Source of the DNA: a virus
Reading direction: 5' to 3' (one strand)
Length of the DNA: 64,000 nt
IMG/VR virus record: IMGVR_UViG_3300035703_000070
Location: 1-64,000 of that record
The notes beneath the pieces were generated by a model. The model searched no databases. It was not told the origin of the DNA and saw only the letters and a list, made by a program, of their open reading frames with translations. Position 1 is the first letter of the stretch. Every line of letters begins with the position of its first letter. The position numbers and the translations under genes are program-made. Positions 1 through 64,000 of this stretch are shown piece after piece.

Positions 1-100
1 TGACAATAGGGTTTTGTGGCTGATTCTATATTGGCTAGCCATGCTTTTAAGGTCAGCAGGGAGACTAGCGCGACGATTGATCGTTTGCATGATTCCAGAG
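1..100. other. Non-coding left edge
   Basis: I see no convincing gene, RNA or repeat in this stretch before the heptamer repeat. It may be the remainder of an intergenic region cut by the window edge. Confidence 0.4.
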
Positions 101-147
101 AGAATGAAGAATGAAGAATGAAGAATGAAAAATGAAAAATGAAAAAT
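101..147. repeat. Heptamer tandem repeat
   Basis: About seven tandem copies of a 7-base unit, first AATGAAG-type and then AATGAAA-type. The strand is strongly purine-biased. No coding role is evident. It may be a slippage-generated repeat or a protein-binding tract. Confidence 0.75.
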
Positions 148-365
148 CAGCGGCCGTTGATGCGCAGCAGACAGGCGTCAGCAGACAGGCCACTAGCACG
201 GCAAGAAATAAACCGGCGCTGATCCTCAGCGGCCAAGGACGCGACAAAAAGGGTCAGCAGAGCGCCGCCAAAAAGCGCCGCAAGCTTGCCAGACAGGGAC
301 AGGGAATGAATCACGGAATGGATTGCAAGGGACGCAGCCGATCGCTCAGCCGCTGACGGAAGCAT
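147..365 (-). CDS. Small exported or membrane protein, hypothetical
   Basis: A 72-residue frame with a hydrophobic stretch at about residues 27-46 (LAALFGGALLTLFVASLAAE). A short tail follows with two cysteines and the ending CLLRINGR. Ending motifs of this type occur in small cyanobacterial and cyanophage exported proteins as I recall, but I cannot confirm homology. It lies in the gene-poor left region and overlaps other open frames, so it may not be expressed. No clear ribosome site decides the start. Confidence 0.4.
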   Translation of the reverse strand: MLPSAAERSAASLAIHSVIHSLSLSGKLAALFGGALLTLFVASLAAEDQRRFISCRASGLSADACLLRINGR

Positions 366-818
366 AAGGCCGGGATTCTTGCAACGCTGCGCAGTGATGG
401 ACGCTTTTTGAACTGAACACTGATCAACGGCGTTGGCTTGACGGCATGGCCGCCCATAGGGTAGCTGCAGCGATCACACCTAGCGCGATGAATGCCGCCC
501 ATAGCACGAGACGAGCGAGACTGATCCGATCAGCTCGGCTGCCATGGCGAAACGATGCAACGTTACGTATTGTTGCGGGGGTCGCTCCGGCAAGCTGTCC
601 CGTGATAGGGGCGTCGTCCTATTGGACTAGAGAGGCGGGCCATCGGCGCAGCGTATGGGTAGCACTGCCCTTGGGGAATAATGGCGTCATGATCCTATGG
701 TTCTGGCGACATAGGAACACCGATAGCCACCTAGTAGTCTGGGGCGCATAGCCGCATAGCCGCATAATGCGCCTAAAAGCATAGAGGCATCGGCTGGTGG
801 GGGTGGGAGGGTTTCCCG
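366..818. other. Stretch without clear genes
   Basis: No convincing gene. A minus-strand frame ending near 440 would encode a short hydrophobic helix (about 27 residues from a GTG near 517), but nothing else supports it. Around 747-790 the octamer GCATAGCC and close variants recur. Confidence 0.4.
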
Positions 819-930
819 TATTACCGCATTCTCGTTAGTCCCAAATTTTTTCAGGCTTGCTCATTACCGCTTTTCAGCAGGTCCCATTACCGCTTTTCAG
901 CAAGTCCCATTACCGCCTTCTAGCAAGTCC
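819..930 (+). repeat. Four 23-bp iteron-like direct repeats
   Basis: Three abutting 23-bp units at 862-884, 885-907 and 908-930 share the core CATTACCGC plus TTTCAGCA and end GTCC. A fourth, more diverged unit lies at 819-841, separated by 20 bp. Tandem 23-bp units near two helical turns are typical of binding sites for a replication initiator (iterons) or a cooperative regulator. No initiator gene is adjacent, so the role is open. Confidence 0.75.
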
Positions 931-959
931 CCAGCCTTTACCATTTAAGCCCTGCTTGA

Positions 960-984
960 GCCGCCGCAATGGCGGCTTCTTCGT
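960..984 (+). terminator. Rho-independent terminator after the repeats
   Basis: Stem GCCGCC/GGCGGC with a five-base loop, followed by TTCTTC on the plus strand. No plus-strand gene ends here, so it may stop a transcript that crosses the 23-bp repeats. Confidence 0.55.
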
Positions 985-1089
985 CTCTGTACGGCCCTCC
1001 CACTTCCTCCCCATCGTCCTCATACCAATACCAGCCTTCAACGAGCTCTGTGCCCTTGCAGCAGGCTTCAGAAAAATAATCAACCAGTA

Positions 1090-1503
1090 TCACGAGAATT
1101 CTCCAATGATGTAATCAAAAGGACCATCACCACCATGGCCAATGCAATGGCCAGGATACAAAGCATGCCTGGCAAGTCCGTAAGGGCCAATGATGGCATA
1201 ATTATCTTTCAACCATTTCTTGTCGAAAAGCTTTTCTGGCTGTCCTTTTCTGTCCCAGACAATGGAGAAGAAAAGAGCAGGGTCAATGGCGTCTCCGTAT
1301 TCATTCCTGATGCCATAGTTCTCCTCTTCTGTTTTGTAGTGAATGTAGCTCCACATATCGCCCCAATTGTGTAAATCTTTTTCAGGATACACATGCAGAC
1401 CAAAGCACCATCCTGACGAGCTTTTGCCAAGGTGCAGGGGCTCTTCTGCTTCCTTGCCACAATGCAAGCATTTGGGAGCGTGCAAGTAGTAGTTGGTTCC
1501 CAT
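1090..1503 (-). CDS. Phage hypothetical protein, MGTNYY type
   Basis: 137 residues starting MGTNYYLHAPKC. A CxxC pair at about residues 10-13 (CLHC), with further Cys and His, suggests a small metal-binding protein. Small phage proteins beginning MGTNYY are a recurrent family of unknown function. The ATG at 1503 is chosen because it lies 2 bases past the upstream stop; an in-frame TTG at 1509 is the alternative. It is the last gene of the leftward array. Confidence 0.8.
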   Translation of the reverse strand: MGTNYYLHAPKCLHCGKEAEEPLHLGKSSSGWCFGLHVYPEKDLHNWGDMWSYIHYKTEEENYGIRNEYGDAIDPALFFSIVWDRKGQPEKLFDKKWLKDNYAIIGPYGLARHALYPGHCIGHGGDGPFDYIIGEFS

Positions 1504-1505
1504 GG

Positions 1506-1811
1506 TCAAGCCCTTTTGAATTTAGAGAGGTGGAGGTTCCACATGCCTTTGCTCATGTCGCCTGGTCGATAAAGAACGTAACAAGGAGGCTCTTGCGCTA
1601 GCCCTCCTTCTCCATCGCTAATGGCTTCAGCTTCGTCCACCCAGAAGCCTTTGCATTCTCCATTGTCATCAAACACTCCTATTTGATAATCACCATCTTC
1701 CATGCACAATCTTGTGTGAAAGATGAGTTCCTTTAGCGAACTGGCCTGATAGATGCCTTGCGTGGGAGGAAAATAAGGGCCGTTGTCAGAATAGTTGCGA
1801 ATGGTAATCAT
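1506..1811 (-). CDS. Hypothetical protein
   Basis: 101 residues, soluble and mildly acidic. I recognise no domain. Its ATG overlaps the stop of the upstream 51-residue gene by 4 bases (ATGA), and its stop lies 2 bases before the next start. It is therefore translated as part of the leftward small-gene array and is probably an early accessory gene. Confidence 0.75.
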   Translation of the reverse strand: MITIRNYSDNGPYFPPTQGIYQASSLKELIFHTRLCMEDGDYQIGVFDDNGECKGFWVDEAEAISDGEGGLAQEPPCYVLYRPGDMSKGMWNLHLSKFKRA

Positions 1812-1963
1812 TGATCTTCTCCTCTGACGAGTTCAATAATGGAATAGTTGGCGCCAGCTTCTTTGTAAATCGCGTGGAGCTGGTCACGCTCCTCTTCAGA
1901 CTGAGCGTAGTCTTCGTAGCCTTCGCTGTCCTTAAACAGCCAAACAATGGAAAGGGAAGTCAT
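1808..1963 (-). CDS. Small acidic protein, hypothetical
   Basis: 51 residues beginning MTSLSIVWLFKDSEG, rich in Glu and Asp in the middle (YAQSEEERD). It fills the gap between its neighbours exactly, with an ATGA overlap at its 3' end and a 2-base gap at its 5' end. That packing is the main support. Function unknown. Confidence 0.7.
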   Translation of the reverse strand: MTSLSIVWLFKDSEGYEDYAQSEEERDQLHAIYKEAGANYSIIELVRGEDQ

Positions 1964-1965
1964 GA

Positions 1966-2151
1966 TCAATTCTCAACAATGCGAAAGTCGGGATCGTTTG
2001 TTTTCTTTATCCATCGACATTGATTAAACTGCGGCAGCACGATGAACAGCTTATCGTGGTGATCTTGTTCAACAATGGCAGTGGTGATGGTGGTGCCGAT
2101 GCGGCTACGGCCTCTGTTGCTGATGGCCAGGATGTTGATTGCGTCTTGCAT
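1966..2151 (-). CDS. Hypothetical protein
   Basis: 61 residues, MQDAINILAISNRGRSR at the start, with beta-rich character (TTITTAIVEQD, LFIVLP). No recognised domain. It overlaps the 3' end of the basic upstream frame by 47 bases, so one of the two starts may be wrong. Confidence 0.65.
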   Translation of the reverse strand: MQDAINILAISNRGRSRIGTTITTAIVEQDHHDKLFIVLPQFNQCRWIKKTNDPDFRIVEN

Positions 2152-2266
2152 GGTGAAGCTGGTTGAGAAGGGCTTGTCTGCGGGCCCTGGCGGCCCTTAG
2201 GGCTTGTGGCTTGAGCCTCCGCTTGGGAGGCTTGCCGCTGTTGTGCTGGTGGTTAGGCACTTGCAT
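2105..2266 (-). CDS. Small arginine-rich basic protein
   Basis: 53 residues, strongly basic in the middle (RAARARRQALL) with a Gln/His-rich tail. It bridges the otherwise empty interval 2152-2252 and starts within the 3' end of the previous gene (14-base overlap). The charge suggests nucleic-acid binding, but no family is recognised. The overlap with the downstream start makes the call uncertain. Confidence 0.45.
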   Translation of the reverse strand: MQVPNHQHNSGKPPKRRLKPQALRAARARRQALLNQLHHARRNQHPGHQQQRP

Positions 2267-2429
2267 GGTTGAACACTGGTCGTATCCAGTGGCGATTGGC
2301 GGGGAAGCACTGCTGCATTTCCTTTTGCCAGAGCAGGGCCTCTTCGTGGTCTGGGCCGGTGAAGCCACACTGGCGGATGGCCCCATCGGGAGTCTGCTCG
2401 AAAAGGCGGAAAAGGACGACGGTTTGCAT
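2253..2429 (-). CDS. Hypothetical protein
   Basis: 58 residues starting MQTVVLFRLFEQTPDG. The ATG at 2429 is preferred over an upstream in-frame start because the sequence just upstream (2430-2510) is a conserved leader and promoter-like block also found before the gene at 4498. No known domain. Confidence 0.7.
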   Translation of the reverse strand: MQTVVLFRLFEQTPDGAIRQCGFTGPDHEEALLWQKEMQQCFPANRHWIRPVFNHASA

Positions 2430-2510
2430 GGCTGGGAAGTGGTGGTGAAGCTCGCGCCTCGTTGAAAGAACAATAGAGCAGGAGAGGCCCCTGAAAAGGG
2501 GCCTGTAACA
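2430..2510 (-). promoter_or_regulatory. Repeated terminator-promoter-leader block, copy A
   Basis: On the minus strand it reads: TGTTACAG, a strong hairpin, CTCCTGCT, a TATTGT -10-like box, then a leader with CAACG, CGCGAG and CCACCACTTCC, ending at the ATG at 2429. The same order of short blocks recurs at 4499-4580. I interpret it as a boundary that ends one transcript and starts the next. Confidence 0.5.
2485..2504 (-). terminator. Hairpin between small genes
   Basis: Seven-base stem AGGCCCC/GGGGCCT with a six-base loop, 12 bases past the stop of the gene at 2516. The 3' side lacks a long T run, so it may be a weak terminator or a processing hairpin. Confidence 0.5.
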
Positions 2511-2515
2511 AGGCT

Positions 2516-2809
2516 TCACACTTCCTGCTCGATGGAGTCAATGATGAAATCAGGGTGGAGGCGCTCGCAAATGGCGCGGGCCTCGTCAGCAGAAGTGGTG
2601 AGATAGGCCAGAGCGTCGTAACGATCGTGACGGGAGCACCAGCCGTGGCAGATGAATTTCTTCTCCACCGGCCAGATGCCCTTGATGATGTAGTGAGGGC
2701 GGGAGTTATGCACGTGCAGCTCTGCTTCGGCAGCGCTGTTGGCATCAATGAGAAGCTCGCACTGACCGCCGTGACGGGGATTGGTGCAGAGAATGGAGAA
2801 GCTGATCAT
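2516..2809 (-). CDS. Hypothetical protein
   Basis: 97 residues, MISFSILCTNPRHGGQ at the start, with three Cys and several His spread through the chain. The pattern ANSAAEAELHVHNSRP then YIIKGIWPVEK resembles small phage proteins that wrap a two-layer sheet, but I cannot name a family. It lies between two terminator-like hairpins and is probably transcribed on its own. Confidence 0.75.
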   Translation of the reverse strand: MISFSILCTNPRHGGQCELLIDANSAAEAELHVHNSRPHYIIKGIWPVEKKFICHGWCSRHDRYDALAYLTTSADEARAICERLHPDFIIDSIEQEV

Positions 2810-2868
2810 GGCTTGGTGAGTGGTGGAGCATCGCTGCCCCTGACGAAATTAAAAATAGGCGAAAACAA

Positions 2869-2886
2869 GGGGGCTGTAAAGCCCCC
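2869..2886 (-). terminator. Terminator of the DUF932 gene
   Basis: Seven-base stem GGGGGCT/AGCCCCC with a GTAA loop. On the minus strand it is followed by CTTGTTTTC and a T-rich tail, about 25 bases past the DUF932 stop. Confidence 0.7.
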
Positions 2887-2909
2887 AGACCATCAGCGTT
2901 GCTTATGGC

Positions 2910-3920
2910 TCAAGCAGCCAGTGCCAGAGCGTGAGCTTTGGTGATGGTGGCGGCACCATTGCCCCACCATTGGCTTTCCAGGCGCCTGCGAGCAGCCTCG
3001 ATGTCATCACCACGACCAGCCTCGTGCGTCACCCACTCAGTAATGGCGTTGTAGGCGCCCCAGTAGGTGCCCTGCACGCCTTTGATGTCGAAGCCAATGC
3101 CGTCACCAGCAAACTTGTTGGCCACGCTGTCCCACTGAGGCAGATCAGCCAGTGTCTTGGGGCGAGCAGTGGTCTTATCGCCGCGCTTGGCGTTGACGGT
3201 GCCTGCCAGTTGATCGGCAAACACGGCCTCGCAATAGACTTTGAACTGAGCACTGGTGCAGGGCTTGGCGGCCATTGCTTCGAGCTCTTCAAGGCCTGCG
3301 GTGAACTGCTGGCGCTTGATGTCGATGATCTCCGGCAGGCGGTCAATCAGAGCGTTGCAGTTGAGCGTGTGGCGAATGCTGATGCGCTTGCCTTTGGCAG
3401 TGGCGCCAGTGTGTTCAGCATGCCCGAGAGCGGCGCTGAGAGTATTGGCACACACCACGCGCACGGGCGTGAAGAGAGTTTGGAATGCGATGGAACCATC
3501 GTGACTGGTGGCACCAACAATGTACTGGCAGATTTCATCGCCCTTGAGCACTTCGCCTTCTGCGCCATTGATCTTGGCGGTGAAGGTGACTTTACGGCCC
3601 TCGTCGAGCACGCACACGGCGCTCATTTCTGCATCTTCGTGCAGGGCCTCGGCTAGGCGAATGAGCTGTTCGTTCTGGACGATGGTGTAGCTTTCCTTCT
3701 GAACGGAGAGCACTTTTCCATTGTCACCACGAGTGATGGCCTGGAAGCCTTCGATGGGCTGGCCAGCGGGATCGAAGATGGGAGTGCTGATGACTTCCCA
3801 GTCGGCTTCGCCAAGGGCAAAAGCTTCGCGAGCAGGGAGGGTGCCATCCACCACGTGACCAAGCTTGTGCCAAGCGGCTTGGCCGTGAAAGAAAGCGCCG
3901 GAGGAAAATTGATGAGCCAT
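2910..3920 (-). CDS. DUF932 family protein
   Basis: 336 residues. The start MAHQFSSGAFFHGQAAWHKL, the block EQLIRLAEALHED, TPVRVVCANTLSAAL and the late block GVQGTYWGAYNAITEWVTHE are typical of DUF932 phage/plasmid-like proteins, which are often expressed early and have no firm function. The ATG at 3920 is preferred to an upstream start because family members begin with this A(F/W)HGxxAWH region. It has its own upstream and downstream hairpins, suggesting an independent transcript and possibly high expression. Confidence 0.9.
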   Translation of the reverse strand: MAHQFSSGAFFHGQAAWHKLGHVVDGTLPAREAFALGEADWEVISTPIFDPAGQPIEGFQAITRGDNGKVLSVQKESYTIVQNEQLIRLAEALHEDAEMSAVCVLDEGRKVTFTAKINGAEGEVLKGDEICQYIVGATSHDGSIAFQTLFTPVRVVCANTLSAALGHAEHTGATAKGKRISIRHTLNCNALIDRLPEIIDIKRQQFTAGLEELEAMAAKPCTSAQFKVYCEAVFADQLAGTVNAKRGDKTTARPKTLADLPQWDSVANKFAGDGIGFDIKGVQGTYWGAYNAITEWVTHEAGRGDDIEAARRRLESQWWGNGAATITKAHALALAA

Positions 3921-3968
3921 GGGTGTGGAGAGAAGGGAGCGGGGTCGAGCCGCTTGATCCAAAAGTTA

Positions 3969-4004
3969 GCCCTTGTTCCGACAAAAGTCAAATGGAGCAA
4001 GGGC
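3969..4004 (-). terminator. Long hairpin upstream of DUF932
   Basis: Inverted repeat GCCCTTG...CAAGGGC extended by TCC/GGA across one mismatch. On the minus strand it is followed by TAACTTTT. It lies after the gene at 4025 and probably ends that transcript; it also encloses a TTGACT -35-like hexamer. Confidence 0.55.
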
Positions 4005-4024
4005 CAGTTAACGAACCGTCACAA

Positions 4025-4285
4025 TCAGCGCCGCTGGTCGCAAATGCCAGCGAGCATCTCGCCCACATAGGTATGGGCGGCACGAAGCTGATCAAAAGCC
4101 TGATCGCGCTCCTTGCGAGCTTGGTAGTAGGCATCAGGCCCCTGCGGATAGAAATCTCTTCCGTTGAGCTCGGCTTTCGCTAGAGCGTCAATGGCCTTGT
4201 CAATGGCATCGTACGCAGCAGCGTAGCCGTCGCGCAGGTCGGTGAAGCCAGTGCCGTTGAGATGGACGGTGGGAATGGTTGCCAT
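4025..4285 (-). CDS. Hypothetical helical protein
   Basis: 86 residues, mostly helical, with an Ala/Asp-rich repeat-like section (YAAAYDAIDKAIDALAKAE) and a second helix (YYQARKERDQAFDQLRAA). No recognised family. It starts 3 bases past the stop of the gene at 4289, so it is co-transcribed with it. Confidence 0.75.
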   Translation of the reverse strand: MATIPTVHLNGTGFTDLRDGYAAAYDAIDKAIDALAKAELNGRDFYPQGPDAYYQARKERDQAFDQLRAAHTYVGEMLAGICDQRR

Positions 4286-4288
4286 GGT

Positions 4289-4498
4289 TCAGAAGGAGAG
4301 GTGGTAGCTGGTGCTGGTGGCGCGGAGGTGATCCATGTAGTCGTCGTACTTTGATTGCCATTCGGCAGCAGTGCCCATGATCTTGGTGAGGTATTCGGGA
4401 TCAGGGCAGCCAGCGGCAATGTAGCTGTTGACCAGTTCGGTCCAGAAGCGGTGCTGGAGGCACACTTCGTCGCCGTGGTTGAAGGTGGGATAGGCCAT
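4289..4498 (-). CDS. Hypothetical protein
   Basis: 69 residues, beginning MAYPTFNHGDEVCLQHRFW, aromatic-rich and soluble. No domain recognised. It is the first gene after copy B of the repeated leader block and probably the first gene of a two-gene unit with 4025-4285. Confidence 0.75.
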   Translation of the reverse strand: MAYPTFNHGDEVCLQHRFWTELVNSYIAAGCPDPEYLTKIMGTAAEWQSKYDDYMDHLRATSTSYHLSF

Positions 4499-4580
4499 GG
4501 TTCAGGAAGTGGTGGACCTCGCGGCCCGTTGAGCTAACAATACAAGCAGGAGGGGCCTTGCCAGCCCCTCTGTAACAATT
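4499..4580 (-). promoter_or_regulatory. Repeated terminator-promoter-leader block, copy B
   Basis: Same order of elements as 2430-2510: TGTTACAG, a GC hairpin, CTCCTGCT, TATTGTT, CAACG, CGCGAG and CCACTTCC, ending at the ATG at 4498. Conserved non-coding sequence between unrelated genes supports a regulatory role. Confidence 0.5.
4550..4570 (-). terminator. Hairpin between small genes
   Basis: Seven-base stem GAGGGGC/GCCCCTC with a seven-base loop, placed 12 bases past the stop of the gene at 4583. There is little T-run on either side. Confidence 0.5.
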
Positions 4581-4582
4581 GT

Positions 4583-4762
4583 TTACAAACGATTTGGGCC
4601 TTGCATGCCTTGCACCACCATGAAGCTCTTGGTGGTGAACACGGCATTGAGGCTTCGAGCCTGTCGCTCGAGGGCATTGCGGTCAGGGCCTGAATCAAGC
4701 ATGTTCCAATCCCTGCCTGATTCTGCCCATAGACTCCAAACGTCGCGGTCAAGGACTGCCAT
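4583..4762 (-). CDS. Hypothetical protein
   Basis: 59 residues from MAVLDRDVWSLWAESGRDW. The ATG at 4762 lies 2 bases past the upstream stop, the commonest spacing in this array, so it is preferred over a start 18 codons upstream. No known domain. Confidence 0.65.
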   Translation of the reverse strand: MAVLDRDVWSLWAESGRDWNMLDSGPDRNALERQARSLNAVFTTKSFMVVQGMQGPNRL

Positions 4763-4764
4763 GG

Positions 4765-5043
4765 TCAGAACGCCAGCTCTTTGCCATTGCTCTTGATGCT
4801 CACCACACGCTCGCAATCAAACGAGCGCCAGGCACCTTGCCCTTCGTTGCGAGCAATGGTGAAATCGCGGCAGCGGATGATTGAGGGCTTCTTCAGGGCA
4901 TAGCCCGTGCCCTTGATCTCGCAGGAGTCGAGGGGATTGAACTGTAGTTTGCGCACGGTGCCATCAGCCTTGACAAATTGCACGCTGACGATGCTGCTGC
5001 CAGCGTTGAAGATGAACTGCTTGATGATGCTGGTTTTATCCAT
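4765..5043 (-). CDS. Small beta-barrel-like phage protein
   Basis: 92 residues. It has a beta-rich pattern with KADGTVRKLQFNP in the middle and a late ARNEGQGAWRSFDCERVVSI. Small cyanophage proteins with an AWRSF-type ending are usually described as SH3-like beta-barrel proteins of unknown function. That match is from memory, not from a search. Confidence 0.7.
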   Translation of the reverse strand: MDKTSIIKQFIFNAGSSIVSVQFVKADGTVRKLQFNPLDSCEIKGTGYALKKPSIIRCRDFTIARNEGQGAWRSFDCERVVSIKSNGKELAF

Positions 5044-5079
5044 GGGGAAGAGGGGAATGTGGGCTCGCGCCCTTGATGG

Positions 5080-5310
5080 CTATGATTGCTGGTCTGAGGC
5101 CTTTTGTGAAGCCCTTTGGGCATTAGCGTTACTTATGGCCTTGCGCATGTCCCTTTCAGCATTGCGCAGGGCGCGATCGTCGCTTACGCTCTGAGGCGCC
5201 ACGAACGTGGCCCCGCTTGGATGCTTGAAGACAAAATGACGCTTGGTGCGGGCCAGGACGAAGCCCAGGCTTTTCGCCATGGCAGCAATACGCCTGTCAG
5301 TTTCCTTCAT
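5080..5310 (-). CDS. HicA-like small protein
   Basis: 76 residues: KETDRRIAAMAKSLGFVLAR, RHFVFKHPSG, then ATFVAPQSVSDDRA and a basic helix. This order (helix, strand, strand with xHPSG, helix) resembles the HicA double-stranded-RNA-binding fold. HicA toxins carry a catalytic His in a similar position (here H in FKHPSG). No HicB antitoxin gene is adjacent, so a toxin role is not supported. The start at 5310 overlaps the upstream stop by 4 bases. Confidence 0.65.
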   Translation of the reverse strand: MKETDRRIAAMAKSLGFVLARTKRHFVFKHPSGATFVAPQSVSDDRALRNAERDMRKAISNANAQRASQKASDQQS

Positions 5311-5468
5311 TGGCCTAGGTGCGTGATGGCGCAATAGCGTTGCGGGTGGAGCTGCGTGCATGCCTGGTAGGCCTCGCGATCAGCCTTCGGGACAGGCTCT
5401 GTCACGTGGGACCACGCCAAGGTGGTCAGCATGGCCGAGAGCGATGCCAGGGCTAGAAAGTTCTGCAT
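5307..5468 (-). CDS. Small exported protein
   Basis: 53 residues. A short signal-peptide-like start (MQNFLALASLSAMLTTLAWS) is followed by a 30-residue mature part with two Cys that could form one disulphide. A longer in-frame upstream extension exists but would bury the signal sequence, so ATG 5468 is chosen. An ATGA overlap couples it to the HicA-like gene. Confidence 0.65.
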   Translation of the reverse strand: MQNFLALASLSAMLTTLAWSHVTEPVPKADREAYQACTQLHPQRYCAITHLGQ

Positions 5469-5604
5469 GGAGGAGGGGCGAACCGGCTCACAATACCGAA
5501 CCAGCCCGCCCCTCCCAAAGCTTTGTTGCTTTTCGTAATACAAAGCCAGTCGGCAAAAGAAAAGCGCCCCTTGCGGAGCGCTCGTGGATTCTCGTTCTTC
5601 GGCA

Positions 5605-5967
5605 TCATGCCCTGGCGTAGCAGAGCCGTGCAACTCCTTGTGAGGGATTGGCCACGCGAGCAAATGCGCCGTAAGAAAGATCAAGAATGCGGTCGCCGTA
5701 CCAAGGGCCTCGGTCGGTCACCTTCACCACCACTGACCTCCTATTGCGAGGATTGGTCACCCGCAGCCGAGTGCCGAGTGGAAGCGATGGAGAAGCAACA
5801 GTGAGACCGTAAGCATCGAAGCGACTGCCGTCAGCAGCCCTCTGGCCGTCATAGCCGTCTCCAATGCCATAGTGCGAAGCCAAGCCGCACGACGATCCAG
5901 CCTCCGCAGCGAATGGCACCAAAGCACCAAGAGCAACGGAAGCAGCAGAAAGAAAACGAAAAAGCAT
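5605..5967 (-). CDS. RlpA-like double-psi beta-barrel protein, exported
   Basis: 120 residues. Signal peptide at 1-23 (hydrophobic, ending AAEA) and then a double-psi beta-barrel domain with ASHYG, TVASPSLPLGTRLRVTN, VVVKVTDRGPW and DRILDLSYGAF. This matches the RlpA family, whose best-studied members cut naked peptidoglycan glycans. Compared with Pseudomonas RlpA, the catalytic Asp is kept (RFDAYG), but the positions of Glu120 and His131 are both Ser here, so classic lytic activity is doubtful. It may bind or remodel the wall from the periplasm. An upstream in-frame ATG would hide the signal peptide. Confidence 0.85.
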   Translation of the reverse strand: MLFRFLSAASVALGALVPFAAEAGSSCGLASHYGIGDGYDGQRAADGSRFDAYGLTVASPSLPLGTRLRVTNPRNRRSVVVKVTDRGPWYGDRILDLSYGAFARVANPSQGVARLCYARA

Positions 5968-6064
5968 CAGGAAAAGAAAGTAAGTAGCAAGGATCAGGGA
6001 GTCGCCTCCTGACTGCCCCACTGTACCAAACTTGTCCAGCCCCCATGGCAAGTCCTGTTCATGG

Positions 6065-6073
6065 TGCTATGCT
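6065..6073 (+). promoter_or_regulatory. Extended -10 promoter for the 6080 RNA
   Basis: TGC followed by TATGCT forms an extended -10 box. The predicted start, about 7 bases downstream, falls at the first base of the closing stem of the RNA. No good -35 is visible, which is normal for extended -10 promoters. Confidence 0.45.
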
Positions 6074-6079
6074 TTGCAG

Positions 6080-6268
6080 GCTTGAGTTGGTCCTGGGCGA
6101 AAGCCCCGTCGTTGATGCCGTGAGGGTGGACGCTTCAGAACAGTGGGTGACTTCGCGAGAACCACCAAGGCATTGCATGGGCCTGTGAGGCACTGTTCCC
6201 CTTTGTTGAGGGACAATGGAGCATCGGAAGCTCAAGCAGCGGGAAGGGGGAGCGAAAGCTCCCCTTTT
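6080..6268 (+). ncRNA. Structured non-coding RNA candidate, about 190 nt
   Basis: Plus-strand RNA inside a minus-strand gene array. Predicted stems: closing 6080-6086 with 6231-6237 (GCTTGAG/CTCAAGC); hairpin GGGC-GAAA-GCCC at 6095-6106 with a GNRA loop; 6114-6118 with 6221-6225; and a perfect 8-bp stem 6138-6145 with 6191-6198. The 8-bp stem encloses two hairpins (6146-6149/6163-6166 and 6168-6171/6181-6184). A terminator ends it. Size is like 6S RNA, but the branched fold differs and I assign no family. No convincing frame lies inside. Confidence 0.6.
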
Positions 6269-6270
6269 CT
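6247..6270 (+). terminator. Terminator of the 6080 RNA
   Basis: Perfect seven-base stem GGGGAGC/GCTCCCC closed by a GAAA loop and followed by TTTTCT on the plus strand. The orientation is opposite to the flanking genes. Confidence 0.85.
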
Positions 6271-6318
6271 ATTGCTTGCGAGAGCTGTGAGTGTTTTATC
6301 CGGCAATGATAATTTCAT

Positions 6319-6340
6319 AAAAAAGCGCCCTTAGGGGCGC
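6319..6340 (-). terminator. Terminator at the end of the 6331 gene
   Basis: Stem GCGCCC/GGGCGC with a four-base loop and six T on the minus strand. The TAA stop of the gene lies in the loop, so translation and termination signals are superimposed. Confidence 0.8.
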
Positions 6341-6525
6341 TGTTGGTTGCTGCTAGTCCAGGATGCGTCGCCTGGTATGGGCTCCATGCCGAATTCCCAA
6401 TCGTCATAATCAGGAGAATTGCGCAGGGCCGCTTTTTCCTGCATTGAAAGGCCGTCTTTTCCTGCATTGGAAGGACGGCCGGGGCCGTCAGGGTTGATAC
6501 AGTTCACTGTTAATTGCCACTGCAT
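6331..6525 (-). CDS. Hypothetical protein
   Basis: 64 residues, MQWQLTVNCINPDGPG at the start, polar and rich in Pro, Gly, Asp and Ser. It has no recognised domain and may be flexible. The 5' end overlaps the upstream gene by 38 bases. A stop inside a strong terminator supports it being the last gene of its transcript. Confidence 0.6.
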   Translation of the reverse strand: MQWQLTVNCINPDGPGRPSNAGKDGLSMQEKAALRNSPDYDDWEFGMEPIPGDASWTSSNQQRP

Positions 6526-6820
6526 AGGCTTCAAGATAGGCCATAAGGTCAGTTTCAGACGGAGCCTCAGTGGTAATTTCCTCGTGCTGTTGCTTATGCT
6601 TGCTATGAGCAGCTTTCAGACTGAAATAAAGACGCTCCAGTACCAAACGATTGGCGAAATTTCCCTCCTTGACCACAGTCTCTTCCAACGTTATGAGCCA
6701 TTCTTCCAGCTCTTTAATGCGAAAGCTCCATGCAACAGTGGGATGGTTACCGTTCATCACCAAATGGTGATCTTTTGTGAAAGCAGAAGTGCCGAGCGAG
6801 TCGCGATAGATGGTTGCCAT
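6488..6820 (-). CDS. Hypothetical helical protein
   Basis: 110 residues. An N-terminal short beta part (MATIYRDSLGTSAF) is followed by helices (RIKELEEWLITLEETV, RLVLERLYFSLKAAHSKHKQ). No family recognised. It is cotranscribed with the gene at 6875, 54 bases upstream. Confidence 0.75.
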   Translation of the reverse strand: MATIYRDSLGTSAFTKDHHLVMNGNHPTVAWSFRIKELEEWLITLEETVVKEGNFANRLVLERLYFSLKAAHSKHKQQHEEITTEAPSETDLMAYLEAYAVAINSELYQP

Positions 6821-6874
6821 GGGGAAGGACGAAGTGATTGACCTGCTTAGTCTGCCGTCCTGTCCCGATTGTGG

Positions 6875-7243
6875 TCAAGCCCCCGAGCCATTAGCTCTAC
6901 TTATCGTCTTCCACCCCATCGCCAACATCCTTCCCTTACCCACAGGTCTGAGCACTACATGCCTGCCCGCTCGGGCGATGACATTCTGGAAGGCTTGCCG
7001 CTTTGCTTTGTTCAATGGCTCAAGCGGCTCTTCTAACCAGCTCGAGGCCCAGTCCGCCAGCTCCTCCACGTCACTGAGGTCAGATGTGCGGAGGACGAAA
7101 TGGCGCCCTTGCTGGCTGATCTTCTTCCAGGCAGGATGCACCATAGGCTCTTCTGCGGCCACGTATTCAGCTTCTGTCTTGAGAATGGGCGGAATGCAAA
7201 TGGTGACCATGGGAGGCATGGTTGATGCTGGTGAGGAGACCAT
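6875..7243 (-). CDS. Hypothetical protein
   Basis: 122 residues if started at the ATG at 7243, two bases past the upstream stop. Later in-frame ATGs at 7219 and 7210 are possible. The middle has a Trp/Glu-rich helix (LADWASSWLEEPLEPL), and basic segments flank it (GRHFVLRTSD, GRHVVLRPVGKG): an internal repeat of GRHxVLR about 44 residues apart. Function unknown. Confidence 0.65.
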   Translation of the reverse strand: MVSSPASTMPPMVTICIPPILKTEAEYVAAEEPMVHPAWKKISQQGRHFVLRTSDLSDVEELADWASSWLEEPLEPLNKAKRQAFQNVIARAGRHVVLRPVGKGRMLAMGWKTISRANGSGA

Positions 7244-7245
7244 TG

Positions 7246-7389
7246 TCAAACTTGCAGAGCAATGATGGAAACAATGGGAAGGGGGAGTGCTTGATGAGCA
7301 AGCAACCGAGCTTGATTTTCGTTATAGGCCAACAAGCACAGTTGCGAACCATTCTCAAACACAATCCTATAAGGGCCTGGCCAGTTCAT
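7246..7389 (-). CDS. Small hypothetical protein
   Basis: 47 residues starting MNWPGPYRIVFENGS, with a two-strand and helix pattern and a hydrophobic C-terminus (PIVSIIALQV). It exactly fills the gap between its neighbours, with an ATGA overlap upstream and a 2-base gap downstream. No function assigned. Confidence 0.65.
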   Translation of the reverse strand: MNWPGPYRIVFENGSQLCLLAYNENQARLLAHQALPLPIVSIIALQV

Positions 7390-7850
7390 CACAATTCGCC
7401 TGAAAACACGTCTTCAATGGTGCGTCCAGTCTCTTCAATTTTCTCAAGCACTGCTTGGTTGATTTGCTTTTTGATGGCCTGTCTATAGTCCTCGTCGCCT
7501 CCAAAACTGCCAATGTCAGCCAAAATACGAAGAGCAGTGGTGATCTTTGAAAGATCATTCATAATGAGGAGCGCTTCTGCCTGGCCGTCGTTGGCTATGT
7601 GCTCATTCAGCATCTCCTCGTGCATAGCGGCCCATTTGCCAATGGCCACCAGGCCCACTTGCTTCAGGGCTTCGTCTCCAAAGCGCTCGTAAAGCTCATC
7701 AAGGGCTTCTGCTATGGCAGGAGGCAGGGCATAGGTGGAAGGATCGTCAAGGAAAGGCTCGAGGTGTTCGTTGATGGCTTCTCGCTGCCTGGCTTTTGCC
7801 CCTTGCGCCTTGCGCAGGAAATCGCCAACGGAATCAAGAGAAAAATCCAT
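7389..7850 (-). CDS. Hypothetical helical protein
   Basis: 153 residues from MDFSLDSVGDFLRKAQ; almost entirely helical, with acidic segments. No recognised family. The ATG at 7850 is preferred to a start six codons upstream because that would add a Cys-rich stub. A TTGACA hexamer on the minus strand near 7900 may be part of a promoter. Confidence 0.75.
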   Translation of the reverse strand: MDFSLDSVGDFLRKAQGAKARQREAINEHLEPFLDDPSTYALPPAIAEALDELYERFGDEALKQVGLVAIGKWAAMHEEMLNEHIANDGQAEALLIMNDLSKITTALRILADIGSFGGDEDYRQAIKKQINQAVLEKIEETGRTIEDVFSGEL

Positions 7851-7930
7851 GCAATAGAAGCAACACAACTAGCCTGACGACAAGCGAAGCTATTGTCAAG
7901 CCCTCGGAAGCTTAAGACAATGGAAGGCAG

Positions 7931-8671
7931 TCAAGGGGCGTCCTCTTCAGGCATCGCCAGCATTGGCCTGCTGCTGCCAGTTGGCTCGCCGTCCTCATCG
8001 AACTCGGGCTCCACTTCTGCCTCTGCATCAATGGCGGAAGCCCTCACTTGCGAATTGTTTTCAGCTTCTTTGATCTTTTTTACTTCCTTAGTGAGCGTAT
8101 CGAGGAAGTTCTTGTAGCCGCTCTTTTCTGCGGTTTGTGGCTTGATGTCGAACAAGCCAATGAGCTTTGCCTGCTGCTCCAAACAACTGCGTGCAATGCT
8201 CAAGAAGCCACTCTCACCAGCGCTTTCTTCAATGCGCACAATGGTTTCGTCTCTGCTTTCGTTATAAGTGGTGACTTTCTTGCGCTTGCTTTGCTCAAAC
8301 CCTTCCAAAGCTTTTTGCTTCAGTTCGTCCTGCTCCTGTACCAATCGTGCTCGCCAAGTGTCTTGGCTCTTCAGGATTTCATGGGTCCAGATTTGACGAT
8401 TATGAATGCGATCGCTGCTTACAGTTTCTTTTGAGAGCAGCAAAGTTTCAGCGATTTGCTTGTTGCTCATGCGAGCCGCAAGCAGCTCTTGCACCATGTA
8501 GCGCCTTTGACCAGTGAGGTCTTTGTCGTAAGGAATCTTGCCAGGCCCTAGTCCTACTTTGTTGCGAATGCGGTCAATTTGCTCTGGCGTGAATCCTGCC
8601 TCTACAAGCACTTTCGTTGCATACTGCAATTGCTCTTCTTTAGAAGCAAAAGAAATCTCAGGAAGAGGCAT
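7931..8671 (-). CDS. terS: Probable terminase small subunit
   Basis: 246 residues. A central helix-turn-helix (MVQELLAARMSNKQIAETLL, then LSKETVSSDRIH) is followed by a long charged helix. A C-terminal block LEQQAKLIGLFDIKPQ is typical of small terminase subunits (Q/EAKLLGL motif), and the tail is acidic and probably disordered. These features fit a DNA-recognition subunit that loads the large terminase (59202-60584). Against it: it lies far from terL and on the opposite strand, so a regulator with a similar HTH cannot be excluded. Confidence 0.6.
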   Translation of the reverse strand: MPLPEISFASKEEQLQYATKVLVEAGFTPEQIDRIRNKVGLGPGKIPYDKDLTGQRRYMVQELLAARMSNKQIAETLLLSKETVSSDRIHNRQIWTHEILKSQDTWRARLVQEQDELKQKALEGFEQSKRKKVTTYNESRDETIVRIEESAGESGFLSIARSCLEQQAKLIGLFDIKPQTAEKSGYKNFLDTLTKEVKKIKEAENNSQVRASAIDAEAEVEPEFDEDGEPTGSSRPMLAMPEEDAP

Positions 8672-8690
8672 GGTCGTTCTTTGTTGGCCT

Positions 8691-8867
8691 CTATTCTAAA
8701 GGGGCATTTCCTTTGCCTATCAGGCTTCTAGTGAACAAAGCTGAAAAGCGCTCAAGCTTTTGTGGCACCACGGACGATGGAGAGAAAGTGATGGCATGAA
8801 GCAAGCTTTTCATCTCTTTCCATTCTTCCTTGGAAAGCGATGGGGAGGGATCAAAGGGAGCGCTCAT
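8691..8867 (-). CDS. Small hypothetical protein
   Basis: 58 residues from MSAPFDPSPSLSKEEWKEM. The ATG at 8867 shares one base with the stop of the membrane protein upstream, which decides the start. Helical, soluble, no known domain. Confidence 0.65.
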   Translation of the reverse strand: MSAPFDPSPSLSKEEWKEMKSLLHAITFSPSSVVPQKLERFSALFTRSLIGKGNAPLE

Positions 8868-9013
8868 TATGCAACTAAATAATAAAGAAAAAGAAGGGCT
8901 GCAATAATGCCACCAAAGCAAAGTATGCCAATAATGCCACTAATCAGGCCAATCCTGATCTCATGGCTTTTGATTTTGGCATCAATCATTGCAGCCACTT
9001 CTTCCTTGTCCAT
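8867..9013 (-). CDS. Small single-span membrane protein
   Basis: 48 residues. A charged amphipathic start (MDKEEVAAMIDAKIKSHEIR) is followed by a 25-residue hydrophobic segment ending LYYLVA. This layout resembles XhlA-like and holin-like proteins, but no lysin is adjacent. It overlaps the following gene by one base and starts 2 bases past the previous stop. Confidence 0.7.
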   Translation of the reverse strand: MDKEEVAAMIDAKIKSHEIRIGLISGIIGILCFGGIIAALLFLYYLVA

Positions 9014-9015
9014 TG

Positions 9016-9333
9016 TCAAAACACTTCTTTGGGAAGGGTGAAGACAAGGCTTTCTTTAACTGACAGGATAGAAAAATCTCCCATGTCATCAGCCAGTTTT
9101 TTGGCTTCTTTCAGGGCGATTTCCATGTTTCTTATTTCGTCTCCATAGTCTTTTTCGTTGCGCCGTTGCAGGCGAATGGTTCCATGGGGGCTATCGCAGC
9201 TTTCGGAGCCCTCTTCTTTCATAAGCTCAAGAATGTCTGCCTTGCACTGTTCTTCCTTTTTGGCAAGAGCCTTTTGGGAAGTCTTAATGCTTTCCAGCTC
9301 CTTCAGGAGGCCAAGCATGTCTTCGGAGATCAT
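9016..9333 (-). CDS. Coiled-coil hypothetical protein
   Basis: 105 residues from MISEDMLGLLKELESIKTSQ. Heptad-rich helices occupy about residues 1-45 and 60-85, and a short beta segment with SCDSPHGTIRL sits between. Function unknown. ATGA overlap with the upstream 25-residue gene. Confidence 0.75.
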   Translation of the reverse strand: MISEDMLGLLKELESIKTSQKALAKKEEQCKADILELMKEEGSESCDSPHGTIRLQRRNEKDYGDEIRNMEIALKEAKKLADDMGDFSILSVKESLVFTLPKEVF

Positions 9334-9407
9334 GAGCGAACTTCTTTGGCGAGGATGATGACCGAACAAATGATGACAGAAAACAGAGCCAGTGTCAACG
9401 TTGTCAT
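9330..9407 (-). CDS. 25-residue membrane micropeptide
   Basis: A 25-residue frame: MTTLTLALFSVIICSVIILA then KEVRS, one transmembrane helix with a positive end. It has ATGA overlaps at both ends (with 9407-9640 and 9016-9333), the strongest available sign that so short a frame is translated. Confidence 0.6.
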   Translation of the reverse strand: MTTLTLALFSVIICSVIILAKEVRS

Positions 9408-9640
9408 CAGGTGTCTCCGCTTGCGACAAAATTGCGACCAATGAGGGAGACGATTTCCTCGTAGCTGCTGCGCCAGTGGCGTTCACCATCTTCTGGATTG
9501 CGAGCTCCGTAAAGCATGCGCGAGTGTGGTGCAGGCCCTCTATCAGGCATGGAGAAGCCATGGTGATGAATGGCTTCGATGGTCACCCCCTGATGTTCAA
9601 GCGTGGGAAGCTTGTCGGGAGCGAGAGGAGGCTTGGGCAT
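9407..9640 (-). CDS. Hypothetical protein, first gene of the leftward array
   Basis: 77 residues, MPKPPLAPDKLPTLEHQGV at the start, His- and Pro-rich, then WRSSYEEIVSLIG. No recognised family. It is the first gene leftward from the control region at 9641-10013 and is probably preceded by an early promoter. Confidence 0.7.
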   Translation of the reverse strand: MPKPPLAPDKLPTLEHQGVTIEAIHHHGFSMPDRGPAPHSRMLYGARNPEDGERHWRSSYEEIVSLIGRNFVASGDT

Positions 9641-9758
9641 TGTGCCTAGAAAAAGCCTTTGTAGTTTAAGAGAAGATTGTTGAGAAGAGCGCTATGAAAA
9701 AGCTCGCCTGGGGGCTCGCCTGCTCGTACGCGCTCTAGCAAAAGTTGCCTAGCAGGAT

Positions 9759-9783
9759 TCTCAATAAAGAACCTTTGTTGAGA
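9759..9783. promoter_or_regulatory. TCTCAA/TTGAGA inverted repeat
   Basis: Six-base arms separated by 13 bases, with a further direct copy of the half site at 9679-9685. An operator for a dimeric repressor is the simplest reading. Confidence 0.45.
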
Positions 9784-9934
9784 ATTCAACTATCTCCTTC
9801 CCATTGCCCCTTCCAGAAGAAGCGCCGCAGGGCCAGTTGTGCAGCTCTGCGCGTGGCCGTGCCGGCTTGCCCCAGGCGCGTATATGCGCACGGTCAAGCC
9901 TCCGGACGATTGTAGAACTTGCCACAAGCCCAAA

Positions 9935-9958
9935 TGTGCCAGTTCAGAAATTGGCACA
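9935..9958. promoter_or_regulatory. TGTGCCA/TGGCACA inverted repeat
   Basis: Perfect seven-base arms with a ten-base spacer, upstream of the rightward array. It could be an operator or an RNA hairpin. Confidence 0.45.
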
Positions 9959-10013
9959 ATGGAAAAGAGGATGGTTGACGCTGGTGTACCATGACGAAGT
10001 CCTCGGCCGTGCC

Positions 10014-10106
10014 ATGCCCATGCTTCGTGACATTTGGCTCGTTGCAGCGCTCTACTGGAGCGTCTGTGCTTTGTTGATTTTCGTTGCCAGCAGAATCCTT
10101 CCATGA
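10014..10106 (+). CDS. 30-residue membrane micropeptide
   Basis: 30 residues with one hydrophobic helix (IWLVAALYWSVCALLIFVAS). The stop overlaps the next ATG by 4 bases. A second ATG two codons downstream is an alternative start. Support comes from the overlap and the membrane helix only. Confidence 0.5.
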   Translation: MPMLRDIWLVAALYWSVCALLIFVASRILP

Positions 10107-10438
10107 CCAACCATCAAAGCCCCATCACCCCACCGCCGGAGCTGGCGATGCAGTGGATCAAACAGCTATTTGACAACTCTGACGATCCTGTACAGTCTGG
10201 TTATTTACTGATAAAAGTAGCTGCCCAATACGGCGCTGACCAGGAGCTGGAAGCGTGCTGTAAATGGTTGGCTGTTGCGTGGAAATCGTATGCGTCCACC
10301 GAACTCCGCGCCGCCCGCCGCCCCAAGCCGCCGAGCTTGAAGAAACGAGCACTGGAGGCCATGCATCGCAATTGGAATCCACACAACAACGACGATTTCG
10401 CCACCATCGCACGCGCACTGGAGCAACTCGATGACTGA
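10103..10438 (+). CDS. Hypothetical protein, QELEACC family, copy 1
   Basis: 111 residues. Motifs in order: ITPPPELAMQW, AAQYGADQELEACCKWL, ELRAARRPKPPSLKKRALEA. The next gene shares the same three motifs, so the pair is a tandem duplication. Proteins with this motif set are, as I recall, common in cyanobacterial phage sequences and have no known function. Confidence 0.8.
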   Translation: MTNHQSPITPPPELAMQWIKQLFDNSDDPVQSGYLLIKVAAQYGADQELEACCKWLAVAWKSYASTELRAARRPKPPSLKKRALEAMHRNWNPHNNDDFATIARALEQLDD

Positions 10439-10772
10439 TCAACGGCACCCAATCACCCCACCGCCGGAGCTGGTGCAGCAGTGGTGGGAAGAAGCTGACC
10501 AGTACCAAGACGACCCAAAGACTTACTTCGACTACGTTGCCACCGAAGCTGCCCAATGGGGCGCAGACCAGGAGCTGGAGGCGTGCTGCAAAGAGTTGAT
10601 GGACCGCGATTTCATGGCTGGTCCCTCCGACCTCCGCGCCGCCCGCCGCCCCAAGCCTCCGAGTTTGAAGGAGCAGGCGCTTGAGGCACAGCAGCGCCTA
10701 ATGACCGGAGCTTGGCGTGCTGAAGACTGGCAACTTATCAGCCGCGCCCTAGAGGCACTGCCCAATGACTGA
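10431..10772 (+). CDS. Hypothetical protein, QELEACC family, copy 2
   Basis: 113 residues, a paralogue of the upstream gene (ITPPPELVQQW, QWGADQELEACCKEL, LRAARRPKPPSLKEQALEA). The regions between motifs are diverged. It overlaps the upstream gene by 8 bases and the downstream gene by 8. Function unknown. Confidence 0.8.
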   Translation: MTDQRHPITPPPELVQQWWEEADQYQDDPKTYFDYVATEAAQWGADQELEACCKELMDRDFMAGPSDLRAARRPKPPSLKEQALEAQQRLMTGAWRAEDWQLISRALEALPND

Positions 10773-11241
10773 CTTCCGAGCGCTTTGCGCTGAGCTGGTT
10801 GAAAATCTAGAGCGCTATCAGTGCTGGTACATCGAGGACAATGGCTACGGCATCCCGGACCTTGAAGCTCTGCTGCGTCGTGCTAGCGCCGCCCTGGCCC
10901 AGCCCGAGCCGCAGGGGCCGACGGATGAGGAGCTTCGTGATCTTTGGAGCTGGGCGGCTGGGCAAGACCAAGGACCGTGGCCAACGCAGCAGCACTGTTT
11001 CGCCCGTGCCGTCCTCGCCCGCTGGAACCGCCCCACCATTAAGCCGGTGCTTGTCGCTGAGCGGCTGCCGGGGCCGGAGGATTGCGATGCGAAGGGTCGG
11101 TGTTGGGTATGGAACGAAGGAAGTTGTCGCTGGTGGGAATGGGTTAGTTCAAAAATGATTTCCTATTCTCACGACGATTACACCCACTGGCTTCCCCACC
11201 ACGCGCTGCCGGTGCCACAGCAGGAGGGTGCCAATGACTAA
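10765..11241 (+). CDS. DUF551-like C-terminal domain protein
   Basis: 158 residues. The N-terminal part has PTDEELRDLWSW. The C-terminal third (VAERLPGPEDCDAKGRCWVW, then DDYTHWLPHHALPVP) has the layout of DUF551 (W..RLP...G..V....THW.PLP), a common phage accessory domain without known activity. Confidence 0.75.
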   Translation: MTDFRALCAELVENLERYQCWYIEDNGYGIPDLEALLRRASAALAQPEPQGPTDEELRDLWSWAAGQDQGPWPTQQHCFARAVLARWNRPTIKPVLVAERLPGPEDCDAKGRCWVWNEGSCRWWEWVSSKMISYSHDDYTHWLPHHALPVPQQEGAND

Positions 11242-11440
11242 CCGCACCCTTTCCCCCGCCGCGCAGGCGGTGCGTGATGCTGCTTTTGATCTTTGGGAAA
11301 CTGTTGACACTGCTGAGGCTATTGCCGCCGCCGCCCTGCGAGCTGCTGCGGATCAGGTGGCTCCACTATCAACTAATCGCAGGCAGGATGACATTCGCCA
11401 AAAACTCCTCTCCATCGCCGCCGAGCTGGAGAACCAATGA
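11234..11440 (+). CDS. Small helical hypothetical protein
   Basis: 68 residues from MTNRTLSPAAQAVRDAA; Ala-rich helices (IAAAALRAAADQV) and a C-terminal IRQKLLSIAAELE. It resembles short repeat proteins of cyanophage accessory operons. The ATG at 11234 overlaps the upstream stop by 8 bases. Confidence 0.7.
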   Translation: MTNRTLSPAAQAVRDAAFDLWETVDTAEAIAAAALRAAADQVAPLSTNRRQDDIRQKLLSIAAELENQ

Positions 11441-11655
11441 CTCAAGAAATGGACTACAAACGCGCCTATCTTGAAATCGTCGAGATCGTCGCACCTCGCT
11501 TCCCAGAGCGCAGCATCTGCACTATCGACTTAGTGCGTATGCTTGCTTTTGAAAACGACACTTTGCGCACTGCTCTCAAGCTTCCCCATCCCTCCGAAGT
11601 AGTCAAAGCTAACGAACAAAGAGAATCGTCCTTTGAAAAAGATTTCTTCTCATGA
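11437..11655 (+). CDS. Hypothetical protein
   Basis: 72 residues, MTQEMDYKRAYLEIVEIV at the start, helical and soluble. ATGA overlaps on both sides place it in the same translationally coupled operon. No domain recognised. Confidence 0.7.
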   Translation: MTQEMDYKRAYLEIVEIVAPRFPERSICTIDLVRMLAFENDTLRTALKLPHPSEVVKANEQRESSFEKDFFS

Positions 11656-11810
11656 CCCCCTCAGAAGAGCCTAAGATTATTCGCCTTCCACGCAATGGTC
11701 CCAAGCCAGGACAATCAACAACTGCCTGGCTCTATGGAAAACAACGTGCCGAAGAAAAAGCTCTTGAACGAGAGCGTTGGAATAGTCTTAAGAAAAAGTC
11801 TCCTCAGTAA
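11652..11810 (+). CDS. Small basic protein, hypothetical
   Basis: 52 residues: MTPSEEPKIIRLPRNGPKPG, then a basic helix rich in Glu, Arg and Lys (RAEEKALERERW). ATGA overlap with the gene before. It is the last gene of the operon, followed by a terminator. The C-terminal end overlaps an antisense frame (11788-11943). Confidence 0.65.
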   Translation: MTPSEEPKIIRLPRNGPKPGQSTTAWLYGKQRAEEKALERERWNSLKKKSPQ

Positions 11811-11943
11811 TTTCCTCTTCCATTTTTTCGTCAGTTTCCTCTTCCATTGTTTCACCGCCCTCCTCTTGGAGGGCTTCTTTTTGCACAAAAGAAGGCCCTT
11901 CTTCAAAAGAAGGACCTTGCTCGTCTTGCCAAATAATTTTCAT
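11788..11943 (-). CDS. Small acidic protein, possible
   Basis: 51 residues on the minus strand, starting 24 bases past the primase stop. It is very acidic toward the end (MEEETDEKMEEEITEE) and has a GPSF motif twice, 7 residues apart. It overlaps a plus-strand gene by 23 bases, and its coding sequence contains the plus-strand terminator hairpin, so selection on the DNA may be for RNA structure instead. Confidence 0.4.
   Translation of the reverse strand: MKIIWQDEQGPSFEEGPSFVQKEALQEEGGETMEEETDEKMEEEITEETFS
11857..11882 (+). terminator. Terminator of the 10014-11810 operon
   Basis: Perfect seven-base stem GCCCTCC/GGAGGGC, loop TCTT, followed by TTCTTTTTG on the plus strand. Confidence 0.8.
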
Positions 11944-11967
11944 TGCCTAAAAGCGTGTTGCACTAGT

Positions 11968-13947
11968 CTAGAAAATATCGTCAATTGCGGGCTCTTCGGA
12001 AATGACAGGGACAATGGAAGTGGACGGAACGAAGGGGCCATCGTCGTCCATGCTCTCTTGCCATTCCCAGGCATGATAAAGACGCTGTTTCTCTCCATTG
12101 GGACCATTAACGAAACTGCTAGTGATCAAGCCTTGACGCCTAGCCACCTCGAGCATCTTACCAGTGGAGGAGGTTTCAAAATTGCCACAAAGCATGGCTG
12201 CCTGCTGTTTCGTGAATCGTTCGGTCTTGCGCATGTTGATGGCATTGACCACCCTGTCAAGCTCCTCGAGACTGCCGCCCATTGGTCCCGTGTAACGCCA
12301 GCCATAGTTCAAAGCATCACGCTGCAATGAATGCTTACCAGTAAGGCCACTCCTGCTTTTCAACCATTCAAGAATGAACTGGTTGGGGTCGTAATTCTGT
12401 TCGTCGCGAGTGAGCTTCACCACTTCACTGACGTTGTCAACAAAGCTAGTGCTATCCCGCAAACCTCCGCTCTTGTTCAGATGGTGAAGAATGAGAATCG
12501 AACAGCGGTAAGTGTTCGCAATATCCCTCAGTCCATAAATTACATCGCCCGCGTTGCTCTTGATTAAATCCACGTTCATGCCCGCGAGGCAAGCAGTGAG
12601 GGAGTCAATGGCAATAAATAAGGGGCGATGCTTTCTCACGTGGTCTTCAAGCTGCTTCATGTGGGCAAATCGCCAGTTCTCCCAGAAGCTGATGGTGCCA
12701 GGAGCGAGCCCTGCATCTTCATAGCCAATCACTCCCAGCTTCTCACTGGTATCCACGAGAGGCTCGTCGCTTTGGATGATCAGGCTCTTGCCTTTCATGC
12801 ACCTTCTGCCGCTCCATGGCTGCCCCAGGGCCACGTTGAGAGCCCAGTTGTAAGCCACGGTGCTCTTGCCGGTGCCGCCCGACGCAGCCAGAAGCATCAC
12901 GCTGCCCAAGGGGATGATGCCTGCAATGAGCCATTCCCTTGCCTTGTCAGAGCCTGCAATGGTGAGGGCGTCAATGGTTTCAATTTCTTCTCTGCCATAA
13001 ATACGAGCCTTGGCCTCATCGATGATCCTGTCGATATTTTGCTGACTCATCTTCAAACCATGCTGCTCCATCCACAGCACTGTTTCGTAACCAATGCGAG
13101 CATCATTGGCATAAAGGCCAACAAAGTTTTCAATGGTGGAAACAATTTCCTCGTAAGAAGGCTTGCCATCTCGTCCCTTGTGACGACAGGGGCCAATGGA
13201 GGCAAGCAAGTCGTCTTTCGTGGCGCCTTCTTCGATGTAGTCGGCCAGGTCGTAGCCGTTGCCAGGCGGCAGGTTCTCCCACTCCCAGCTACGAGGATCG
13301 GCATAGAGCCATTGAGCACCAGGATTGTCCGTGGCCACTTCCGCCATGAACGCCACGCCCTGTTGGTCCCTGTCGGGGCACAGCACCACTTGCTTGTTGC
13401 GGAACAAGCCTGAATAGTCTCCGTTGGTGCGATATTGCTTGCTACCGCCAAGGAAAGTTACGCAAGGAATGTCCAGAGCCCACACAGATTGGCAAGTGAG
13501 CTCACCTTCGACAATAAAAATGGGCAGGCCAGTCTCATTACTTTTCTCCATCGCCTCTTTGTACTGAAAAGGCAGGATGTTTGCTTTAATTTCTTGAAGC
13601 TGAGTTTTATGGTTTTCGCCGCTTTTGATGGTGGGGAAGTCTTGCCAAATACGTTTTGAGCCTGATGAGTCGTCACGATGAACGACAACTACTTCCTTTG
13701 CTTCGTTGTTGTAGTAAGGGAAATGATGCAGACCGGTTTCACGAGGTGGCTTCTCCCAGCGAGTGAGAGGCGCCAGCGCGTCCCTGATTTCAGCTCGATG
13801 CGGCGGAGAAGGATCGTGCCAGCAGTTGTAACCGCCAGTGGTCTTATTGACGGTAAAGTCGTTGCCACCACAGGCAGGGCAGACAAATTTGCCGGGCTCG
13901 TTACTGGCCTCAAGCTGCTCGAGGTGGTCAAGGATGGAAAACGCCAT
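11968..13947 (-). CDS. Primase-helicase (zinc finger, TOPRIM, RecA-like ATPase)
   Basis: 659 residues. Zinc motif at about 23-44 (CPAC, then NCWH). TOPRIM domain at about 140-240 with E147 (IFIVEGEL) and the D191/D193 pair (LCPDRD). RepA/RecA-type ATPase from about 330 with Walker A GGTGKS (357-362) and Walker B LFIAIDSL (443-450). The architecture is that of phage bifunctional primase-helicases that unwind and prime the fork. No DNA polymerase is in the window, so the partner polymerase is elsewhere or host-derived. It runs opposite to its neighbours. Confidence 0.92.
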   Translation of the reverse strand: MAFSILDHLEQLEASNEPGKFVCPACGGNDFTVNKTTGGYNCWHDPSPPHRAEIRDALAPLTRWEKPPRETGLHHFPYYNNEAKEVVVVHRDDSSGSKRIWQDFPTIKSGENHKTQLQEIKANILPFQYKEAMEKSNETGLPIFIVEGELTCQSVWALDIPCVTFLGGSKQYRTNGDYSGLFRNKQVVLCPDRDQQGVAFMAEVATDNPGAQWLYADPRSWEWENLPPGNGYDLADYIEEGATKDDLLASIGPCRHKGRDGKPSYEEIVSTIENFVGLYANDARIGYETVLWMEQHGLKMSQQNIDRIIDEAKARIYGREEIETIDALTIAGSDKAREWLIAGIIPLGSVMLLAASGGTGKSTVAYNWALNVALGQPWSGRRCMKGKSLIIQSDEPLVDTSEKLGVIGYEDAGLAPGTISFWENWRFAHMKQLEDHVRKHRPLFIAIDSLTACLAGMNVDLIKSNAGDVIYGLRDIANTYRCSILILHHLNKSGGLRDSTSFVDNVSEVVKLTRDEQNYDPNQFILEWLKSRSGLTGKHSLQRDALNYGWRYTGPMGGSLEELDRVVNAINMRKTERFTKQQAAMLCGNFETSSTGKMLEVARRQGLITSSFVNGPNGEKQRLYHAWEWQESMDDDGPFVPSTSIVPVISEEPAIDDIF

Positions 13948-13956
13948 TCAGCAGGC

Positions 13957-13977
13957 ATGGAGGGAAGCGCCCTCCAT
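13957..13977. other. Hairpin upstream of the primase start
   Basis: Perfect eight-base stem ATGGAGGG/CCCTCCAT with a five-base loop, ten bases upstream of the primase ATG, within the divergent intergenic region. It could control translation or act as an operator. Confidence 0.45.
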
Positions 13978-14113
13978 CATGGCAGTCCTAGCCAGTAGCT
14001 GCAAGCAAAATGGCTAATGCCTTAAGGCACGGCCCATAAGCAACGCTGATAGCCCAAAGGCTTGCGAAAGGCCATTGTGGGCCTAAAGTCAGGAAGTCCT
14101 TCGCAAGTGGCCA

Positions 14114-14341
14114 TTGCCCAGAAGCTTTTACGAAGGCGGCAAGAAGCGCCGCCACTTCACTCTTTCGGACCAAGCCCACGAGCATCTGTGCCGACTGGCG
14201 CAAGAAGCGGGCATTTCCAAAAGTGAAACTATCGAGCGCATCGTGCGCTGCCAACACATTTCCGAAGGTCGCTTCACTCTTTCCGATGAGGTGTGGCCTG
14301 AAGTGACTGACTTTTCTCTTTCTTCTCATGAAACTCTCTAA
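14114..14341 (+). CDS. Ribbon-helix-helix-like regulator
   Basis: 75 residues if started at the TTG at 14114; no in-frame ATG exists upstream. The pattern RRHFTLSDQAHEHLCRLAQE followed by AGISKSETIERIVR is the strand-helix-helix of Arc/MetJ-type DNA-binding proteins. FTLSD recurs near the C-terminus. It is the first gene of a rightward operon and could regulate it or the divergent primase. Confidence 0.65.
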   Translation: MPRSFYEGGKKRRHFTLSDQAHEHLCRLAQEAGISKSETIERIVRCQHISEGRFTLSDEVWPEVTDFSLSSHETL

Positions 14342-14570
14342 ACTTCGCGAGCTTTGCGGCAAAGCAATTGACAAGTACGGCGACATGGAAGTGGGCTCCC
14401 ATGACAAGGACTATGCCTACGACATTGACAGCGCTTCCGACATGAATTCAATCAAGTTTCGCGTTTTAAGTCCTTCTGGTTCGCTGCCTGGTGAATCCAT
14501 GGACGGAGACGAGGAAGAAGCCTCTGGCACTCCCGTTTCTCACTTTGCTTGCATTTTTTACGAAGGTTGA
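14328..14570 (+). CDS. Hypothetical protein, MKL..L pair member 1
   Basis: 80 residues, MKLSKLRELCGKAIDKYG at the start, then acidic stretches (DIDSASD, DGDEEEASG). The next gene begins with the same helix pattern and is probably a distant paralogue. Small phage proteins of this kind have no known function. It starts inside the previous gene. Confidence 0.7.
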   Translation: MKLSKLRELCGKAIDKYGDMEVGSHDKDYAYDIDSASDMNSIKFRVLSPSGSLPGESMDGDEEEASGTPVSHFACIFYEG

Positions 14571-14573
14571 ATC

Positions 14574-14837
14574 ATGAAACTCGGCGCCTTGATTGACACC
14601 CTGGACAAAGCCCGTCACCAGGCGGGCAACGATGCAGAAGTGTTTCTTTGCTTTGAAGAAACTGCTCTTGACGAAGGTTATGACGAAGCTTCCACTGAAG
14701 GCATTAGCGACATTCGTCTTTTAGAAGACTGGCCGCTTCCTGGCAAAAGCTTGTGCTTTACAGAAGGGGAAAAGGCTCAGAAGGTGGTCATCTTCTATGA
14801 CAACCACTACAAGCTTGACTCCGCCAAGCAAGCATGA
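14574..14837 (+). CDS. Hypothetical protein, MKL..L pair member 2
   Basis: 87 residues: MKLGALIDTLDKARHQAGND, an AEVFLCFEETALDEGYDE strand-turn segment, and VVIFYDNHYKL at the end. It shares its N-terminal helix pattern with the gene before. ATGA overlap with the Sak3 gene couples it to recombination functions. Confidence 0.72.
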   Translation: MKLGALIDTLDKARHQAGNDAEVFLCFEETALDEGYDEASTEGISDIRLLEDWPLPGKSLCFTEGEKAQKVVIFYDNHYKLDSAKQA

Positions 14838-15808
14838 ACCATTCCCTTCTCTTTTACGACCCTGCCCATTTCCAAAATATGACCCTGCCTGTTACTGCCG
14901 TCAACGAAGCCATGCTCACTGAGCGCATGCTTGGCCATTTCAGCCCCCTTGAAATCTCTCCAGAGGCCTTCACCAAGGCTTACGAGTTGCCAATTGGCGA
15001 TCACGTGGAGAAGAACTACAAAGGTCTCTCCTATCTTTCCTGGCCTTTTGCCTTTCGCTACTTGAAGGAACAGTTCCCCTCTGTCTATGTGGCCTTTGAA
15101 GAAAAGGAAGCTGGCTGGCCGGTGTTTGGCCAAGAGGGCTGCTGGTTGTTGCGTCCCTACCTCACGGACGGCATCAAGCGCACACCCGCGCTGGTGTTTC
15201 CCGTGATGGATAACAAGCACAACGCAGTGAAGGCCCTCGACGCTCGTCAGGTGAGCGACAACATCCAACGCGCTTCCGTTAAGTGCATTGCCACTTTCAC
15301 GGGCTTGGGCCTCAAGCTCTATGCAGGTGAAGACGTTCCCAAAGCAGACGATGAAAAAGAGCAATCGCCCAGGCTCCCGCTCCAACAGACGACTACGAAG
15401 CCTGAAGCGCGGACTGTCGCGAAGGAGCAAGGAGCTGCAGAGACTGTTGCAGCGCCTGGAGGCAATGGGACTGTTGCATCCAATGGAACCGCCGAGTTCG
15501 ATGGTAAAGGAGCACTTCTTAGCTTCTGCAAGGCCAATCTCTTCTTCCACGCGGACGAACGCAGCAGCATGATGGCTGGTAAGCGGGCGCTCGAAACCGT
15601 GGGCCTGTCTAAGGGCGAAGACATTAAAGATGCTGCAATGTTTGCCAATGTGGTCACCTCTATGGTTGCCGCATGGGTGAAGGAAGAGGGCATCAAAATT
15701 ACAAAGGCTGCAATGGGGAAAGACATTGACGCTTTGCGTGAGGCATGCCTGAACGGAGCCGATAGTGCTATCGAGGCAGTGAGAGTCTATGTGGAAGCAA
15801 AAAAGTAG
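14834..15808 (+). CDS. Single-strand annealing protein, Sak3/DUF1071 type
   Basis: 324 residues. The N-terminal domain has the DUF1071 pattern: GLSYLSWPFAFRYLKEQFP, then PALVFPVMDNKHNAVKAL, then NIQRASVKCIATFTGLGLKL and YAGED. This family anneals complementary strands during phage recombination. A linker at about 180-230 is low-complexity, and a C-terminal helical domain may bind a partner such as SSB. The PD-(D/E)XK exonuclease at 16318 lies just downstream and is the likely partner in a Red-like pair. Confidence 0.85.
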   Translation: MNHSLLFYDPAHFQNMTLPVTAVNEAMLTERMLGHFSPLEISPEAFTKAYELPIGDHVEKNYKGLSYLSWPFAFRYLKEQFPSVYVAFEEKEAGWPVFGQEGCWLLRPYLTDGIKRTPALVFPVMDNKHNAVKALDARQVSDNIQRASVKCIATFTGLGLKLYAGEDVPKADDEKEQSPRLPLQQTTTKPEARTVAKEQGAAETVAAPGGNGTVASNGTAEFDGKGALLSFCKANLFFHADERSSMMAGKRALETVGLSKGEDIKDAAMFANVVTSMVAAWVKEEGIKITKAAMGKDIDALREACLNGADSAIEAVRVYVEAKK

Positions 15809-15889
15809 ATAGGGCAGCAGCCGCGCTCGCGAGAGCTTTCGCGGGCGCAGTTGCCCTTGACGCTGAAGGTGCCCCTCTTTCTGAAGATT

Positions 15890-16141
15890 ATGATCAGCCT
15901 GCCCAAACCTCGCTCCTTTTGTGATATTTCGCACTGTCCCGAGTGCGGAACGCTTTGGCATGACACGCCCATTCCAGAAGAAAGCCGTTCGCTATTCGGA
16001 AATAGCAAATGGTTCTCACGGGTGATCGCTATCAGCTCTTGGCAGCAAGACCGTTGCATTGCTTATCAATGCCCCGACTGTCATGCTTGCTGGGACCGTG
16101 ACACTGGCGCAATTGTTGATTCCTACGATCTTTCACGATGA
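15890..16141 (+). CDS. Zinc-ribbon-like small protein
   Basis: 83 residues from MISLPKPRSFCDISHCPECG. Two CxxC pairs (CPEC near residue 16 and CPDC near 62) are spaced as in a zinc ribbon. An upstream start adds 13 residues without support. The role is unknown, perhaps DNA or protein binding. Confidence 0.65.
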   Translation: MISLPKPRSFCDISHCPECGTLWHDTPIPEESRSLFGNSKWFSRVIAISSWQQDRCIAYQCPDCHACWDRDTGAIVDSYDLSR

Positions 16142-16275
16142 CTATTTTTCTTTCGCTTTTCTCCATTGTCTTCCTTGCGTCGCCCATCATGGCGTGCAAC
16201 GAGCCAATTCTTAAAAATGGTTCATGCCCGCTTGGCTATTACAGCAGTGGAAGCTATTGCATTCCTAGTCGATAG
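16138..16275 (+). CDS. Small exported cysteine peptide
   Basis: 45 residues. Signal peptide of about 19 residues ending at IMA, then a mature part of about 26 residues with C, SCPLGYY, and SGSYCIPSR (three Cys). Similar short CPxGYYxSGxYC peptides occur in cyanobacteria, as I recall. ATGA overlap with the previous gene supports translation. Confidence 0.6.
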   Translation: MTIFLSLFSIVFLASPIMACNEPILKNGSCPLGYYSSGSYCIPSR

Positions 16276-16317
16276 GGGCGATAGTTGGCTTGTTACGACC
16301 TTACCTTGTCCCGAGTC

Positions 16318-17148
16318 ATGCCCTCGTTCGAGCGCTTTGAACCCAAGCGAATCAGTCTCAATGGAAAGAGGCATTACATTTGCGAAGGCTTTCCAAACGT
16401 GCCTGATGGAACTGTTTTGCCTTCCGTGACCACCGCGCTTTCCTCTATGGCGCCAGTTGCCAAGATCATGGCTTTGATTAACTGGAGACGCAAAATCGGT
16501 GAGTCGGAGGCCCGCAGACGCACTCGACTTGCGAGCGACAGGGGGACATGGCTGCACGGAGTCATGGAAGATTGGTTCAATGGGGAAGACATTGAGAATC
16601 ACCTAGAACGTAATCCTGAATGGAAGCCATACTTTGATTTGATGGAGCCATTTTTGCTGGGAGACAAAGATCGCCTCACTCTTATTTGCGATCAAGAATC
16701 TCTTGAATACATTAAATACTGCGATGGCATTGAAAAGCCATTAATGACGGAAAGTGCTGTTGCTTGGTATGACGCCGAGTCGCGAATTGGAGTGGCTGGT
16801 ACTGTAGACCAGTTTGCATTTACGAAGGCAGGCAAACTTTCTCTTCCCGACTGGAAAAGCTCATTCAAGGTCAAGCCGCAATCGCAACTAGCAGACTACA
16901 AACAGCAGCTTGGAGGCTACGCACTGGCCATTGAGCAAATGGAGCAATGCTCAATAGACGAAGCATGGTCCGTGTTGGCTTGTTATGATCCAGAGAACGA
17001 TAACAGCGTCCCCACCTTGCAACTCGTTCGTTTAGACGGTTTTGAACTGATGGTGCAGCAGCGTATCATGCAAGACACCGTGCGAAGATACTTTGAACAG
17101 GAGTATCCTGGCGGCAAGGCAATGACTTTGACAACAGACAAGGGGTGA
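16318..17148 (+). CDS. PD-(D/E)XK exonuclease, Cas4/RecB-like
   Basis: 276 residues. Motifs: DRGTWLHGVMEDWF (the conserved His of this nuclease class), then VAGTVDQFAF with the active-site Asp, LPDWKSS with D-x-K, and a QLADYKQQLGGYALA block (the QxxxY motif). This matches phage exonucleases of the RecB/Cas4 superfamily. With the Sak3 gene it probably forms an exonuclease-annealase pair that resects and recombines ends. The ATG at 16318 avoids an unsupported upstream TTG extension. Confidence 0.85.
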   Translation: MPSFERFEPKRISLNGKRHYICEGFPNVPDGTVLPSVTTALSSMAPVAKIMALINWRRKIGESEARRRTRLASDRGTWLHGVMEDWFNGEDIENHLERNPEWKPYFDLMEPFLLGDKDRLTLICDQESLEYIKYCDGIEKPLMTESAVAWYDAESRIGVAGTVDQFAFTKAGKLSLPDWKSSFKVKPQSQLADYKQQLGGYALAIEQMEQCSIDEAWSVLACYDPENDNSVPTLQLVRLDGFELMVQQRIMQDTVRRYFEQEYPGGKAMTLTTDKG

Positions 17149-18077
17149 TGGGAGTTCTATTGCAGACTGGTGTGAACGATTTGCAAACTCTCTTTCCCGC
17201 AATCTGTCAAGAATGTGATGGATGGGACGCATCAACTTTTCACGCATTTTCTAATAAAAAGATGCCGTGGAAATGCAGCAAAGGTCATCGCTGGATTGCA
17301 ATGGTCGCTAATCGCACCAAGCATGGGAAAGGGTGTCCGTATTGCGCCAACAAATATGCGTGGCCGGGTGACAATGACCTTGCAACGTTGTTTCCCGATC
17401 TGGCCAAGGAAGCTTACGGATGGAATGCTTCGCGATGCTTGCCTTATTCTCACGAAAAGAAGAGATGGGTGTGCCCTAGTGGTCACATATGGGAATGTGT
17501 CGTCAACAAGCGTACTGCAAGGGGCACTGGCTGTCCAATTTGCAGTAAAAGAGTTTTAATTCCTGGCGTAAATGACTTAAAAACGATGTTTCCAGTAATA
17601 GCAGCGCAAGCCTTTGGATGGGATGCTGAGCTTGTCCAACATGGGTCAAGCAAGAAAAGAAAATGGCTATGCGATAAAGGCCATGTTTACACGGCCACAC
17701 CTAATCATCGAACAAGACCAGAGTCTCCAACTGGCTGTCCTTGCTGCCGCAAAACTGGTTACAACAAAAACAAGAAAGGATGGGTGTATTTAATGAATAG
17801 AAACGGTGAGCAGCAAATCGGAATAACCAACAAGCCTAAGCAACGAATTAAAACTCACTCAAGGAAGGGCTGGTATCTTGTTGATTTGATTGGTCCAATA
17901 AATGGCTGCTTAGCTGCAGACATTGAGCTTATTGTCAGACGCTATTTAGATCGCCGTGGTTTAAAAATGCAGGGCACTTACGAAAATTGGTCCACTCAAA
18001 ACATGGAGGTGCGCTCCTTGCGAGAGTTGTTGGTGCTGGCGGGGGTTGACGGCCTTCTTTGCGGACTGCTAAGCTAG
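17148..18077 (+). CDS. GIY-YIG endonuclease with three zinc-ribbon repeats
   Basis: 309 residues. Three tandem copies of a treble-clef ribbon of the DUF4379 type, at about 9-66, 72-129 and 135-200. Each has (P)GVNDLxTLFP, W.C..GH.W and GCPxC. A compact GIY-YIG nuclease follows at the C-terminus (GWVYLMNRNGEQQIGITNK, then KQRIKTH). The repeats probably recognise DNA and the GIY-YIG domain cuts, as in a free-standing homing endonuclease. The start could be GTG 17145 (overlapping the stop) or ATG 17148. Confidence 0.85.
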   Translation: MGVLLQTGVNDLQTLFPAICQECDGWDASTFHAFSNKKMPWKCSKGHRWIAMVANRTKHGKGCPYCANKYAWPGDNDLATLFPDLAKEAYGWNASRCLPYSHEKKRWVCPSGHIWECVVNKRTARGTGCPICSKRVLIPGVNDLKTMFPVIAAQAFGWDAELVQHGSSKKRKWLCDKGHVYTATPNHRTRPESPTGCPCCRKTGYNKNKKGWVYLMNRNGEQQIGITNKPKQRIKTHSRKGWYLVDLIGPINGCLAADIELIVRRYLDRRGLKMQGTYENWSTQNMEVRSLRELLVLAGVDGLLCGLLS

Positions 18078-18121
18078 CGAGGCCCTGAACAAGGGCTCCA
18101 TCACTCCCCAGGAGAAACACC

Positions 18122-18373
18122 ATGGCTGGAAAGCCTCCAATTACTGCTGCCATCGACCTCACTCCTGACGTGCTTAATGCACTGAAGGCCGCTGGTCCAA
18201 ACGATCGCGGCAACTACTCTCTCGACCTTGCAGTGTGGGAGAACACTCGTCGCACTTCAGACCGCGCCCCTGGCTACACGGGCAGCGTCAAGGTGAAGGG
18301 CGCAGATCGCGACGCTCCCAAAGGCTACGCTTCCGTGTGGACCAATATGGGCGGCTCTGACGATCTGTTCTGA
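18122..18373 (+). CDS. Hypothetical protein
   Basis: 83 residues: AIDLTPDVLNALKAAGPNDR, then a Gly/Asp-rich end (GYASVWTNMGGSDDLF). It has a strong ribosome site (AGGAGAAACACC before the ATG) and its own terminator, so it is likely a well-expressed single-gene unit. An acidic aromatic tail of this sort is found on single-strand-binding proteins, but the body is too short to call it one. Confidence 0.7.
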   Translation: MAGKPPITAAIDLTPDVLNALKAAGPNDRGNYSLDLAVWENTRRTSDRAPGYTGSVKVKGADRDAPKGYASVWTNMGGSDDLF

Positions 18374-18379
18374 AAATAA

Positions 18380-18402
18380 GGGGCTTCGGCCCCTTTCTTT
18401 TT
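18380..18402 (+). terminator. Terminator after the 18122 gene
   Basis: GGGGC-TTCG-GCCCC followed by TTTCTTTTT. Confidence 0.85.
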
Positions 18403-18480
18403 ATGGAACACCTACTCATCTTCATTGTTTGCTTTGCTTTTGGCTACTTTTTCGTCGATCTTTTGATTGACCGCAGTTGA
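18403..18480 (+). CDS. 25-residue membrane micropeptide
   Basis: 25 residues, one hydrophobic helix (LLIFIVCFAFGYFFVDLLI) with a charged end. It starts on the base after the terminator T-run and ends 19 bases before the dCTP deaminase start. The size matches the other membrane micropeptides at 9330 and 10014. Translation is unproven. Confidence 0.4.
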   Translation: MEHLLIFIVCFAFGYFFVDLLIDRS

Positions 18481-18499
18481 TCCTTCTCATCACACAACC

Positions 18500-19087
18500 A
18501 TGCTTCTCACTGACAAAGAAATCAGCAAGCTTGCCGAAAATGATTTGCTCATGCCCTATGTGGGCGAAAAACGGCGCAAGCTTGACAATGGCATTGGGGC
18601 TATTTCCTATGGCCTTTCGCAAGCTGGCTACGACATTCGGCTTTCAGACAAGCAATTTTTGGTGTTCAATGGGAAAGCATATAGAGCTGCGGATCGATCT
18701 ATTCTCGACCCCAAAATGCTTAGCTATCAGCCCTATGAAGCCGTGCTGAATCATGGCGACGGGGAATCCTGGTACATTCTTCCTCCTAACAGCTTCGGAC
18801 TTGGCGTGAGCGTAGAGCGTTTCACTATGCCCAATGATGTGTTTGCTTTGTGTGAAGGCAAAAGCACCTATGGGCGCATTGGCTTGATTGCCAACATTCT
18901 TCCTATCGAGCCTGGCTGGACTGGTTATTTGACCATGTGTCTTGTCAATCCCACTTCTTTTCCATTGAAGCTCTATGCCAATGAAGGCATCGCGCAAGTT
19001 GTTTTCTTTCGTTGTGGCACTGTTGACAGGCCCTACGAAGGACACTACCAAAACCAAGGCGCTAAGGTGCAGTTAGCTGCCGTCTAA
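18500..19087 (+). CDS. dcd: dCTP deaminase
   Basis: 195 residues. Signature segments: SYGLSQAGYDIRLSD near the start, PPNSFGLGVSVERF, ALCEGKSTYGRIGL, and a catalytic Glu in LPIEPGWTGYLT. The trimeric enzyme family converts dCTP to dUTP, and some members go on to dUMP. It sits with ThyX, so the phage directs cytidine nucleotides toward dTMP. The start at MLLTDKEI is chosen over a start 11 codons upstream by comparison with the family N-terminus. Confidence 0.9.
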   Translation: MLLTDKEISKLAENDLLMPYVGEKRRKLDNGIGAISYGLSQAGYDIRLSDKQFLVFNGKAYRAADRSILDPKMLSYQPYEAVLNHGDGESWYILPPNSFGLGVSVERFTMPNDVFALCEGKSTYGRIGLIANILPIEPGWTGYLTMCLVNPTSFPLKLYANEGIAQVVFFRCGTVDRPYEGHYQNQGAKVQLAAV

Positions 19088-19090
19088 TTA

Positions 19091-19468
19091 GTGAGCGCTC
19101 TTGAAGATCAATTCCTAGGCCTTTGGCAGGCGCATTATCCTCAGCTTTCTCTAGAGCGAGAATACAGCGACATCGAAGCTTGGGAAAAAGATTTTCAAGA
19201 GCGCTATTCCCGCAGCAAACGATCAAAGAGGTACAGGCTTGACTTTGCTCACCCCGACTCTCGCATTGGCATCGAAATACAGGGTGGTGTTTACAATCGT
19301 GGCCGCCACGTCACTGGCTCTGGCTATGAGCGAGATTGCAAGAAATACAATCTTGCTTATACGAGCGGTTGGACAATCTTTCTTCTCACTTCTGCCATGG
19401 CCAAAGACGCCGCGTGGCTTTCGATGATTGCTGGGCATATTGCTGCACAACTTCAGCGGCCTCGTTGA
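19091..19468 (+). CDS. Vsr/PD-(D/E)XK-like nuclease, small
   Basis: 125 residues from a GTG at 19091. The core YRLDFAHPDSRIGIEIQGGV with an Asp, then IEIQGG, then GRHVTGSGYERDCKKYN and GWTIFLLTSAM follows the D...ExQ and RHxxxxGxxxDxxK(Y/R) layout of the small Vsr-like/DUF559-like endonuclease fold found in phages. It is probably a nicking or mismatch-type nuclease. It overlaps the minus-strand gene at 19386 by 83 bases. Confidence 0.7.
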   Translation: MSALEDQFLGLWQAHYPQLSLEREYSDIEAWEKDFQERYSRSKRSKRYRLDFAHPDSRIGIEIQGGVYNRGRHVTGSGYERDCKKYNLAYTSGWTIFLLTSAMAKDAAWLSMIAGHIAAQLQRPR

Positions 19469-19751
19469 GCATTTCTTCAGCAGCGGTCAAATCATTGTCC
19501 TTCTGCGCCATGGCTTGACGAAGCCGGATGTTTTCAAGCATCAAGCTCTGAACGGCAGTCTGCATAGAGCACCAGCCCTGTAGCAAATTCTTTGACACCT
19601 CCTTGAGCTGCTTCAAGTCGGTGCAATCGTCAATGGCCCTTTTGTTCACCGTCAGGGCAAATTCCCTTTCGGCTGAATGCTCAAATGGCCCCATAACTGC
19701 ATGGATATGACGATTGTTGAATGTTAGCTCAACGGGCAAGCAAAACTTCAT
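19386..19751 (-). CDS. Coiled-coil hypothetical protein
   Basis: 121 residues. The N-terminal beta part (MKFCLPVELTFNNRHIHAV) is followed by a long coiled coil (QTAVQSLMLENIRLRQAMAQ) and a basic tail. It is a lone minus-strand gene tail-to-tail with the nuclease gene. Function unknown. Confidence 0.65.
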   Translation of the reverse strand: MKFCLPVELTFNNRHIHAVMGPFEHSAEREFALTVNKRAIDDCTDLKQLKEVSKNLLQGWCSMQTAVQSLMLENIRLRQAMAQKDNDLTAAEEMLNEAAEVVQQYAQQSSKATRRLWPWQK

Positions 19752-19884
19752 TGTTTGTCTGATGGCCTTTTCTCAAGCTTAATCGCGCATTAAGAAGGAC
19801 CATGGGGGAGGGCCGAAAAGGAACGGACGGCTTGCCGAAAAGCACTGCCTTGCTTACAATTGCAAAGCGTTCGGCTTTCCCCTT

Positions 19885-20091
19885 GTGTTGAGGCCTGAAA
19901 AAACTACTGCTGAGAAACACGGTGAGCTCCTTGTTCTGATGGTCACTGCCGCCATCACTTCTGCTCTTTATGGTTGGCTTCTCAGCCTTTGCGCCTCGTT
20001 CTTTTTCCCGGCGTTCTCCCTTGCTTTTTGGCAGTGGTGGCTGACTGCTTTCACCTGGCGTTGCCTGTTCAGTTCTTCCTCGAGCAACTAA
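19885..20091 (+). CDS. Small two-helix membrane protein
   Basis: 68 residues from a GTG. Two hydrophobic segments (LVLMVTAAITSALYGWLLSL and a second Phe/Trp-rich one), then a Ser-rich tail. One-base overlap with the thyX ATG. Function unknown. Confidence 0.55.
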   Translation: MLRPEKTTAEKHGELLVLMVTAAITSALYGWLLSLCASFFFPAFSLAFWQWWLTAFTWRCLFSSSSSN

Positions 20092-20801
20092 TGCTTCTCC
20101 CCTCCATCGACCCCCTTCAAGACGGCACCAGCGAAGTGAGGCTGCTTGATTTCATGGGCAATAGCTTGTCCGTGGTCAACGATGCCCGTCAAAGCTTTGA
20201 AAAGGCTTCTGCCGACTGGTCCGAAAAAGATGCAAAATTGTTGAACTATTTGGCTCGCGAACACCATACCAGCCCGTTTCGGGGAGTGGTTCTTAAATGG
20301 TTCGTAAAGGCGCCGCTGTTCGTGGCCAGGCAATGGTGGAAGCACACAGTAGCCTGCACTTATGTGGATGACCAACTGGGCTGGAATGAAAAAAGCTATC
20401 GCTATTGCTCGGCAGAGGATGCTGAGTTTTACATGCCCAGCGTTTTCTTGGAGCAAAGCGAGAGCAATCGACAAGCCTCTGCAGGACCCCTGTCCGACGA
20501 AGATCAGCAACGGGCCAGGCTTGCCTATGCAAGCGGCTTGTGGGCGGCCAAGGCGGCCTATGAAGACCTTCTGGCGATAGGAGTGAGCAAGGAGCAGGCT
20601 CGCGCCGTGCTGCCTGCGGCCTTGTACACTTCTTTCGTCTGGACCTGCTCGTTGCAAGCCCTCCTCCATTTCATCAGCCTTCGCAAAGGAGACGGCGCCC
20701 AAGGAGAAATTGTCCTCTACGCCGATGCGTTATTTGCTCTTGGCCGACCAGTGGCGCCAGAAGCCTTTGATGCGTTTGCAGCCAACGAATACCAATTTTG
20801 A
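20091..20801 (+). CDS. thyX: Flavin-dependent thymidylate synthase ThyX
   Basis: 236 residues. The family block is present in the form VARQWWKHT, then WNEKSYRYC, which is the RHRxxS-type motif with a short insertion as in cyanobacterial ThyX. EHHTSPFRG supplies the FAD-site His and Arg. ThyX makes dTMP from dUMP using FAD, NADPH and methylene-tetrahydrofolate. It works with the upstream dCTP deaminase. Confidence 0.92.
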   Translation: MLLPSIDPLQDGTSEVRLLDFMGNSLSVVNDARQSFEKASADWSEKDAKLLNYLAREHHTSPFRGVVLKWFVKAPLFVARQWWKHTVACTYVDDQLGWNEKSYRYCSAEDAEFYMPSVFLEQSESNRQASAGPLSDEDQQRARLAYASGLWAAKAAYEDLLAIGVSKEQARAVLPAALYTSFVWTCSLQALLHFISLRKGDGAQGEIVLYADALFALGRPVAPEAFDAFAANEYQF

Positions 20802-20803
20802 TC

Positions 20804-21178
20804 ATGCACGACCCAATCAATCCGTCTCACTACACCCACGGATCCATCGAATGTATTGAAGCTATTGAAGACTCAATGGGGGCAGAAGGTTTCAAGGGGT
20901 TTCTTAAGGGCAACTGCTTGAAATACCTGTGGCGCTATCAACAAAAGAACGGGGCAGAAGACCTCAAGAAAGCTCAATGGTATTTGAGCAGATTGATTGA
21001 CGCTCAAGAATACGAAGAAGACAAGGCCGTTGCAGTGAAGGAACAAAGCAAGCAAGTGGCAGAATACATTGCAGGCGGCGATCCAGATGCCTACATGATC
21101 AGCGGGTGCCCTGACGGCTTCTGCTCATTGCCCAACGTAAGGCAAGGTCCCGCTGAGATGTTCGAGCCAGTCGGCTAG
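20804..21178 (+). CDS. DUF3310 (SaV-like) protein
   Basis: 124 residues. INPSHYTHGSIECIEAIEDS and KGNCLKYLWRYQQKNGAEDL with KAQWYLSRLI are the DUF3310 signature, a phage nucleotide-kinase-like or regulatory domain of unknown activity. The ATG at 20804 gives a start two codons inside a possible TTG start. It overlaps the antisense HNH gene by 4 bases. Confidence 0.88.
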   Translation: MHDPINPSHYTHGSIECIEAIEDSMGAEGFKGFLKGNCLKYLWRYQQKNGAEDLKKAQWYLSRLIDAQEYEEDKAVAVKEQSKQVAEYIAGGDPDAYMISGCPDGFCSLPNVRQGPAEMFEPVG

Positions 21179-21663
21179 CTTGCCAGTCCTAATTGCAGAG
21201 AAAGCGGCCAGACACGGGCCGCTTTTTCATGCGCTTCATGAATGGGCACGATTCGCTGCGTTTCGTGCATCCACTGTTCCCAGTCGCCAATGGCAGTGTA
21301 AGCGCTTACAAAACTATGAGCATAAATCCATGCCATCAAAGCGTCTTCACGCTGTTGCGTCCAAAATTGCTGGGGCCTCCACCATTCAAACAGCGGCAAA
21401 TTGCTTTTGCTTGCATTGCAGCTCAAGCATGACGGAGCGCTGTTCCATTTCGAGAAATGCGGCCCTCCCTTGCTCTTGGGCACAATGTGATCAATGGTTA
21501 GCTTCTCGTTCCATCGCCCGCAATAAGCGCAGGCACAATGACCGAATGGCCCCTTGACTGGGTAGTCTTCAAAAATGCTTTTGCGGAATCGTCGCTTGGC
21601 TTCGCCAGGGCGTAGAACAGACAAAGAATAGAGCAGGTTCTCTGGTCCATTGTCTTGCCGCAT
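21175..21663 (-). CDS. HNH endonuclease
   Basis: 162 residues from MRQDNGPENLLYSLS. HNH core: CAYCGRWNEKLTIDHIVPKS, then KWNSAPSCLSCNASKSN, with two CxxC pairs. The antisense position between the rightward DUF3310 and holin-like genes, and overlap by only 4 bases, fit a mobile homing endonuclease. The tail (EAHEKAARVWPLSLQLGL) has no match I know. Confidence 0.85.
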   Translation of the reverse strand: MRQDNGPENLLYSLSVLRPGEAKRRFRKSIFEDYPVKGPFGHCACAYCGRWNEKLTIDHIVPKSKGGPHFSKWNSAPSCLSCNASKSNLPLFEWWRPQQFWTQQREDALMAWIYAHSFVSAYTAIGDWEQWMHETQRIVPIHEAHEKAARVWPLSLQLGLAS

Positions 21664-21753
21664 AGCATCACAATGCTCGCTTGTCTTTAGCTTAAACCAC
21701 AGAAGACGATGGATGGGAGAATGTAGAATAGAGGAAAAAGTGTCACCCGTCCA

Positions 21754-21963
21754 ATGAAGACTTGGCAGGAAAAGGCCGCCGATTTGGCGGTGACCGTTAC
21801 AGCAGGAATGCTTCTTGCTACTGGTGGCACAATGGTGGCCATTGGCACTCAACAGGCTCGCATCACCACGCAAGTTGAGACCGTCATTGAAAAGCTTGAT
21901 GCTCTCACTGAAAACATTAAGAGCCTTGAAACTCGCGTGCGTTCGTTGGAAATCGAGCGCTAA
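21754..21963 (+). CDS. Holin-like membrane protein with coiled coil
   Basis: 69 residues. One transmembrane segment at about 9-30 (DLAVTVTAGMLLATGGTMVA), then a coiled coil (VETVIEKLDALTENIKSLET). It is directly upstream of another short membrane protein and the lysin, the expected place for a holin or pinholin. The family is not identifiable by eye. Confidence 0.65.
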   Translation: MKTWQEKAADLAVTVTAGMLLATGGTMVAIGTQQARITTQVETVIEKLDALTENIKSLETRVRSLEIER

Positions 21964-21987
21964 GCTAAGGGAAAAGCTTTTCTCATC

Positions 21988-22131
21988 ATGACTTCCATTG
22001 AATGGTTTGTTGTTGGCGGTATTGTCATTGCAGCCGCCGACCAGGTGATTCAACACACCCCCTGGAAGAGCAACAACGTGGTGCAATTGCTCTTGACTGG
22101 GCTCAAGGCAGTGTTCCGCGTGAAGGCCTGA
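21988..22131 (+). CDS. Small membrane protein of the lysis cassette
   Basis: 47 residues. One hydrophobic helix (FVVGGIVIAAADQVI), a basic middle and a hydrophobic C-terminal helix. It ends 3 bases before the lysin ATG. A second holin-like or antiholin-like protein is plausible by position. Confidence 0.6.
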   Translation: MTSIEWFVVGGIVIAAADQVIQHTPWKSNNVVQLLLTGLKAVFRVKA

Positions 22132-22134
22132 GTT

Positions 22135-23076
22135 ATGACGGCAGAGCAAGTATTCTGGAAGCGATGTTTTGACATTGCCCGCAAATGCGGGGCTCGCTTT
22201 CCAGAACTTGCTGCTGCTCAATGCTGCTTAGAAAGCGGCTTCGGTAAGCATTTTTCTGGCAAGAACAACATCCTTGGCCTCAAAGGCGATGGCTCCAATG
22301 TCTCGACAAAAGAGTTTTACGATGGTCAATGGGTGACAATCAAAGCGGGCTTCATTGATTTCCCTTCCATTGAAGCTTGCATTGAATACTTGGTCACTCG
22401 CTGGTACAAAGACTATCGACATTTCAAGGGCATCAACAAAGCCCCCAATCGCTATGCTGCGGCTCGCATGCTTTATCAGCAAAGTTATGCGACGGATCCC
22501 GACTACCCGGCAAAACTTTCAAAGCTGATGAAGCAATACGCTCCTGAATCTACAACTTCCACCATGATTGGCCCTAAAAAGCGTCCGCAAAATTTTGACT
22601 TCAAGCCTGGTGATTCTCACTTGGTCGTTAATGATGCCGTGGAAACCATGAAAGCTTTTTCCTACGAAGGAAAGCTGTTGTGGGAAATTCCTTGCCTTGC
22701 TCGTGGACAATACAGTGACTTTGAATGGCGCATCCAAAACAGTGACACTCCCGTGGGAATCTACCTATTTGGGGAAGTGCACAAAGACTACGAGCGCGTA
22801 GGCGACAAGCCTGCATATGATCGAACTTTGATGGCATATGGCTGGTACAGTTTCGACATGATTGACTTGGAAGGGCAGGAAAGAAATAATGGAAGGGCGG
22901 GAATTATGGCCCATGGGGGTGGCAGCGCTAATGGCTGGCCAGGCGCGTGGGCGCCCAACCAGCCGCTAGTGCCTTCTCATGGATGTCTTCGTCTAAGAAA
23001 TGTTGATCTTCGCGACAAAATTCTTCCACTTTACAGACAAGGCAAGATCTTCTGTTCCGTGTGGCAAGAAGGCTAG
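22135..23076 (+). CDS. Endolysin: glucosaminidase plus L,D-transpeptidase-type domain
   Basis: 313 residues. The N-terminal half (about 1-140) is a glucosaminidase-type domain with the catalytic Glu at 33 in CCLESGFG, then KNNILGLKG. The C-terminal half (about 155-310) has the YkuD L,D-transpeptidase active site: H260 (MAHGGG) and S281-H282-G283-C284-L-R (SHGCLRL), with the catalytic Cys. Phage lysins normally combine a glycosidase with a peptidase or amidase. A YkuD domain is unusual and might cut, swap or block wall cross-links. No signal peptide, so export depends on the membrane proteins just upstream. Confidence 0.85.
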   Translation: MTAEQVFWKRCFDIARKCGARFPELAAAQCCLESGFGKHFSGKNNILGLKGDGSNVSTKEFYDGQWVTIKAGFIDFPSIEACIEYLVTRWYKDYRHFKGINKAPNRYAAARMLYQQSYATDPDYPAKLSKLMKQYAPESTTSTMIGPKKRPQNFDFKPGDSHLVVNDAVETMKAFSYEGKLLWEIPCLARGQYSDFEWRIQNSDTPVGIYLFGEVHKDYERVGDKPAYDRTLMAYGWYSFDMIDLEGQERNNGRAGIMAHGGGSANGWPGAWAPNQPLVPSHGCLRLRNVDLRDKILPLYRQGKIFCSVWQEG

Positions 23077-23600
23077 TCAACGTGCTTCCATATTTTGCGC
23101 AAACGAATTGCGCTAATAACGGGCTGAGTTACTCCATAGGCTTCTGCCAAGTCAGCTTGCTTTTCATTACTAGCTCGTATAGCTAGCACGTCAGCTTCAG
23201 TAAGCTTGCTGGCTGGATTTGCAATGCCGCGCAAAATTGTGCCATGCCTAACTTTATCGGCTTCATTCTCAGCCTTTGTTCCCCAAGCCAAGTTATCAAG
23301 CCTGTTATTGCTGGGATCGCCATCCAGATGCCTGGCTTCACAATTCTCTGGGCGAGGACCAACAAATGCTTCGAGCGCCAAGTGATGAACAGGACGCTGT
23401 TTGTCTGGATTACGTAAAAGAACTCGCTTGTATTTTCTGCTCTTCCCAGACGAAGACGGAGTGAAGTAACGAACCCCAGTCCTCCTCCGACCAGAATTCG
23501 CCTTCACCCAGCGATCCAAGCTTCGCACCCGCCCAAAATTACTTACCTCGTAAATCCCTTCGTATCCAGCAATGGGGCGCCATTCTTCTATTATGGACAT
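23073..23600 (-). CDS. HNH homing endonuclease with NUMOD4
   Basis: 175 residues. NUMOD4 domain at 5-40 (EEWRPIAGYEGIYEVSNFGR), HNH_3 motif at about 90-130 (ARHLDGDPSNNRLDNLAWGT), and a C-terminal HTH-like region (KLTEADVLAIRASNE). A strong ribosome site (AAAGGAGGT) lies before the ATG. It runs antisense to the lysin and sits between the lysin stop and a plus-strand terminator, as expected for a recently inserted homing gene. Confidence 0.9.
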   Translation of the reverse strand: MSIIEEWRPIAGYEGIYEVSNFGRVRSLDRWVKANSGRRRTGVRYFTPSSSGKSRKYKRVLLRNPDKQRPVHHLALEAFVGPRPENCEARHLDGDPSNNRLDNLAWGTKAENEADKVRHGTILRGIANPASKLTEADVLAIRASNEKQADLAEAYGVTQPVISAIRLRKIWKHVD

Positions 23601-23626
23601 GATGCCTACCTCCTTTAGGTGTCCGT

Positions 23627-23662
23627 GGGCAGGGAATTGCAGTTCCGCTGCCCTTTTACTTT
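23627..23662 (+). terminator. Plus-strand terminator beyond the HNH gene
   Basis: Stem GGGCAG/CTGCCC with an inner GGAA/TTCC stem, followed by TTTTACTTT on the plus strand. It was probably the lysin terminator, now separated from the lysin by the HNH gene. Confidence 0.65.
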
Positions 23663-23670
23663 AACTTGCA

Positions 23671-24084
23671 ATGGACTATAGCTGGCGGGAATGGTTGCTT
23701 GCGTTGTGCTACGAGCTAGCTCTTGAGCTTGCCAAGCAACGCCCTTCCATCGCTTCTAAATGGTGGTACAAGCGGCTTCTGGAATGGTGCCGTCCTGCAT
23801 GGGTGGAGTGGAAAACGGAAACCACGCTGCAGGCCGTTGACAAGCAGGCCAAGGTCTTGGTGGAGCAATGGGAAGCAGAAGAGCGGGAACATCGATCAGA
23901 AGCGCTTGCAGCTAAGGCTCAGGAGCTTTTCCCTAAAGCCACTGTCACGCCATTGCCCAATACGGCAGTGCCTAGCGTGATGATCGTCCACGAGGCTCCA
24001 GACGACGCCAGCGACGCCATCAAGGCGCTTGGGGCTGAACTGCGCATCACCTGGACTCTTGGCAGTCCATCCCCTTCCCAATAA
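23671..24084 (+). CDS. Hypothetical protein
   Basis: 137 residues. Trp-rich amphipathic start (MDYSWREWLLALCYELALE), then a charged coiled coil (VEQWEAEEREHRSEALAA) and a C-terminal beta part. Function unknown. The stop lies 38 bases inside the convergent minus-strand gene. Confidence 0.7.
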   Translation: MDYSWREWLLALCYELALELAKQRPSIASKWWYKRLLEWCRPAWVEWKTETTLQAVDKQAKVLVEQWEAEEREHRSEALAAKAQELFPKATVTPLPNTAVPSVMIVHEAPDDASDAIKALGAELRITWTLGSPSPSQ

Positions 24085-24349
24085 GGTTGTGCAGGACCAT
24101 GAAATGGTCTAAGCCATCACCATATTCCAAGCCGAAAACGTTATAAATGGCCCAGCGATAGGTGCCATTGTCCTCCACTTCTGCTTTGTGCATCAGTTTG
24201 CACACCTGCCTAAACGCTCGTGCCCTGCCCTGATAATCAAGACTGTCCCACCACGCATCATCTTCAGCTCCTTGTTGCTTTTGAAAGGCGCCAAAAGACT
24301 CTCTAAGTTGTTTGATCTCTTTAGAGTTCAACCAATCTTCCATTGTCAT
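24047..24349 (-). CDS. Hypothetical protein
   Basis: 100 residues from MTMEDWLNSKEIKQLRES. The ATG at 24349 overlaps the upstream stop by 4 bases, which decides between three in-frame starts. Mixed helix and strand, aromatic-rich. No domain recognised. Confidence 0.7.
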   Translation of the reverse strand: MTMEDWLNSKEIKQLRESFGAFQKQQGAEDDAWWDSLDYQGRARAFRQVCKLMHKAEVEDNGTYRWAIYNVFGLEYGDGLDHFMVLHNLIGKGMDCQESR

Positions 24350-24540
24350 GCCATCGTCCGTCCTTGGAGACTGACGCGCAATGCTCTCCATTTGCGAGCC
24401 TCCTTTTCGTGATACGTCGCCCATTCCTCCACTGCATTAATGATTGAGCTGTAAGCCTGGCTGCAATCGTCCTGATTACACATCAACTCACACAGCGCCT
24501 CACTAATGGCTTCTTGCTGTTGCTTCAAATGTAAGTCCAA
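24346..24540 (-). CDS. Small helical hypothetical protein
   Basis: 64 residues, MDLHLKQQQEAISEALCELM at the start, helical with two Cys and a basic C-terminus. It starts just beyond the fibre module. No known domain. Confidence 0.65.
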   Translation of the reverse strand: MDLHLKQQQEAISEALCELMCNQDDCSQAYSSIINAVEEWATYHEKEARKWRALRVSLQGRTMA

Positions 24541-24577
24541 TGGAGGAAAGACTAGATGGTGAGATCATACCACCGTT

Positions 24578-25801
24578 TCACACCACTTCCACCCAGCCAA
24601 TCATCCCAAGAGTTTTTGCATTGACAGAGCTGTCCACCGTAAGAACAAGCGTGTCGCTAACCCCTGAGGCATTTTGCCCTAATGACAGTCGAATGGCCTC
24701 TGCCACTGCATAGTTATTGGCACTACCTTGGCTCACGAAGCCGGAGTCAATCACGGTGCCGCCAGTCGCCGTGCCACTTGTAGTCACTTCCACGTTGCCC
24801 CGTCCATTGTCGGCAGCGCTCCATGTGACGCCAGTCAATTCAGGGTTCAGACGAAGGCGCCAAAGCACCACGTCACTAGAGGCAGTGGTAGTAGAAATGC
24901 GCACAGGAAGGATGACATTGTCCGTGCGTCCGCTTGCCATGCGGATGCCAGCAGTAACACGCTCTCCAGAAGTGTTGGGAGCCGTAGCCAGGTCATGACT
25001 GACGGAGTAAATGGCACCATCCGGTTCATAGCCGCCCTCGCTTAATAGACTGCAGCAAATGTGTTTCATTGTCGCGCTAGATGCTTGCGCGGTTGAATTG
25101 TGCAGACGATAAGACAATGGCAGAATGGCAGTAGTCATGTAGACGCTACTTAGCGCATTGTAATGCTCAAATTCGTGGCAATAAGTGATCTCCCCGTTCA
25201 CGACGAAGCCACAGCGAACGCGACCCGAACCGAGCCACTCCAAATCTGCGGTAAAAATCTGCGCCTTAGAGAAATCTAAAGAGTCCAGCGTGTTGAGGTT
25301 CCACTCTGATTGATTGACCACGTTTTCTTGCACGCTGCCGCCTGCGTAGCTTCTAATGACAAACTGAATTGTTGTTCCGTTTGCTCGGACCATCACTCCA
25401 TTTTGATCATTGAAAAGACCCACCTCTTGGACAAGTCCGGGCGACAAAGGAGCACCAACAAAACTTTGTAAAAGCATCATGCTCTTACCGGCTTGATACG
25501 GAAAATTTTGCTTGGTGCGCCTTAGCACAGTGTCGCCGGACGCCGTAGTGGTCGCCATGGCCACGCTGCTTTGGTTAGCCAAGAAAGTGGAGGTGCCGCT
25601 TCCAACAATTGCGTCAAACCATTGATCAGGACGCTTGTCGTAGCGCATGGTGCTATCAAAAAGCGTGTAAGGGGCGCTAGTGCGTTGTCTACCAAACGCA
25701 TCTACCGCCCCGCTGTCAACGCCGGTTTGTAAAAGCTGGCCGCGATAATCAGCGAGAATATGCGTCTCGAACTGCTCACCGCCCTTGACTACTTGGCCCA
25801 T
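24578..25801 (-). CDS. Virion structural protein, tail-associated
   Basis: 407 residues. The opening with DAFGRQRTSAPYTLFDS and the blocks FPYQAGKSMMLLQSFV, RSYAGGSVQEN and a C-terminal beta-rich part ending in VDSSVNAKTLGMIGWVEVV resemble large structural proteins of cyanophages. It lies at the end of the fibre cluster and may be a distal fibre or host-interaction protein. Confidence 0.75.
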   Translation of the reverse strand: MGQVVKGGEQFETHILADYRGQLLQTGVDSGAVDAFGRQRTSAPYTLFDSTMRYDKRPDQWFDAIVGSGTSTFLANQSSVAMATTTASGDTVLRRTKQNFPYQAGKSMMLLQSFVGAPLSPGLVQEVGLFNDQNGVMVRANGTTIQFVIRSYAGGSVQENVVNQSEWNLNTLDSLDFSKAQIFTADLEWLGSGRVRCGFVVNGEITYCHEFEHYNALSSVYMTTAILPLSYRLHNSTAQASSATMKHICCSLLSEGGYEPDGAIYSVSHDLATAPNTSGERVTAGIRMASGRTDNVILPVRISTTTASSDVVLWRLRLNPELTGVTWSAADNGRGNVEVTTSGTATGGTVIDSGFVSQGSANNYAVAEAIRLSLGQNASGVSDTLVLTVDSSVNAKTLGMIGWVEVV

Positions 25802-25808
25802 TTGCTAG

Positions 25809-26063
25809 TTATTTTTTGTTTTCTCCATTGTACTGGTTTCCGCCATTGGCTTCTTCATATTCAGAGCCAATGCAAAGCATGGCATCCGCCACGGTGGACG
25901 ACCCATAACCGCAACCCAGCATGAACTGATAGAAAGCCCGTGTCACAGCAGTAGCGGTATCAGCGCTATAGGTGTGATTTATTTCTTGATAGGAGCATGT
26001 GTCGTGACACACGCCATCGTCAGAGAAACGATGGGAAAAGGAAATGGAGTTGACAAACGCCAT
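25809..26063 (-). CDS. Hypothetical tail-region protein
   Basis: 84 residues, MAFVNSISFSHRFSDDGV at the start, with Cys near residues 19 and 23 (CHDTC) and a helical middle (TAVTRAFYQFMLGCGYG). Function unknown. It sits between structural genes, so it may be a minor virion or assembly protein. Confidence 0.65.
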   Translation of the reverse strand: MAFVNSISFSHRFSDDGVCHDTCSYQEINHTYSADTATAVTRAFYQFMLGCGYGSSTVADAMLCIGSEYEEANGGNQYNGENKK

Positions 26064-26078
26064 GGGGAGGAGCGGAAA

Positions 26079-26105
26079 GGCTTTTCGAGATTAGCGCGAA
26101 AAGCC
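26079..26105 (-). terminator. Hairpin within the fibre operon
   Basis: Perfect nine-base stem GGCTTTTCG/CGAAAAGCC with a nine-base loop between two structural genes. On the minus strand it is followed by TTTCC. It may be a weak terminator or attenuator. Confidence 0.5.
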
Positions 26106-26195
26106 CACGAATCAAGACGCCCACGCGTTTTATAAGCATTTGTAATGCGTCAAGAAAAATGGCCGTTTTTGGATTGCTTTTCTTTATCAGCGTGC

Positions 26196-26471
26196 TCAGC
26201 AATCCACGGCGTCGGCGTACTCGGGCTGAGTCTTGAGCCAGGCGTAGCCAATGGCAAGTGGATTGTCGCCGGGCTGCAGCTCACTGGCGGGTGCGAACAG
26301 CGTGCGGTCATAGATTGGGCTGGCATTGGCGTGGCGTGCATCAGCGGTGGCGTAATGCGAGATTTGCATCAGGCATTGCTCCTTGTCGCAGCGCAGCAGA
26401 GTGATGCGGGCGTAGGTGTCGGCAAGCGGGATGCCGATGTTGGTTTCGGTCAAAGAAGTGGTGAAGGCCAT
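26196..26471 (-). CDS. Small tail-associated protein
   Basis: 91 residues, MAFTTSLTETNIGIPLADTY at the start and ITLLRCDKEQCLMQISHYAT after it. Similar short genes recur beside tail-fibre genes in siphoviruses, probably as virion accessory proteins. One-base overlap with the upstream fibre gene. Confidence 0.65.
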   Translation of the reverse strand: MAFTTSLTETNIGIPLADTYARITLLRCDKEQCLMQISHYATADARHANASPIYDRTLFAPASELQPGDNPLAIGYAWLKTQPEYADAVDC

Positions 26472-27610
26472 TAGAAGGTCATTTCAACAGTGGATATGCG
26501 GCAGACCCAACGAATCGTGGTGGCTGCTGCACCAGTCACTTCCACTTTGATGCCGCCGTTGGTCGTGTCTGCGGTAACGGCAACCAACCAAGCTGCAGCA
26601 CCAGCGTCGTTGTGGGTCATGGTGACGGTGGCCGTGCCAACCATGGTGGTGGAGGCTGCGTTAGCGCCGCGCTTGATTGCACCGTTGATGGTCCACCGGG
26701 CAGTATCACCAGCGCCGGTCACGCCAGCGATCACCTCACCCGAGAAGCTGTAGGCGCTGTTATTGGGCAGGATGACTTGGTTGGTGGTGCTGGCGGCGCT
26801 GGTGTCGCTGGTGAGGACTGTTGCGGTGGCGTCAGTGGTTTGGCGTCCCAGGAGAAGAAGGGCGGATTGGGTGACTCCTGTTGATCCTGCAATAGGAGCG
26901 TTGCAAGCAGGAAAAACGTGATAACCGCTAATGCTGCGTGTGTTGCCATAAGTGCCGCCTGCAACAAAAGAGCGGGAGCCGGAAGCGGTGTTATTTTGGC
27001 CGCCTGCGATGGCGGCACCGACGCCGGTTGTGAGGTTGCTAATGCCGCCTGCAACAATGGACCAGGTGGCGGAGGCGGTGTTCAAGTAGCCACCTCCCAC
27101 AAACGAATACTGCCCACTCGCCGTGTTGCCATTCCCCCCACACACCGTTGCGTGCGTGTTGGTTTGGGCGGTGTTGCTCTGGCCGCCGCCGACGAAGCTG
27201 TAGCTGCTGGATGCGGTGTTGCCGTTACCACCTGCAATTGTGCTACGAGTGCCGGACGAAGTATTTGAATCGCCACCTCCAATAGTGGCGAGGGTAGCGG
27301 AAGCGGTGTTGTTTTGACCCCCTCCAACGGTGGAATAGTTGCCAGATGCAACATAGGTATTGATTGTTCGAGATTTCTGCCAATCTGTGGCTGCAATTCC
27401 CCGTTTATTCCCACCCGCAGCCGTCCCATCCGGCACCTGCGCCAACGTTGCACCCGTGCCCTTGGCGACTAAAGCGATGTCAGCGTTAGCCACGCCCACC
27501 GGCGCTTCGCTGATTGCCGTCACCGGCGTAGTGCTATTGACGCCGCTGTTGAACAACCGCGCCACCAACCGCAGTGACGATGACGCCCAACCGATTGGAT
27601 TTACGTTCAC
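26471..27610 (-). CDS. Tail fibre with YadA-head-like repeats
   Basis: 379 residues. From about 95 to 225 there are about ten short repeats of the form (I/V)(A/G)GG.xNTASG(T/S), such as TVGGGQNNTASAT and FVGGGQSNTAQ. This is the pattern of left-handed beta-roll repeats in YadA-type trimeric adhesin heads. The C-terminal third is beta-rich and may be the receptor-binding or trimerisation part. An elongated trimeric fibre is likely. Confidence 0.8.
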   Translation of the reverse strand: MNVNPIGWASSSLRLVARLFNSGVNSTTPVTAISEAPVGVANADIALVAKGTGATLAQVPDGTAAGGNKRGIAATDWQKSRTINTYVASGNYSTVGGGQNNTASATLATIGGGDSNTSSGTRSTIAGGNGNTASSSYSFVGGGQSNTAQTNTHATVCGGNGNTASGQYSFVGGGYLNTASATWSIVAGGISNLTTGVGAAIAGGQNNTASGSRSFVAGGTYGNTRSISGYHVFPACNAPIAGSTGVTQSALLLLGRQTTDATATVLTSDTSAASTTNQVILPNNSAYSFSGEVIAGVTGAGDTARWTINGAIKRGANAASTTMVGTATVTMTHNDAGAAAWLVAVTADTTNGGIKVEVTGAAATTIRWVCRISTVEMTF

Positions 27611-28002
27611 GTCAGGTCACCTCCGAACGCCAGCACACGCACTGTGCCAGTGGTCGGTGCAACGGTGATCGTGGCGCCCAACTTGTAGCTCGCGCTTGGC
27701 AGCACCAGATCGGTGTAGGCCGTCACCAAACGGTAAGCCTTGGCGGTGTTGCTGCCCGTGGTGGCGCTGATCGTGATCTGATCAAACAGATCCCACTGCG
27801 TGCCGTCGTACAGGAACAAGTTGACCAATGCCGCCACCGTCGTCGCGGTGCCCTGCACGTTGACGCTCAAGATCCTGGTGCCAGCCGAGACACCCGTGAT
27901 CAGGTCGTTGATCGTGCCAGTGCCATCAGTGGCGGTGTTGGCCGTGCTAAGCGACACCCGGCCGATGCGGGGCGTCGAGATGAAAGCGGGAGAGGCAGCC
28001 AT
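27607..28002 (-). CDS. Tail-fibre-associated structural protein
   Basis: 131 residues, nearly all beta structure: VSLSTANTATDGTGT, LITGVSAGTRILSVNVQ, LFLYDGTQWDLFDQITISA. It resembles small beta-sandwich proteins in fibre clusters. The start overlaps the next gene by 4 bases. Confidence 0.65.
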   Translation of the reverse strand: MAASPAFISTPRIGRVSLSTANTATDGTGTINDLITGVSAGTRILSVNVQGTATTVAALVNLFLYDGTQWDLFDQITISATTGSNTAKAYRLVTAYTDLVLPSASYKLGATITVAPTTGTVRVLAFGGDLT

Positions 28003-28005
28003 GGC

Positions 28006-28272
28006 TTAGATGCAGATGCTGTTGAGGTACAAGTTGTCACCAACGGAACTGCCGCCACCGCCACCGCCTGCTGTGGCCCACGACAGCACGCCGGAGCCGT
28101 TGGTGCTAAGCACCTGGCCGCTGGTGCCATCCGTTGCCGGCAGTGTCCAGATACGGTTGGTGGTGATGGTTGCAGGGGCTTTGAAGCCAACATAAGCGGA
28201 CGAATCCGCATCCGCCAGCCGCAGCTCGCGCTGCGCGTTAAGAGCAATGTCAGTCTCAAAGACCCTTGCCAT
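28006..28272 (-). CDS. Short tail-fibre module
   Basis: 88 residues. GFKAPATITTNRIWTLP, then DGTSGQVLSTNGSGVLSWAT, is a common fibre module of cyanophages and other marine phages. It ends with a Gly-rich linker and a short hydrophobic tip. It shares its start helix (MARVFETDI) with the next gene upstream, MARKFFTDI. Confidence 0.75.
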   Translation of the reverse strand: MARVFETDIALNAQRELRLADADSSAYVGFKAPATITTNRIWTLPATDGTSGQVLSTNGSGVLSWATAGGGGGGSSVGDNLYLNSICI

Positions 28273-29063
28273 CAGCCAAGCACCACCACGCGATAGGCGT
28301 TAGAAGCCGGGGCCGTGGCGAACACCACAGCGACCGTGTTCACGCCAGTGCGCTGCACGTCCACTTCTACGTCGTCGTACTGTCCGCTGTTTGGGAACAC
28401 CCGCACCACGACATCCCTGGTGTTGAGGTTGTGGGTGACGGTGTAGCTGGTGTTGCTGCCATCGCCAACATCAGACGACACCTTCCGCAAACGGCCAGAC
28501 CAGTTGGCCAGCTTCAGCGGGGTGATGATGCGGGCGTCATCGGTGCCGGCGTCAACCTCGGCCTGCGTGGCAATCTCAGCGATGCCTGCCGTTGACTCGC
28601 TGGCGGCCGGTGCTGCAGCAGCAAACGATGTGAACAGCACGTTGCTGCTGTCGATCGTGCCGTTGACCTGCGTTTGCCGCCAAGTGGTACCAGCGTCGGT
28701 GCCCTCCTCGACGGTGATGATCGCCTGCTCTAGCTCGGCAAACGTGCTGGCATCAAGCGAGCGGGTCATCGCCACTGCTGAGCCGTTCCAGACGTAGATG
28801 CCGTTTTGGCTCTGCGTGGATTGGTTGCGGACCAGCACGCGGTCCTGGCTGGCCATCGTCACACCATCAATCGTCGAGCCAGGGCTGCTTAGATTAATGC
28901 TGCTTTGCGTGGCAACGCGAGCGCTGTCCTTCCAGGCCAGGCCCTCAATGGCGCTGTCAACGTAACTCTTGGGAACCGCATCACCCGCTGCGCTGGGAGT
29001 GGGGACGTTGATGACCTTCGACGTGCTTTGCAGGTCGATGTCAGTAAAAAACTTTCTTGCCAT
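28272..29063 (-). CDS. Tail fibre protein
   Basis: 263 residues. VPTPSAAGDAVPKSYVDSAI with LAWKDSARVATQ and QDRVLVRNQSTQSQNGIYVW are the common N-terminal modules of cyanophage fibres. The C-terminal part has TVTHNLNTRDVVVRVFPNSG and ends in beta strands. An N-terminal particle-attachment part and a C-terminal binding part are the likely layout. Confidence 0.8.
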   Translation of the reverse strand: MARKFFTDIDLQSTSKVINVPTPSAAGDAVPKSYVDSAIEGLAWKDSARVATQSSINLSSPGSTIDGVTMASQDRVLVRNQSTQSQNGIYVWNGSAVAMTRSLDASTFAELEQAIITVEEGTDAGTTWRQTQVNGTIDSSNVLFTSFAAAAPAASESTAGIAEIATQAEVDAGTDDARIITPLKLANWSGRLRKVSSDVGDGSNTSYTVTHNLNTRDVVVRVFPNSGQYDDVEVDVQRTGVNTVAVVFATAPASNAYRVVVLG

Positions 29064-29064
29064 G

Positions 29065-29433
29065 TTAAATTAGGCGAGCGAGGCCGGCGGACGCTGGATT
29101 CAGTATAACAACAGTTTGATTTGTGGATGGATGGGCAACTTCACAATCGATTTCTTGACTCCCGGAATCAAGAACTTCTACTGATGGCTTATAGCCAAGA
29201 TTGTGATTGATGGTCCAAGTTGTCGCGGGTGATTCTTGCGTGAACACATATGGGCTGACGCCCGCCGGCCCCTGTGGCCCAGGGGGGCCAATTGGACCTT
29301 GAGGGCCAGTGGCCCCTTGAGGGCCAAAAGCAGCGCTTTCGACAATAGTTTCGACGATGGGAGCAAGTGATACCACCACTTGCTGCTCATCTACAAGTAC
29401 AGTCGTCTGGTTTTCGTTGACTACGACAGTCAT
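29065..29433 (-). CDS. Collagen-like tail fibre protein
   Basis: 122 residues. A short collagen-like stretch at about 35-60 (GPQGATGPQGPIGPPGPQ) joins a beta-rich N-terminus to a C-terminal domain with WTINHNLGYKPSVEVLDS, another fibre module. A trimeric triple-helical linker is expected. Confidence 0.8.
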   Translation of the reverse strand: MTVVVNENQTTVLVDEQQVVVSLAPIVETIVESAAFGPQGATGPQGPIGPPGPQGPAGVSPYVFTQESPATTWTINHNLGYKPSVEVLDSGSQEIDCEVAHPSTNQTVVILNPASAGLARLI

Positions 29434-29768
29434 TTCCAGCTCAGTCCCGGATTAAAGAATGCAGTGCCTTCCAGAAGATAATACTTGCTATTGTCGGGCT
29501 CCACAATTAAAACGTCATATTGTCCTTGCTCAGTAATACCACTCGTCGTTGCAGCCTCGAGGCGAATCTTAAAAATGCCACTTGCTTGGCTCACATAGGG
29601 AGTGGAAAAATCAGCAAGCTTAGTCACACCAAGCTTGTCGTAAAGCTTGGAAGCAACTGTATAACCGCTCATATTAACTGGCGTACCATTGCCATCTTTG
29701 TACTGCACCTGCAGCTCAAAAGTGGCGCCTTGATGAATGGTGATGTCGTGGCGTCCCGGAGTAATCAT
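29430..29768 (-). CDS. Tail protein with immunoglobulin/BppU-like fold
   Basis: 112 residues. ITIHQGATFELQVQYKDGNG, then VNMSGYTVASKLYD and ITEQGQYDVLIVE follow the pattern of phage baseplate-upper-protein N-domains (a small beta-sandwich). It overlaps the collagen-like gene by 4 bases. Probably anchors fibres. Confidence 0.65.
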   Translation of the reverse strand: MITPGRHDITIHQGATFELQVQYKDGNGTPVNMSGYTVASKLYDKLGVTKLADFSTPYVSQASGIFKIRLEAATTSGITEQGQYDVLIVEPDNSKYYLLEGTAFFNPGLSWK

Positions 29769-29922
29769 TGTTTCATCTCCGTTGCAAATTGCGGTCTAAC
29801 AAGGCCGAGATTGCGCAATGCCAACGGTCACGATTTGTTTCATTATAGCCTTGGCCATGAAACAAACAATGGAAAAGGGAATTGTCGCTGATCGCCCCCG
29901 CCAGAACAGAAAAGAGATTGTC

Positions 29923-30063
29923 CTAGCGGCCTTGTCCACGAAGAGGCTTCTTTCCTCGTCTTGCGGGCCGCGAATTTTTGCCTTGCCCAATTGACGTGGT
30001 CTTAGGCTTGCTGATGATAATACGCTTGGAGCTTGACGCTCCAGCCTTGCTCTTGACGGCCAT
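29923..30063 (-). CDS. Small highly basic protein
   Basis: 46 residues, mostly Lys, Arg, Gly and Ser: MAVKSKAGASSSKRIIISK then GQGKNSRPARRGKKPL and GQGR. Short basic proteins with GQGK...RGQGK endings are common in cyanophages and lie among virion genes. Function unknown. It fills the gap between two tail genes. Confidence 0.65.
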   Translation of the reverse strand: MAVKSKAGASSSKRIIISKPKTTSIGQGKNSRPARRGKKPLRGQGR

Positions 30064-30123
30064 GAACGGAGGAAAACGAGGGTGCGATGGATGGTAAAGG
30101 GAAGTGCTCTAATTCCGCCGGGC

Positions 30124-30579
30124 TCAGTCAGCGTCGGCCAGTAAGCCAAGTGACGCCAGCTTGGTTTCCATCTCATTCAGGCGAATTTGCAAGTTGCGAA
30201 TCACCGACAACACAGTATTCCCTTCATCCTTGGTAACAAAACCAAAGCCTGTATTTTGCACCAAATCCTGCACAGCATACTCTGGCGTGCCAGGCGACGT
30301 GTGCGTGATAGTGGTCAGCTCATCAGTCAGCTCTGTCGGCTGCACCACAGGCGTGGCATTGAAAAAGCCGATCTTTTGACTGGGACTGGTGCCGAATTTG
30401 GTGCCAGTGGTCGTACCAGTGGCAATGTCAAGGGCGTCGGGAATCTTGAACAGTTCCGTCAGCGTGATACGCTTATTTTTACTAGAGGCCGACGCTTCAC
30501 TGATGTCAACAATCGGCAGGTAGTCGCCCGCCGCCGGAGTGGTCAGTGCTGTCAGGTCTGAAATCTTGCGGTCGGCCAT
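30124..30579 (-). CDS. Tail-fibre-associated protein
   Basis: 151 residues. MADRKISDLTALTTPAAGDY and LPIVDISEASASSKNKRITL are the N-terminal fibre module seen in many phages. The C-terminus is a coiled coil (VIRNLQIRLNEMETKLASLG), likely for trimerisation. Confidence 0.75.
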   Translation of the reverse strand: MADRKISDLTALTTPAAGDYLPIVDISEASASSKNKRITLTELFKIPDALDIATGTTTGTKFGTSPSQKIGFFNATPVVQPTELTDELTTITHTSPGTPEYAVQDLVQNTGFGFVTKDEGNTVLSVIRNLQIRLNEMETKLASLGLLADAD

Positions 30580-30589
30580 GGAAGTGGTT

Positions 30590-30778
30590 TTACTCCGATT
30601 CTAAGGGCTTGGGTTCAGGAGGGGCAATGAAAGTGCCGTCTGCATAGGTCCAGCCAGGCGCCACCATCACGTCATCCTCGACGACGTGGGCAACTGTGCC
30701 GTCTGGCGCTATGCAGGAGTCGTCCCACACAATAACATTGGCAACAAAGCCTGCATCAATAACCAGTGCTGCTTTCAT
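30590..30778 (-). CDS. Small tail-fibre accessory protein
   Basis: 62 residues from MKAALVIDAGFVANVIVWDD. The ending with DVMVAPGWTYADGTFIAPP is a motif shared by small phage fibre-assembly and tail-tip accessory proteins. The ATG overlaps the stop of the glycine-rich adhesin gene by one base. Confidence 0.65.
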   Translation of the reverse strand: MKAALVIDAGFVANVIVWDDSCIAPDGTVAHVVEDDVMVAPGWTYADGTFIAPPEPKPLESE

Positions 30779-31689
30779 TAACTGTACTCCCAAATGCGAA
30801 TCATGCCGGAACCACCAGCCTTACCGACCACGTTACCAATACCACCGCCACCGCCTCCTCCTCCACTGGCGCCAGCCACGTTAACTGCGGCACCAATCTG
30901 AAAAAATGAATCGCCGCCACCGGCGCCAGTATATCCAGGACCGCCACGACGAGTGATGTCGCCGTTGCTTGCACTGCCGCCGGCACCACCACCGCCGGAC
31001 ACTGGATAACCTTCGCCATCGGTAGTACCACCAGTGCCACCACTGCCGCCCGTGGCAGTTATCGTTGTCGCTCCAACGGTAAAAGTGGTGCTTCCTCCTG
31101 TGCCGCCGACACCGCCAATGGCGCCACCATTACCACCGGCTCCAATCGCGTAGGTGTAGGAGGTTGATGCCGTAACTGTAAAGAACTTTGCAACGAAACC
31201 GGCGCTGCCGCCTCCACCGCCGACGGCGGTACCAAAATATAAGAGGCCGCCGCCACCCCCACCTCCTCCTCCAGCGGCTTCAACATATATTTTCGTGCAA
31301 TTCGCTGGCGTCGTGTAGCTTGTGCCAGACGTTAAAATTTGTGGCGCCCGTAAAAGCTGTCCACCAGATGTAACCGCCGCCCAGCTCGCGCTGGTGCCGT
31401 CAGTCGTTAAATATTTGCCGCTATTGCCGGTCTGCGAAGGCAGCGTGCCTTCAAACGCAATGGAATTACCACTAATAGTGGCAATCGAAATCCACGAACT
31501 GTCTGCAGGGTTGCGCAATTTCCACACTGCGCTAGCGCCACTAATGTCCACCCAGTCCATATATGCCACCGTCGTTGATGGCTCGCCAACGCCGCTGCTT
31601 TTGCTGAACAGCGCAGAAAGGTTGCTGTTAATGTCTCCCCTAACAACAGGGAACGTATTATTTTGTACAGTCTGGTCTGCTTGAGCCAT
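30778..31689 (-). CDS. Glycine-rich tail fibre or adhesin
   Basis: 303 residues. The N-terminal 110 are fibre-like (TVAYMDWVDISGASAVWKLR). The C-terminal 170 carry poly-Gly segments (up to nine Gly in a row) separated by beta strands, as in the polyglycine type II sandwich of T-even gp38-type adhesins. This would place the receptor-binding tip here. Confidence 0.8.
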   Translation of the reverse strand: MAQADQTVQNNTFPVVRGDINSNLSALFSKSSGVGEPSTTVAYMDWVDISGASAVWKLRNPADSSWISIATISGNSIAFEGTLPSQTGNSGKYLTTDGTSASWAAVTSGGQLLRAPQILTSGTSYTTPANCTKIYVEAAGGGGGGGGGLLYFGTAVGGGGGSAGFVAKFFTVTASTSYTYAIGAGGNGGAIGGVGGTGGSTTFTVGATTITATGGSGGTGGTTDGEGYPVSGGGGAGGSASNGDITRRGGPGYTGAGGGDSFFQIGAAVNVAGASGGGGGGGGIGNVVGKAGGSGMIRIWEYS

Positions 31690-31691
31690 TC

Positions 31692-34600
31692 TTAGATTTC
31701 CTTGCCGTAGCCAGTAGCAGTATAAGCAAAACTGCGTGTAACCGCAACATTGCTGCTGTTTTTGAATGCTACCGTAAATCCTGTGCGCGATGCGCTGCTA
31801 ACCGTATAATAATCGCCAGACACCATATTTGAAGAGCTGATGACAATTTCAGGAGTTTGGTAAAATGCGTCCGTAAAAGTCACTGCATAAGTGCTGTTGC
31901 CAGTGCCGCCGCCGCTTTCAACACGCTGCTGCAATTCCGCCACCGCCCCAAGCTCGGAAACGACCAGTCCCACTTGTGACGAAAGGGTTGAGCCTTCCAC
32001 TTTTAACTGAATACCTCGACCGCGAACAATGGCATTTACATATTCGTTCCAATCGCCCCAGGTCGGGTCCATAAACAAAAACGTGCCATCTTCTAGCAGC
32101 AAGTCGTCGCCATCTTCCAGCAAGAAATTATCTGACAAAGAATCATTTGTAGTGCGCACGTAGGTGATTGCGTTGACAACATCTAGACTGCCGCCATCGA
32201 AGTCCCCCGGCTGGTCGTCAAAGTTTCCACTTACATCGTCAAACGTGATTCCGCTAATGGTAACAGGAGAGCTAACGATGCGACGACGAATGTTCACGTC
32301 GTAAATTTGCGTTAAATCCAGCTCCTCTGCGTAAACATAGCTTCCCGTTGGCGCGACAGTTGGATCAAGAAACAAGCCGGCATATTCATTTAGGGATTCC
32401 TGTAATAGCGGATCGCCTTCTTCGTCAAGCATTGCATACTCGTCCTCCAGTAGCAATAGCATCGGAGGCAAGTTAAGGTTTAGATTTTCTCCTTCGCCCG
32501 TGAAGCTTGGATTTTCTGTCCATGTTTTCAGCGCCAGTCGCGGTTGTGGTGTTGGTAGCACCGCCGATATTGCAACTGGATTTTCTGAACGCACGCCGGC
32601 CTGATCTCGGAATGCCACAAAATAGGTGCCATCAAGCAAGGGCACTTGCTTTTGAGTTTGGTTGCCAGCCGCTGATTGCACAATGGCATTACTTGTGCTC
32701 CATTCCGCTGTATCAATATCACGTGGATCGTGACGAATTAAGACTTCACCGCCAACCAGCACGTCAAGATCAGTGGCTAAATTCCATTGAATGATGGCGT
32801 TGCTTTCGTTGATTGGCACCAAGCTGACACCAGTCACGTCCGAAGGCGGTAAGCCCACGCCGGTAACATAAACGGTTATCGTGGTCGGTATGCTGTACAG
32901 AATTTTTGAAGTGCTAACTGACTGCACTTCAATGTTGTAAGTGCCAGGAGCGGCGTCTAAAATTTCATACGATGGGCCGTAAACTCGACGTTCAGTCCAG
33001 TTGGTAAAATCACCACGCCAGCGCACGAAGTATTCATTAATGCCTCTAACCTGCTGCCAAGTGAGCAACAATTTGGCAGCAATGCGTCCGTTCAGATTGT
33101 ATAAAAGCTCTTCGCTGCTCAGATTGGTTGGTTGATCAGGCAATTCGTTCAGGCTGCTGATATTTTTTGCTTCAAGCGGTGCGCCACTTTCAACAAACGC
33201 GTATTTACTTTGGTTGTACGAAATAGCGCTAACGGCAAAATTCATTCCATCCTGTTCCTGCACCCCTAGCACTCGCCATTTCGTTGGGGCAACGTTGTCG
33301 CCGTCACACATCCAAATGGAGCCGGCATTTGGCGCACTGCTAAACGCGGGCGACACGGTAACAACATTACCGACAGGCAGGCCGCTGATTGCACGGCTTT
33401 CAACGATGCCATCAGGCAGCACCACGCTCAATGTGCCAGCCGTCACGTCACCAATGTTGTCAACAGTGACAACGGTGGTAGTAGCAGAGCTAATGCGGCC
33501 AGCGCGACGTTGACCACTCTTAACGGGGTCGGCAATTTCGATGATCGAACCAGGCCGCAGCACCACTCCATTTTCCAATCCAGTGGTAAATGACACCACG
33601 TCGGTTTCGTAGCGCTCGGAATAAAGTAGCCATTTGCCAATGCGATGGGCTTGAGCGCGACTGGTACAGGCAAAGGCACTCACTTCTTTCGTAGTGACGC
33701 CATACTTGGCAATCATTTCGGTATCTTCCACCACTTCACGATCAATGTCGCGCAGTTCCATGTTCAGCCAGCTAACAATGGCAACCGTGGCGCGAGTTTT
33801 AATGCTGCTTCCTTCATAGGCAAAGTTGCCCTCAACGACATTTGCAGGGCTAAATAGTGCCACTGCATCAGAGGGACGATCTTGCGCAACAGTTAAACTG
33901 CCGATGCTCCAAAATGGCATGGCGCGAAACACCGAGCACAGATCATTGATAAGTTTATAGGCCTCTTCTGCTGTTTGCATGTTGACATTGCAGCTAAAAC
34001 GTGGTTCCGTCAGCGGGTTATTCAGGCCAGTATTGACCAGTTCAGAGCAATATTGACTTGCGCGATAAAATGCCCATTTATCAAGATTGGCGGCCTTGAT
34101 ATGATCACCCAGTCCATAGCGCGTAGCAGTGAGCAGGTCGTACAAGATCCACGCCGGATCCGTTGTCCATTGCGCCGCAGCAAATGTGCCGTCCCATACG
34201 CCGCTGTAGATCAAACGGCCATTCTCAATGTCTACAGTGGCATTACTCGGAACGGCAATCTTTATGCCGCGAATTCTGTAACTGCGACTTGGAATGCGAC
34301 TAAACTGCTCTGCGTCAATTCGCAGCGCTACGTATGCACTATTTGGGTAACGTAGCTTTTCGTAGACCAACTCTGTATAACTCGACCAACGGAAGGCGTT
34401 GCTTAGCTTTGCGCTGGTGCTGTCGTTAGTAACTCGTGTTACCTTGATGTCAACGGGGAATGAGTCATTAAGCTGCAAGGTGCCGCTTGCCGTCAGACTT
34501 GCTGTGTCCGTATAGGTGAATACTGTCGGACTGACTACGTTCAATACCTTGCGTGTTCCACTTGCAGCGGCTCCCGATGTAATGTTGGCCAAAAAAGTGG

Positions 34601-35318
34601 CGCCCACGGACAGTTCGTGATCCGTTGATGTTGTAACGGTGACAGTAGTATTAACCTGCGAATAGGTGCCGGTCAGGGTGGATCGAACTGTGTCCAAGGT
34701 GACCACGTAATCACGCTGATACAAATCACCAGTGCGCCCGGCAATCCGATCGCTAATAACCGTTGCGTAGCCGCCACCGTTATATTGAATGGCGATTTCA
34801 AGATCAATCTCCGATCCGACAATGTCTCCGGCGTCCGTAATGCGCTGTAGCGTCGGCACGTCAATCGTGATGCGGACGGCATCAACATCTGTGTCGGTAA
34901 TGGTGCGCACAACAGGCGTGGCCTTTACGACATCGGCGCTTACTCCCACTTCGTTTTCAATGGCGTCAAAGCCCGGCACGTAGCCTTGTGCTTGCGTGCC
35001 AAAGCGCGTTGCGACAGTGACACCCTTGAAGTTGAAGTCGGTGCTGCCCGGCTCAGTATTGCTTGCCGATGGATTAAGAATTGGCGTGTTATCAAGGAAC
35101 ATGTCCTTGAGCGACGCATTGTCATAGGCAGTGGTGCCTTGAATCAGTCCAAGTTTTGATGGTGTGGCAAAGCCTTCAATTTCACCCTCGCTCAACAGCT
35201 CAATAATCTTGGCATAGCTTGTTGAGTCGAGATTGTCTTTGGCCTCGGAGCCGCCTCCACCTCCTCCGCCGCCCTTGCCCTTGCCACCACCACTGCCACC
35301 AGCGCCGAAAATATTCAT
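31692..35318 (-). CDS. Tail tip attachment protein, lambda J-like
   Basis: 1208 residues. Gly-rich start, then KIIELLSEGEIEGFATPSKL. WILYDLLTATRYGLGDHI at about 395 is the hallmark of the J family. Further on, ITWQQVRGINEYFVRWRGDF-type segments mark fibronectin-like domains, and the C-terminus has a fibre-like part. J caps the tail tip and contacts the receptor. It is followed downstream by fibres that probably attach to it. Confidence 0.93.
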   Translation of the reverse strand: MNIFGAGGSGGGKGKGGGGGGGGSEAKDNLDSTSYAKIIELLSEGEIEGFATPSKLGLIQGTTAYDNASLKDMFLDNTPILNPSASNTEPGSTDFNFKGVTVATRFGTQAQGYVPGFDAIENEVGVSADVVKATPVVRTITDTDVDAVRITIDVPTLQRITDAGDIVGSEIDLEIAIQYNGGGYATVISDRIAGRTGDLYQRDYVVTLDTVRSTLTGTYSQVNTTVTVTTSTDHELSVGATFLANITSGAAASGTRKVLNVVSPTVFTYTDTASLTASGTLQLNDSFPVDIKVTRVTNDSTSAKLSNAFRWSSYTELVYEKLRYPNSAYVALRIDAEQFSRIPSRSYRIRGIKIAVPSNATVDIENGRLIYSGVWDGTFAAAQWTTDPAWILYDLLTATRYGLGDHIKAANLDKWAFYRASQYCSELVNTGLNNPLTEPRFSCNVNMQTAEEAYKLINDLCSVFRAMPFWSIGSLTVAQDRPSDAVALFSPANVVEGNFAYEGSSIKTRATVAIVSWLNMELRDIDREVVEDTEMIAKYGVTTKEVSAFACTSRAQAHRIGKWLLYSERYETDVVSFTTGLENGVVLRPGSIIEIADPVKSGQRRAGRISSATTTVVTVDNIGDVTAGTLSVVLPDGIVESRAISGLPVGNVVTVSPAFSSAPNAGSIWMCDGDNVAPTKWRVLGVQEQDGMNFAVSAISYNQSKYAFVESGAPLEAKNISSLNELPDQPTNLSSEELLYNLNGRIAAKLLLTWQQVRGINEYFVRWRGDFTNWTERRVYGPSYEILDAAPGTYNIEVQSVSTSKILYSIPTTITVYVTGVGLPPSDVTGVSLVPINESNAIIQWNLATDLDVLVGGEVLIRHDPRDIDTAEWSTSNAIVQSAAGNQTQKQVPLLDGTYFVAFRDQAGVRSENPVAISAVLPTPQPRLALKTWTENPSFTGEGENLNLNLPPMLLLLEDEYAMLDEEGDPLLQESLNEYAGLFLDPTVAPTGSYVYAEELDLTQIYDVNIRRRIVSSPVTISGITFDDVSGNFDDQPGDFDGGSLDVVNAITYVRTTNDSLSDNFLLEDGDDLLLEDGTFLFMDPTWGDWNEYVNAIVRGRGIQLKVEGSTLSSQVGLVVSELGAVAELQQRVESGGGTGNSTYAVTFTDAFYQTPEIVISSSNMVSGDYYTVSSASRTGFTVAFKNSSNVAVTRSFAYTATGYGKEI

Positions 35319-35920
35319 GCTGCCACCTGCACGATGTCAATGCCAGCGCTGACAACAACACTGCCAACAATCACTTCACCATAGACTATTGGCACCGGCA
35401 GACCGGGCCGGCTTGTATTCTGAATGCCGCTGAAGCTAAAGCTCTTGCGTGGATCCCCTTCGTCTTTGGTGATGGTTGGCGTAGGTGTGAGAAGATTGGA
35501 GATGCCTGTTAAAACCAGTCCAACGCCAACGTTAAGGAAGATGCCGCCGATAAGCTTCAGTGATCCAGCGGTGGCCGCTGTCGTAGACGTGGCCGCAGCA
35601 CCAGCCGCCCACCCGATGCCAGGCACGAAAGCAAGCGCGATCAGTGCGATGCCCAAAATAACTCGCCCCACGTTACCAGCGCCTTCAATCACTGGAATAA
35701 TCCGCAGATCCTGCCCCATTGGATTGTGTAAATCCTCTTCGCCCAAATCGCTGGCAGCAGTCCTCACTCGATAACGCTGGTCGGCCATGTGACGCTCTAG
35801 CTCCGGCCAGTTTGTCACCAAAAAACGCACGGCTTCGGCAGCAGTTGCTACATCCGCCTCTAACACGCGATGGCCAACAAACTTTGCCAACGCTCCATAT
35901 AGCCGAATCTTACGCAGCAT
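35315..35920 (-). CDS. Tail assembly protein, lambda I-like
   Basis: 201 residues. Starts [19 protein letters not shown] (ubiquitin-like I domain). It has a hydrophobic middle ([20 protein letters not shown]) and a late [20 protein letters not shown]. It is the partner of the K-like and J-like proteins and is probably removed or stays at the tail tip. Confidence 0.88.
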
Positions 35921-36611
35921 ATCGAAGGCGCTTTCCTGTACATTTTAGAAGCCACCCACCGTAAACGTCGCGACCACTGAGGCGGCCCTGGAGGTGATGC
36001 AGGATCATCTGTTGACCAAGATATACGCCGCAATGATTTAACCCCCTACTGCTGATGCTCATGAACAATAAATCACCACGCTCCAGCGATTCTTTTGGTT
36101 GCAGCTCTCGAAAGCCGGTGGCTTCCCAGCGGTCGTCAAAATACGGCTTAGCTTGAAATTCGCTTGGATTGCCGGTGCGCTCCCAGTCACGGAGCATGAT
36201 GCCCTGCTCTGCATACCAGTCGCGAGCCAAGCTCCAGCAGTCATGCACTCCCCACACCCATTGCCTGCCAATCAACGGCGCCTTGTACCCAGACGGCCTG
36301 CATTCGCCCCATAGCTCAGTCTGAGGATTGACGATGTACCAAGGCAGCCCCGAAGTCTCGCAAGCCGCAAGGTCCGCTGGCGACGGCTGCGCTGCCGTGC
36401 GAGGATGCGAATGCACGATGGCCACGACCTCACCTTTGTCCTCGCCAGCAGCGTAGTCATCGGGATCCAGCAGAAAGAAGTCGTCGGGGTATTCGGCAAG
36501 ATTTTTGCACGGCCAATACTGTTCGCGCCCTTTGACGACCAACAACAAACCGCATGCCTCGCGAGGGAAGCACTGCTTGGCATGTTCAAGAGCTTTTGTT
36601 TTCCAAGTCAT
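35910..36611 (-). CDS. Tail assembly protein K-like: JAMM plus NlpC/P60
   Basis: 233 residues. The N-terminal Mov34/JAMM-type domain has [20 protein letters not shown], the H-x-H-x(10)-D metal site. The C-terminal NlpC/P60 peptidase has [13 protein letters not shown] (Cys) and [10 protein letters not shown] (His). Lambda K joins the same two domains and acts in tail tip maturation and wall passage. The adjacent I- and L-like genes confirm the context. Confidence 0.92.
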
Positions 36612-37585
36612 TAGCCGTAACTACTGCCGATACCAGGGAAGCTTCCAAACGGTAGCTCATTGTTAGCGCCAAATCGTGCCTTGCAGCTTGATAACCGCTT
36701 GCCACACACGTCTTGGCTTGCGACGCCAACGGGCTGATCATTGGCATCAAAATAATTTGTGCCACTGTAGCCGCACTCCGTTGATCTGTACACCCATTGG
36801 CAAATGTTGCTTATACATTGACGCTTTGGAGCTCTAACGCCAGCCAGGTCCATGCTGCTGACCATCTCAAACTCAACCACGTCGCGATTTTCAGCAGTTT
36901 TTCGGTCGATGTAATAAATCTCACGCGGGAACTCGGCAGTTTCGTCTGCAGTCGGATTGACGGGCTCCAGGTAAATCTCGGTGTCATCTTCGTACAGCAG
37001 CGAAAAAGCGTCTTCGGTCAACAAAGTGTTTACTGGGTCAAAATTAACTGAGTCAAGATATTTGCGTAGTGTGCGAACTCTTGTGACCTTGGCCCCCTCT
37101 AGCCCGGTGGGCAGCGTCAGCAGTAGCGCGGTGATGGTGCTGAAGATATTGCTAACGCGGATTTTGGGGCGCGGCAATTGCCCCTGGCCGTTGTATTCAA
37201 AACCGTCGGCTTCGATGGGAAAGGCCTGGTATGTCTGTGTGCGCCAGACGATGTCGCCGTTGCCCGCTTCGTTGACGCCGGCGTGGAAATAGTAGGTGTC
37301 GTCGCCTCCATGAATGCTTGCGACGAGCTCCAGCTCAAACATTTCAATGACGGCATCTGGTGACGGCGTTTGCAAGTCACCGGCGATGATCGACACCGCC
37401 ATCCACGTGACCGTACCATCTTGCACTGTATTGGCGATGACGGTCGGCCAAAACGGCTCATTGGCGCCAGTGGTGCCAGAAGCGGTGCAGCGAAAAAAGA
37501 AGCCCGTGTCGTTGTCGTATGTGGGGCGAACAGTGTCACCGACAACATAAACAGTAGTAGCCGCCCATTGCGTTACTGCCGTCAT
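36611..37585 (-). CDS. Minor tail protein, lambda L-like, with N-terminal extension
   Basis: 324 residues. The C-terminal 240 match the L family, with six Cys clustered late ([21 protein letters not shown]) as for the iron-sulphur protein L. The first 75 residues are an extra beta domain ([15 protein letters not shown], then [11 protein letters not shown]) like carbohydrate-binding modules, not present in lambda L. Confidence 0.85.
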
Positions 37586-37923
37586 GGCTCAAATACTTGG
37601 CGAAAGGTGGCGCTAATTTGATTGAATCCATCGCTCATCAGTCCACGAGACCACTCTTCGCACACCCACTTGTAACTAGTCAGCTCTCCTGGAGGAGTCC
37701 AATCAAAACTTGCAGAGTCGGCGGCCCTGGCATCCAAGAATGCTTCAATCGTGTCGGCATCAGTGTTATCCACCATGAAAACCAAGGACCACTCTTTAGG
37801 GTTTTGATTGAGGCCGAAAGTGACACGTTGTTCGTAGCCGTCTCCAAAGCGAACAGTTCGTTTGACTGGCTTGCTCGTCTTGCGAGCGTCAAAAGTGGGA
37901 GCAATGGAAGGAAAGGTGGCCAT
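37582..37923 (-). CDS. Minor tail protein, lambda M-like
   Basis: 113 residues. FPSIAPTFDARKTSKPVKRT, then VRFGDGYEQRVTFGLN and the C-terminal WSRGLMSDGFNQISATFRQV are the M family pattern. It sits between the tape measure and L genes as in lambda, joining tube and tip. Confidence 0.9.
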   Translation of the reverse strand: MATFPSIAPTFDARKTSKPVKRTVRFGDGYEQRVTFGLNQNPKEWSLVFMVDNTDADTIEAFLDARAADSASFDWTPPGELTSYKWVCEEWSRGLMSDGFNQISATFRQVFEP

Positions 37924-40900
37924 CAGCGTCTCCCCGCAAGAAGGCCGCCTGGGCGTTGCTGTTTAATAATTTCCCCTTGAACTGCAGCAGAAACAACCCT
38001 GCCAAGTTCCCTTGCTGAGGTATTGTCGCCTGCCACGTCCGTCCCCTTTGCGTCCACATTGACTACCACGTTAACACCTTCTCCTCTACCGCTTCCTTGC
38101 AGGTCCACTGGAATAGATCGGCCATCGGGCAGTGGGACGACAGCCTCGTTGTAGCGCCCTTCCCCAACAAGCCCAAGCGTGGGACCAGTGACGATGCCTC
38201 CATTGGCAAACTTCACTCCCGAATAGAAGCCTCCACCGCCAGCCAGTGCGCCCTCGCCGCTAAGCCCAGGAAGGCTGATGCCGGCATTACTGCCAAAGCT
38301 TCCGCCAGTGAAACTTCCGAAGCCGCCTCCGCTCATCTTGCCCATACCTGCCAGCGGCCCAACGCTTGGCAAAAGGCTTTGTACCAGGCCGATAATTTGC
38401 ATCTTCACCCATTCGGCAATCATTTTGGCTGCCATGTCAGCAAAGGAACTGGCCACGCTTTGAAAAAAGCCTGCTAGCGCTTGCTGGGCGCTAGCCGATC
38501 CGCTAATGATATCCTTAAACGCAGTGCCAAAAGAGTCTCCGATGGAAGAAGCAAGTCCACGCATTTGATCCCTAAAAGCAACTGTTTTATCAATGCGCTC
38601 TTGCAGGCCAGCCATTTCTTCAATGTCGGCGCTTGGCAACAAAGGATTTTCTTGCCGCAACTTTTCTCGCAGCTCTAGCCTTGGGTCGATCATTCCAGCA
38701 AGCCTTAGCTCGTTATTCAGTTTGAACAGCGAGGCCTGCTTGGTTAAGCGAATATTGATTGAGTCAATTGCCGCCGCCAGTTGTCTTCTGGCATCAATTT
38801 GGCCCTGAATTGTTTCAATTTCCTCATCTTTTAGTCCCACCAGAGTGCGAGAAATGTCAATCTCCGCTTTTTCGCTTTCATTCAACTCAAAACGGCCTTG
38901 GCTGGCGAGTTGCATCTTGGCCGTCAATTCTGTATACGTATCGGCCAATTGCTCATTCGCCTGAAGAAGCGGACTTGCGATGGCTGTTTGAAATCGAGCC
39001 TGTAGTGTTTTCTTCTCGGTCTTGGCCTGCTCTGCTTGCTCCGCCAAAAACCTTGCTCTGTCCTGTACTCTGTACTGAAGACTTTCGCGCTGTGCCGCAG
39101 CAAGCTGCTCGTCAACGATTTTTTCTCCATATTGCAGATCAAGACGAGCTTTTTGAACAGTTTTTTCCCTTTCGACTAGGTCCAAAGATGCGTCGATAAA
39201 CGTTTTTTCGTATTCAAGGCGTTTGCGAAGAGTATCAATTCGATCATTCACAAATTCTTTGAGCTCTTTGTCTTTTTTGGGCTTTTCTGGCTTTCCTGGT
39301 CTTTCCAAGGGCATGCTTGCACCAGCCCCTCCAAAAGTTAAATTTTGCGGCTGACCAGTTGGCAGCGCCGCGAGACCACCTGCCGCCTTGAATCTTTTCT
39401 CCGCCCTTGCCAATCGCTCCTGAGCCCTGTCGAATTCGATCTTGTCATACATAGAACCACTACGTCGCTCCCCTGTTAAATAGGCATCTCTTCCTCTTCC
39501 CGTGCGTTGAATAATCGCCTTGGCCGCATCCATTTCTGCCTTGGCGGTAGCAGCATCCGCCGCGCCGGCCATTACTCTCAATTGACGAATAACGCTAGCA
39601 ATGTAACCCAAGACGGGACCAAGAACCTTTGCTATGAACTTGGCGGTTTCAGATACTACAGACACAATGCCTGCAAATGTAACAGCAAAATCTTTGCCCA
39701 ACTGACTCAATAAATCCTTGTTGTCAGCGATAAATTTTGTAAGATCCCTAACTGCTTGCGTCGAGAAATTTTGTATGTCGGCTCCCGCAGGGCCAAGCGC
39801 CTGCCCAATAGCAAGCTGAAGTTGTTCAAAAGCAATCTGCAGTCGCTTGCCCGCGAATTCAGGGGCAGTCGCAAGTTGCTTGCTAAATGCTCCATAGTCC
39901 GTGTAATTTTTTTCCGCAAAGGCAACAAACTCTTTGATGCCAATTTTGCCTTGCTCAAGCCCTTCTTGCAGTTGCTCAAAGCTGAGCTTGTTGGCTTGGG
40001 CAAATTTCACCACAGCACCAGGAAAGCGCTCACCCAACTGTCCGCGCAATTCCTCTGCTTGCACTCCGCCTTTGCTCATAATCTGAACCACAGCTCGCAT
40101 GGCTCCCTCAAGATCTTCTGAGCTTCCGCCTGTGGCCATAATGGCCAAGGCCGTACCCTCCATAATCTTCGCTGTATCTTGCACAGACAAGTTGTATTGC
40201 TTGGTATTCACTCGCAACTGAGTGAACAAGCGCGTAGTTTGCTCCAGGGGCATGAGCAGTCGCTGGCTCATACTTGCAACCGTAGCTTGGGCTTCCGCGA
40301 AATCCTTGGCATCTATTGACGCCATGGCCAAGCCCCTCTGCATTTGCATTAGCGCCGAAGCCTGCGTAGTCATAGCCGACACGCTTGCCATGATGCTGTC
40401 GGTCACTTGTCCAATGGCAGCACCAGTGAATGCTCCTGGCACGCCTCCCATCAAGCCGCCAGCCACGCCTCCGAGTGCGCTCCCAATGCCACCTCCCATG
40501 CCTCCGCCATAAAGAAATGCACCTCCAGCCGCGCCGAGGCGCTGTCCTTTTGTGATTGGTTTTCGACTTGCTCGTTCCGCGAGTCGCTCAGCCTTTTGAA
40601 TTTCACGATTAAGAGCCTTCCATTCGCTAGTGTCTGGAGCAATTTCTCTGGCTCTGCTCTTGAGGATGACAAGCCTGCTTTCAAGCGATGCCAAGCTTCC
40701 AGGAGCGTAAGCCCCTAAATTTTCCCTCATTTGAATTTCTTCCGCAAGCCTATCTGCTTTCTGCAAGTCAAAATTCACTTGAGCAATTGTTTTCTGCAGA
40801 TTATTCCAGTCGGCAGTATTTGGCTTGATCTCTGATGCTTCAATTTGCAGCGATTGCAACAACTTGCTTAGCGCTTGATAACTTCCCCCCTCGAATTCTC

Positions 40901-41762
40901 CTGCCGCACCGCGCAGTTGCAAAGCTTCCGCTCGGTTTTGCACACGTTCCCTCTGCCCCATTGCCGAGCCTGCCTCGCGTTGAGCCAGCTCAAACCCTGG
41001 CTGACCGGGAGCAATTGCTCTTGCCTTCCTTTGCCGTAGTTCAACAATGCGATCAAGCTTGCGCAGGCTTGCATTCATCACGCCCACAGCATTTCTCGTG
41101 GCCTCCTGCAAAGATGCAATTAGTCCGTCATTAAAGCCTTGACCTGCCTGCTGGCCAATGCGAAACATTTTTCGCGAAGGCGATCTAATTTCCAAAGACT
41201 GCTCAAGGGCTTGCAGTAGCTTTGCGCCCAAAGACGCAGCCACCCCTTGCAGTTGTCCTTCGCCTTTTAAGATGCCTCGAATTAGCCCGGACATGGCTTC
41301 TTCGCCCGCCGAAGCAAAACCGGTTTGCAGTTCTGCAACCAGCTCTTTTCTAGTGCGATCAACAGCTCCCTTTACGATACCAAGCTCTTTGGCCGCACCA
41401 AAAATAGATTGGACCTGCGGAGCGCTTACTCCTCCGGCTCCAGGAGCAGTTGAAATGACACTGCCTAACGCCCTTGCCCTTTCCGCAGCTCCACGTACTC
41501 CGCTTAGCTTCCCAGCAAGCTTATCCGCCTGAGCAATGGCACTTTTAATGCTTGTATCGTCAAGATCAATGCGATATTTACGTTGTCCCAATTGACGGCC
41601 CAAAAGCCGCATCTCTTCATTGATGGAAGTTCTATCAAACTTAATTGCGATGGGAAGGGTAAAGCTTGACGCGGCCTGGGCAAGACTCGGCAGTGCAACA
41701 GTCTTGAAGCTTTGCAGATCAAAGCTGATGCCTAGCCTTAACTCGGGACTACCTGTCGCCAT
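37923..41762 (-). CDS. Tail tape measure protein
   Basis: 1279 residues. Tape-measure core at about 470-690 (SQRLLMPLEQTTRLFTQLRV, QVQIMSKGGVQAEELRGQL-like). Long coiled coils follow, then a lambda-H-type end with ALAGFFQSVASSFADMAAKM and GIVTGPTLGLVGEGRYNEAV. Using the known rule of about 0.15 nm per residue, it would give a tail near 190 nm. It is the largest gene in the window, in the canonical place after G/GT. Confidence 0.95.
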   Translation of the reverse strand: MATGSPELRLGISFDLQSFKTVALPSLAQAASSFTLPIAIKFDRTSINEEMRLLGRQLGQRKYRIDLDDTSIKSAIAQADKLAGKLSGVRGAAERARALGSVISTAPGAGGVSAPQVQSIFGAAKELGIVKGAVDRTRKELVAELQTGFASAGEEAMSGLIRGILKGEGQLQGVAASLGAKLLQALEQSLEIRSPSRKMFRIGQQAGQGFNDGLIASLQEATRNAVGVMNASLRKLDRIVELRQRKARAIAPGQPGFELAQREAGSAMGQRERVQNRAEALQLRGAAGEFEGGSYQALSKLLQSLQIEASEIKPNTADWNNLQKTIAQVNFDLQKADRLAEEIQMRENLGAYAPGSLASLESRLVILKSRAREIAPDTSEWKALNREIQKAERLAERASRKPITKGQRLGAAGGAFLYGGGMGGGIGSALGGVAGGLMGGVPGAFTGAAIGQVTDSIMASVSAMTTQASALMQMQRGLAMASIDAKDFAEAQATVASMSQRLLMPLEQTTRLFTQLRVNTKQYNLSVQDTAKIMEGTALAIMATGGSSEDLEGAMRAVVQIMSKGGVQAEELRGQLGERFPGAVVKFAQANKLSFEQLQEGLEQGKIGIKEFVAFAEKNYTDYGAFSKQLATAPEFAGKRLQIAFEQLQLAIGQALGPAGADIQNFSTQAVRDLTKFIADNKDLLSQLGKDFAVTFAGIVSVVSETAKFIAKVLGPVLGYIASVIRQLRVMAGAADAATAKAEMDAAKAIIQRTGRGRDAYLTGERRSGSMYDKIEFDRAQERLARAEKRFKAAGGLAALPTGQPQNLTFGGAGASMPLERPGKPEKPKKDKELKEFVNDRIDTLRKRLEYEKTFIDASLDLVEREKTVQKARLDLQYGEKIVDEQLAAAQRESLQYRVQDRARFLAEQAEQAKTEKKTLQARFQTAIASPLLQANEQLADTYTELTAKMQLASQGRFELNESEKAEIDISRTLVGLKDEEIETIQGQIDARRQLAAAIDSINIRLTKQASLFKLNNELRLAGMIDPRLELREKLRQENPLLPSADIEEMAGLQERIDKTVAFRDQMRGLASSIGDSFGTAFKDIISGSASAQQALAGFFQSVASSFADMAAKMIAEWVKMQIIGLVQSLLPSVGPLAGMGKMSGGGFGSFTGGSFGSNAGISLPGLSGEGALAGGGGFYSGVKFANGGIVTGPTLGLVGEGRYNEAVVPLPDGRSIPVDLQGSGRGEGVNVVVNVDAKGTDVAGDNTSARELGRVVSAAVQGEIIKQQRPGGLLAGRR

Positions 41763-41798
41763 TCGATGATCATCGTACCCTTAGCCATTATTATAGCC

Positions 41799-42763
41799 TC
41801 AGCTCATTTCTTCACGATTAGAAGCTGCCTTCAAGTCGTCTGCCAATAGCGCCAAAAGCCTTCCGTCAAGTTTTTGAGTTTTCATTAAGCGACGCAAAAT
41901 TTGCAAACTCTTGCTTGTAATGCCGTTTTCTTTCTTAATTTTTCTAGTATCAAACGGAAGAAAATCATCAACGGTTGCGTTAATTTTTTTACCGCCCAAT
42001 GCTCCCATGACCACCATGCACAATTTTGCGGTGGTCATGCTTTGCGCGTTATGTTCGGCTATATCGCGCTGTTCTAGCCATTTCAGCGCAGCCAACGCAT
42101 CCTTCGTCCTTTGACGCGCAAAATTTTTGCAGTTCCAGCGATCATCCCTAAAAGCCGACGAGGATAATCGAAAATATACTTTGTCCCATGGAGAATCAGA
42201 AGATAATGCTGCCTTTGCTCGTTTTTCTAATTTTTCAACATGGCTAAGATTATCTTCTTCTAGTCTTTTTTTTCGGAATTTTCACCTTCCTTGTCTTGCT
42301 CATCATTTACAAACGTTAAAATTTTTCGCACTAAGGGGCGCGACAGTTCCTTGGTGTCCTCCAGCGTCCAATCCTCTAAGGGTTTCCATTCTCCAGCGAT
42401 GTAACCTTGCCCCCTGGATCGTATGAATACGGTGACGAGCTTTGCGCTTGACGCGTCAGCACTTTTACTTTCGCCCAGCAATGCCAAGATCTCATCGGCA
42501 AACTCATCTGCTAAATCTTCTGTAGCCACCTTGCCTTCTTGAAGAAGGACAAACGCGTTTTCCAGTGAAATCTTTTTGACTTTGGCAATTTTGCGTGCTA
42601 ATTGCACGGCCTTGAGGGTAGAGGCGCTTTGAGCCTTTGTGATTTCTTCGTGCTCGATGCTTTCCCCGACCAGCCAACCGTTGTATTTAATGAGCCGCAA
42701 GCAGTCATTTACTGCGAAATACTCGGGCTCTTTTGCCGTAACAAGAAAACTATACTTGCTCAT
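41799..42763 (-). CDS. Tail assembly chaperone GT, made by -1 frameshift
   Basis: The join of the G frame (166 codons) and a -1 frame that stays open from 42266 to 41799 (155 codons) predicts a 321-residue fusion. The slip site is A-AAA-AAA followed by GAC TAG in the zero frame. The T part has KWLEQRDIAEHNAQSMTTAK and a basic end. Lambda and many other long-tailed phages make GT this way as a chaperone of the tape measure protein. No credible separate start for the T part exists. Confidence 0.85.
42260..42763 (-). CDS. Tail assembly chaperone G
   Basis: 167 residues. MSKYSFLVTAKEPEYFAVND at the start; helical middle (VQLARKIAKVKKISLENAF) and a C-terminal acidic end. It lies directly before the tape measure gene. 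The main product of the locus; a fraction of ribosomes continues into the T frame. Confidence 0.85.
   Translation of the reverse strand: MSKYSFLVTAKEPEYFAVNDCLRLIKYNGWLVGESIEHEEITKAQSASTLKAVQLARKIAKVKKISLENAFVLLQEGKVATEDLADEFADEILALLGESKSADASSAKLVTVFIRSRGQGYIAGEWKPLEDWTLEDTKELSRPLVRKILTFVNDEQDKEGENSEKKD
42266..42272 (-). other. Slippery heptamer A-AAA-AAA for -1 frameshift
   Basis: Eight consecutive A on the minus strand at 42273-42266, followed by GAC TAG. The zero frame ends five codons past the slip. The -1 frame is open for 155 codons. The arrangement matches known G-GT frameshift sites. Confidence 0.8.
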
Positions 42764-42989
42764 GGTCAGAAATCAACAAAGTGGTGTTAAAAACCTTCAC
42801 TCGTTCGCTACCGGAGCGAAAGGGCTTAGGGATGGCCACGACAAAAGAATGATTGTCACTGGATATTCTACACGTGGTTTCCTGAAAGGCTATTAGACAT
42901 AAGATGCCCACAGCAATTTCGCCGTCAAGCACTTGGCAGTTTATTGCATGCACTTGATTGTTATCACTGCGCAGGTAGTCTATTTGCAT
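42750..42989 (-). CDS. Hypothetical tail-region protein
   Basis: 79 residues, MQIDYLRSDNNQVHAINCQV at the start, mainly beta strands (GEIAVGILCLIAF, NHSFVVAIPKPF). It sits between tail completion and G genes and shares a base or more with both. Function unknown. Confidence 0.7.
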   Translation of the reverse strand: MQIDYLRSDNNQVHAINCQVLDGEIAVGILCLIAFQETTCRISSDNHSFVVAIPKPFRSGSERVKVFNTTLLISDHEQV

Positions 42990-43468
42990 TACAGGCCCTC
43001 TAAAGCGAGAACCACCCGACGCTGTAGAGCCATGCCCGGCTTTTTCAAGAAGAAAGAAGCTGCGATGGAAATGTCATCAGTAAATTTGCGAGCGTTTTTA
43101 TTGGTGCCCAACCCTTCATGTACGTACCAAGCGTACTCTCTCCCAGAGGAATTTTTGGCGTCCCAGTGCCACGATGCTCTCATTCCAGCCCCGACAGAGG
43201 TCAACGAAAAACTATTCACGCCACTTTCATAAAGTGTTCCAAAATCATAAATGTCTCGGGGGTTGGAGGCGTTTTGCACTGGCGCAGATGGATTTTTTCT
43301 CCTGGTCTTGCCATCGTATTTCCAGTCTCTTTCTAAAAATTGCTCTCGCCAGTGAGTTTCGTTGACATCCTCTTCTGCCCATTGAGTAAAAGCATCCGAC
43401 AACGCCTTCACAATGGCGTCTTCGTTGAAAAAAGACGCAGAGAGCGAAAGATTATTCTTGATTGTCAT
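42989..43468 (-). CDS. Tail completion protein (HK97 gp10-like)
   Basis: 159 residues. The layout RREWREQF-like helix, then DIYDFGTLYESG, ASWHWDAKNSSG and YAWYVHEGLGTNK resembles minor tail or connector proteins (gp10 of HK97, Z of lambda) that join head and tail. The position between the tail terminator-like gene and G fits this role. Confidence 0.65.
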   Translation of the reverse strand: MTIKNNLSLSASFFNEDAIVKALSDAFTQWAEEDVNETHWREQFLERDWKYDGKTRRKNPSAPVQNASNPRDIYDFGTLYESGVNSFSLTSVGAGMRASWHWDAKNSSGREYAWYVHEGLGTNKNARKFTDDISIAASFFLKKPGMALQRRVVLALEGL

Positions 43469-43469
43469 G

Positions 43470-43877
43470 CTATTGCGTGATCAAGCGGCGAATTTCTCTG
43501 TCAGGGATGACAATGCGGCAGCGTTCGTAAGCCACGTCGTCACCGGGAAGGTAGCGAAACTCTGCATCGGGGAACCGTCTGCTCATCCTGTCCATTGCAG
43601 AGGCAATTTCAGAACCATCGGGGTTGTATTGCATCAGCACGACCTCCCATTGCTGCAGCACGTCTACAACACCTATGGCTGCCCTTGGGAGCAATTCCGG
43701 ATATTGACGCATGGTTACCTCCAGTCCCGTCACCTTCCACTCCGAGGGAACACTTTTTTGTCCCACCACGTACACGGCGGGCACATGGGATCCTCCGGGC
43801 AGAATATAGCTTCCAATCAAATTGGGGCTTGCTCCTAGCAGCGTCGTAATAGTTTCTCGCAGTTGCGAAATGTTCAC
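43470..43877 (-). CDS. Tail terminator-like protein
   Basis: 135 residues. MNISQLRETITTLLGASPNL, then beta strands and GLEVTMRQYPELLP with a C-terminal VIPDREIRRLITQ. Size and place just before the completion gene fit lambda U-type tail terminators that cap the tube. No sequence signature is visible, so this is by context. Confidence 0.6.
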   Translation of the reverse strand: MNISQLRETITTLLGASPNLIGSYILPGGSHVPAVYVVGQKSVPSEWKVTGLEVTMRQYPELLPRAAIGVVDVLQQWEVVLMQYNPDGSEIASAMDRMSRRFPDAEFRYLPGDDVAYERCRIVIPDREIRRLITQ

Positions 43878-43880
43878 AAT

Positions 43881-43908
43881 AAAAAGCCTGCCCAGTAAGG
43901 ACAGGCTA
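43881..43908 (-). terminator. Terminator after the major tail protein gene
   Basis: Stem GCCTGCCC paired with GGACAGGC-type bases, followed by TTTTTATTG on the minus strand. A terminator just after a highly expressed virion gene would raise its relative mRNA level. Confidence 0.75.
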
Positions 43909-43931
43909 GCAAAAACCGTGGGAAAGAAAAC

Positions 43932-44510
43932 TTAGCTGTTGGGAGCAGACGGAATGATGCTGCCGGTCTCAGTGGCATTCTGATGGATGCCAATACGACC
44001 CCGACTCATGAGGTCGAAAGTTACTTCCACGAGGTTGTCAGCAGGATAGCTCTCGTTGTAGTTCATCACGCGAGCAACATAAGCCACCCGGTCGTAGTAA
44101 TAAGTGGTGCCAGAAACACCAAGCTGCTTATTGATTTCTACGTAGATTTCATGGTTCTTGTCGTAGCGATTTTGAGCGATCACCTGGAAGGCCTCGTCAA
44201 AGCTGTTGGGCAGGAACACTGTGCCGTCAACATCCTTCTGGAAATACGAGGTGACAGATGCCGTGGCCTGCGAAGTGACGATAACGCTATCGGAGAAGCC
44301 GCCGCCGCCAAGTAGGTAAAACTCAGTGTTGCCGTCGTTAAAGGCCACGGAAGCTGTTGTGGCGGCTTGCAAGGTGTACAGAGTAGGAGCGCCGCTAACA
44401 GTAAAAGTGGCGCCGCTCTGGGTGATCACGGGGCGAGCAGCCCCGGCAATCGAGCCAACACGCACAGTAACGTCTTGGCTCTTAACCAGCTCGGTAGGAT
44501 GATAGAGCAT
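43932..44510 (-). CDS. Major tail protein
   Basis: 192 residues, beta-rich, with FTVSGAPTLYTLQ and SVTSYFQKDVDGTVFLPNSF, then TYYYDRVAYVARVMNYNESY. Place (after connector genes, before tail terminator-like, G and tape measure), size and a dedicated terminator support the tube protein. The family cannot be named from sequence alone. Confidence 0.8.
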   Translation of the reverse strand: MLYHPTELVKSQDVTVRVGSIAGAARPVITQSGATFTVSGAPTLYTLQAATTASVAFNDGNTEFYLLGGGGFSDSVIVTSQATASVTSYFQKDVDGTVFLPNSFDEAFQVIAQNRYDKNHEIYVEINKQLGVSGTTYYYDRVAYVARVMNYNESYPADNLVEVTFDLMSRGRIGIHQNATETGSIIPSAPNS

Positions 44511-44547
44511 TTGAAAGTCCTCAATAGAGAGAGAAAGTGGTTAAGCG

Positions 44548-44937
44548 TCAGACGTTCTGAACGCTTCCTTTGCCAACCAGTCTAAAAATTCCCCGGATTG
44601 GCGTGCCTAAGAACTGCCAATAATGCTCGGCAATTTGTTCGTTCGGCAAAAGCTCAAACCGCCCCTCTCTTCCATTGATTGTTGCGGAAGCAGAACTGCC
44701 AGGAGTGATACCGGAAAGGGCTAGCGGCCCCGTCAGTCGTCCCTCCATGTAAACGGCCGTATTATCTGCGCCAAGCAAATAATCGAACCGTGGATTCTGC
44801 TTTTGCCTCAGTGTGGCATAATATGTCACTCCCGAAGAGAGTGCAACATAATTGCCGGTTTCGCTGTCCTGAGCGTAGCCAGACGCAACTTGCCAGACCA
44901 GTGTGGCATTAGCAAGTGGCGAAAGACCGTTGATCAT
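44548..44937 (-). CDS. Head-tail connector or stopper protein
   Basis: 129 residues, almost all beta (LVWQVASGYAQDSETGNYVA, ATINGREGRFELLP). It resembles small beta-barrel head-tail stoppers by size and position. It overlaps the adaptor gene by 4 bases. Confidence 0.65.
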   Translation of the reverse strand: MINGLSPLANATLVWQVASGYAQDSETGNYVALSSGVTYYATLRQKQNPRFDYLLGADNTAVYMEGRLTGPLALSGITPGSSASATINGREGRFELLPNEQIAEHYWQFLGTPIRGIFRLVGKGSVQNV

Positions 44938-45248
44938 ACGACGAAGCCAATGGAAGAAGCGCCAGCGACGGTTTCAAGCATTCGTTTGAACTCTTGACCA
45001 TATTGAGTGGCCTCGAGCCCGTTGCCATAAACCTTGCCATCCGTGGCGCCAATTTGAACGCCCATTTGTGCAAGCTGAATGGCGATGATGTGCGCGGCAA
45101 GATGCTTAACTGCCCGATCCGTTTGACTACCAAACACATCAGCGCTTGCGTCTGCCGTCGCCTCGTCAATGGCCCCGTTTACGATTCCCGATGGATGAGG
45201 AGTGAACTCGGGGAAGCGATCGAGAAAGCTCGCGTAGGTTACGGCCAT
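44934..45248 (-). CDS. Head-tail adaptor (DUF4054-like)
   Basis: 104 residues, helical. MAVTYASFLDRFPEFTPHPS, then IDEATADASADVF and AVKHLAAHIIAIQLAQMG. The pattern FxxxFPEF...I...I..A matches DUF4054 head completion adaptors that bind the portal. Confidence 0.75.
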   Translation of the reverse strand: MAVTYASFLDRFPEFTPHPSGIVNGAIDEATADASADVFGSQTDRAVKHLAAHIIAIQLAQMGVQIGATDGKVYGNGLEATQYGQEFKRMLETVAGASSIGFVV

Positions 45249-45250
45249 GA

Positions 45251-45637
45251 TCAGGCTTTCCCTGTGCGAATGTTCTCAAGTCGCTTGTTGATGGCGTTAC
45301 GGATGCGCACTCGCCCCTCTGCCTTTTTCCAGTCCTGGAGCTGGTCTTCATCGTGCATGATTTCGATCATGCGCAAGGCGTCAGTAAGGGGCAGTTGGGC
45401 GAGTGTGGACACCTTTGTGGGAATGTCCTGCACCGTAGGGGCTTCTTTCAGCTCTTCAATTGCGCCAATTGCCATAAGGCGCTTGACGGTTCCATTGTTT
45501 CGTGCCTGAGCCCATTTGGTATCAGGCACGTCTGAATTCACCCCTGGACTGAGCTGGATCATTCCAGCATCAGTAATAACACCAAGACCACCTTCACGAG
45601 GCGGATTTTCGAGGTCAGGGCGATAAGCGATCAACAT
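45251..45637 (-). CDS. Hypothetical head-region protein
   Basis: 128 residues. It is beta-like at the start (MLIAYRPDLENPPREGG) and helical afterward (LTDALRMIEIMHDEDQL, then basic NAINKRLENIRTGK). It lies between capsid and adaptor genes, so a neck or capsid accessory role is likely. No family recognised. Confidence 0.65.
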   Translation of the reverse strand: MLIAYRPDLENPPREGGLGVITDAGMIQLSPGVNSDVPDTKWAQARNNGTVKRLMAIGAIEELKEAPTVQDIPTKVSTLAQLPLTDALRMIEIMHDEDQLQDWKKAEGRVRIRNAINKRLENIRTGKA

Positions 45638-45685
45638 TGTGTGTTCATTAGAGAACTGCTTTCAAGCTTAACGCCCAAATCCCGA

Positions 45686-46591
45686 TCAGTTGTCCTGCAC
45701 GTAGATGACGCTCTTGGGATAGTACAGAGCAACACCACCAACCCGAGCGTGAGCAGGAACGATGAATTCCAGGCCGCGCTGTTGAGGGGGGAACAGCTCG
45801 AGGGGCTGCGGAATGTGCAGTTGCACTTTCTGAGGATCACGCTTGTAGACAACCATGCGGTTCTTGTTGAGAACGCTGTTGTCGGCGTCGAGCTGGTTGA
45901 TGGGCTCAACGTTGCGGATGTAAGGGTTGGTGCGCAGGAAATACTCCAGGACGGTAACGTCCGAAGAGTCGCTGTTACGAGTGGTGCTCACCTTGTTGTA
46001 GTCCTCATAAGCCATGAGGATCGTGTCGGGCTCTTCCTTCATCTTGGAAGCGCTGATGATGGCACTCACGCCATAGTTCAGCAGCTCAAGCATTTCCTGA
46101 GCAGTGGTGCCACTATCAGTGAACCACTTGTCAGCGACCACAAGGTCAACAGTTGAGTTGTTGAAGAAGCCGGACAGGCCCACCGACGATTCACCGAACA
46201 TCGCCACTTCCTCGACCTTCTCTTCGTAGGCGCGACGAACGGCATTGGCACGACGCTGCTCAAGGGCGATATTTGCCATTTGAGCGGCACGCAGCTCCTG
46301 AACGGTGTAGCCAAAGCTACCGCCGAAAGAGCGAATGTTGATGCTCTTCTCGGTTTGGCTGATGTCGGCACGGGGCAGATCGTCAGCGGCGTCAGCAATC
46401 AGTCGGAATTCACCCGTAGCATCCATGATGCGGTAGGTGAAGGTTTGTGCGCCGGGACCAGCTTCACTGGTTACAGGCAGAATAGTGGGGTATTTGATGT
46501 CAGCGTAGGTGACTTCAAAAACCTGCGGGCGAATGTACTCAAGCTGACGCTCGAGAAACAGACCCGCTTCATCCATGCGAAAATCAGACAT
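45686..46591 (-). CDS. Major capsid protein (DUF2184-like)
   Basis: 301 residues. MDEAGLFLERQLEYIRPQVF, then GAQTFTYRIMDATGEFRLIA, KSINIRSFGGSFGYTVQELR and a C-terminal VPAHARVGGVALYYPKSV. This is the DUF2184 family of major capsid proteins with an HK97-type fold. It follows the decoration gene and prohead protease. Confidence 0.92.
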   Translation of the reverse strand: MSDFRMDEAGLFLERQLEYIRPQVFEVTYADIKYPTILPVTSEAGPGAQTFTYRIMDATGEFRLIADAADDLPRADISQTEKSINIRSFGGSFGYTVQELRAAQMANIALEQRRANAVRRAYEEKVEEVAMFGESSVGLSGFFNNSTVDLVVADKWFTDSGTTAQEMLELLNYGVSAIISASKMKEEPDTILMAYEDYNKVSTTRNSDSSDVTVLEYFLRTNPYIRNVEPINQLDADNSVLNKNRMVVYKRDPQKVQLHIPQPLELFPPQQRGLEFIVPAHARVGGVALYYPKSVIYVQDN

Positions 46592-46605
46592 TGGAGGGCC
46601 TCCTA

Positions 46606-47166
46606 TCAGGTGTCAGCGGTGAGGGTGAACGAAGGACCGTTCAGCTCAACAATCGCCAGGCCAGAGCCGGTGACCGAAGTGAGATAACGGGCATTCGCCA
46701 GGCGAGCAGACTTGTTCGCAATGGCATCGCCAGTGAACTGACCTGCATACTTGACGCCAGTGGCGGTGTGAATGACACGCACTGCGGTTGCAGGAGTGAC
46801 ATCGCCATGCACATACACAGCAACGGCGCCTTCGTTGGCAACGTTCAGCACTTGAGCAGCCTTCACACCGGGGCGACCGTTGGAGTCTTCTGCGGTCTCA
46901 TCCACGTAGGTGAGAACGTTCAGGCCAACAACAGTCTCGCCCACGCCGCCAATAGTCTTGGCAGAGTTGGCAACGGTGCCGCCGCTGGCATAGGCCACGA
47001 CGTTGCCGAAGGGAATAACAGCACCAGTCTCGTTGACATAGGTGCCGATGGTATTGTCGCGAATATCGGACAGTTGGCCTTCCAGGAGGGCGGTCAGCTC
47101 AAGAGCGTAGCTCTGCTGAACACCACCTGCAGCAGCCGTGCCCGAGGGGGTAAAAGTAACGGCCAT
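46606..47166 (-). CDS. Head decoration or cement protein
   Basis: 186 residues, mostly beta. It has IPFGNVVAYASGGTVANSAK and VGLNVLTYVDE in the middle and AAQVLNVANEGAVAVYVHGD. Patterns resemble Gp24-type capsid cement proteins (structural cement fold). It lies between protease and capsid genes, as usual for this class. Confidence 0.75.
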   Translation of the reverse strand: MAVTFTPSGTAAAGGVQQSYALELTALLEGQLSDIRDNTIGTYVNETGAVIPFGNVVAYASGGTVANSAKTIGGVGETVVGLNVLTYVDETAEDSNGRPGVKAAQVLNVANEGAVAVYVHGDVTPATAVRVIHTATGVKYAGQFTGDAIANKSARLANARYLTSVTGSGLAIVELNGPSFTLTADT

Positions 47167-47169
47167 GGA

Positions 47170-47787
47170 TCAGCGCTCCTTGGAGATGGAAAGAGGAGCC
47201 TTCCAAGCATTCTGCAGGCGCTCCATATAGGAGGACGGTGCAGAAGCAGGAGAGGCGATGGAAGCAACGGCCTTGCGCAGCTCATCGGTGGCAGCCGAAT
47301 CAGCGCGGGGCAGTTCAGCCAGAGTGTCAAACATGGCTTGCACGTAATCGTCGGAGCGTTCCGACAGATCAAGCGCATCGCCGCGAACCGCCTTGATAGC
47401 AGCCTCCATGACTTCACGAGCACTCTTGCCGGTGAAGTCAAACTCGCTATCCAGAGTGGTGCGAGCCTTGTCGATCAACGCAACGCGCTCTTCAACGAGC
47501 GAGTCAAGATTGACATTTTTAGCGGCGTCAAGATCAGTCTTGATTGACTGCAGCTCTTGCTCAAGAGCATCAGCGCGACCCTCGGCGGCATCGCACTTGC
47601 CCTTCATTTCTTTGCTCATGGCGTCCATTTCTTCCTTCATTTTGGAAGCTTCGGCCATCATTTCATCATATTTGCGTTTCATATCAGCATAAGTCGCCTT
47701 CGCGTCTTCACGCTCAGCCGTAATGGCGGCTGCAAGGGCGGAATCTGCCTCAAAAGAAACGCCGTCAAACACAATGTTTGCCGACAT
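47170..47787 (-). CDS. Nested scaffold protein, internal start
   Basis: 205 residues in the same frame as the protease, from an ATG preceded by AAGGAGAAATT (a strong ribosome site in the right spacing). The product would be coiled-coil scaffold without the protease. This mirrors the protease/scaffold pair C/Nu3 of lambda. Confidence 0.65.
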   Translation of the reverse strand: MSANIVFDGVSFEADSALAAAITAEREDAKATYADMKRKYDEMMAEASKMKEEMDAMSKEMKGKCDAAEGRADALEQELQSIKTDLDAAKNVNLDSLVEERVALIDKARTTLDSEFDFTGKSAREVMEAAIKAVRGDALDLSERSDDYVQAMFDTLAELPRADSAATDELRKAVASIASPASAPSSYMERLQNAWKAPLSISKER

Positions 47788-48366
47788 AATTTCTCCTTGA
47801 ATAGAGGTGAGCAATTCGGTCACAGCGGCATCCGCTGAGTCGAGCATGAGACGAACACTTGGACCGCCTCTGGCTCTTTTGACAATGGCCACATGATTAC
47901 CGCGAATGTTTCTTTGGTAACCGTCGTAATGTTGACCGTCTGGCGTAATGCCAGCTTCGTCAACATAATCGACCTTGTATCCACAGGAAACTTCGCGAAC
48001 GTCGCCGCGCATGATTTCCTCGATGGTGTCCTTGTCAGTGACTGTTAAAGTGGATTCAACGAAGCCATCGGAATACGAGACATCTGCACTTGTAAAGCCA
48101 ACTGCATAATCCTTTGTGTTTGACGCATCGAGCAACACCGGGGGATGCTCTTTGGTTAAACACTTTTCCTTGAAACTATCAAGAGCCTCTTGAGAAGCAA
48201 CTTCAGTTTCAGGGCGGTATTCCAAGCGGATGCCACCACTTGCATCCGTATACGACTGAATGCCCGTACGCGCAATGCGAGCACGAACCTTTAGGTAACC
48301 CTCCTCCGTGATTTGATAATCACTGATTTGGGATACGTCGTAGCGAAAGCAGGAGCGTGAATCCAT
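47170..48366 (-). CDS. Prohead protease fused to scaffold (DUF2213-like)
   Basis: 398 residues. Protease part at about 1-180 with RARIARTGIQSYTD, the KEHPPVLLD block and VREVSCGYKVDYVDEAGITP, then NHVAIVKRARGG. This is the DUF2213 pattern of prohead proteases. The rest is a coiled-coil scaffold (YDEMMAEASKMKEEMDAMSK) with a C-terminal helix that would bind capsid protein. An internal start at 47787 can make scaffold alone. Confidence 0.88.
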   Translation of the reverse strand: MDSRSCFRYDVSQISDYQITEEGYLKVRARIARTGIQSYTDASGGIRLEYRPETEVASQEALDSFKEKCLTKEHPPVLLDASNTKDYAVGFTSADVSYSDGFVESTLTVTDKDTIEEIMRGDVREVSCGYKVDYVDEAGITPDGQHYDGYQRNIRGNHVAIVKRARGGPSVRLMLDSADAAVTELLTSIQGEIMSANIVFDGVSFEADSALAAAITAEREDAKATYADMKRKYDEMMAEASKMKEEMDAMSKEMKGKCDAAEGRADALEQELQSIKTDLDAAKNVNLDSLVEERVALIDKARTTLDSEFDFTGKSAREVMEAAIKAVRGDALDLSERSDDYVQAMFDTLAELPRADSAATDELRKAVASIASPASAPSSYMERLQNAWKAPLSISKER

Positions 48367-48425
48367 AGTCACATACTAAAGAGAAAAATGCATTAAACTA
48401 CAAGCTGTGATTCATAGGCGAATCG

Positions 48426-48956
48426 GTGGCGGCGACTTGGCACTACGTCTATTACTCTTACGAAGAGTGGGGAAGGGGCTACATCGGGAAGCGCAGCTCC
48501 TCCTGCGCTCCCGACGACGACCCTTATCTCGGAAGCTTTGGCGATAAAACTTTCAGGCCCACGCAAAAAATTGTTCTTGCAACTTTTGAGACAAGCAAAG
48601 AAGCTTTAGAGGCAGAAATTGTATTACATGATTTCTACGAAGTGCACAAAAATCCGCACTTTGCGAATCGGGCAAAGCAAACAAGCGCAAAGTTTCAATG
48701 CGATCCAGAATGGTATTCGAGGATGGGTGAAAAAGAAAAGCTTATCAGGGCGTCCAAAATCAGTCGATCAATGTCCGGAGGTGCCCGAGGCTTCTATTTC
48801 TGCCTTCGATCCCCCGATGAAAAAATTATTGTCACTCAAAATTTACGAGAAACGTGTCGCAGTCATGGGTTGCAACGAGCGAACCTTCAAAAGGTCTTAA
48901 AGGGCGAGCGGGAAAATGCCGCTGGATGGACGATAACCAAACACTTTTTGCCATGA
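48426..48956 (+). CDS. GIY-YIG-type endonuclease
   Basis: 176 residues from a GTG. The start WHYVYYSYEEWGRGYIGKRS is a Y-x-Y and GxY-IGK pattern of the GIY-YIG fold. A C-terminal part (QNLRETCRSHGLQRANLQK) is HTH-like DNA-binding, as in NUMOD-containing homing enzymes. It is plus strand inside the minus-strand head operon. Confidence 0.7.
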   Translation: MAATWHYVYYSYEEWGRGYIGKRSSSCAPDDDPYLGSFGDKTFRPTQKIVLATFETSKEALEAEIVLHDFYEVHKNPHFANRAKQTSAKFQCDPEWYSRMGEKEKLIRASKISRSMSGGARGFYFCLRSPDEKIIVTQNLRETCRSHGLQRANLQKVLKGERENAAGWTITKHFLP

Positions 48957-49249
48957 AACTTTTCACAGAAAAAACCAACGCGCTAAAAATGCCGCATCCA
49001 GAGCGAAGATTGTTGGTTGCATCAAGGATGCGAAACTTAAGAGAAAACAGCGGACTATCCCAACGCCACGTAGCAAGCACACTGCACGTTTCGCAAGCGA
49101 CTTATTGCAGAATGGAGCGCGGCGATTCCGAGCCATCAGCCGTTCAGCTAGCCACTTTAAGCGGATTGTATGGAATATCCGTCCTGTGGATGCTGGGAAT
49201 GCCCAACTTTGTTGTCAATGCGGCTCAGTCCTCGTCGTCGTCTTCTTGA
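48953..49249 (+). CDS. XRE-family transcriptional regulator
   Basis: 98 residues. HTH: RMRNLRENSGLSQRHVASTL, then HVSQATYCRMERGDSEPS. This is the XRE/Cro helix-turn-helix. A hydrophobic end (LMLGMPNFVV-like) and Ser-rich tail follow. It overlaps the stop of the GIY-YIG gene by 4 bases, so the two form one plus-strand unit. Its 3' end overlaps the 103-residue minus-strand gene by 25 bases. Confidence 0.8.
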   Translation: MKLFTEKTNALKMPHPERRLLVASRMRNLRENSGLSQRHVASTLHVSQATYCRMERGDSEPSAVQLATLSGLYGISVLWMLGMPNFVVNAAQSSSSSS

Positions 49250-49536
49250 ATGGAGCGAATCTGCTCTTCCACGCCTTCCATTACATAGGCCTTGGCGATA
49301 GCCTCAGCCTCGAAAGTAAGCATCTTCACAGGCTCGAAATGTTCGTCTGGCTTTTCATAAAAGCTCTCCACAAAAATATGAGTTTCGTCAAGACGGCCAT
49401 TCTTGAAATGCTGTCGCTCAACCAATCGCCAGTGCGAAGTGCTGCGATGCTCGTGAGCCGAAAGAATGGCCAGGGCTTTCAAAATGCCAATGCCGTCCTC
49501 TTCTTCCTCTTCAATCACGCGAACGTATTCGCTCAT
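49225..49536 (-). CDS. Hypothetical acidic protein
   Basis: 103 residues: MSEYVRVIEEEEEDGIGILK, then RLVERQHFKNGRLDETHIFV and a very acidic tail (EEQIRSIQEDDDED). Its ATG overlaps the stop of the 49533 frame by 4 bases. Function unknown; it may belong to the virion assembly operon. Confidence 0.7.
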   Translation of the reverse strand: MSEYVRVIEEEEEDGIGILKALAILSAHEHRSTSHWRLVERQHFKNGRLDETHIFVESFYEKPDEHFEPVKMLTFEAEAIAKAYVMEGVEEQIRSIQEDDDED

Positions 49537-50119
49537 TGATCCTTTTTGCGGCTTTCAACCATCTTAATGATCCGATTGGCCCACGCCCTTCCCGCGTCAC
49601 CACCCCATAAAAGCCAGGCAATGTAACCAGCATCGTTTTCACCGCCGCTCTTGTTTTTCTCATGGCGAGAAAAGAACGCAGACATTCGCATAATGGTTGC
49701 ATAACTTAATGAACTGCCACTAGCTAGGTCAGACGCCCTTGCCACTCCGCTTCCAATGCCCTGCTTGCCGGCTTCCTGAGTGGTCAGGCCGCCCTTGCCA
49801 TATTTCTTGCGTAGTTCGAGGCCACGACGCGCTGCGGCTCGAACAGACGATGGAGGGGAAAATGATTCGGCGTCTCCCCTCAGGGCTTTCCCAGTTCGTC
49901 CTCCATCTCCTCTTCGCCAGCCAGCTCCTTCATGAAGGCCAGGTAATATTCATCGCCCATGTCCTTCTTGGGCTTGCGAGACAGGCCGGCTTCGGACAGA
50001 GCAATTGCCAGGGCTTGTTGAGGATTTTTTACTGACTCCCCGCTGCTGCTCTTAAGCTTGCCGCTCTTGAATTCTTTCATCACCAAGCGAACCTTTGCTT
50101 GCTTCTCTTTTGCGGTCAT
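49533..50119 (-). CDS. Frameshift fusion of DUF6496 with a head-associated domain
   Basis: A 195-residue product if ribosomes slip -1 at 49886-49892. Zero frame gives 78 codons and then the -1 frame 117 residues with VRAAARRGLELRKKYGKGG, TQEAGKQGIGSGVARA and WLLWGGDAGRAWANRII. The second domain is a known phage module of unknown function. Its conserved start (AARRGLELR) lies upstream of any ATG or TTG start in that frame, and GTG first occurs at 49745, so the shift or a rare start is needed. Confidence 0.6.
49880..50119 (-). CDS. DUF6496 protein, zero-frame product
   Basis: 79 residues: KVRLVMKEFKSGKLKSSSGE then VKNPQQALAIALSEAG. This is the DUF6496 signature (EFKxGKLxSxS...KQAIAIALSEA), typical of small head-region proteins. 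The zero frame ends CTG GGA AAG CCC TGA, three codons past the slip site. Confidence 0.75.
   Translation of the reverse strand: MTAKEKQAKVRLVMKEFKSGKLKSSSGESVKNPQQALAIALSEAGLSRKPKKDMGDEYYLAFMKELAGEEEMEDELGKP
49886..49892 (-). other. Slippery heptamer G-GGA-AAG
   Basis: The sequence GGGAAAG in the correct frame (G GGA AAG) is the slip site used in lambda gpG-gpT. The zero frame stops two codons later. The -1 frame runs on without stops for 117 codons and encodes a recognisable conserved domain. Confidence 0.6.
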
Positions 50120-50139
50120 GGCAATGGTTTTCTTTTAGT

Positions 50140-50859
50140 TTAAGGGCCAAAAAATTGAATGGGGGCAGTTTCAATGGTCATGCCAGGCCATACCTTGTCT
50201 CGATGGAGAACAAGGGCGGTCATGATGCGTTCCGCCAGGAAAGAAATATAACGACAATTGTATCCTTCAATTTGCATGATTTCCTCCTTCCCATTGTCCC
50301 ATATTGGCCACATGCAGTCCAGGAGTGTTTGCATGAATCGACAGTAAAGCTCATGCGGTCCACGGGCCATAATGTGACCGTAGAAAATTTTCTGACAAAA
50401 AGCGGCCTCAAGGTCTTCTTTTGAGAGTGGCAACTGCCCTTTATTTGCAGCATCTAATGCTCGATCGATGCCGTCCATTCCTTGATGGCCGCCTGCATAT
50501 TGCTCAGCGACAGAGCAATGAAAATGCTCCGGCTCTGGAATGTAAAGCACAGAGGGCGACGATGGCCCGAGGCCGTCGTCTCTCCACTTGCGCCTGTATT
50601 GAGCGTTACCAATGAAATCGTAAGATGAATTGTTGACGGCCCAGTAAACGCCAGTTAGCTCGGACCACCATTTGTTCATCCAGGAAATATTGCGTCCTTG
50701 ACTATCCAGAATCCAGCCATCATGCACTAAGTCAATTTGATCGTAAACGCTTAATTTTGCGGCATCAAGGCGCATACGATGAAGGGTGGCAGCGCTTTCA
50801 TAGCGAGGCACATTATCCCCGTGGCACATAACAAGAAGGTGCCAATCTTTAGCCTTCAT
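50140..50859 (-). CDS. Glycosyltransferase, DUF4422 type
   Basis: 239 residues. TGVYWAVNNSSYDFIGNAQY with RRKW is the signature (YWxxKN...GxxHYRR) of DUF4422 glycosyltransferases, with Gln in place of the usual His. Others: MDGIDRALDAAN and WPIWDNGKEE. It probably transfers a sugar to a surface polymer or protein. It is the last gene of the sugar cassette, downstream of GT32- and GT4-like genes. Confidence 0.8.
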   Translation of the reverse strand: MKAKDWHLLVMCHGDNVPRYESAATLHRMRLDAAKLSVYDQIDLVHDGWILDSQGRNISWMNKWWSELTGVYWAVNNSSYDFIGNAQYRRKWRDDGLGPSSPSVLYIPEPEHFHCSVAEQYAGGHQGMDGIDRALDAANKGQLPLSKEDLEAAFCQKIFYGHIMARGPHELYCRFMQTLLDCMWPIWDNGKEEIMQIEGYNCRYISFLAERIMTALVLHRDKVWPGMTIETAPIQFFGP

Positions 50860-51559
50860 AAATATCACGAGCCGCCCAGAGTTCGTTGTAATTGTTCACT
50901 CCTTTTGCTCCCACGCCCGTCAAGTCGCCTCCACCGGAAGGCTTGCTCCAGGCCATGATCGTACCATCAGGCAGAACAAATGCCCTGTTTTTTTGTTCAT
51001 GAGTGGGAGTCAGTTCAAGGTAGTCGCCATAGACAAAGTCAGATTGCCCTTTGTTAATTGCAAGTGCTTCTCCCAGAAGCGTAGGACCAGTGGGGCACAA
51101 TGGAGTGATTCCATAGTATTGCTCGTGGCAATTTTTCACAATCAGTTCGATAGCGGTAACTAGCGCAGGATTGCTGGGCTGCGAGTAAAGCACGGTCGTA
51201 GCGCACGCCCAGGAGGTAAAACTGAAACGCTGAATGTCTCGAAATGCCAGCATTTTAATACGGGGACCAACATCCACTGGATTGGCCACTCTAACTGCAA
51301 TATCCATGTACCATCCACCCAGTTTATTCAGCAGGCAAAAACGACCAAGATCCGCTTTATACGAATAGGGCTTAAGAGTGTCATAGGCCCAAAGAACTTC
51401 CGCGTCGTAATTATCAGAAATGAATGCCCTCAGACTTTCTTTTCCGTAGATTGTGTGCTTCGCACCAGGAAACGCAGCCTTAACAGTGCCAGTGGCATAC
51501 TGGAGAAACGGCGAAAGGTCATCGCCAGCGTCGCTCAAAAAAATCTGAGAGATTTCCAT
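50849..51559 (-). CDS. Glycosyltransferase, GT32-like
   Basis: 236 residues. KADLGRFCLLNKLGGWYMDI matches the conserved nucleotide-sugar site of capsule GT32 enzymes (Gly_transf_sug). Where most members read GGIYxDxD, here the second Asp is Ala (MDIAV), so metal binding may differ. The start ATG at 51559 is 2 bases past the upstream stop. Confidence 0.78.
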   Translation of the reverse strand: MEISQIFLSDAGDDLSPFLQYATGTVKAAFPGAKHTIYGKESLRAFISDNYDAEVLWAYDTLKPYSYKADLGRFCLLNKLGGWYMDIAVRVANPVDVGPRIKMLAFRDIQRFSFTSWACATTVLYSQPSNPALVTAIELIVKNCHEQYYGITPLCPTGPTLLGEALAINKGQSDFVYGDYLELTPTHEQKNRAFVLPDGTIMAWSKPSGGGDLTGVGAKGVNNYNELWAARDIYEG

Positions 51560-51561
51560 GG

Positions 51562-52785
51562 TCAAGCAATGCGAGCAGGGGCGCCAAATCCCTTGAAGTC
51601 GGCAGAACCATCTCGTTTCTCGAGGGTGTTCTTAATGATGTTAAGCATTTGCTTCTGAACAAAGGGCCAAGTAAAAGTTTTCTGATGGAGACGTTCGTAA
51701 CACCACTCTCCCGCCATTTGCAGCGCCTCACGATTCTGATAGTAATAATTCAAAATGTCGGCTAAATCACAAGGTGACGGCTGCCCTCTTTCTAGGCCAT
51801 AGTTTCTGTCTGTCTCCCAGCTTTCGATGGCGATTCTACGCACTCCGCTAAAGATCTCTTTCAGGCTCGTATGGTCAGGGACCACCTGCGCCACCCCAGT
51901 GGCGGCATGCTCGCTATTCACCAACCCCCAGCCCTCTCCAATGCAAGTATTGACGCCAATGTCACAAGCATTGTAAACCTTGTTGAGCTTCTCAATCGGA
52001 AGACAGTTATGCGTTGAAAACTGTGGGCTGGTAAGGATCAGCTTGCCAACGGCATCGTAGCCCTCGTCCCTAGCCACTCTCTTGAACAAGGGAATCAGCT
52101 CCCATCCCATATCCTTTTTGCCCATATTCAACCAAAGACGAGCGTCGGGCTTGTCTTTAGCAAACTTAATAAAGCCCTTGATGGTCAAGTCGATGCGCTT
52201 CCGGGGCTGGTTCCGATTGCCATTGAACACAATAAAAACGTCTTCAGGAACGCCAAGCTCCTTGCGGCATTTGCTCTTGTCGATGGGGAAAAAGTCGGAA
52301 AAATTAGTGCCATGGCCGACAACGTGGATGGGCTTGTCATATCCAATCTTCTCAACCTCCTCTTTTGCAAACTGCGTGTAAGTGATCAAAGTGTCCCATT
52401 TTTGTATGGCTGGGAGCAACTGAGGGAAGAGCCCATAGGAATCAATTGGTGTGTACACAATGGTTTTGAAGCCGATCGACTCCTTGAACGGCTCAGCTTG
52501 ATCCAGAAGGTTAATGGCCACCCAAATATCGTTAATAACGAAAATAAGATCAGGCTTGATCAACTGAACCAGTTCTCCCATCCGATGGGCGCCAAAGGGG
52601 TCGGTTCCATGGGCCATTGCTGGATACATTTTGCAGTGTTGCTGCATTCCGTCTGGGTCGCCGTGCCAGTTAACAGCCAGAGCATGCACTTCGTGTTCTT
52701 TGGCCAGGGCAGGAATCAACTGTTCGGCCACCCGTCCAAAGCCGGTCTGTGCGCCAACATCACCGCAGTAAAGAATGGTAGCCAC
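51562..52785 (-). CDS. Glycosyltransferase, GT4-like (GT-B fold)
   Basis: 407 residues. The start MATILYCGDVGAQTGFGRVA, with FVIFNGNRNQPRKRIDLTI (linker into the second Rossmann domain) and GVNTCIGEGWGLVNSEHAAT (the E-x7-E motif, here EGWGLVNSE), supports a GT4 fold. It probably transfers the activated sugar made by neighbouring enzymes. The gene is divergent from the FAD oxidoreductase. Confidence 0.85.
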   Translation of the reverse strand: MATILYCGDVGAQTGFGRVAEQLIPALAKEHEVHALAVNWHGDPDGMQQHCKMYPAMAHGTDPFGAHRMGELVQLIKPDLIFVINDIWVAINLLDQAEPFKESIGFKTIVYTPIDSYGLFPQLLPAIQKWDTLITYTQFAKEEVEKIGYDKPIHVVGHGTNFSDFFPIDKSKCRKELGVPEDVFIVFNGNRNQPRKRIDLTIKGFIKFAKDKPDARLWLNMGKKDMGWELIPLFKRVARDEGYDAVGKLILTSPQFSTHNCLPIEKLNKVYNACDIGVNTCIGEGWGLVNSEHAATGVAQVVPDHTSLKEIFSGVRRIAIESWETDRNYGLERGQPSPCDLADILNYYYQNREALQMAGEWCYERLHQKTFTWPFVQKQMLNIIKNTLEKRDGSADFKGFGAPARIA

Positions 52786-52847
52786 AAGAGTTCCAAGACT
52801 GGCCTTATCTTAATGCGCTTTTAGACTGTGGCAAAGGTTGGTGCAAC

Positions 52848-53825
52848 GTGAAAATGAGACTGGCGATCATTGGGGCTGGCTGGGTGGGATGCCATTTGGC
52901 CCTAAAGTTGCGCGACGAGCATGAAGTAACCATCTTTGACCCCACCCCTTTCGAGGGGGCATCGTTGTTGAATCAGAACCGTATGCACATGGGCTATCAC
53001 TACGCCCGAAACCATGCCACGAGAGAACTGTGCCAAGTTACCTTTGACGCATTCATGCGAGATTACGGAACGCTTACGGAGCCAGTGCAGAATAATCTTT
53101 ACGCCGTGCCACACGAGGAAAGCTTGCTCGACGCGAAAACAATTGAAGCAATCTTTCCTCCATTGTCATGGCAACACGAAAAGCACGAGGCACCCTATCT
53201 TCTTAACACCGAGATGGTTTGGCGCACTCGAGAGCGATACATTTGCCCTCTGAGAACTAAGCAATTCATGTTTCAAGAGTTGTCTTCGTCCCTCCGCCTA
53301 GAGCGAGTTAAAGCGGGCGACCTTGCAACATTAAGACAGGATTACTCGTTGATCGTTGATTGCACCAACAATACACTCCTTCGGCCGACCTCAGGCGAAT
53401 ACTTTGAGGCCGTGGCAATGTTCATCTACGACATCATAAAACCTTTGCCCTTCGGCGCTCTTACCTATATCGATGGCCCTTTATTTTCCATCTATCCTTT
53501 TCACAACGACACCATCTCCCTCAGTCACGTTGTACACAGTGTCATCCACTCCTCTGTTGCGCCCATTTCCCCTGAGGAGGTGAAGGACGAAGGCAAGTCA
53601 AGGCGGCAGGCGGAGCTTCATGCCCGCCTTTACTGGCCTGAGTTTGCAGACCACCTTTCGTTCTCGAAGACGGTTTATTCAATGAAAAGCAAGCGGTCCA
53701 ACGCAAGCGCCTACAGGGCTCCTTTGTTCAAGAAAGACGGCAACGTACTGTCATGCTTTACCGGCAAAATTCAAGGCATCTACTTGATCGAAGCCAAGGT
53801 CCGAGAAGTCTTGTCAGGCTTGTAA
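52848..53825 (+). CDS. FAD-dependent oxidoreductase, sugar-cassette type
   Basis: 325 residues. The N-terminal FAD site is LAIIGAGWVGCHLALKLRDE (GxGxxG), then NQNRMHMGYHYARNHATREL, and a C-terminal FTGKIQGIYLIEAK. Such DAO/mutase-like enzymes recur in sugar-modification clusters. It lies on the plus strand, antisense to its neighbours, and its last bases overlap the isomerase gene. The start may be GTG 52848 or ATG 52854. Confidence 0.8.
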   Translation: MKMRLAIIGAGWVGCHLALKLRDEHEVTIFDPTPFEGASLLNQNRMHMGYHYARNHATRELCQVTFDAFMRDYGTLTEPVQNNLYAVPHEESLLDAKTIEAIFPPLSWQHEKHEAPYLLNTEMVWRTRERYICPLRTKQFMFQELSSSLRLERVKAGDLATLRQDYSLIVDCTNNTLLRPTSGEYFEAVAMFIYDIIKPLPFGALTYIDGPLFSIYPFHNDTISLSHVVHSVIHSSVAPISPEEVKDEGKSRRQAELHARLYWPEFADHLSFSKTVYSMKSKRSNASAYRAPLFKKDGNVLSCFTGKIQGIYLIEAKVREVLSGL

Positions 53826-54523
53826 AGATGAGCGAAGTAGTGGTATTCGCCAGGGTGGTTCTTAGCCTTGAGCAATTCACGAATCACCGCTCCCGAGTAG
53901 CGCATGCAGCGCAAAGCATCAGCAAAGCGCTCGTGTTTCACTTGCTCAACAATAGGACCAATTTTCTCGTCGCTAACATGCACGTGCGCGATGTAGGGGA
54001 AATATTGCATGAGCACTTCTTCTGGCCATTGGTTCTCCAGCCAGACGCTGTTTGTGTCGATCATGGTTTGAACGCGAGGCAATGAATACTCAGCCAAGCT
54101 TTTCACAATTTCTTCAACCGTGAAAAAGTAATTGCCTCCATATTGCCTTGCCACTGGCTCAATACAAATTGTGCATTCCGTGTCCTCCAGGAGTGGATGA
54201 ACGGCTGCTAGTCCATCCATCAAATAGCGACAGTCACCTTTCCTGAGGCCGGGGCTGCCCAGGACCATTCGTCGCCAACCAAAGGACTTGGCCTGCTTGA
54301 TCAGCAACTCCAGGCAATTATGAAGCGATTGCTGGTCCCAGAACGCTTCAATATCCATTCCGTAAAACAATGACTGCGCCGAATATTTTTGCAAATGCCC
54401 GGAAAACTGGCTATGCCTTTTGAAGGGCACAGCCTCTAGCAACTCCACCTCGTCAGGAAGGTGCAGAACGATTTCCGTGTGATCTTCGGCGTCCCAGCCG
54501 ATAGCACTAACCCCGAGCTTCAT
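53780..54523 (-). CDS. Sugar phosphate isomerase/epimerase-like TIM barrel
   Basis: 247 residues. The start KLGVSAIGWDAEDHTEIVLH, MVLGSPGLRKGD, TICIEPVARQYGGN, and MIDTNSVWL then HVHVSDEKIGP form the metal-binding TIM-barrel pattern of sugar isomerases (AP endonuclease-type). It likely supplies an isomerised sugar to the cassette. The ATG at 54523 is preferred over an upstream start. Confidence 0.82.
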   Translation of the reverse strand: MKLGVSAIGWDAEDHTEIVLHLPDEVELLEAVPFKRHSQFSGHLQKYSAQSLFYGMDIEAFWDQQSLHNCLELLIKQAKSFGWRRMVLGSPGLRKGDCRYLMDGLAAVHPLLEDTECTICIEPVARQYGGNYFFTVEEIVKSLAEYSLPRVQTMIDTNSVWLENQWPEEVLMQYFPYIAHVHVSDEKIGPIVEQVKHERFADALRCMRYSGAVIRELLKAKNHPGEYHYFAHLYKPDKTSRTLASIK

Positions 54524-55256
54524 CGATAAAGTCTCCAATTAGCCCAAGGGCTTCCGACCGCGTTGGCGGCCAGTATGCACTTTTTGTGTGCATTGTAAAG
54601 TGGTTGTATTCAATCCTATTCCCCATATTCTTGGGAGCCCAAGGGAAAAACGTGTCCAAAATCAGCTCGGTCTCAATAGGAGCCGGAAATAAATTAGCAA
54701 TGCCATGAGCCGGACATTTTGACAAGTCTTCCCAGAGGCGGCCCAATGGATACCACTGGTAACAACTATTGGCATTGATTCTTTCCACTTCATGATTATT
54801 AATCAAGTCGAACAAAATGTTCTTTTTGATTAGCCGATGGAAAAGAGCGGGAAGGCGAATAATTTGCATGGAATTGCACCAAAGCCGCTCTTTGACAAGT
54901 GTCTCGAACAGCAGGCGATTCGCCCCGTATCCCGGCTTCTTTAATGACGGCGTAATAATTTCATCCATAAACGCACATTCATGCCCGTACACGTCAATGG
55001 TTGAAATGAGGGTAACATGATCGGCTTGAATATTATCTAAAATATCGACAATCGAAAAAATGTTTTCCAGGTCGGCAAGCGGATCCTGGTTGGCTTTCCA
55101 TTTGGCTGCAGGCAGGCAGCACAGTACCAGATGATCTATTAGTGCGTCTTCTGTTGTGATTTCGCGAAAATTGCTAGACGAGTAGGTGCGGTCGAAACTG
55201 GTTTGCTCCTGCAGGGCAGAGCCGACCAAGCCAGTGCTGCCAACGAGGACTTTCAT
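54507..55256 (-). CDS. NAD(P)-dependent sugar epimerase/dehydratase-like
   Basis: 249 residues. Rossmann start VLVGSTGLVGSAL, LISTIDVYGHECAF, then PGYGANRLLFETLVKERLW. The catalytic Tyr-x3-Lys is changed to YGANR, so the reaction may be altered or the protein may bind only. It is an extended SDR of the sugar-nucleotide type. It overlaps the isomerase start by 17 bases. Confidence 0.8.
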   Translation of the reverse strand: MKVLVGSTGLVGSALQEQTSFDRTYSSSNFREITTEDALIDHLVLCCLPAAKWKANQDPLADLENIFSIVDILDNIQADHVTLISTIDVYGHECAFMDEIITPSLKKPGYGANRLLFETLVKERLWCNSMQIIRLPALFHRLIKKNILFDLINNHEVERINANSCYQWYPLGRLWEDLSKCPAHGIANLFPAPIETELILDTFFPWAPKNMGNRIEYNHFTMHTKSAYWPPTRSEALGLIGDFIDEARG

Positions 55257-55277
55257 TTTGATACTGCAACACAGCTA

Positions 55278-55955
55278 CTATACCGGCACCGTCGCGGCTT
55301 GCTGTCTGTAGTAGCGCACGCTGCAGCGGCACCTGGCTCCGCATTCACAGCGTTGGCCCGGCAGGGGGAGCGTGCCAATAGAAACTACTCCCTGGGCCGC
55401 ATATCTAAGGCAGTCTTGGCAATGCTGGGCCTGACTGTCCAGTATGCGTCGCATGAGACTGAAGCCTTGCTGCTGCTGCCGAAGCTCGGCTCCTTGCCAG
55501 TAAGAGCCACGAACGCTTTGAGCGTATAGGCCAATGCGAGCCAAAGCCATGGGAGCAGAAAGGCGATTGCCAAGCAAATCGGAAACAAAACGTTGGAGAT
55601 AAGCATATTCCTCGCGAAGGCGCTGACCGACGCGACCGTATTCCGCGCTGCCCATGCCGTCTCGACCACCATGGCCAATGATTGCTGCCTGAATATGAGC
55701 AGCCTTAAGCGATTCGCGGACACTCCCTTGCCACTGGTCAAGCGTGATGGCCCCATCAATCAACATGCGCGTGAAGCGCCGCAAGCTTGTCTCCAGCTTA
55801 TCAATCCGGGTGTCCACAAGCTTTTCAACGGCTGCCTTGCTTAAAAACCGCCCTTTTTCATCTCGAAATCGGCCGCTTTTCCGATCGTACGACCATTCGG
55901 CGTCCATCCTGCTGGACATCACTGTTTCGGAGAACGCCGACAGATCATTCAGCAT
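55278..55955 (-). CDS. Minor head protein (Mu F-like)
   Basis: 225 residues from MLNDLSAFSETVMSSRM. Helical N-terminal part with FTRMLIDGAITLDQWQGSVR, then a C-terminal CQDCLRYAAQGVVSIGTLPL and GQRCECGARCRCS block. A cluster of Cys and the typical C..C...LP.PG..C.C...CRC pattern identify the phage head morphogenesis family that follows the portal. The start at 55955 overlaps the portal stop. Confidence 0.85.
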   Translation of the reverse strand: MLNDLSAFSETVMSSRMDAEWSYDRKSGRFRDEKGRFLSKAAVEKLVDTRIDKLETSLRRFTRMLIDGAITLDQWQGSVRESLKAAHIQAAIIGHGGRDGMGSAEYGRVGQRLREEYAYLQRFVSDLLGNRLSAPMALARIGLYAQSVRGSYWQGAELRQQQQGFSLMRRILDSQAQHCQDCLRYAAQGVVSIGTLPLPGQRCECGARCRCSVRYYRQQAATVPV

Positions 55956-58038
55956 TGTCAGCTTCCAGGAGGTCCTTGAAGCGCTCAGGAGCTTCTTCTT
56001 TCCATTGCTGTAGCGCCGCATCTACGTCTGCCTCGCTGATGAACGCAGCCTCGTCAATACCTCCAAGCATCAGCCCCTCCACTTGCACTGGCTCAATTGC
56101 ATCCACTTTGCTACTCACCATTTTCGCGGCCCCCTTTCGCTCTGGATCGGGATCAGTCTTGCGCTTGCGGGCGACAATCGTCTGTCGCTCTTCGCTGCTC
56201 ATCGCTTGCGCCTTCGCCTTGGGCAGGCACTTAGGCTTGCCTTCGTTCTTTTCGCGGCCGCCGCATTCACCAAGAATTTCTCCATTGGCCCCGATCCTCA
56301 CCCATTCCTCCTTGAACCACCTGTCAAGATCGTCGTAGTTGACATCGCCATCGTCTCCCTTGAAGCCACTGCCACCACCGTGTTTCTTGGCATACAGTTC
56401 TTTATATTTCTGAACCATGTAAGCGCTGGCATAAGCGCTAGGCCACACCTTGAACTTTGACTTTGCGGCAGCAATAGCCTGCTGGTGGAGGTCCTTGTCC
56501 TTGAACTGCACGTCGCCCCTAACCTCTTCAAGGTCGCGAGGCAAGAACAATCCTGCTGCATCTTCCACTTCACGACTCCCGTCCATGGGCAGTGTGCCAT
56601 TCTCTTCGTTCATTGGGTCGCGACCCCCAGGGGGCACAACAAAGCCACCCCTCCCTTGAGTGGAACCACCCCCTCCTTGAGTGGAACCACCCCCTCCTTG
56701 AGCAGGAAGCTCGCGAACCACCGATGGGTCAAGAGTCAGTTCCATTGACCACTCAGAGCCCCCATAGCGGGCGTCGGCCACTTCCTTGGGACTCAGCACC
56801 CCCAGTTGGATGTAGCGCCCGTCCACGGCCGCCACTCGAGCTCTCACGTCGGCCTTTTCTCTTTCGTTCAGCTCAAACAAATCATTGAATTTGACGCGCC
56901 ACGATTCCGGCACTCGGCCATTTGTCGGCCCCGTCTTGCTAAGCATGATGTAGGTCATCAGCTTCTTGAGGGGGCGATGGAAAGTGGATTGCTGGTAATC
57001 CGCCAGCGTCTTAGCAAAATCACGTTCTTCGCTGCGTCCAGTGGAGCCCAGGCCTCCAGGGCTCTCGCCAAACAGTACGGTGTGAGGAATCTTGGAGGCG
57101 CCAATGATGTCTATTCTTGTCTTCTCCAAGATTTCTCCAATGCCGCCAAAGTTTCTACTAATAAAAGCAAGCTCTTCTTTTTCTGCGTCAATTGCATAGC
57201 CGCGATAAACGCTCTTGCTCATGTCATTCAGCACCAAGCGATCCCTCACGTCATTCTCCTTGCCAGCCGCAAGCATTTGCGCCAATCCGCGAATTTTATG
57301 AACAAAAATATCAAACTCGCTCAAAAGTGTGGCGGCACTGTTTAAGCCGGTCCAATAATGCTTAAAGCTTTCGTAAACAGTTTGCAAGCTGCTCATTCCC
57401 CACCCATAATTCCTCTGCCTGATGCGATAGGGCAGCCAGTCACCATCAAAGCGCAAAATTCTATCTTTATGGATGTAAGTGAGTTGCGGCTGTCTAATAA
57501 GATCGCCGGAAATAATTTGATAATAAGTTGCCTTCGAGTAATCGTATAAATTTTCTTCATTGATCACTGGCGCGATTTGCCAGCGATCAAGAACTTCCAT
57601 GCCTTCCACGGCATAAATGCGACTCTTGTCCACTGGTTGATCTGCCGGTCTGCCGTCGTCAATGTAAAGAAGGATAACGGCGCCTCCATAGAGCCTGGAG
57701 TTCTTGGACGCAAGCATAAAGGTTTCGAGGATGTACAGATCCTCAATCACCTGCTCGATGCCCACCACTTCTTCCGCAGCGGCTCCTTCGCCGCCAAACA
57801 ACACCTTGAAGCCTCTGCGAGTGGCCTGCTCTGCGTAGATGTCCACGATGCGACGAGGTAGCCATTCGCCATACAACGCCTCTAGTTCTTCTTGTGTCAG
57901 AAAAACAATTGGCTGCGCCTGTGTCTGAAGACTTTTGTCCCTTCCAGCGATGCCCATGCCAGTAAGGGCATTTGCGAGACCATCGCTTCGCAGGCCTGCA
58001 CCAGTGGCATGCCCAAGATCAACCGCTTCTTCCGACAT
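55945..58038 (-). CDS. Portal protein (DUF1073) fused to DUF5872
   Basis: 697 residues. The portal core (about 20-440) carries LPRRIVDIYAEQATRRGFKV, LYGGAVILLYIDDG and SKIPHTVLFGESPGGLGSTG, the DUF1073 pattern. A Gly/Ser-rich linker with two GGGGSTQ repeats at about 450-470 leads to a C-terminal DUF5872-like part (KSKFKVWPSAYASAYMVQKY, RWFKEEWVRIGANGEILGEC, then basic). Most portals end without this domain; a fusion may link the portal to a DNA or capsid partner. Confidence 0.9.
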   Translation of the reverse strand: MSEEAVDLGHATGAGLRSDGLANALTGMGIAGRDKSLQTQAQPIVFLTQEELEALYGEWLPRRIVDIYAEQATRRGFKVLFGGEGAAAEEVVGIEQVIEDLYILETFMLASKNSRLYGGAVILLYIDDGRPADQPVDKSRIYAVEGMEVLDRWQIAPVINEENLYDYSKATYYQIISGDLIRQPQLTYIHKDRILRFDGDWLPYRIRQRNYGWGMSSLQTVYESFKHYWTGLNSAATLLSEFDIFVHKIRGLAQMLAAGKENDVRDRLVLNDMSKSVYRGYAIDAEKEELAFISRNFGGIGEILEKTRIDIIGASKIPHTVLFGESPGGLGSTGRSEERDFAKTLADYQQSTFHRPLKKLMTYIMLSKTGPTNGRVPESWRVKFNDLFELNEREKADVRARVAAVDGRYIQLGVLSPKEVADARYGGSEWSMELTLDPSVVRELPAQGGGGSTQGGGGSTQGRGGFVVPPGGRDPMNEENGTLPMDGSREVEDAAGLFLPRDLEEVRGDVQFKDKDLHQQAIAAAKSKFKVWPSAYASAYMVQKYKELYAKKHGGGSGFKGDDGDVNYDDLDRWFKEEWVRIGANGEILGECGGREKNEGKPKCLPKAKAQAMSSEERQTIVARKRKTDPDPERKGAAKMVSSKVDAIEPVQVEGLMLGGIDEAAFISEADVDAALQQWKEEAPERFKDLLEADNAE

Positions 58039-58054
58039 TGTTCACACTATTGGC

Positions 58055-58082
58055 TTGCTTTCATTCTAAACGTGGCTATGAT
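58055..58082 (+). promoter_or_regulatory. Possible promoter for the nuclease-terminase operon
   Basis: TTGCTT at 58055-58060 and TATGAT at 58077-58082 with a 16-base gap, 21 bases before the ATG at 58104. This is a fair sigma70-like match and lies between divergent genes. Confidence 0.45.
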
Positions 58083-58103
58083 GACGACGACGTTCTCTTT
58101 ATT

Positions 58104-58595
58104 ATGCCCACTCCCATTGAATTTGTCTTCTCCGAAGAGGAAAGGAAGCAGGCGATGGAGGAAGGACAAAGGCGACAGTCGGTAAACGCCGCAAAGGCGC
58201 TAAGGGGAAGGAATGGGGGTGCGTCCTTTGGGGCCAAAGCCTTGGACATTCACCTTCTGGGCGCCGCCGGCGAGATGGCTGTAGCTTCGTACCTTGAAAT
58301 GAAAGATTTTTTGTTTCAAGAACAGGAGGCCCGTCGTGGATCATGCGACCTGCCAGGTATTGACGTTAAAACCAGGAGCAAGCACTGCTACGATCTCATC
58401 GTGCAAAAACGAGAGTCTCCAAGTAAAAAATTTGTCCTTGTGACCATTGAGGCTGGAAAAACTTTGATTCATGGCTGGTGCTACGGGCATGAGGCCATGA
58501 AGGAAGAATACTGGGCCGACCCGGCTAGAGGAAGGCCCGCCTATTTCGTCCCCAAAGAAAAACTTCGCAATATTACATCGCTGACGCATGAGTGA
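58104..58595 (+). CDS. PD-(D/E)XK nuclease-like protein
   Basis: 163 residues from MPTPIEFVFSEEERKQAM. Core: HLLGAAGEMAVASYLEMK with Glu, then SCDLPGIDVKTRSKHCYDLI, the D...D-x-K arrangement of the fold. It resembles small phage nuclease-like proteins near terminase. A direct role in packaging or DNA end processing is possible but not shown. Confidence 0.7.
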   Translation: MPTPIEFVFSEEERKQAMEEGQRRQSVNAAKALRGRNGGASFGAKALDIHLLGAAGEMAVASYLEMKDFLFQEQEARRGSCDLPGIDVKTRSKHCYDLIVQKRESPSKKFVLVTIEAGKTLIHGWCYGHEAMKEEYWADPARGRPAYFVPKEKLRNITSLTHE

Positions 58596-59205
58596 AAATC
58601 AGCAATTTTACGTTTACGCATATTTGCGCAGCCAAGATTCTTTTTGTGGCCTCAAGTGGAGTCCTTATTATATTGGCAAGGGCCACAAAGGGCGAGCCTT
58701 TAAACATCACGGACGGAGATGTCCAGCTCCGAGGGACAAGAGCTACATTGTTTTTGTTCAGGAAGGGTTAACTGAGCAAGAAGCGCTGAAACTGGAGCAA
58801 TATTGCATTGCTCTTTACGGAAGGATCGATATTGGAACCGGTATTCTGCATAATTTAACCGATGGAGGAGAGGGAGCATCTGGCATGAAACACGGAGAAC
58901 AAGCGAAACAAAAAGTGTCGCAAGCCAGGCGCGGCAAGAGATTGTCCATGGAGCATAGGCTAAAATTATCGCAATCACACAATGGCAAGACATTGTCGCG
59001 TGATCACAAATTAAATATTGGACGAAAAAGTTTAAGACATCTTTACGAGTTTATTGATTTAAGCGGCGAAGTGTATATCACGGAAAATGCTAGTGACTTT
59101 TGCCGCCAGCATGGATTAGATGATGGCTCCATGTCAAAAGTTATTCATGGAAAAAGAAATTGCCACAAAGGCTGGACTGGACGCATCGTCGAAACATTGC
59201 AATGA
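58588..59205 (+). CDS. GIY-YIG homing endonuclease with NUMOD3-like repeats
   Basis: 205 residues. GIY-YIG domain at 1-95 (FYVYAYLRSQDSFC, WSPYYIGKGHKGRA, EALKLEQYCIALYG). NUMOD3-like repeats follow (KQKVSQARRGKRLS, RLKLSQSHNGKTLS, KLNIGRKS), then an HTH part. It overlaps the nuclease stop and the terL start. A paralogue lies at 62354. Confidence 0.88.
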   Translation: MSENQQFYVYAYLRSQDSFCGLKWSPYYIGKGHKGRAFKHHGRRCPAPRDKSYIVFVQEGLTEQEALKLEQYCIALYGRIDIGTGILHNLTDGGEGASGMKHGEQAKQKVSQARRGKRLSMEHRLKLSQSHNGKTLSRDHKLNIGRKSLRHLYEFIDLSGEVYITENASDFCRQHGLDDGSMSKVIHGKRNCHKGWTGRIVETLQ

Positions 59206-60584
59206 GCAACTCTCTCAAATGCAGCGACTTTGCCAAGCACGTACTAAAGCTTGAGCTTTGGCCTGAGCAAAAACGCATTCTTGATGGCTACTTTGGCGGC
59301 AATAAAACTCATGCCGTATGGGCACTTGGGCGACGCTGTGGCAAAACGCTTATGGCTGCAATTGCAGCTCTTTATGCTTGCTTTGTTCTGGAGGATCAAT
59401 ATAGAAGGCGCGTGCGCAAAACTGAAAAATGGTACATTCTTACCATTGCCAACGACCAGAGCCAAGCAAAGCTTGCCCTGAATAACATTCGCCAGTTGCT
59501 CATGGACAGTCCTCTTGTTGATGAAATCACAAGAGAGACTGCCACGGAAATTGAAACCAGCAACAATTGCGTGTTTCAAGCCATTCCCGCATCGGCTCGC
59601 GCCTCTCGTGGCAAGGCCGTGGTGATGCTGATCATGGACGAGCTTTCCTTTGCTATTGAAGGCGATGCAAACCGTGGCGCAAAAGCTATTTACGACGCTC
59701 TGTCTCCATCTATTGCACAGTTCGGTCAGCACGGTCGCATCCTTGAACTTTCGTCACCTTGGCTAACCGATGGCCTGTTCTATCAGCATTATTGCGAAGC
59801 AAAGTCAGGCGAATTTCCCTTCATGCAGGCAGTAAATCTCCCAACTTGGGAGGTAAACGTCAATCTACCCTGGGGCTGTGCATTTCTAGACGCCGAGCTC
59901 AAGCGCGATCCTGATAAATTCTGGGTGGAATATGGCGCCCAGTTCGCAAAAAACAACTCTGCCCTATTGGCCACAGAGATTGTTGAAGCTGCTATCAACA
60001 AAGAGCGAGGAGTGCTCTTTCCTGAGAAAGAGTTTACCGGCACTTACGTGCTCTCTCTAGACCCAGCCCGAGGCGGCGTGGGGCGAGACGACTATACGGC
60101 TTGCATTGTTCACTACGAAGGCGAAAGGCTAGTCGTGGACAAGTTTCACGCCTTCGAGCCCGATTTCGAGATTGGCGGAAAAAAAGAAGTGAACATGGCG
60201 AAAGTAGAAGAGTGGATTAAAGAGCATCATCGCATTTACGAATTTCAGAGCATTGTTCTTGACCAGTTCAATAGTAGTTTTATTATTCAAAACCTATCAA
60301 AGGAATTCCCCATTGCGGAACTAGCCTGGTCTGTCAGCACAAAAATGAAAGCGTTCAGCAAAATGAAAGAACTGTTCAACGCTGGCCTCATTGAACTGTA
60401 TCCTCATCAAAAAGCAATCAGTCAGCTCAAAAACCTAAGCGTTATCTACAGGGCAAGCGGACAATGGGCGGTAACCGGTGGAAAGGAAGTGGGCGTTGAT
60501 GACTATGCCTTTGCACTTGCGGCAGCAATTCTTGAAGCATCCAAAGAAAATGACATTGACTGGCTGAATAGTCTCGTGCGATGA
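59202..60584 (+). CDS. terL: Terminase large subunit
   Basis: 460 residues. Walker A region ALGRRCGKTLMAAIAALYAC, Walker B VVMLIMDELSFAIEG, then the nuclease with LSLDPARGGVGRDDYTAC, SIVLDQFNSSFI and EVGVDDYAFALAAAI supplying acidic residues. This is the ATPase-nuclease that packages and cuts phage DNA. The ATG at 59202 overlaps the GIY-YIG stop by 4 bases. It is rightward, divergent from the portal. Confidence 0.93.
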   Translation: MSNSLKCSDFAKHVLKLELWPEQKRILDGYFGGNKTHAVWALGRRCGKTLMAAIAALYACFVLEDQYRRRVRKTEKWYILTIANDQSQAKLALNNIRQLLMDSPLVDEITRETATEIETSNNCVFQAIPASARASRGKAVVMLIMDELSFAIEGDANRGAKAIYDALSPSIAQFGQHGRILELSSPWLTDGLFYQHYCEAKSGEFPFMQAVNLPTWEVNVNLPWGCAFLDAELKRDPDKFWVEYGAQFAKNNSALLATEIVEAAINKERGVLFPEKEFTGTYVLSLDPARGGVGRDDYTACIVHYEGERLVVDKFHAFEPDFEIGGKKEVNMAKVEEWIKEHHRIYEFQSIVLDQFNSSFIIQNLSKEFPIAELAWSVSTKMKAFSKMKELFNAGLIELYPHQKAISQLKNLSVIYRASGQWAVTGGKEVGVDDYAFALAAAILEASKENDIDWLNSLVR

Positions 60585-60597
60585 TTGCCTTTAGAAT

Positions 60598-60615
60598 TTT
60601 CAGCAATTGTTGAAA
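60598..60615. other. Near-palindrome after terL
   Basis: TT-TTTCA-type palindrome centred on CAATTG (TTTCAGCAATTGTTGAAA, one mismatched pair) directly after the terL stop. It could be a weak terminator or an operator. Confidence 0.4.
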
Positions 60616-60634
60616 TTTTCACTTTTACTGAAAA

Positions 60635-60811
60635 ATGATTGGCATTGAAATTTCCAGCAAAGAGCTAGCTTTTCTCTTGGCACTTCTAGAGTCGGACAGG
60701 CAGACCGCTCTGCAGCTCTTGGCGGCGGAGCACGCTTACAGGCCCGGATTGTTGCCGAAATTGCATGAAGCAGAGCGAGTGCTTAAAGCAATGAAAAACT
60801 TGGAAGGATAG
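60635..60811 (+). CDS. Small helical hypothetical protein
   Basis: 58 residues, MIGIEISSKELAFLLALLES at the start, then LLAAEHAYRPGLLPKLHEAE. Helical with a Leu-rich face. No family recognised. It follows terL by 50 bases. Confidence 0.65.
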   Translation: MIGIEISSKELAFLLALLESDRQTALQLLAAEHAYRPGLLPKLHEAERVLKAMKNLEG

Positions 60812-60836
60812 ACTAAGCACATTCCCCTTGATCGCC

Positions 60837-61052
60837 ATGGCATCCTCCTTCACTGCAGAAGAAGCCCTCGCCTGGGCAATGAAGGCCGCAGAAGCCGTAG
60901 AAGAAGCCGGCAAGAGCTTTGGGCCCATGAGCGAGGAATCGCGGCTCGCGAAAGCTGCTTTCGAGCATTTTATGGACGATTATCGCGAGCATTGGAACGC
61001 CGCCTGCGAAAATCGCTTTGGCCAGCAAGGGTGCAAGGAATACGACGTTTGA
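60837..61052 (+). CDS. Small helical hypothetical protein
   Basis: 71 residues from MASSFTAEEALAWAMKAAEA. Ala- and Glu-rich helices with two Cys late. The ATG at 60837 sits after a short spacer from the previous stop; an alternative start is three codons upstream. Function unknown. Confidence 0.65.
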   Translation: MASSFTAEEALAWAMKAAEAVEEAGKSFGPMSEESRLAKAAFEHFMDDYREHWNAACENRFGQQGCKEYDV

Positions 61053-61055
61053 GCA

Positions 61056-61184
61056 ATGGTTTGCCTGTGCTATAGCCTTTATGGCCAAAGGCATGAAATC
61101 AGGGTGCCATTTCACGAGGCTCGTTTCGTCAATAAGCGTTTGTTCCTAGAAGGAGCCGCCGTTTACTGGACCTTTCTCTGTTAA
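61056..61184 (+). CDS. Possible 42-residue protein
   Basis: MVCLCYSLYGQRHEIRVPFH and on to a hydrophobic end. The frame starts 3 bases after the previous stop. However it overlaps the promoter-like box and the first stems of the structured RNA candidate, so it may not be a real gene. Confidence 0.3.
   Translation: MVCLCYSLYGQRHEIRVPFHEARFVNKRLFLEGAAVYWTFLC
61068..61076 (+). promoter_or_regulatory. Extended -10 box before the large RNA
   Basis: TGC then TATAGC. The predicted start is about 61083. The same TGCTAT core precedes the RNA at 6080 and, on the other strand, the tRNA-proximal RNA. It is a short match and could be chance. Confidence 0.35.
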
Positions 61185-61633
61185 GCTTTCAAAGCTTCCT
61201 GCAGGAGCCCGTTGGCCAACGGCTTGCCAGCATCCTCGTCAATGCTGGCACCATCGTGGATTCCGTTCACTGTCTTGAGTGAGTTGAAGCACTTAAGACG
61301 CATGGCAGAATGTCAGGGCCGCACCCTGTTTATTTCCTGATGCGGAAACATTCTGCCTCTCGCCTCTTCTGGTGATGAAAGCTGGTTTGATTCCAGCACG
61401 AGGCATTGTTTGATACAGTAAAGATACGTTTGCCCCGCAAGGGGTGCATGCAAGCCATCCATGAAACGGGGGATGGGGACCATGGAGAAACGGTCATGAA
61501 CAAGCTCATGCTTGTGAAGCTGCAGCTCCTGAAGGCCGCAAGGCTTCATCAGGCGCAGTTGGCTTCAGTCTACGGCTACCGCCCTTGCGTGGCCTGAAAG
61601 CTACATGGGCTCGCTACGGCGAGCCTTTTCTTC
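61083..61633 (+). ncRNA. Large structured RNA candidate
   Basis: A run of perfect or near-perfect stems: 61094-61099/61109-61114, 61225-61233/61242-61250 (9 bp), 61272-61281/61290-61299 (10 bp, one G-U) and 61304-61313/61348-61357 (10 bp). Inside the last stem, hairpin 61314-61328 has a loop (61319-61323) complementary to 61341-61345. A tRNA T-arm-like hairpin lies at 61381-61397, and a terminator is at the end. Ends are uncertain; the core is 61185-61446. It may resemble phage ornate RNAs such as ROOL or GOLLD in size and density, without sequence match. A 33-codon frame at 61496-61597 with a GGAG site is also possible. Confidence 0.55.
61181..61303 (-). CDS. Possible 40-residue antisense protein
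   Basis: Minus-strand frame starting MRLKCFNSLKTVNGIHDG. It coincides with three strong stems of the RNA candidate, which explain the sequence better. No ribosome site was checked as convincing. Low confidence. Confidence 0.2.
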   Translation of the reverse strand: MRLKCFNSLKTVNGIHDGASIDEDAGKPLANGLLQEALKA

Positions 61634-61819
61634 TTGGTGGTGAATGTAAGTTTTCAGTTCGTGCAAATAAGAGCGAAGCATGGCAGCCTTTTCTAGATGC
61701 CAAGGGTCACGATGGAGAAAGTAAAGCTCCATGTGATTATCAATGGCCTTTAAGCAATTGTGAATGGGCGCATTCCAGCGCGAACGGATCGGGGTGTTAA
61801 ACGTCCGACGATCGTCCAT
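61601..61819 (-). CDS. Hypothetical protein
   Basis: 72 residues, [20 protein letters not shown] at the start, then an amphipathic helix (LEKAAMLRSYLHELKTYIHH) and a basic tail. It overlaps the phosphoesterase gene by 23 bases. Function unknown. Confidence 0.65.
   Translation of the reverse strand: MDDRRTFNTPIRSRWNAPIHNCLKAIDNHMELYFLHRDPWHLEKAAMLRSYLHELKTYIHHQEEKARRSEPM
61608..61635 (+). terminator. Terminator downstream of the large RNA
   Basis: Perfect seven-base stem GGCTCGC/GCGAGCC, loop TACG, then TTTTCTTCTT on the plus strand. It overlaps the 3' end of the minus-strand gene at 61601. Confidence 0.8.
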
Positions 61820-62357
61820 TGGCTTTGAAATAAGCCTTGATGTCTTCTAATGCTACTGGCTCAAAGTTATTCCTCTCCAGGCAGGCATTGAAATAGCGCC
61901 TATCCACTTGCCCATCTTCTGTATGAACAAGATGGCAATGGAGATGGCCGTGAACATTGCCTCGATAATGACCGACAATATTTTTAGGGTGGACAGGGAT
62001 GTGCGTGAAGATGAGACCACCAAGCATGGTGCTATCACCATGGTGGAAATATGCCCCGCGAATGTCGTCGAAATATTGAAAATAGAGCTTAGCCGGAAGG
62101 CGATCGTGGTTTCCAGCAATCAATACTTTCCTTCCATTGAAGCCCTTCAAAAGCCTTAAGGCAGTGTTAGAGAATGCCACGTCACCAAGAACATACACAT
62201 TGTCTTTCTGGTGGACTTTCTTGTTCCAGCGCTCTTGAATTATTTCGTGCATTTCCTCAATAGAGGAAAAGGGCCGCATTGCCGAACCATCTGGCGCGTC
62301 AAACTCCAGAATCCTGGAATGACCCATATGAAGATCTGCCGTAACAAATGCTGTCAT
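61797..62357 (-). CDS. Metallophosphoesterase
   Basis: 186 residues. Metal motifs in order: D8-x-H10 (TADLHMGHS), G58-D59 (LGDVAF), G82-N83-H84-D85 (AGNHDRL), FTHIPVH and VHGHLHCH. This is the calcineurin-like phosphoesterase fold, with all metal ligands present. The substrate is unknown; phage members act on nucleotides or on nucleic-acid ends. A short diverged copy of its start lies at 62958-63005. Confidence 0.9.
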
Positions 62358-62929
62358 TTTGCTTCTTGATTGATTGGAGTGCGTGTTGCTGTCCAGCCTT
62401 GACAGTGAGGCCTTTCCCCCCTGGAGACAGCCCTGATGTTAGCGCTTTCCACCGATGGATGCTGGGTGCAAAATTCAGAAACAGTCAAACCAGTGATGAC
62501 TTCGCCGCTTGGCCCATAAAAGGTGTACTCATATTTTTTTCTTATTTGTCGGTAATGTTCTTTGGTTTTTTCTGAATGCTTACTTCCGCGTGGCCAAGGA
62601 TCCTGCCTGTAGCGAGCAGCCCTAATTCTTTCAATCACCTCCGGGGAGAATCCTGAGCTACCTTCCCCGCCTTGTGTCAGGTTTCTTAGTAAACCAGTAC
62701 CAATGTCTTTGCGGCCCAATACCGCAATCATGTAGCGTTCGTGCTTAAACGCTTCTTTTTCGGTTAGGTCTTTTTTGAGGATCAGGATTCGACTGGGATC
62801 ACTGGGTTTGTTTACGGCGCATCTTGAATGCGAAACCCATGCGCGATAGCCACGACCTTTGCCGATGTAATACGGTGTTCCGTCTTGCCTCATGTACGCA
62901 TAGGTGTAAAAATCTGCCTTCTGTCCCAT
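62354..62929 (-). CDS. GIY-YIG homing endonuclease
   Basis: 191 residues from [23 protein letters not shown] core ([19 protein letters not shown]), [16 protein letters not shown] and [11 protein letters not shown], then a basic C-terminal part with [20 protein letters not shown] (HTH-like). It is a paralogue of the gene at 58588 (shared NLTxGGEGxSG). It separates the phosphoesterase from its truncated duplicate start. Confidence 0.88.
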
Positions 62930-62957
62930 CGAGACCATGACACTAATCTTGGCCTCT

Positions 62958-63005
62958 TTATTCTATAGCCCCAAGGTGCAGGTCTGAGGTGACAAAAGCG
63001 CTCAT
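62958..63005 (-). pseudogene. Truncated copy of a phosphoesterase start
   Basis: 15 codons, [15 protein letters not shown], then a stop. The first 12 match the intact gene start [12 protein letters not shown] with D-x-H in place, but DNA differs at many third positions. It sits immediately upstream of the GIY-YIG gene, after the stop of the 66-residue gene. Most likely it is the remnant of an allele cut by the endonuclease or brought with it. Confidence 0.75.
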
Positions 63006-63010
63006 GATGA

Positions 63011-63211
63011 TCAGTGCTTTTCGTAAACCACTTTTCTTTGCACGGGATCAGGACGATCTTCCAGCTCATGCAAAAGATCAAGAGCCTGATCAAATGTGCT
63101 AAACCAGCCCCTCTCGTCCCAGATAAAAGGACAAATGCGCTCTTGTACTTCGTAGAGGGGCTCCCATGGACGCACGGCGCTTGGACGTTGAACAATGCGA
63201 AATCGCGCCAC
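63011..63211 (-). CDS. Hypothetical protein
   Basis: 66 residues: MARFRIVQRPSAVRPWEPLY, EVQERICPFIWDERGWFSTF and EQALDLLHELEDRP-like end. Small phage proteins with a YxVQxR...W....F.T...A motif are frequent, with no known function. It lies between the tRNA and phosphoesterase genes. Confidence 0.7.
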   Translation of the reverse strand: MARFRIVQRPSAVRPWEPLYEVQERICPFIWDERGWFSTFDQALDLLHELEDRPDPVQRKVVYEKH

Positions 63212-63258
63212 AGCAAAACTTAGAAGGCAAGCCTCAGTTTAGTACGGTTCGGAAGAAA

Positions 63259-63328
63259 GGGCTCCTCCAGGAATCGAACCCGGCATTCCAGGCTATCGGC
63301 CTGACGTGTAAGCCTACACTAAGGAGCA
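63259..63328 (-). tRNA. tRNA-like gene, possible Ile (GAU) anticodon
   Basis: On the minus strand: acceptor TGCTCCT/AGGAGCC with a mismatch at the first pair, T8-A9, a short D arm GTGT/ACAC with AGGCTT loop, anticodon stem TCAGG/CCTGG with loop CCGATAG (anticodon GAT, position 33 C rather than U), and a T arm CCGGG-TTCGATT-CCTGG. No encoded CCA. The parts fit a tRNA of about 70 nt, but C33 and the short D loop make it atypical; it may be a decayed or specialised tRNA. Confidence 0.65.
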
Positions 63329-63444
63329 AGTGACCCCCAAGTTTGAGCATCGTTGAGAGGCTTAGGGAGTGTTAAACGATGGAGCAAGCGTGAGGGTCAT
63401 CCGGGATTGGCTCCCAGTGACGCACAGAGGCTTGCCCTCCGTCG
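63329..63444 (-). ncRNA. Structured leader RNA upstream of the tRNA
   Basis: Minus-strand region from the predicted promoter to the tRNA. Stems: TGACCC 63331-63336 with GGGTCA 63394-63399; inside it CATCGTT 63348-63354 with AACGATG 63375-63381; and further hairpins at about 63405-63417 and 63422-63444. No protein-coding frame. It may be a processed leader or an independent RNA. Confidence 0.45.
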
Positions 63445-63450
63445 CTTGAC

Positions 63451-63459
63451 ACTATAGCA
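63451..63459 (-). promoter_or_regulatory. Extended -10 promoter for the tRNA region
   Basis: On the minus strand, TGC followed by TATAGT, starting right at the stop codon of the HNH gene upstream. The predicted start is near 63444. No good -35 is seen. Confidence 0.45.
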
Positions 63460-64000
63460 CTAAGCGCGACCGTAGGAAGGCAGACTAGTGTTGCGCTTGG
63501 GCTTGTCACGCCCAAGGAGTTCGCCATTGAGGCGCTCCGCCATGTCCCAAAGCGGCTCCGTGGTCAATTCATCCCATCCTTTACCCCCGTATTTAGCACT
63601 GCTAATAGTAGAAGGCTTTACGCCCCATGCTTCAGCCAATTGAGTGCGCAAGCCACGCAAATGCCGCATGTCTTTGGGAAGTCGCAACAACACCCTGACC
63701 TGGGCTTCGTTGAGCAGTGGGTCGCCAATTTTTTTGCGTGGACGCTTGGATCTGCCGTCAATGTACGCGGGCCAATACCCAAGATTACGTTTCATGTCGG
63801 CGGCATTTTCCTTGAGACTGCCCCATCTAAGGTTTTCTGGCACATTATTGGTGTGAACGTCGTCGTAGTGCAAAACGTTTTCCTTCCCTTCTGGAGGAAG
63901 TCCATGGAAAGCAAGGCACACAAGGCGAGCCACAAGAATTCTTTTCAGTTCTCCATTTTTAGACAGCATCACAGACATTCGCCCATGGCTCTTGCTGATA
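63460..64000 (-). CDS. HNH endonuclease, 5' end outside the window
   Basis: At least 179 codons are visible; the frame stays open to the window edge (before the ATG at 63978 it reads ISKSHGR), so the start may lie beyond. HNH_3 motif: VLHYDDVHTNNVPENLRWGS and LKENAADMKRN. A C-terminal HTH-like region (RTQLAEAWGVKPSTISSAKY) follows. It is a homing-type endonuclease of the same class as 23073-23600. Confidence 0.85.
   Translation of the reverse strand, partial: ISKSHGRMSVMLSKNGELKRILVARLVCLAFHGLPPEGKENVLHYDDVHTNNVPENLRWGSLKENAADMKRNLGYWPAYIDGRSKRPRKKIGDPLLNEAQVRVLLRLPKDMRHLRGLRTQLAEAWGVKPSTISSAKYGGKGWDELTTEPLWDMAERLNGELLGRDKPKRNTSLPSYGRA

Follow-up and report, generated by a model that had tools for sequence, protein, structure and literature searches.

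Genomic setting of the RNA region

The DNA analyzed here (hereafter, the window) is a stretch of 64,000 nucleotides, part of a 70,314-base virus record. It encompasses the gene for the large terminase subunit (terL; 59205–60584), for which the closest relative among GenBank phages, with 62% identity, is that of Synechococcus phage S-CBS4. An RNA region lies between terL and a convergent set of genes (a 72-aa ORF, a phosphoesterase-like ORF and a GIY-YIG-like ORF), in a gene order that is common to the window and S-CBS4. Two GIY-YIG-like ORFs with an FYVYAYLR..YYIGKG motif (58588–59205 and 62354–62938) are located on either side of terL and the RNA region; both are possibly homing endonucleases.

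The RNA region is predicted to consist, in order, of an uncatalogued noncoding RNA (ncRNA), a shrunken tRNA and a Glutamine-II riboswitch unit (Table 1). The initial annotation placed here a single candidate structured RNA of up to 550 nt, with a promoter-like extended −10 box upstream and a strong terminator downstream. Both signals are present, and so are the three long stems (9, 11 and 10 bp) and the T-arm-like hairpin that it listed; the pair of adjacent palindromic hairpins (61194–61222) and the riboswitch are additions of the present analysis. A 42-aa frame on the plus strand (61056–61184) closes with a Cys codon and a stop (TGT TAA) and shares bases with the ncRNA's −10 box; the end of this frame (NKRLFLEGAAVYW) appears to be conserved among the relatives, among which there are also TGCTATGCT variants that retain the −10 box without the stop of the frame.

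Table 1 Features of the RNA region downstream of terL (positions in the window)
Feature	Position	Strand	Basis
Extended −10 promoter of the ncRNA, TGTTAAGCT; predicted +1 at G61194	61179–61187	+	Consensus motif and spacing; predicted start
ncRNA of 168 nt (predicted mature length)	61194–61361	+	Folding z, homologs beside terL, covariation; predicted ends
Hairpin 1, palindromic loop UGCA (61200–61203)	61194–61208	+	Covariation, loop tally
Hairpin 2, CCGUU-GGCC-AACGG, palindromic loop GGCC (61214–61217)	61209–61222	+	Arms covary
Hairpin 3, 9 bp, loop CCUCGUCA	61225–61250	+	5 of 7 counted pairs changed on both sides
Small hairpin with conserved GGAUUCCGU stretch	61256–61270	+	Folding prediction only
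Hairpin 4, 11 bp (10 bp plus one), conserved loop AGUUGAAG	61271–61300	+	4 of 5 counted pairs changed on both sides
Three-way junction (P5, P5a, P5b)	61304–61357	+	Covariation, covariance-model match
P5, 10-bp stem of the junction	61304–61313/61348–61357	+	
P5a of the junction, loop CCGCA	61314–61318/61324–61328	+	
P5b of the junction, loop UGAUGC	61334–61337/61344–61347	+	
tRNA remnant, acceptor stem (61362–61368/61398–61404) and T arm (61381–61397); predicted RNase P signal	61362–61405	+	
Extended −10 promoter of the riboswitch unit, TGATACAGT	61411–61419	+	Motif and spacing in homologs
Glutamine-II riboswitch aptamer (RF01704)	61424–61477	+	Rfam 35.7 bits (gathering 33), E 4.8e-5
33-aa ORF downstream of the riboswitch, MNKLMLVKLQLLKAARLHQAQLASVYGYRPCVA	61496–61597	+	Frame; counterpart annotated as gp007 in S-CBS4
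Intrinsic terminator, 8-pair stem (61607–61626) and T-rich tail	61607–61634	+	

Further RNA elements, known or candidate, lie elsewhere in the window. On the minus strand (63259–63369), an abiF RNA (RF03085; 63333–63369) adjoins a tRNA-Ile(GAU) (63259–63327), another RNA–tRNA neighborhood, and the same pair is present in L001 and L003. A second candidate ncRNA is located at 6065–6290 on the plus strand. The extended −10 and its 6-nt spacing (TGCTATGCTTTGCAGGCTT) recur in it, together with a stretch that folds well (z −2.9) and, as a strong terminator, GGGGGAGCGAAAGCUCCCC-UUUU. It has homologs in five or more related phage records, the two nearest being 93% and 71% identical, and matched no Rfam family.

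Promoters and predicted transcription units

The extended −10 motif TGnTAnnnT is located exactly 6 nt ahead of hairpin 1 in all 67 distinct homologous upstream sequences, and none of the loci downstream of terL has hairpin 1 without it. With this fixed spacing, transcription is predicted to start at the very base that opens hairpin 1. The same motif precedes the Glutamine-II aptamer, again with 6-nt spacing, in 16 of 16 distinct loci. Because the ncRNA and the riboswitch have separate predicted promoters, two units are predicted instead of the 550-nt RNA proposed initially: the ncRNA with its tRNA remnant and, behind it, the riboswitch unit; in the window, no terminator was found between the two. 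Furthermore, each unit occurs alone: L014, L020, L021, L024 and L027 carry the ncRNA but gave no Glutamine-II match, and L033 has just the riboswitch. The locus may present two RNA units, driven by extended −10 promoters of one type, beside the packaging gene.

The riboswitch accounts for the distal part of the interval that was originally assigned to one RNA. By its Rfam score, this segment is a member of the Glutamine-II family (also known as Downstream-peptide), that is, a predicted aptamer belonging to the neighboring unit and not to the ncRNA. RNAs of this family sit ahead of short ORFs (PMC2864571), and a short ORF is found downstream here, too. What is already known at this locus is the riboswitch; the ncRNA of about 170 bases was previously uncatalogued.

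Conservation of the ncRNA downstream of terL

For comparison, 80 terL relatives were retrieved. Among L001–L081, the window's own locus included, 71 loci include 1 kb or more of sequence past the end of terL, and in 67 of these, the ncRNA promoter and first hairpin are present on the same strand, 266–1360 bases beyond terL. As for the remaining four, L013 and L033 have lost the ncRNA, which implies that it is not strictly essential, and L028 and L046 carry other DNA in its place. The length of the ncRNA in the relatives is roughly 120–230 nt. Homologs that keep a reading frame but not the stems were not encountered; rather, it is the stems that persist as sequence and length change.

When a pattern covering just the 3′ domain was searched, the same kind of locus came back, except for L170, a chance match; L177 and L184 begin too close to where a contig or stretch ends for terL to be visible. 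When a model of the junction was run on 12 records, 11 gave one match each, and the twelfth (behind L128) contains a rearranged junction of the L080 type. A divergent form of the ncRNA was detected with the covariance model in the cultured Synechococcus phage S-CBS4 (29.4 bits, E 5.7e-8). In this phage, the junction of the ncRNA is located between gp008 and gp007 (L169, 3847–4050), together with a Glutamine-II riboswitch and a tRNA-Thr(UGU), in a segment that is unannotated in the GenBank record. S-CBS4 was found only through a neighboring gene, its terL and the covariance model, and a BLASTN comparison of the ncRNA with phage and plasmid sequences yielded no homolog. The search of a genome collection produced nine matches, of which one, L163, is real; it comes from a terL-bearing contig (coverage 0.33) that is labeled Dolichospermum but is probably phage DNA. 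Ten pattern matches that lack terL (L086, L106, L108, L110, L124, L129, L134, L145, L146 and L152) were discarded as chance.

The ncRNA matched no Rfam family either at the gathering threshold or at permissive E-values (up to 5); the candidates rsmX, snoZ6 and IS1222_FSE scored far below threshold. We found no earlier description of this RNA in the open-licence literature. Taken together with the structural evidence below, we conclude with high confidence that the ncRNA represents a genuine RNA family, unmatched in Rfam, and very likely an independent ncRNA.

Structure and covariation

That this is a structured RNA, as initially suggested, is borne out both by folding and by the homologs, which show strong compensatory change. 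The stretch 61170–61480 folds with a z-score of −3.8, and 0 of 100 shuffled sequences fold as well; for the delimited ncRNA, the z-score is −3.65. The minimum-energy fold is a series of hairpins followed by a three-way junction. In the RNAalifold consensus of 40 full-length homologs, 18 of the 26 pairs show two-sided changes. Across 28 gapless sequences of the 3′ junction, 96% of the cells are paired, with a covariation score of 0.586 vs 0.211 for shuffled sequences and no more than 0.164 with the partners slid. Sixteen of the 21 counted junction pairs vary on both sides, four are invariant, and the last one is the A-U of a supposed pseudoknot (see below). Because the sequences are related, these figures are not probabilities; still, repeated change is needed for one position to show three or four kinds of base pair. 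A covariance model of the junction built without the window matches it at 61300–61362 (38.6 bits, E 3.8e-10). In variants such as L080 and L074, a hairpin resembling hairpin 4 lies within the P5b position, and the overall form of the junction is retained; L068, L070 and L132 are rearranged variants as well. The conserved stretch of the small hairpin is found in most homologs.

One proposed element of the structure is not supported by covariation, namely, a pseudoknot formed by a five-base hairpin loop. The P5a loop CCGCA (61319–61323) is indeed complementary to the downstream segment TGCGG (61341–61345). However, seven of the 28 homologs cannot form the A-U pair, and the GG of that segment also belongs to P5b, a covarying stem that exchanges its inner pairs. 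Between the junction loops, only one G-C and one C-G contact are invariant; a two-base loop–loop contact is possible. The 3′ junction, with its nearly invariant loops (CCGCA and UAxxGC), is the conserved core of the ncRNA and the part most likely to offer a binding surface.

tRNA genes and a minihelix behind the junction

In more than 20 loci, no more than a few bases separate the junction from the start of a tRNA-Leu(UAA), and in S-CBS4 and L179, a tRNA-Thr(UGU) lies directly 3′ of the ncRNA. The same place in the window, and in L001–L003, L005, L006, L008, L009, L072, L087 and L183, is taken by a tRNA cut down to the acceptor stem and T arm. ARAGORN found no tRNA in 61362–61405, where the D arm and the anticodon arm of a functional tRNA are both absent; a tmRNA, which the T-arm-like hairpin could suggest, was detected by neither ARAGORN nor Rfam. 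The pairing of the minihelix is largely retained across eight sequences, with compensatory changes in both helices, a modest case of covariation in which acceptor pair 6 is mostly mismatched. Several relatives have neither a tRNA nor a minihelix. An acceptor stem and T arm suffice as a minimal substrate of bacterial RNase P. Putative processing of the ncRNA by this enzyme is well motivated.

Palindromic loops and possible self-association

The sequences of hairpins 1 and 2 are palindromic, perfectly or nearly so. All 58 distinct sequences tallied (10 distinct hairpins) have GGCC or GCGC as the loop of hairpin 2, with a switch between the two on a single stem sequence, CCGUU, where the window has GGCC and L183 has GCGC. 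GGCC and GCGC forms are also found in CCAUC (L025) and CGCU (L068, L074) stems, and GCGC in the longer CCACUAG and CCACUGG stem types. The loop of hairpin 1 is UGCA, GGCC (L052) or CGCG (L179 and S-CBS4). The search that supplied the members of the tally demanded UGCA or GGCC in hairpin 1; L052, L179 and S-CBS4 were found via terL or the 3′ domain, and hence their loops are unselected. The single exception seen is hairpin 2 of S-CBS4, with the non-palindromic loop GGACG.

The computed gain from dimerization through hairpins 1 and 2 is about −20 kcal/mol (−10.5 in S-CBS4), compared with about −5 kcal/mol for other hairpins of the same RNA. Switching of loops from one palindrome to another has been taken by Kretsch et al. 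as evidence for intermolecular loop pairing in the OLE and GOLLD RNAs (PMC12286853). By analogy, putative self-association of the ncRNA through its palindromic loops is well motivated. Against it, loops of only four bases are tight for a kissing contact, and an extended duplex would be required instead.

Proposed mechanism and alternatives

From the observations above, we infer, tentatively and as the best reading although somewhat short of probable, a phage structural ncRNA that is freed by host RNase P and self-associates. Transcription would begin at G61194 from the extended −10 and, in many relatives, would continue into the tRNA directly behind the junction. Host RNase P, in forming the tRNA 5′ end, would release the ncRNA with its 3′ end just past P5. 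In the lineage of the window, the tRNA would have shrunk to the acceptor–T-arm minihelix that RNase P needs, retained for processing and not for translation; if so, this may be a case of a phage tRNA gene reduced to a signal for RNA processing. The two 5′ hairpins would expose their self-complementary loops, and copies could pair through these into dimers or, given two different symmetric contacts, into chains or rings. The fully specified version of this proposal, in which a compact self-assembling RNA of about 170 nt forms chains or rings during infection through two independent symmetric loop contacts, and host RNase P generates its 3′ end at a tRNA, reduced in certain lineages to a pure processing signal, is a conjecture that, taken as a whole, we regard as doubtful.

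The best-preserved letters of the ncRNA are unpaired: hairpin 3 exposes CCUCGUC, hairpin 4 GUUGAAG, and the junction CCGCA and UAxxGC. These stretches could instead bind mRNAs or a host protein; under this possible but not probable explanation, the ncRNA would be a monomeric regulatory sRNA or a protein-binding decoy, with the palindromic hairpins merely serving as a stable 5′ end. The CCUC in the hairpin 3 loop could pair with ribosome-binding sites. However, a stable 5′ end needs no palindromic loops that switch as palindromes, and several members, such as L044 and L073, lack hairpin 3. The tRNA genes that begin so close to the junction could suggest a leader serving the tRNA in cis, for example, by aiding its folding, processing or expression, but this is unlikely given that the ncRNA is retained without a tRNA in, e.g., L021, L026, L055, L070, L073 and L171.

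We consider slightly less likely still a packaging RNA that works with the terminase, like the phi29 pRNA, to which the ncRNA is close in size and similar in the possibility of loop–loop self-association. To our knowledge, pRNA occurs only in phi29-like phages. The constant position downstream of terL on the same strand can be explained by gene order alone, the terL of this phage is ordinary, and L013 and L033 lack the ncRNA although a related terL is present. It is very improbable that the ncRNA is part of a riboswitch leader, one 5′ UTR ending in Glutamine-II control of the small ORF: the two elements are adjacent on the same strand with no terminator in between in the window, but the promoter right before the aptamer and the separate occurrence of each unit speak against it. 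Finally, a DNA element (an operator or packaging site), suggested by two adjacent palindromes immediately downstream of a promoter, is hardly credible because the arms vary freely provided that pairing holds, and the non-palindromic helices covary likewise.

Comparison with known RNAs

The ncRNA can be compared with several known RNAs. The phi29 packaging RNA is a phage RNA of similar size with a packaging gene nearby and multimerizes by loop pairing; it differs in structure as far as known, the terL system here is that of a siphovirus, and a packaging role would be conjectural. The Rfam model of the phi29 pRNA gave no match to the ncRNA in whole-library scans (E up to 5). The acceptor stem and T arm of the remnant in the window resemble tRNA acceptor–T-arm minihelices, with the difference that this one derives from a phage tRNA and sits behind an ncRNA. 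The ncRNA would share with loop L9.3 of OLE RNA a symmetric contact made by a palindromic tetranucleotide (GGCC), with exchange for other palindromes, but the two differ in structure, host range and size (PMC12286853).

A further parallel is with ROOL and GOLLD, which are likewise phage RNAs with a complex covarying structure, near tRNA genes and with no protein product, and with loops each able to pair with its counterpart in a second copy (PMC12286853). In agreement with the initial annotation, which saw no sequence match to them, the Rfam covariance models of ROOL and GOLLD did not match the ncRNA at the gathering threshold or at E up to 5. The ncRNA is also far smaller, about 170 nt vs about 580 and over 800 (PMC12286853), and occupies one fixed place behind terL, with a single tRNA directly 3′ rather than a tRNA island; its oligomer formation is a prediction from the palindromic loops and computed dimer energies. 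Should that prediction hold, the ncRNA would work like a small ROOL or GOLLD while being a member of neither. ROOL and GOLLD assemble without protein, have no known function and are difficult to study, and a small RNA of this style, conserved across a group of cyanobacterial siphoviruses, including the cultured S-CBS4 (Synechococcus CB0101), would make the question testable.
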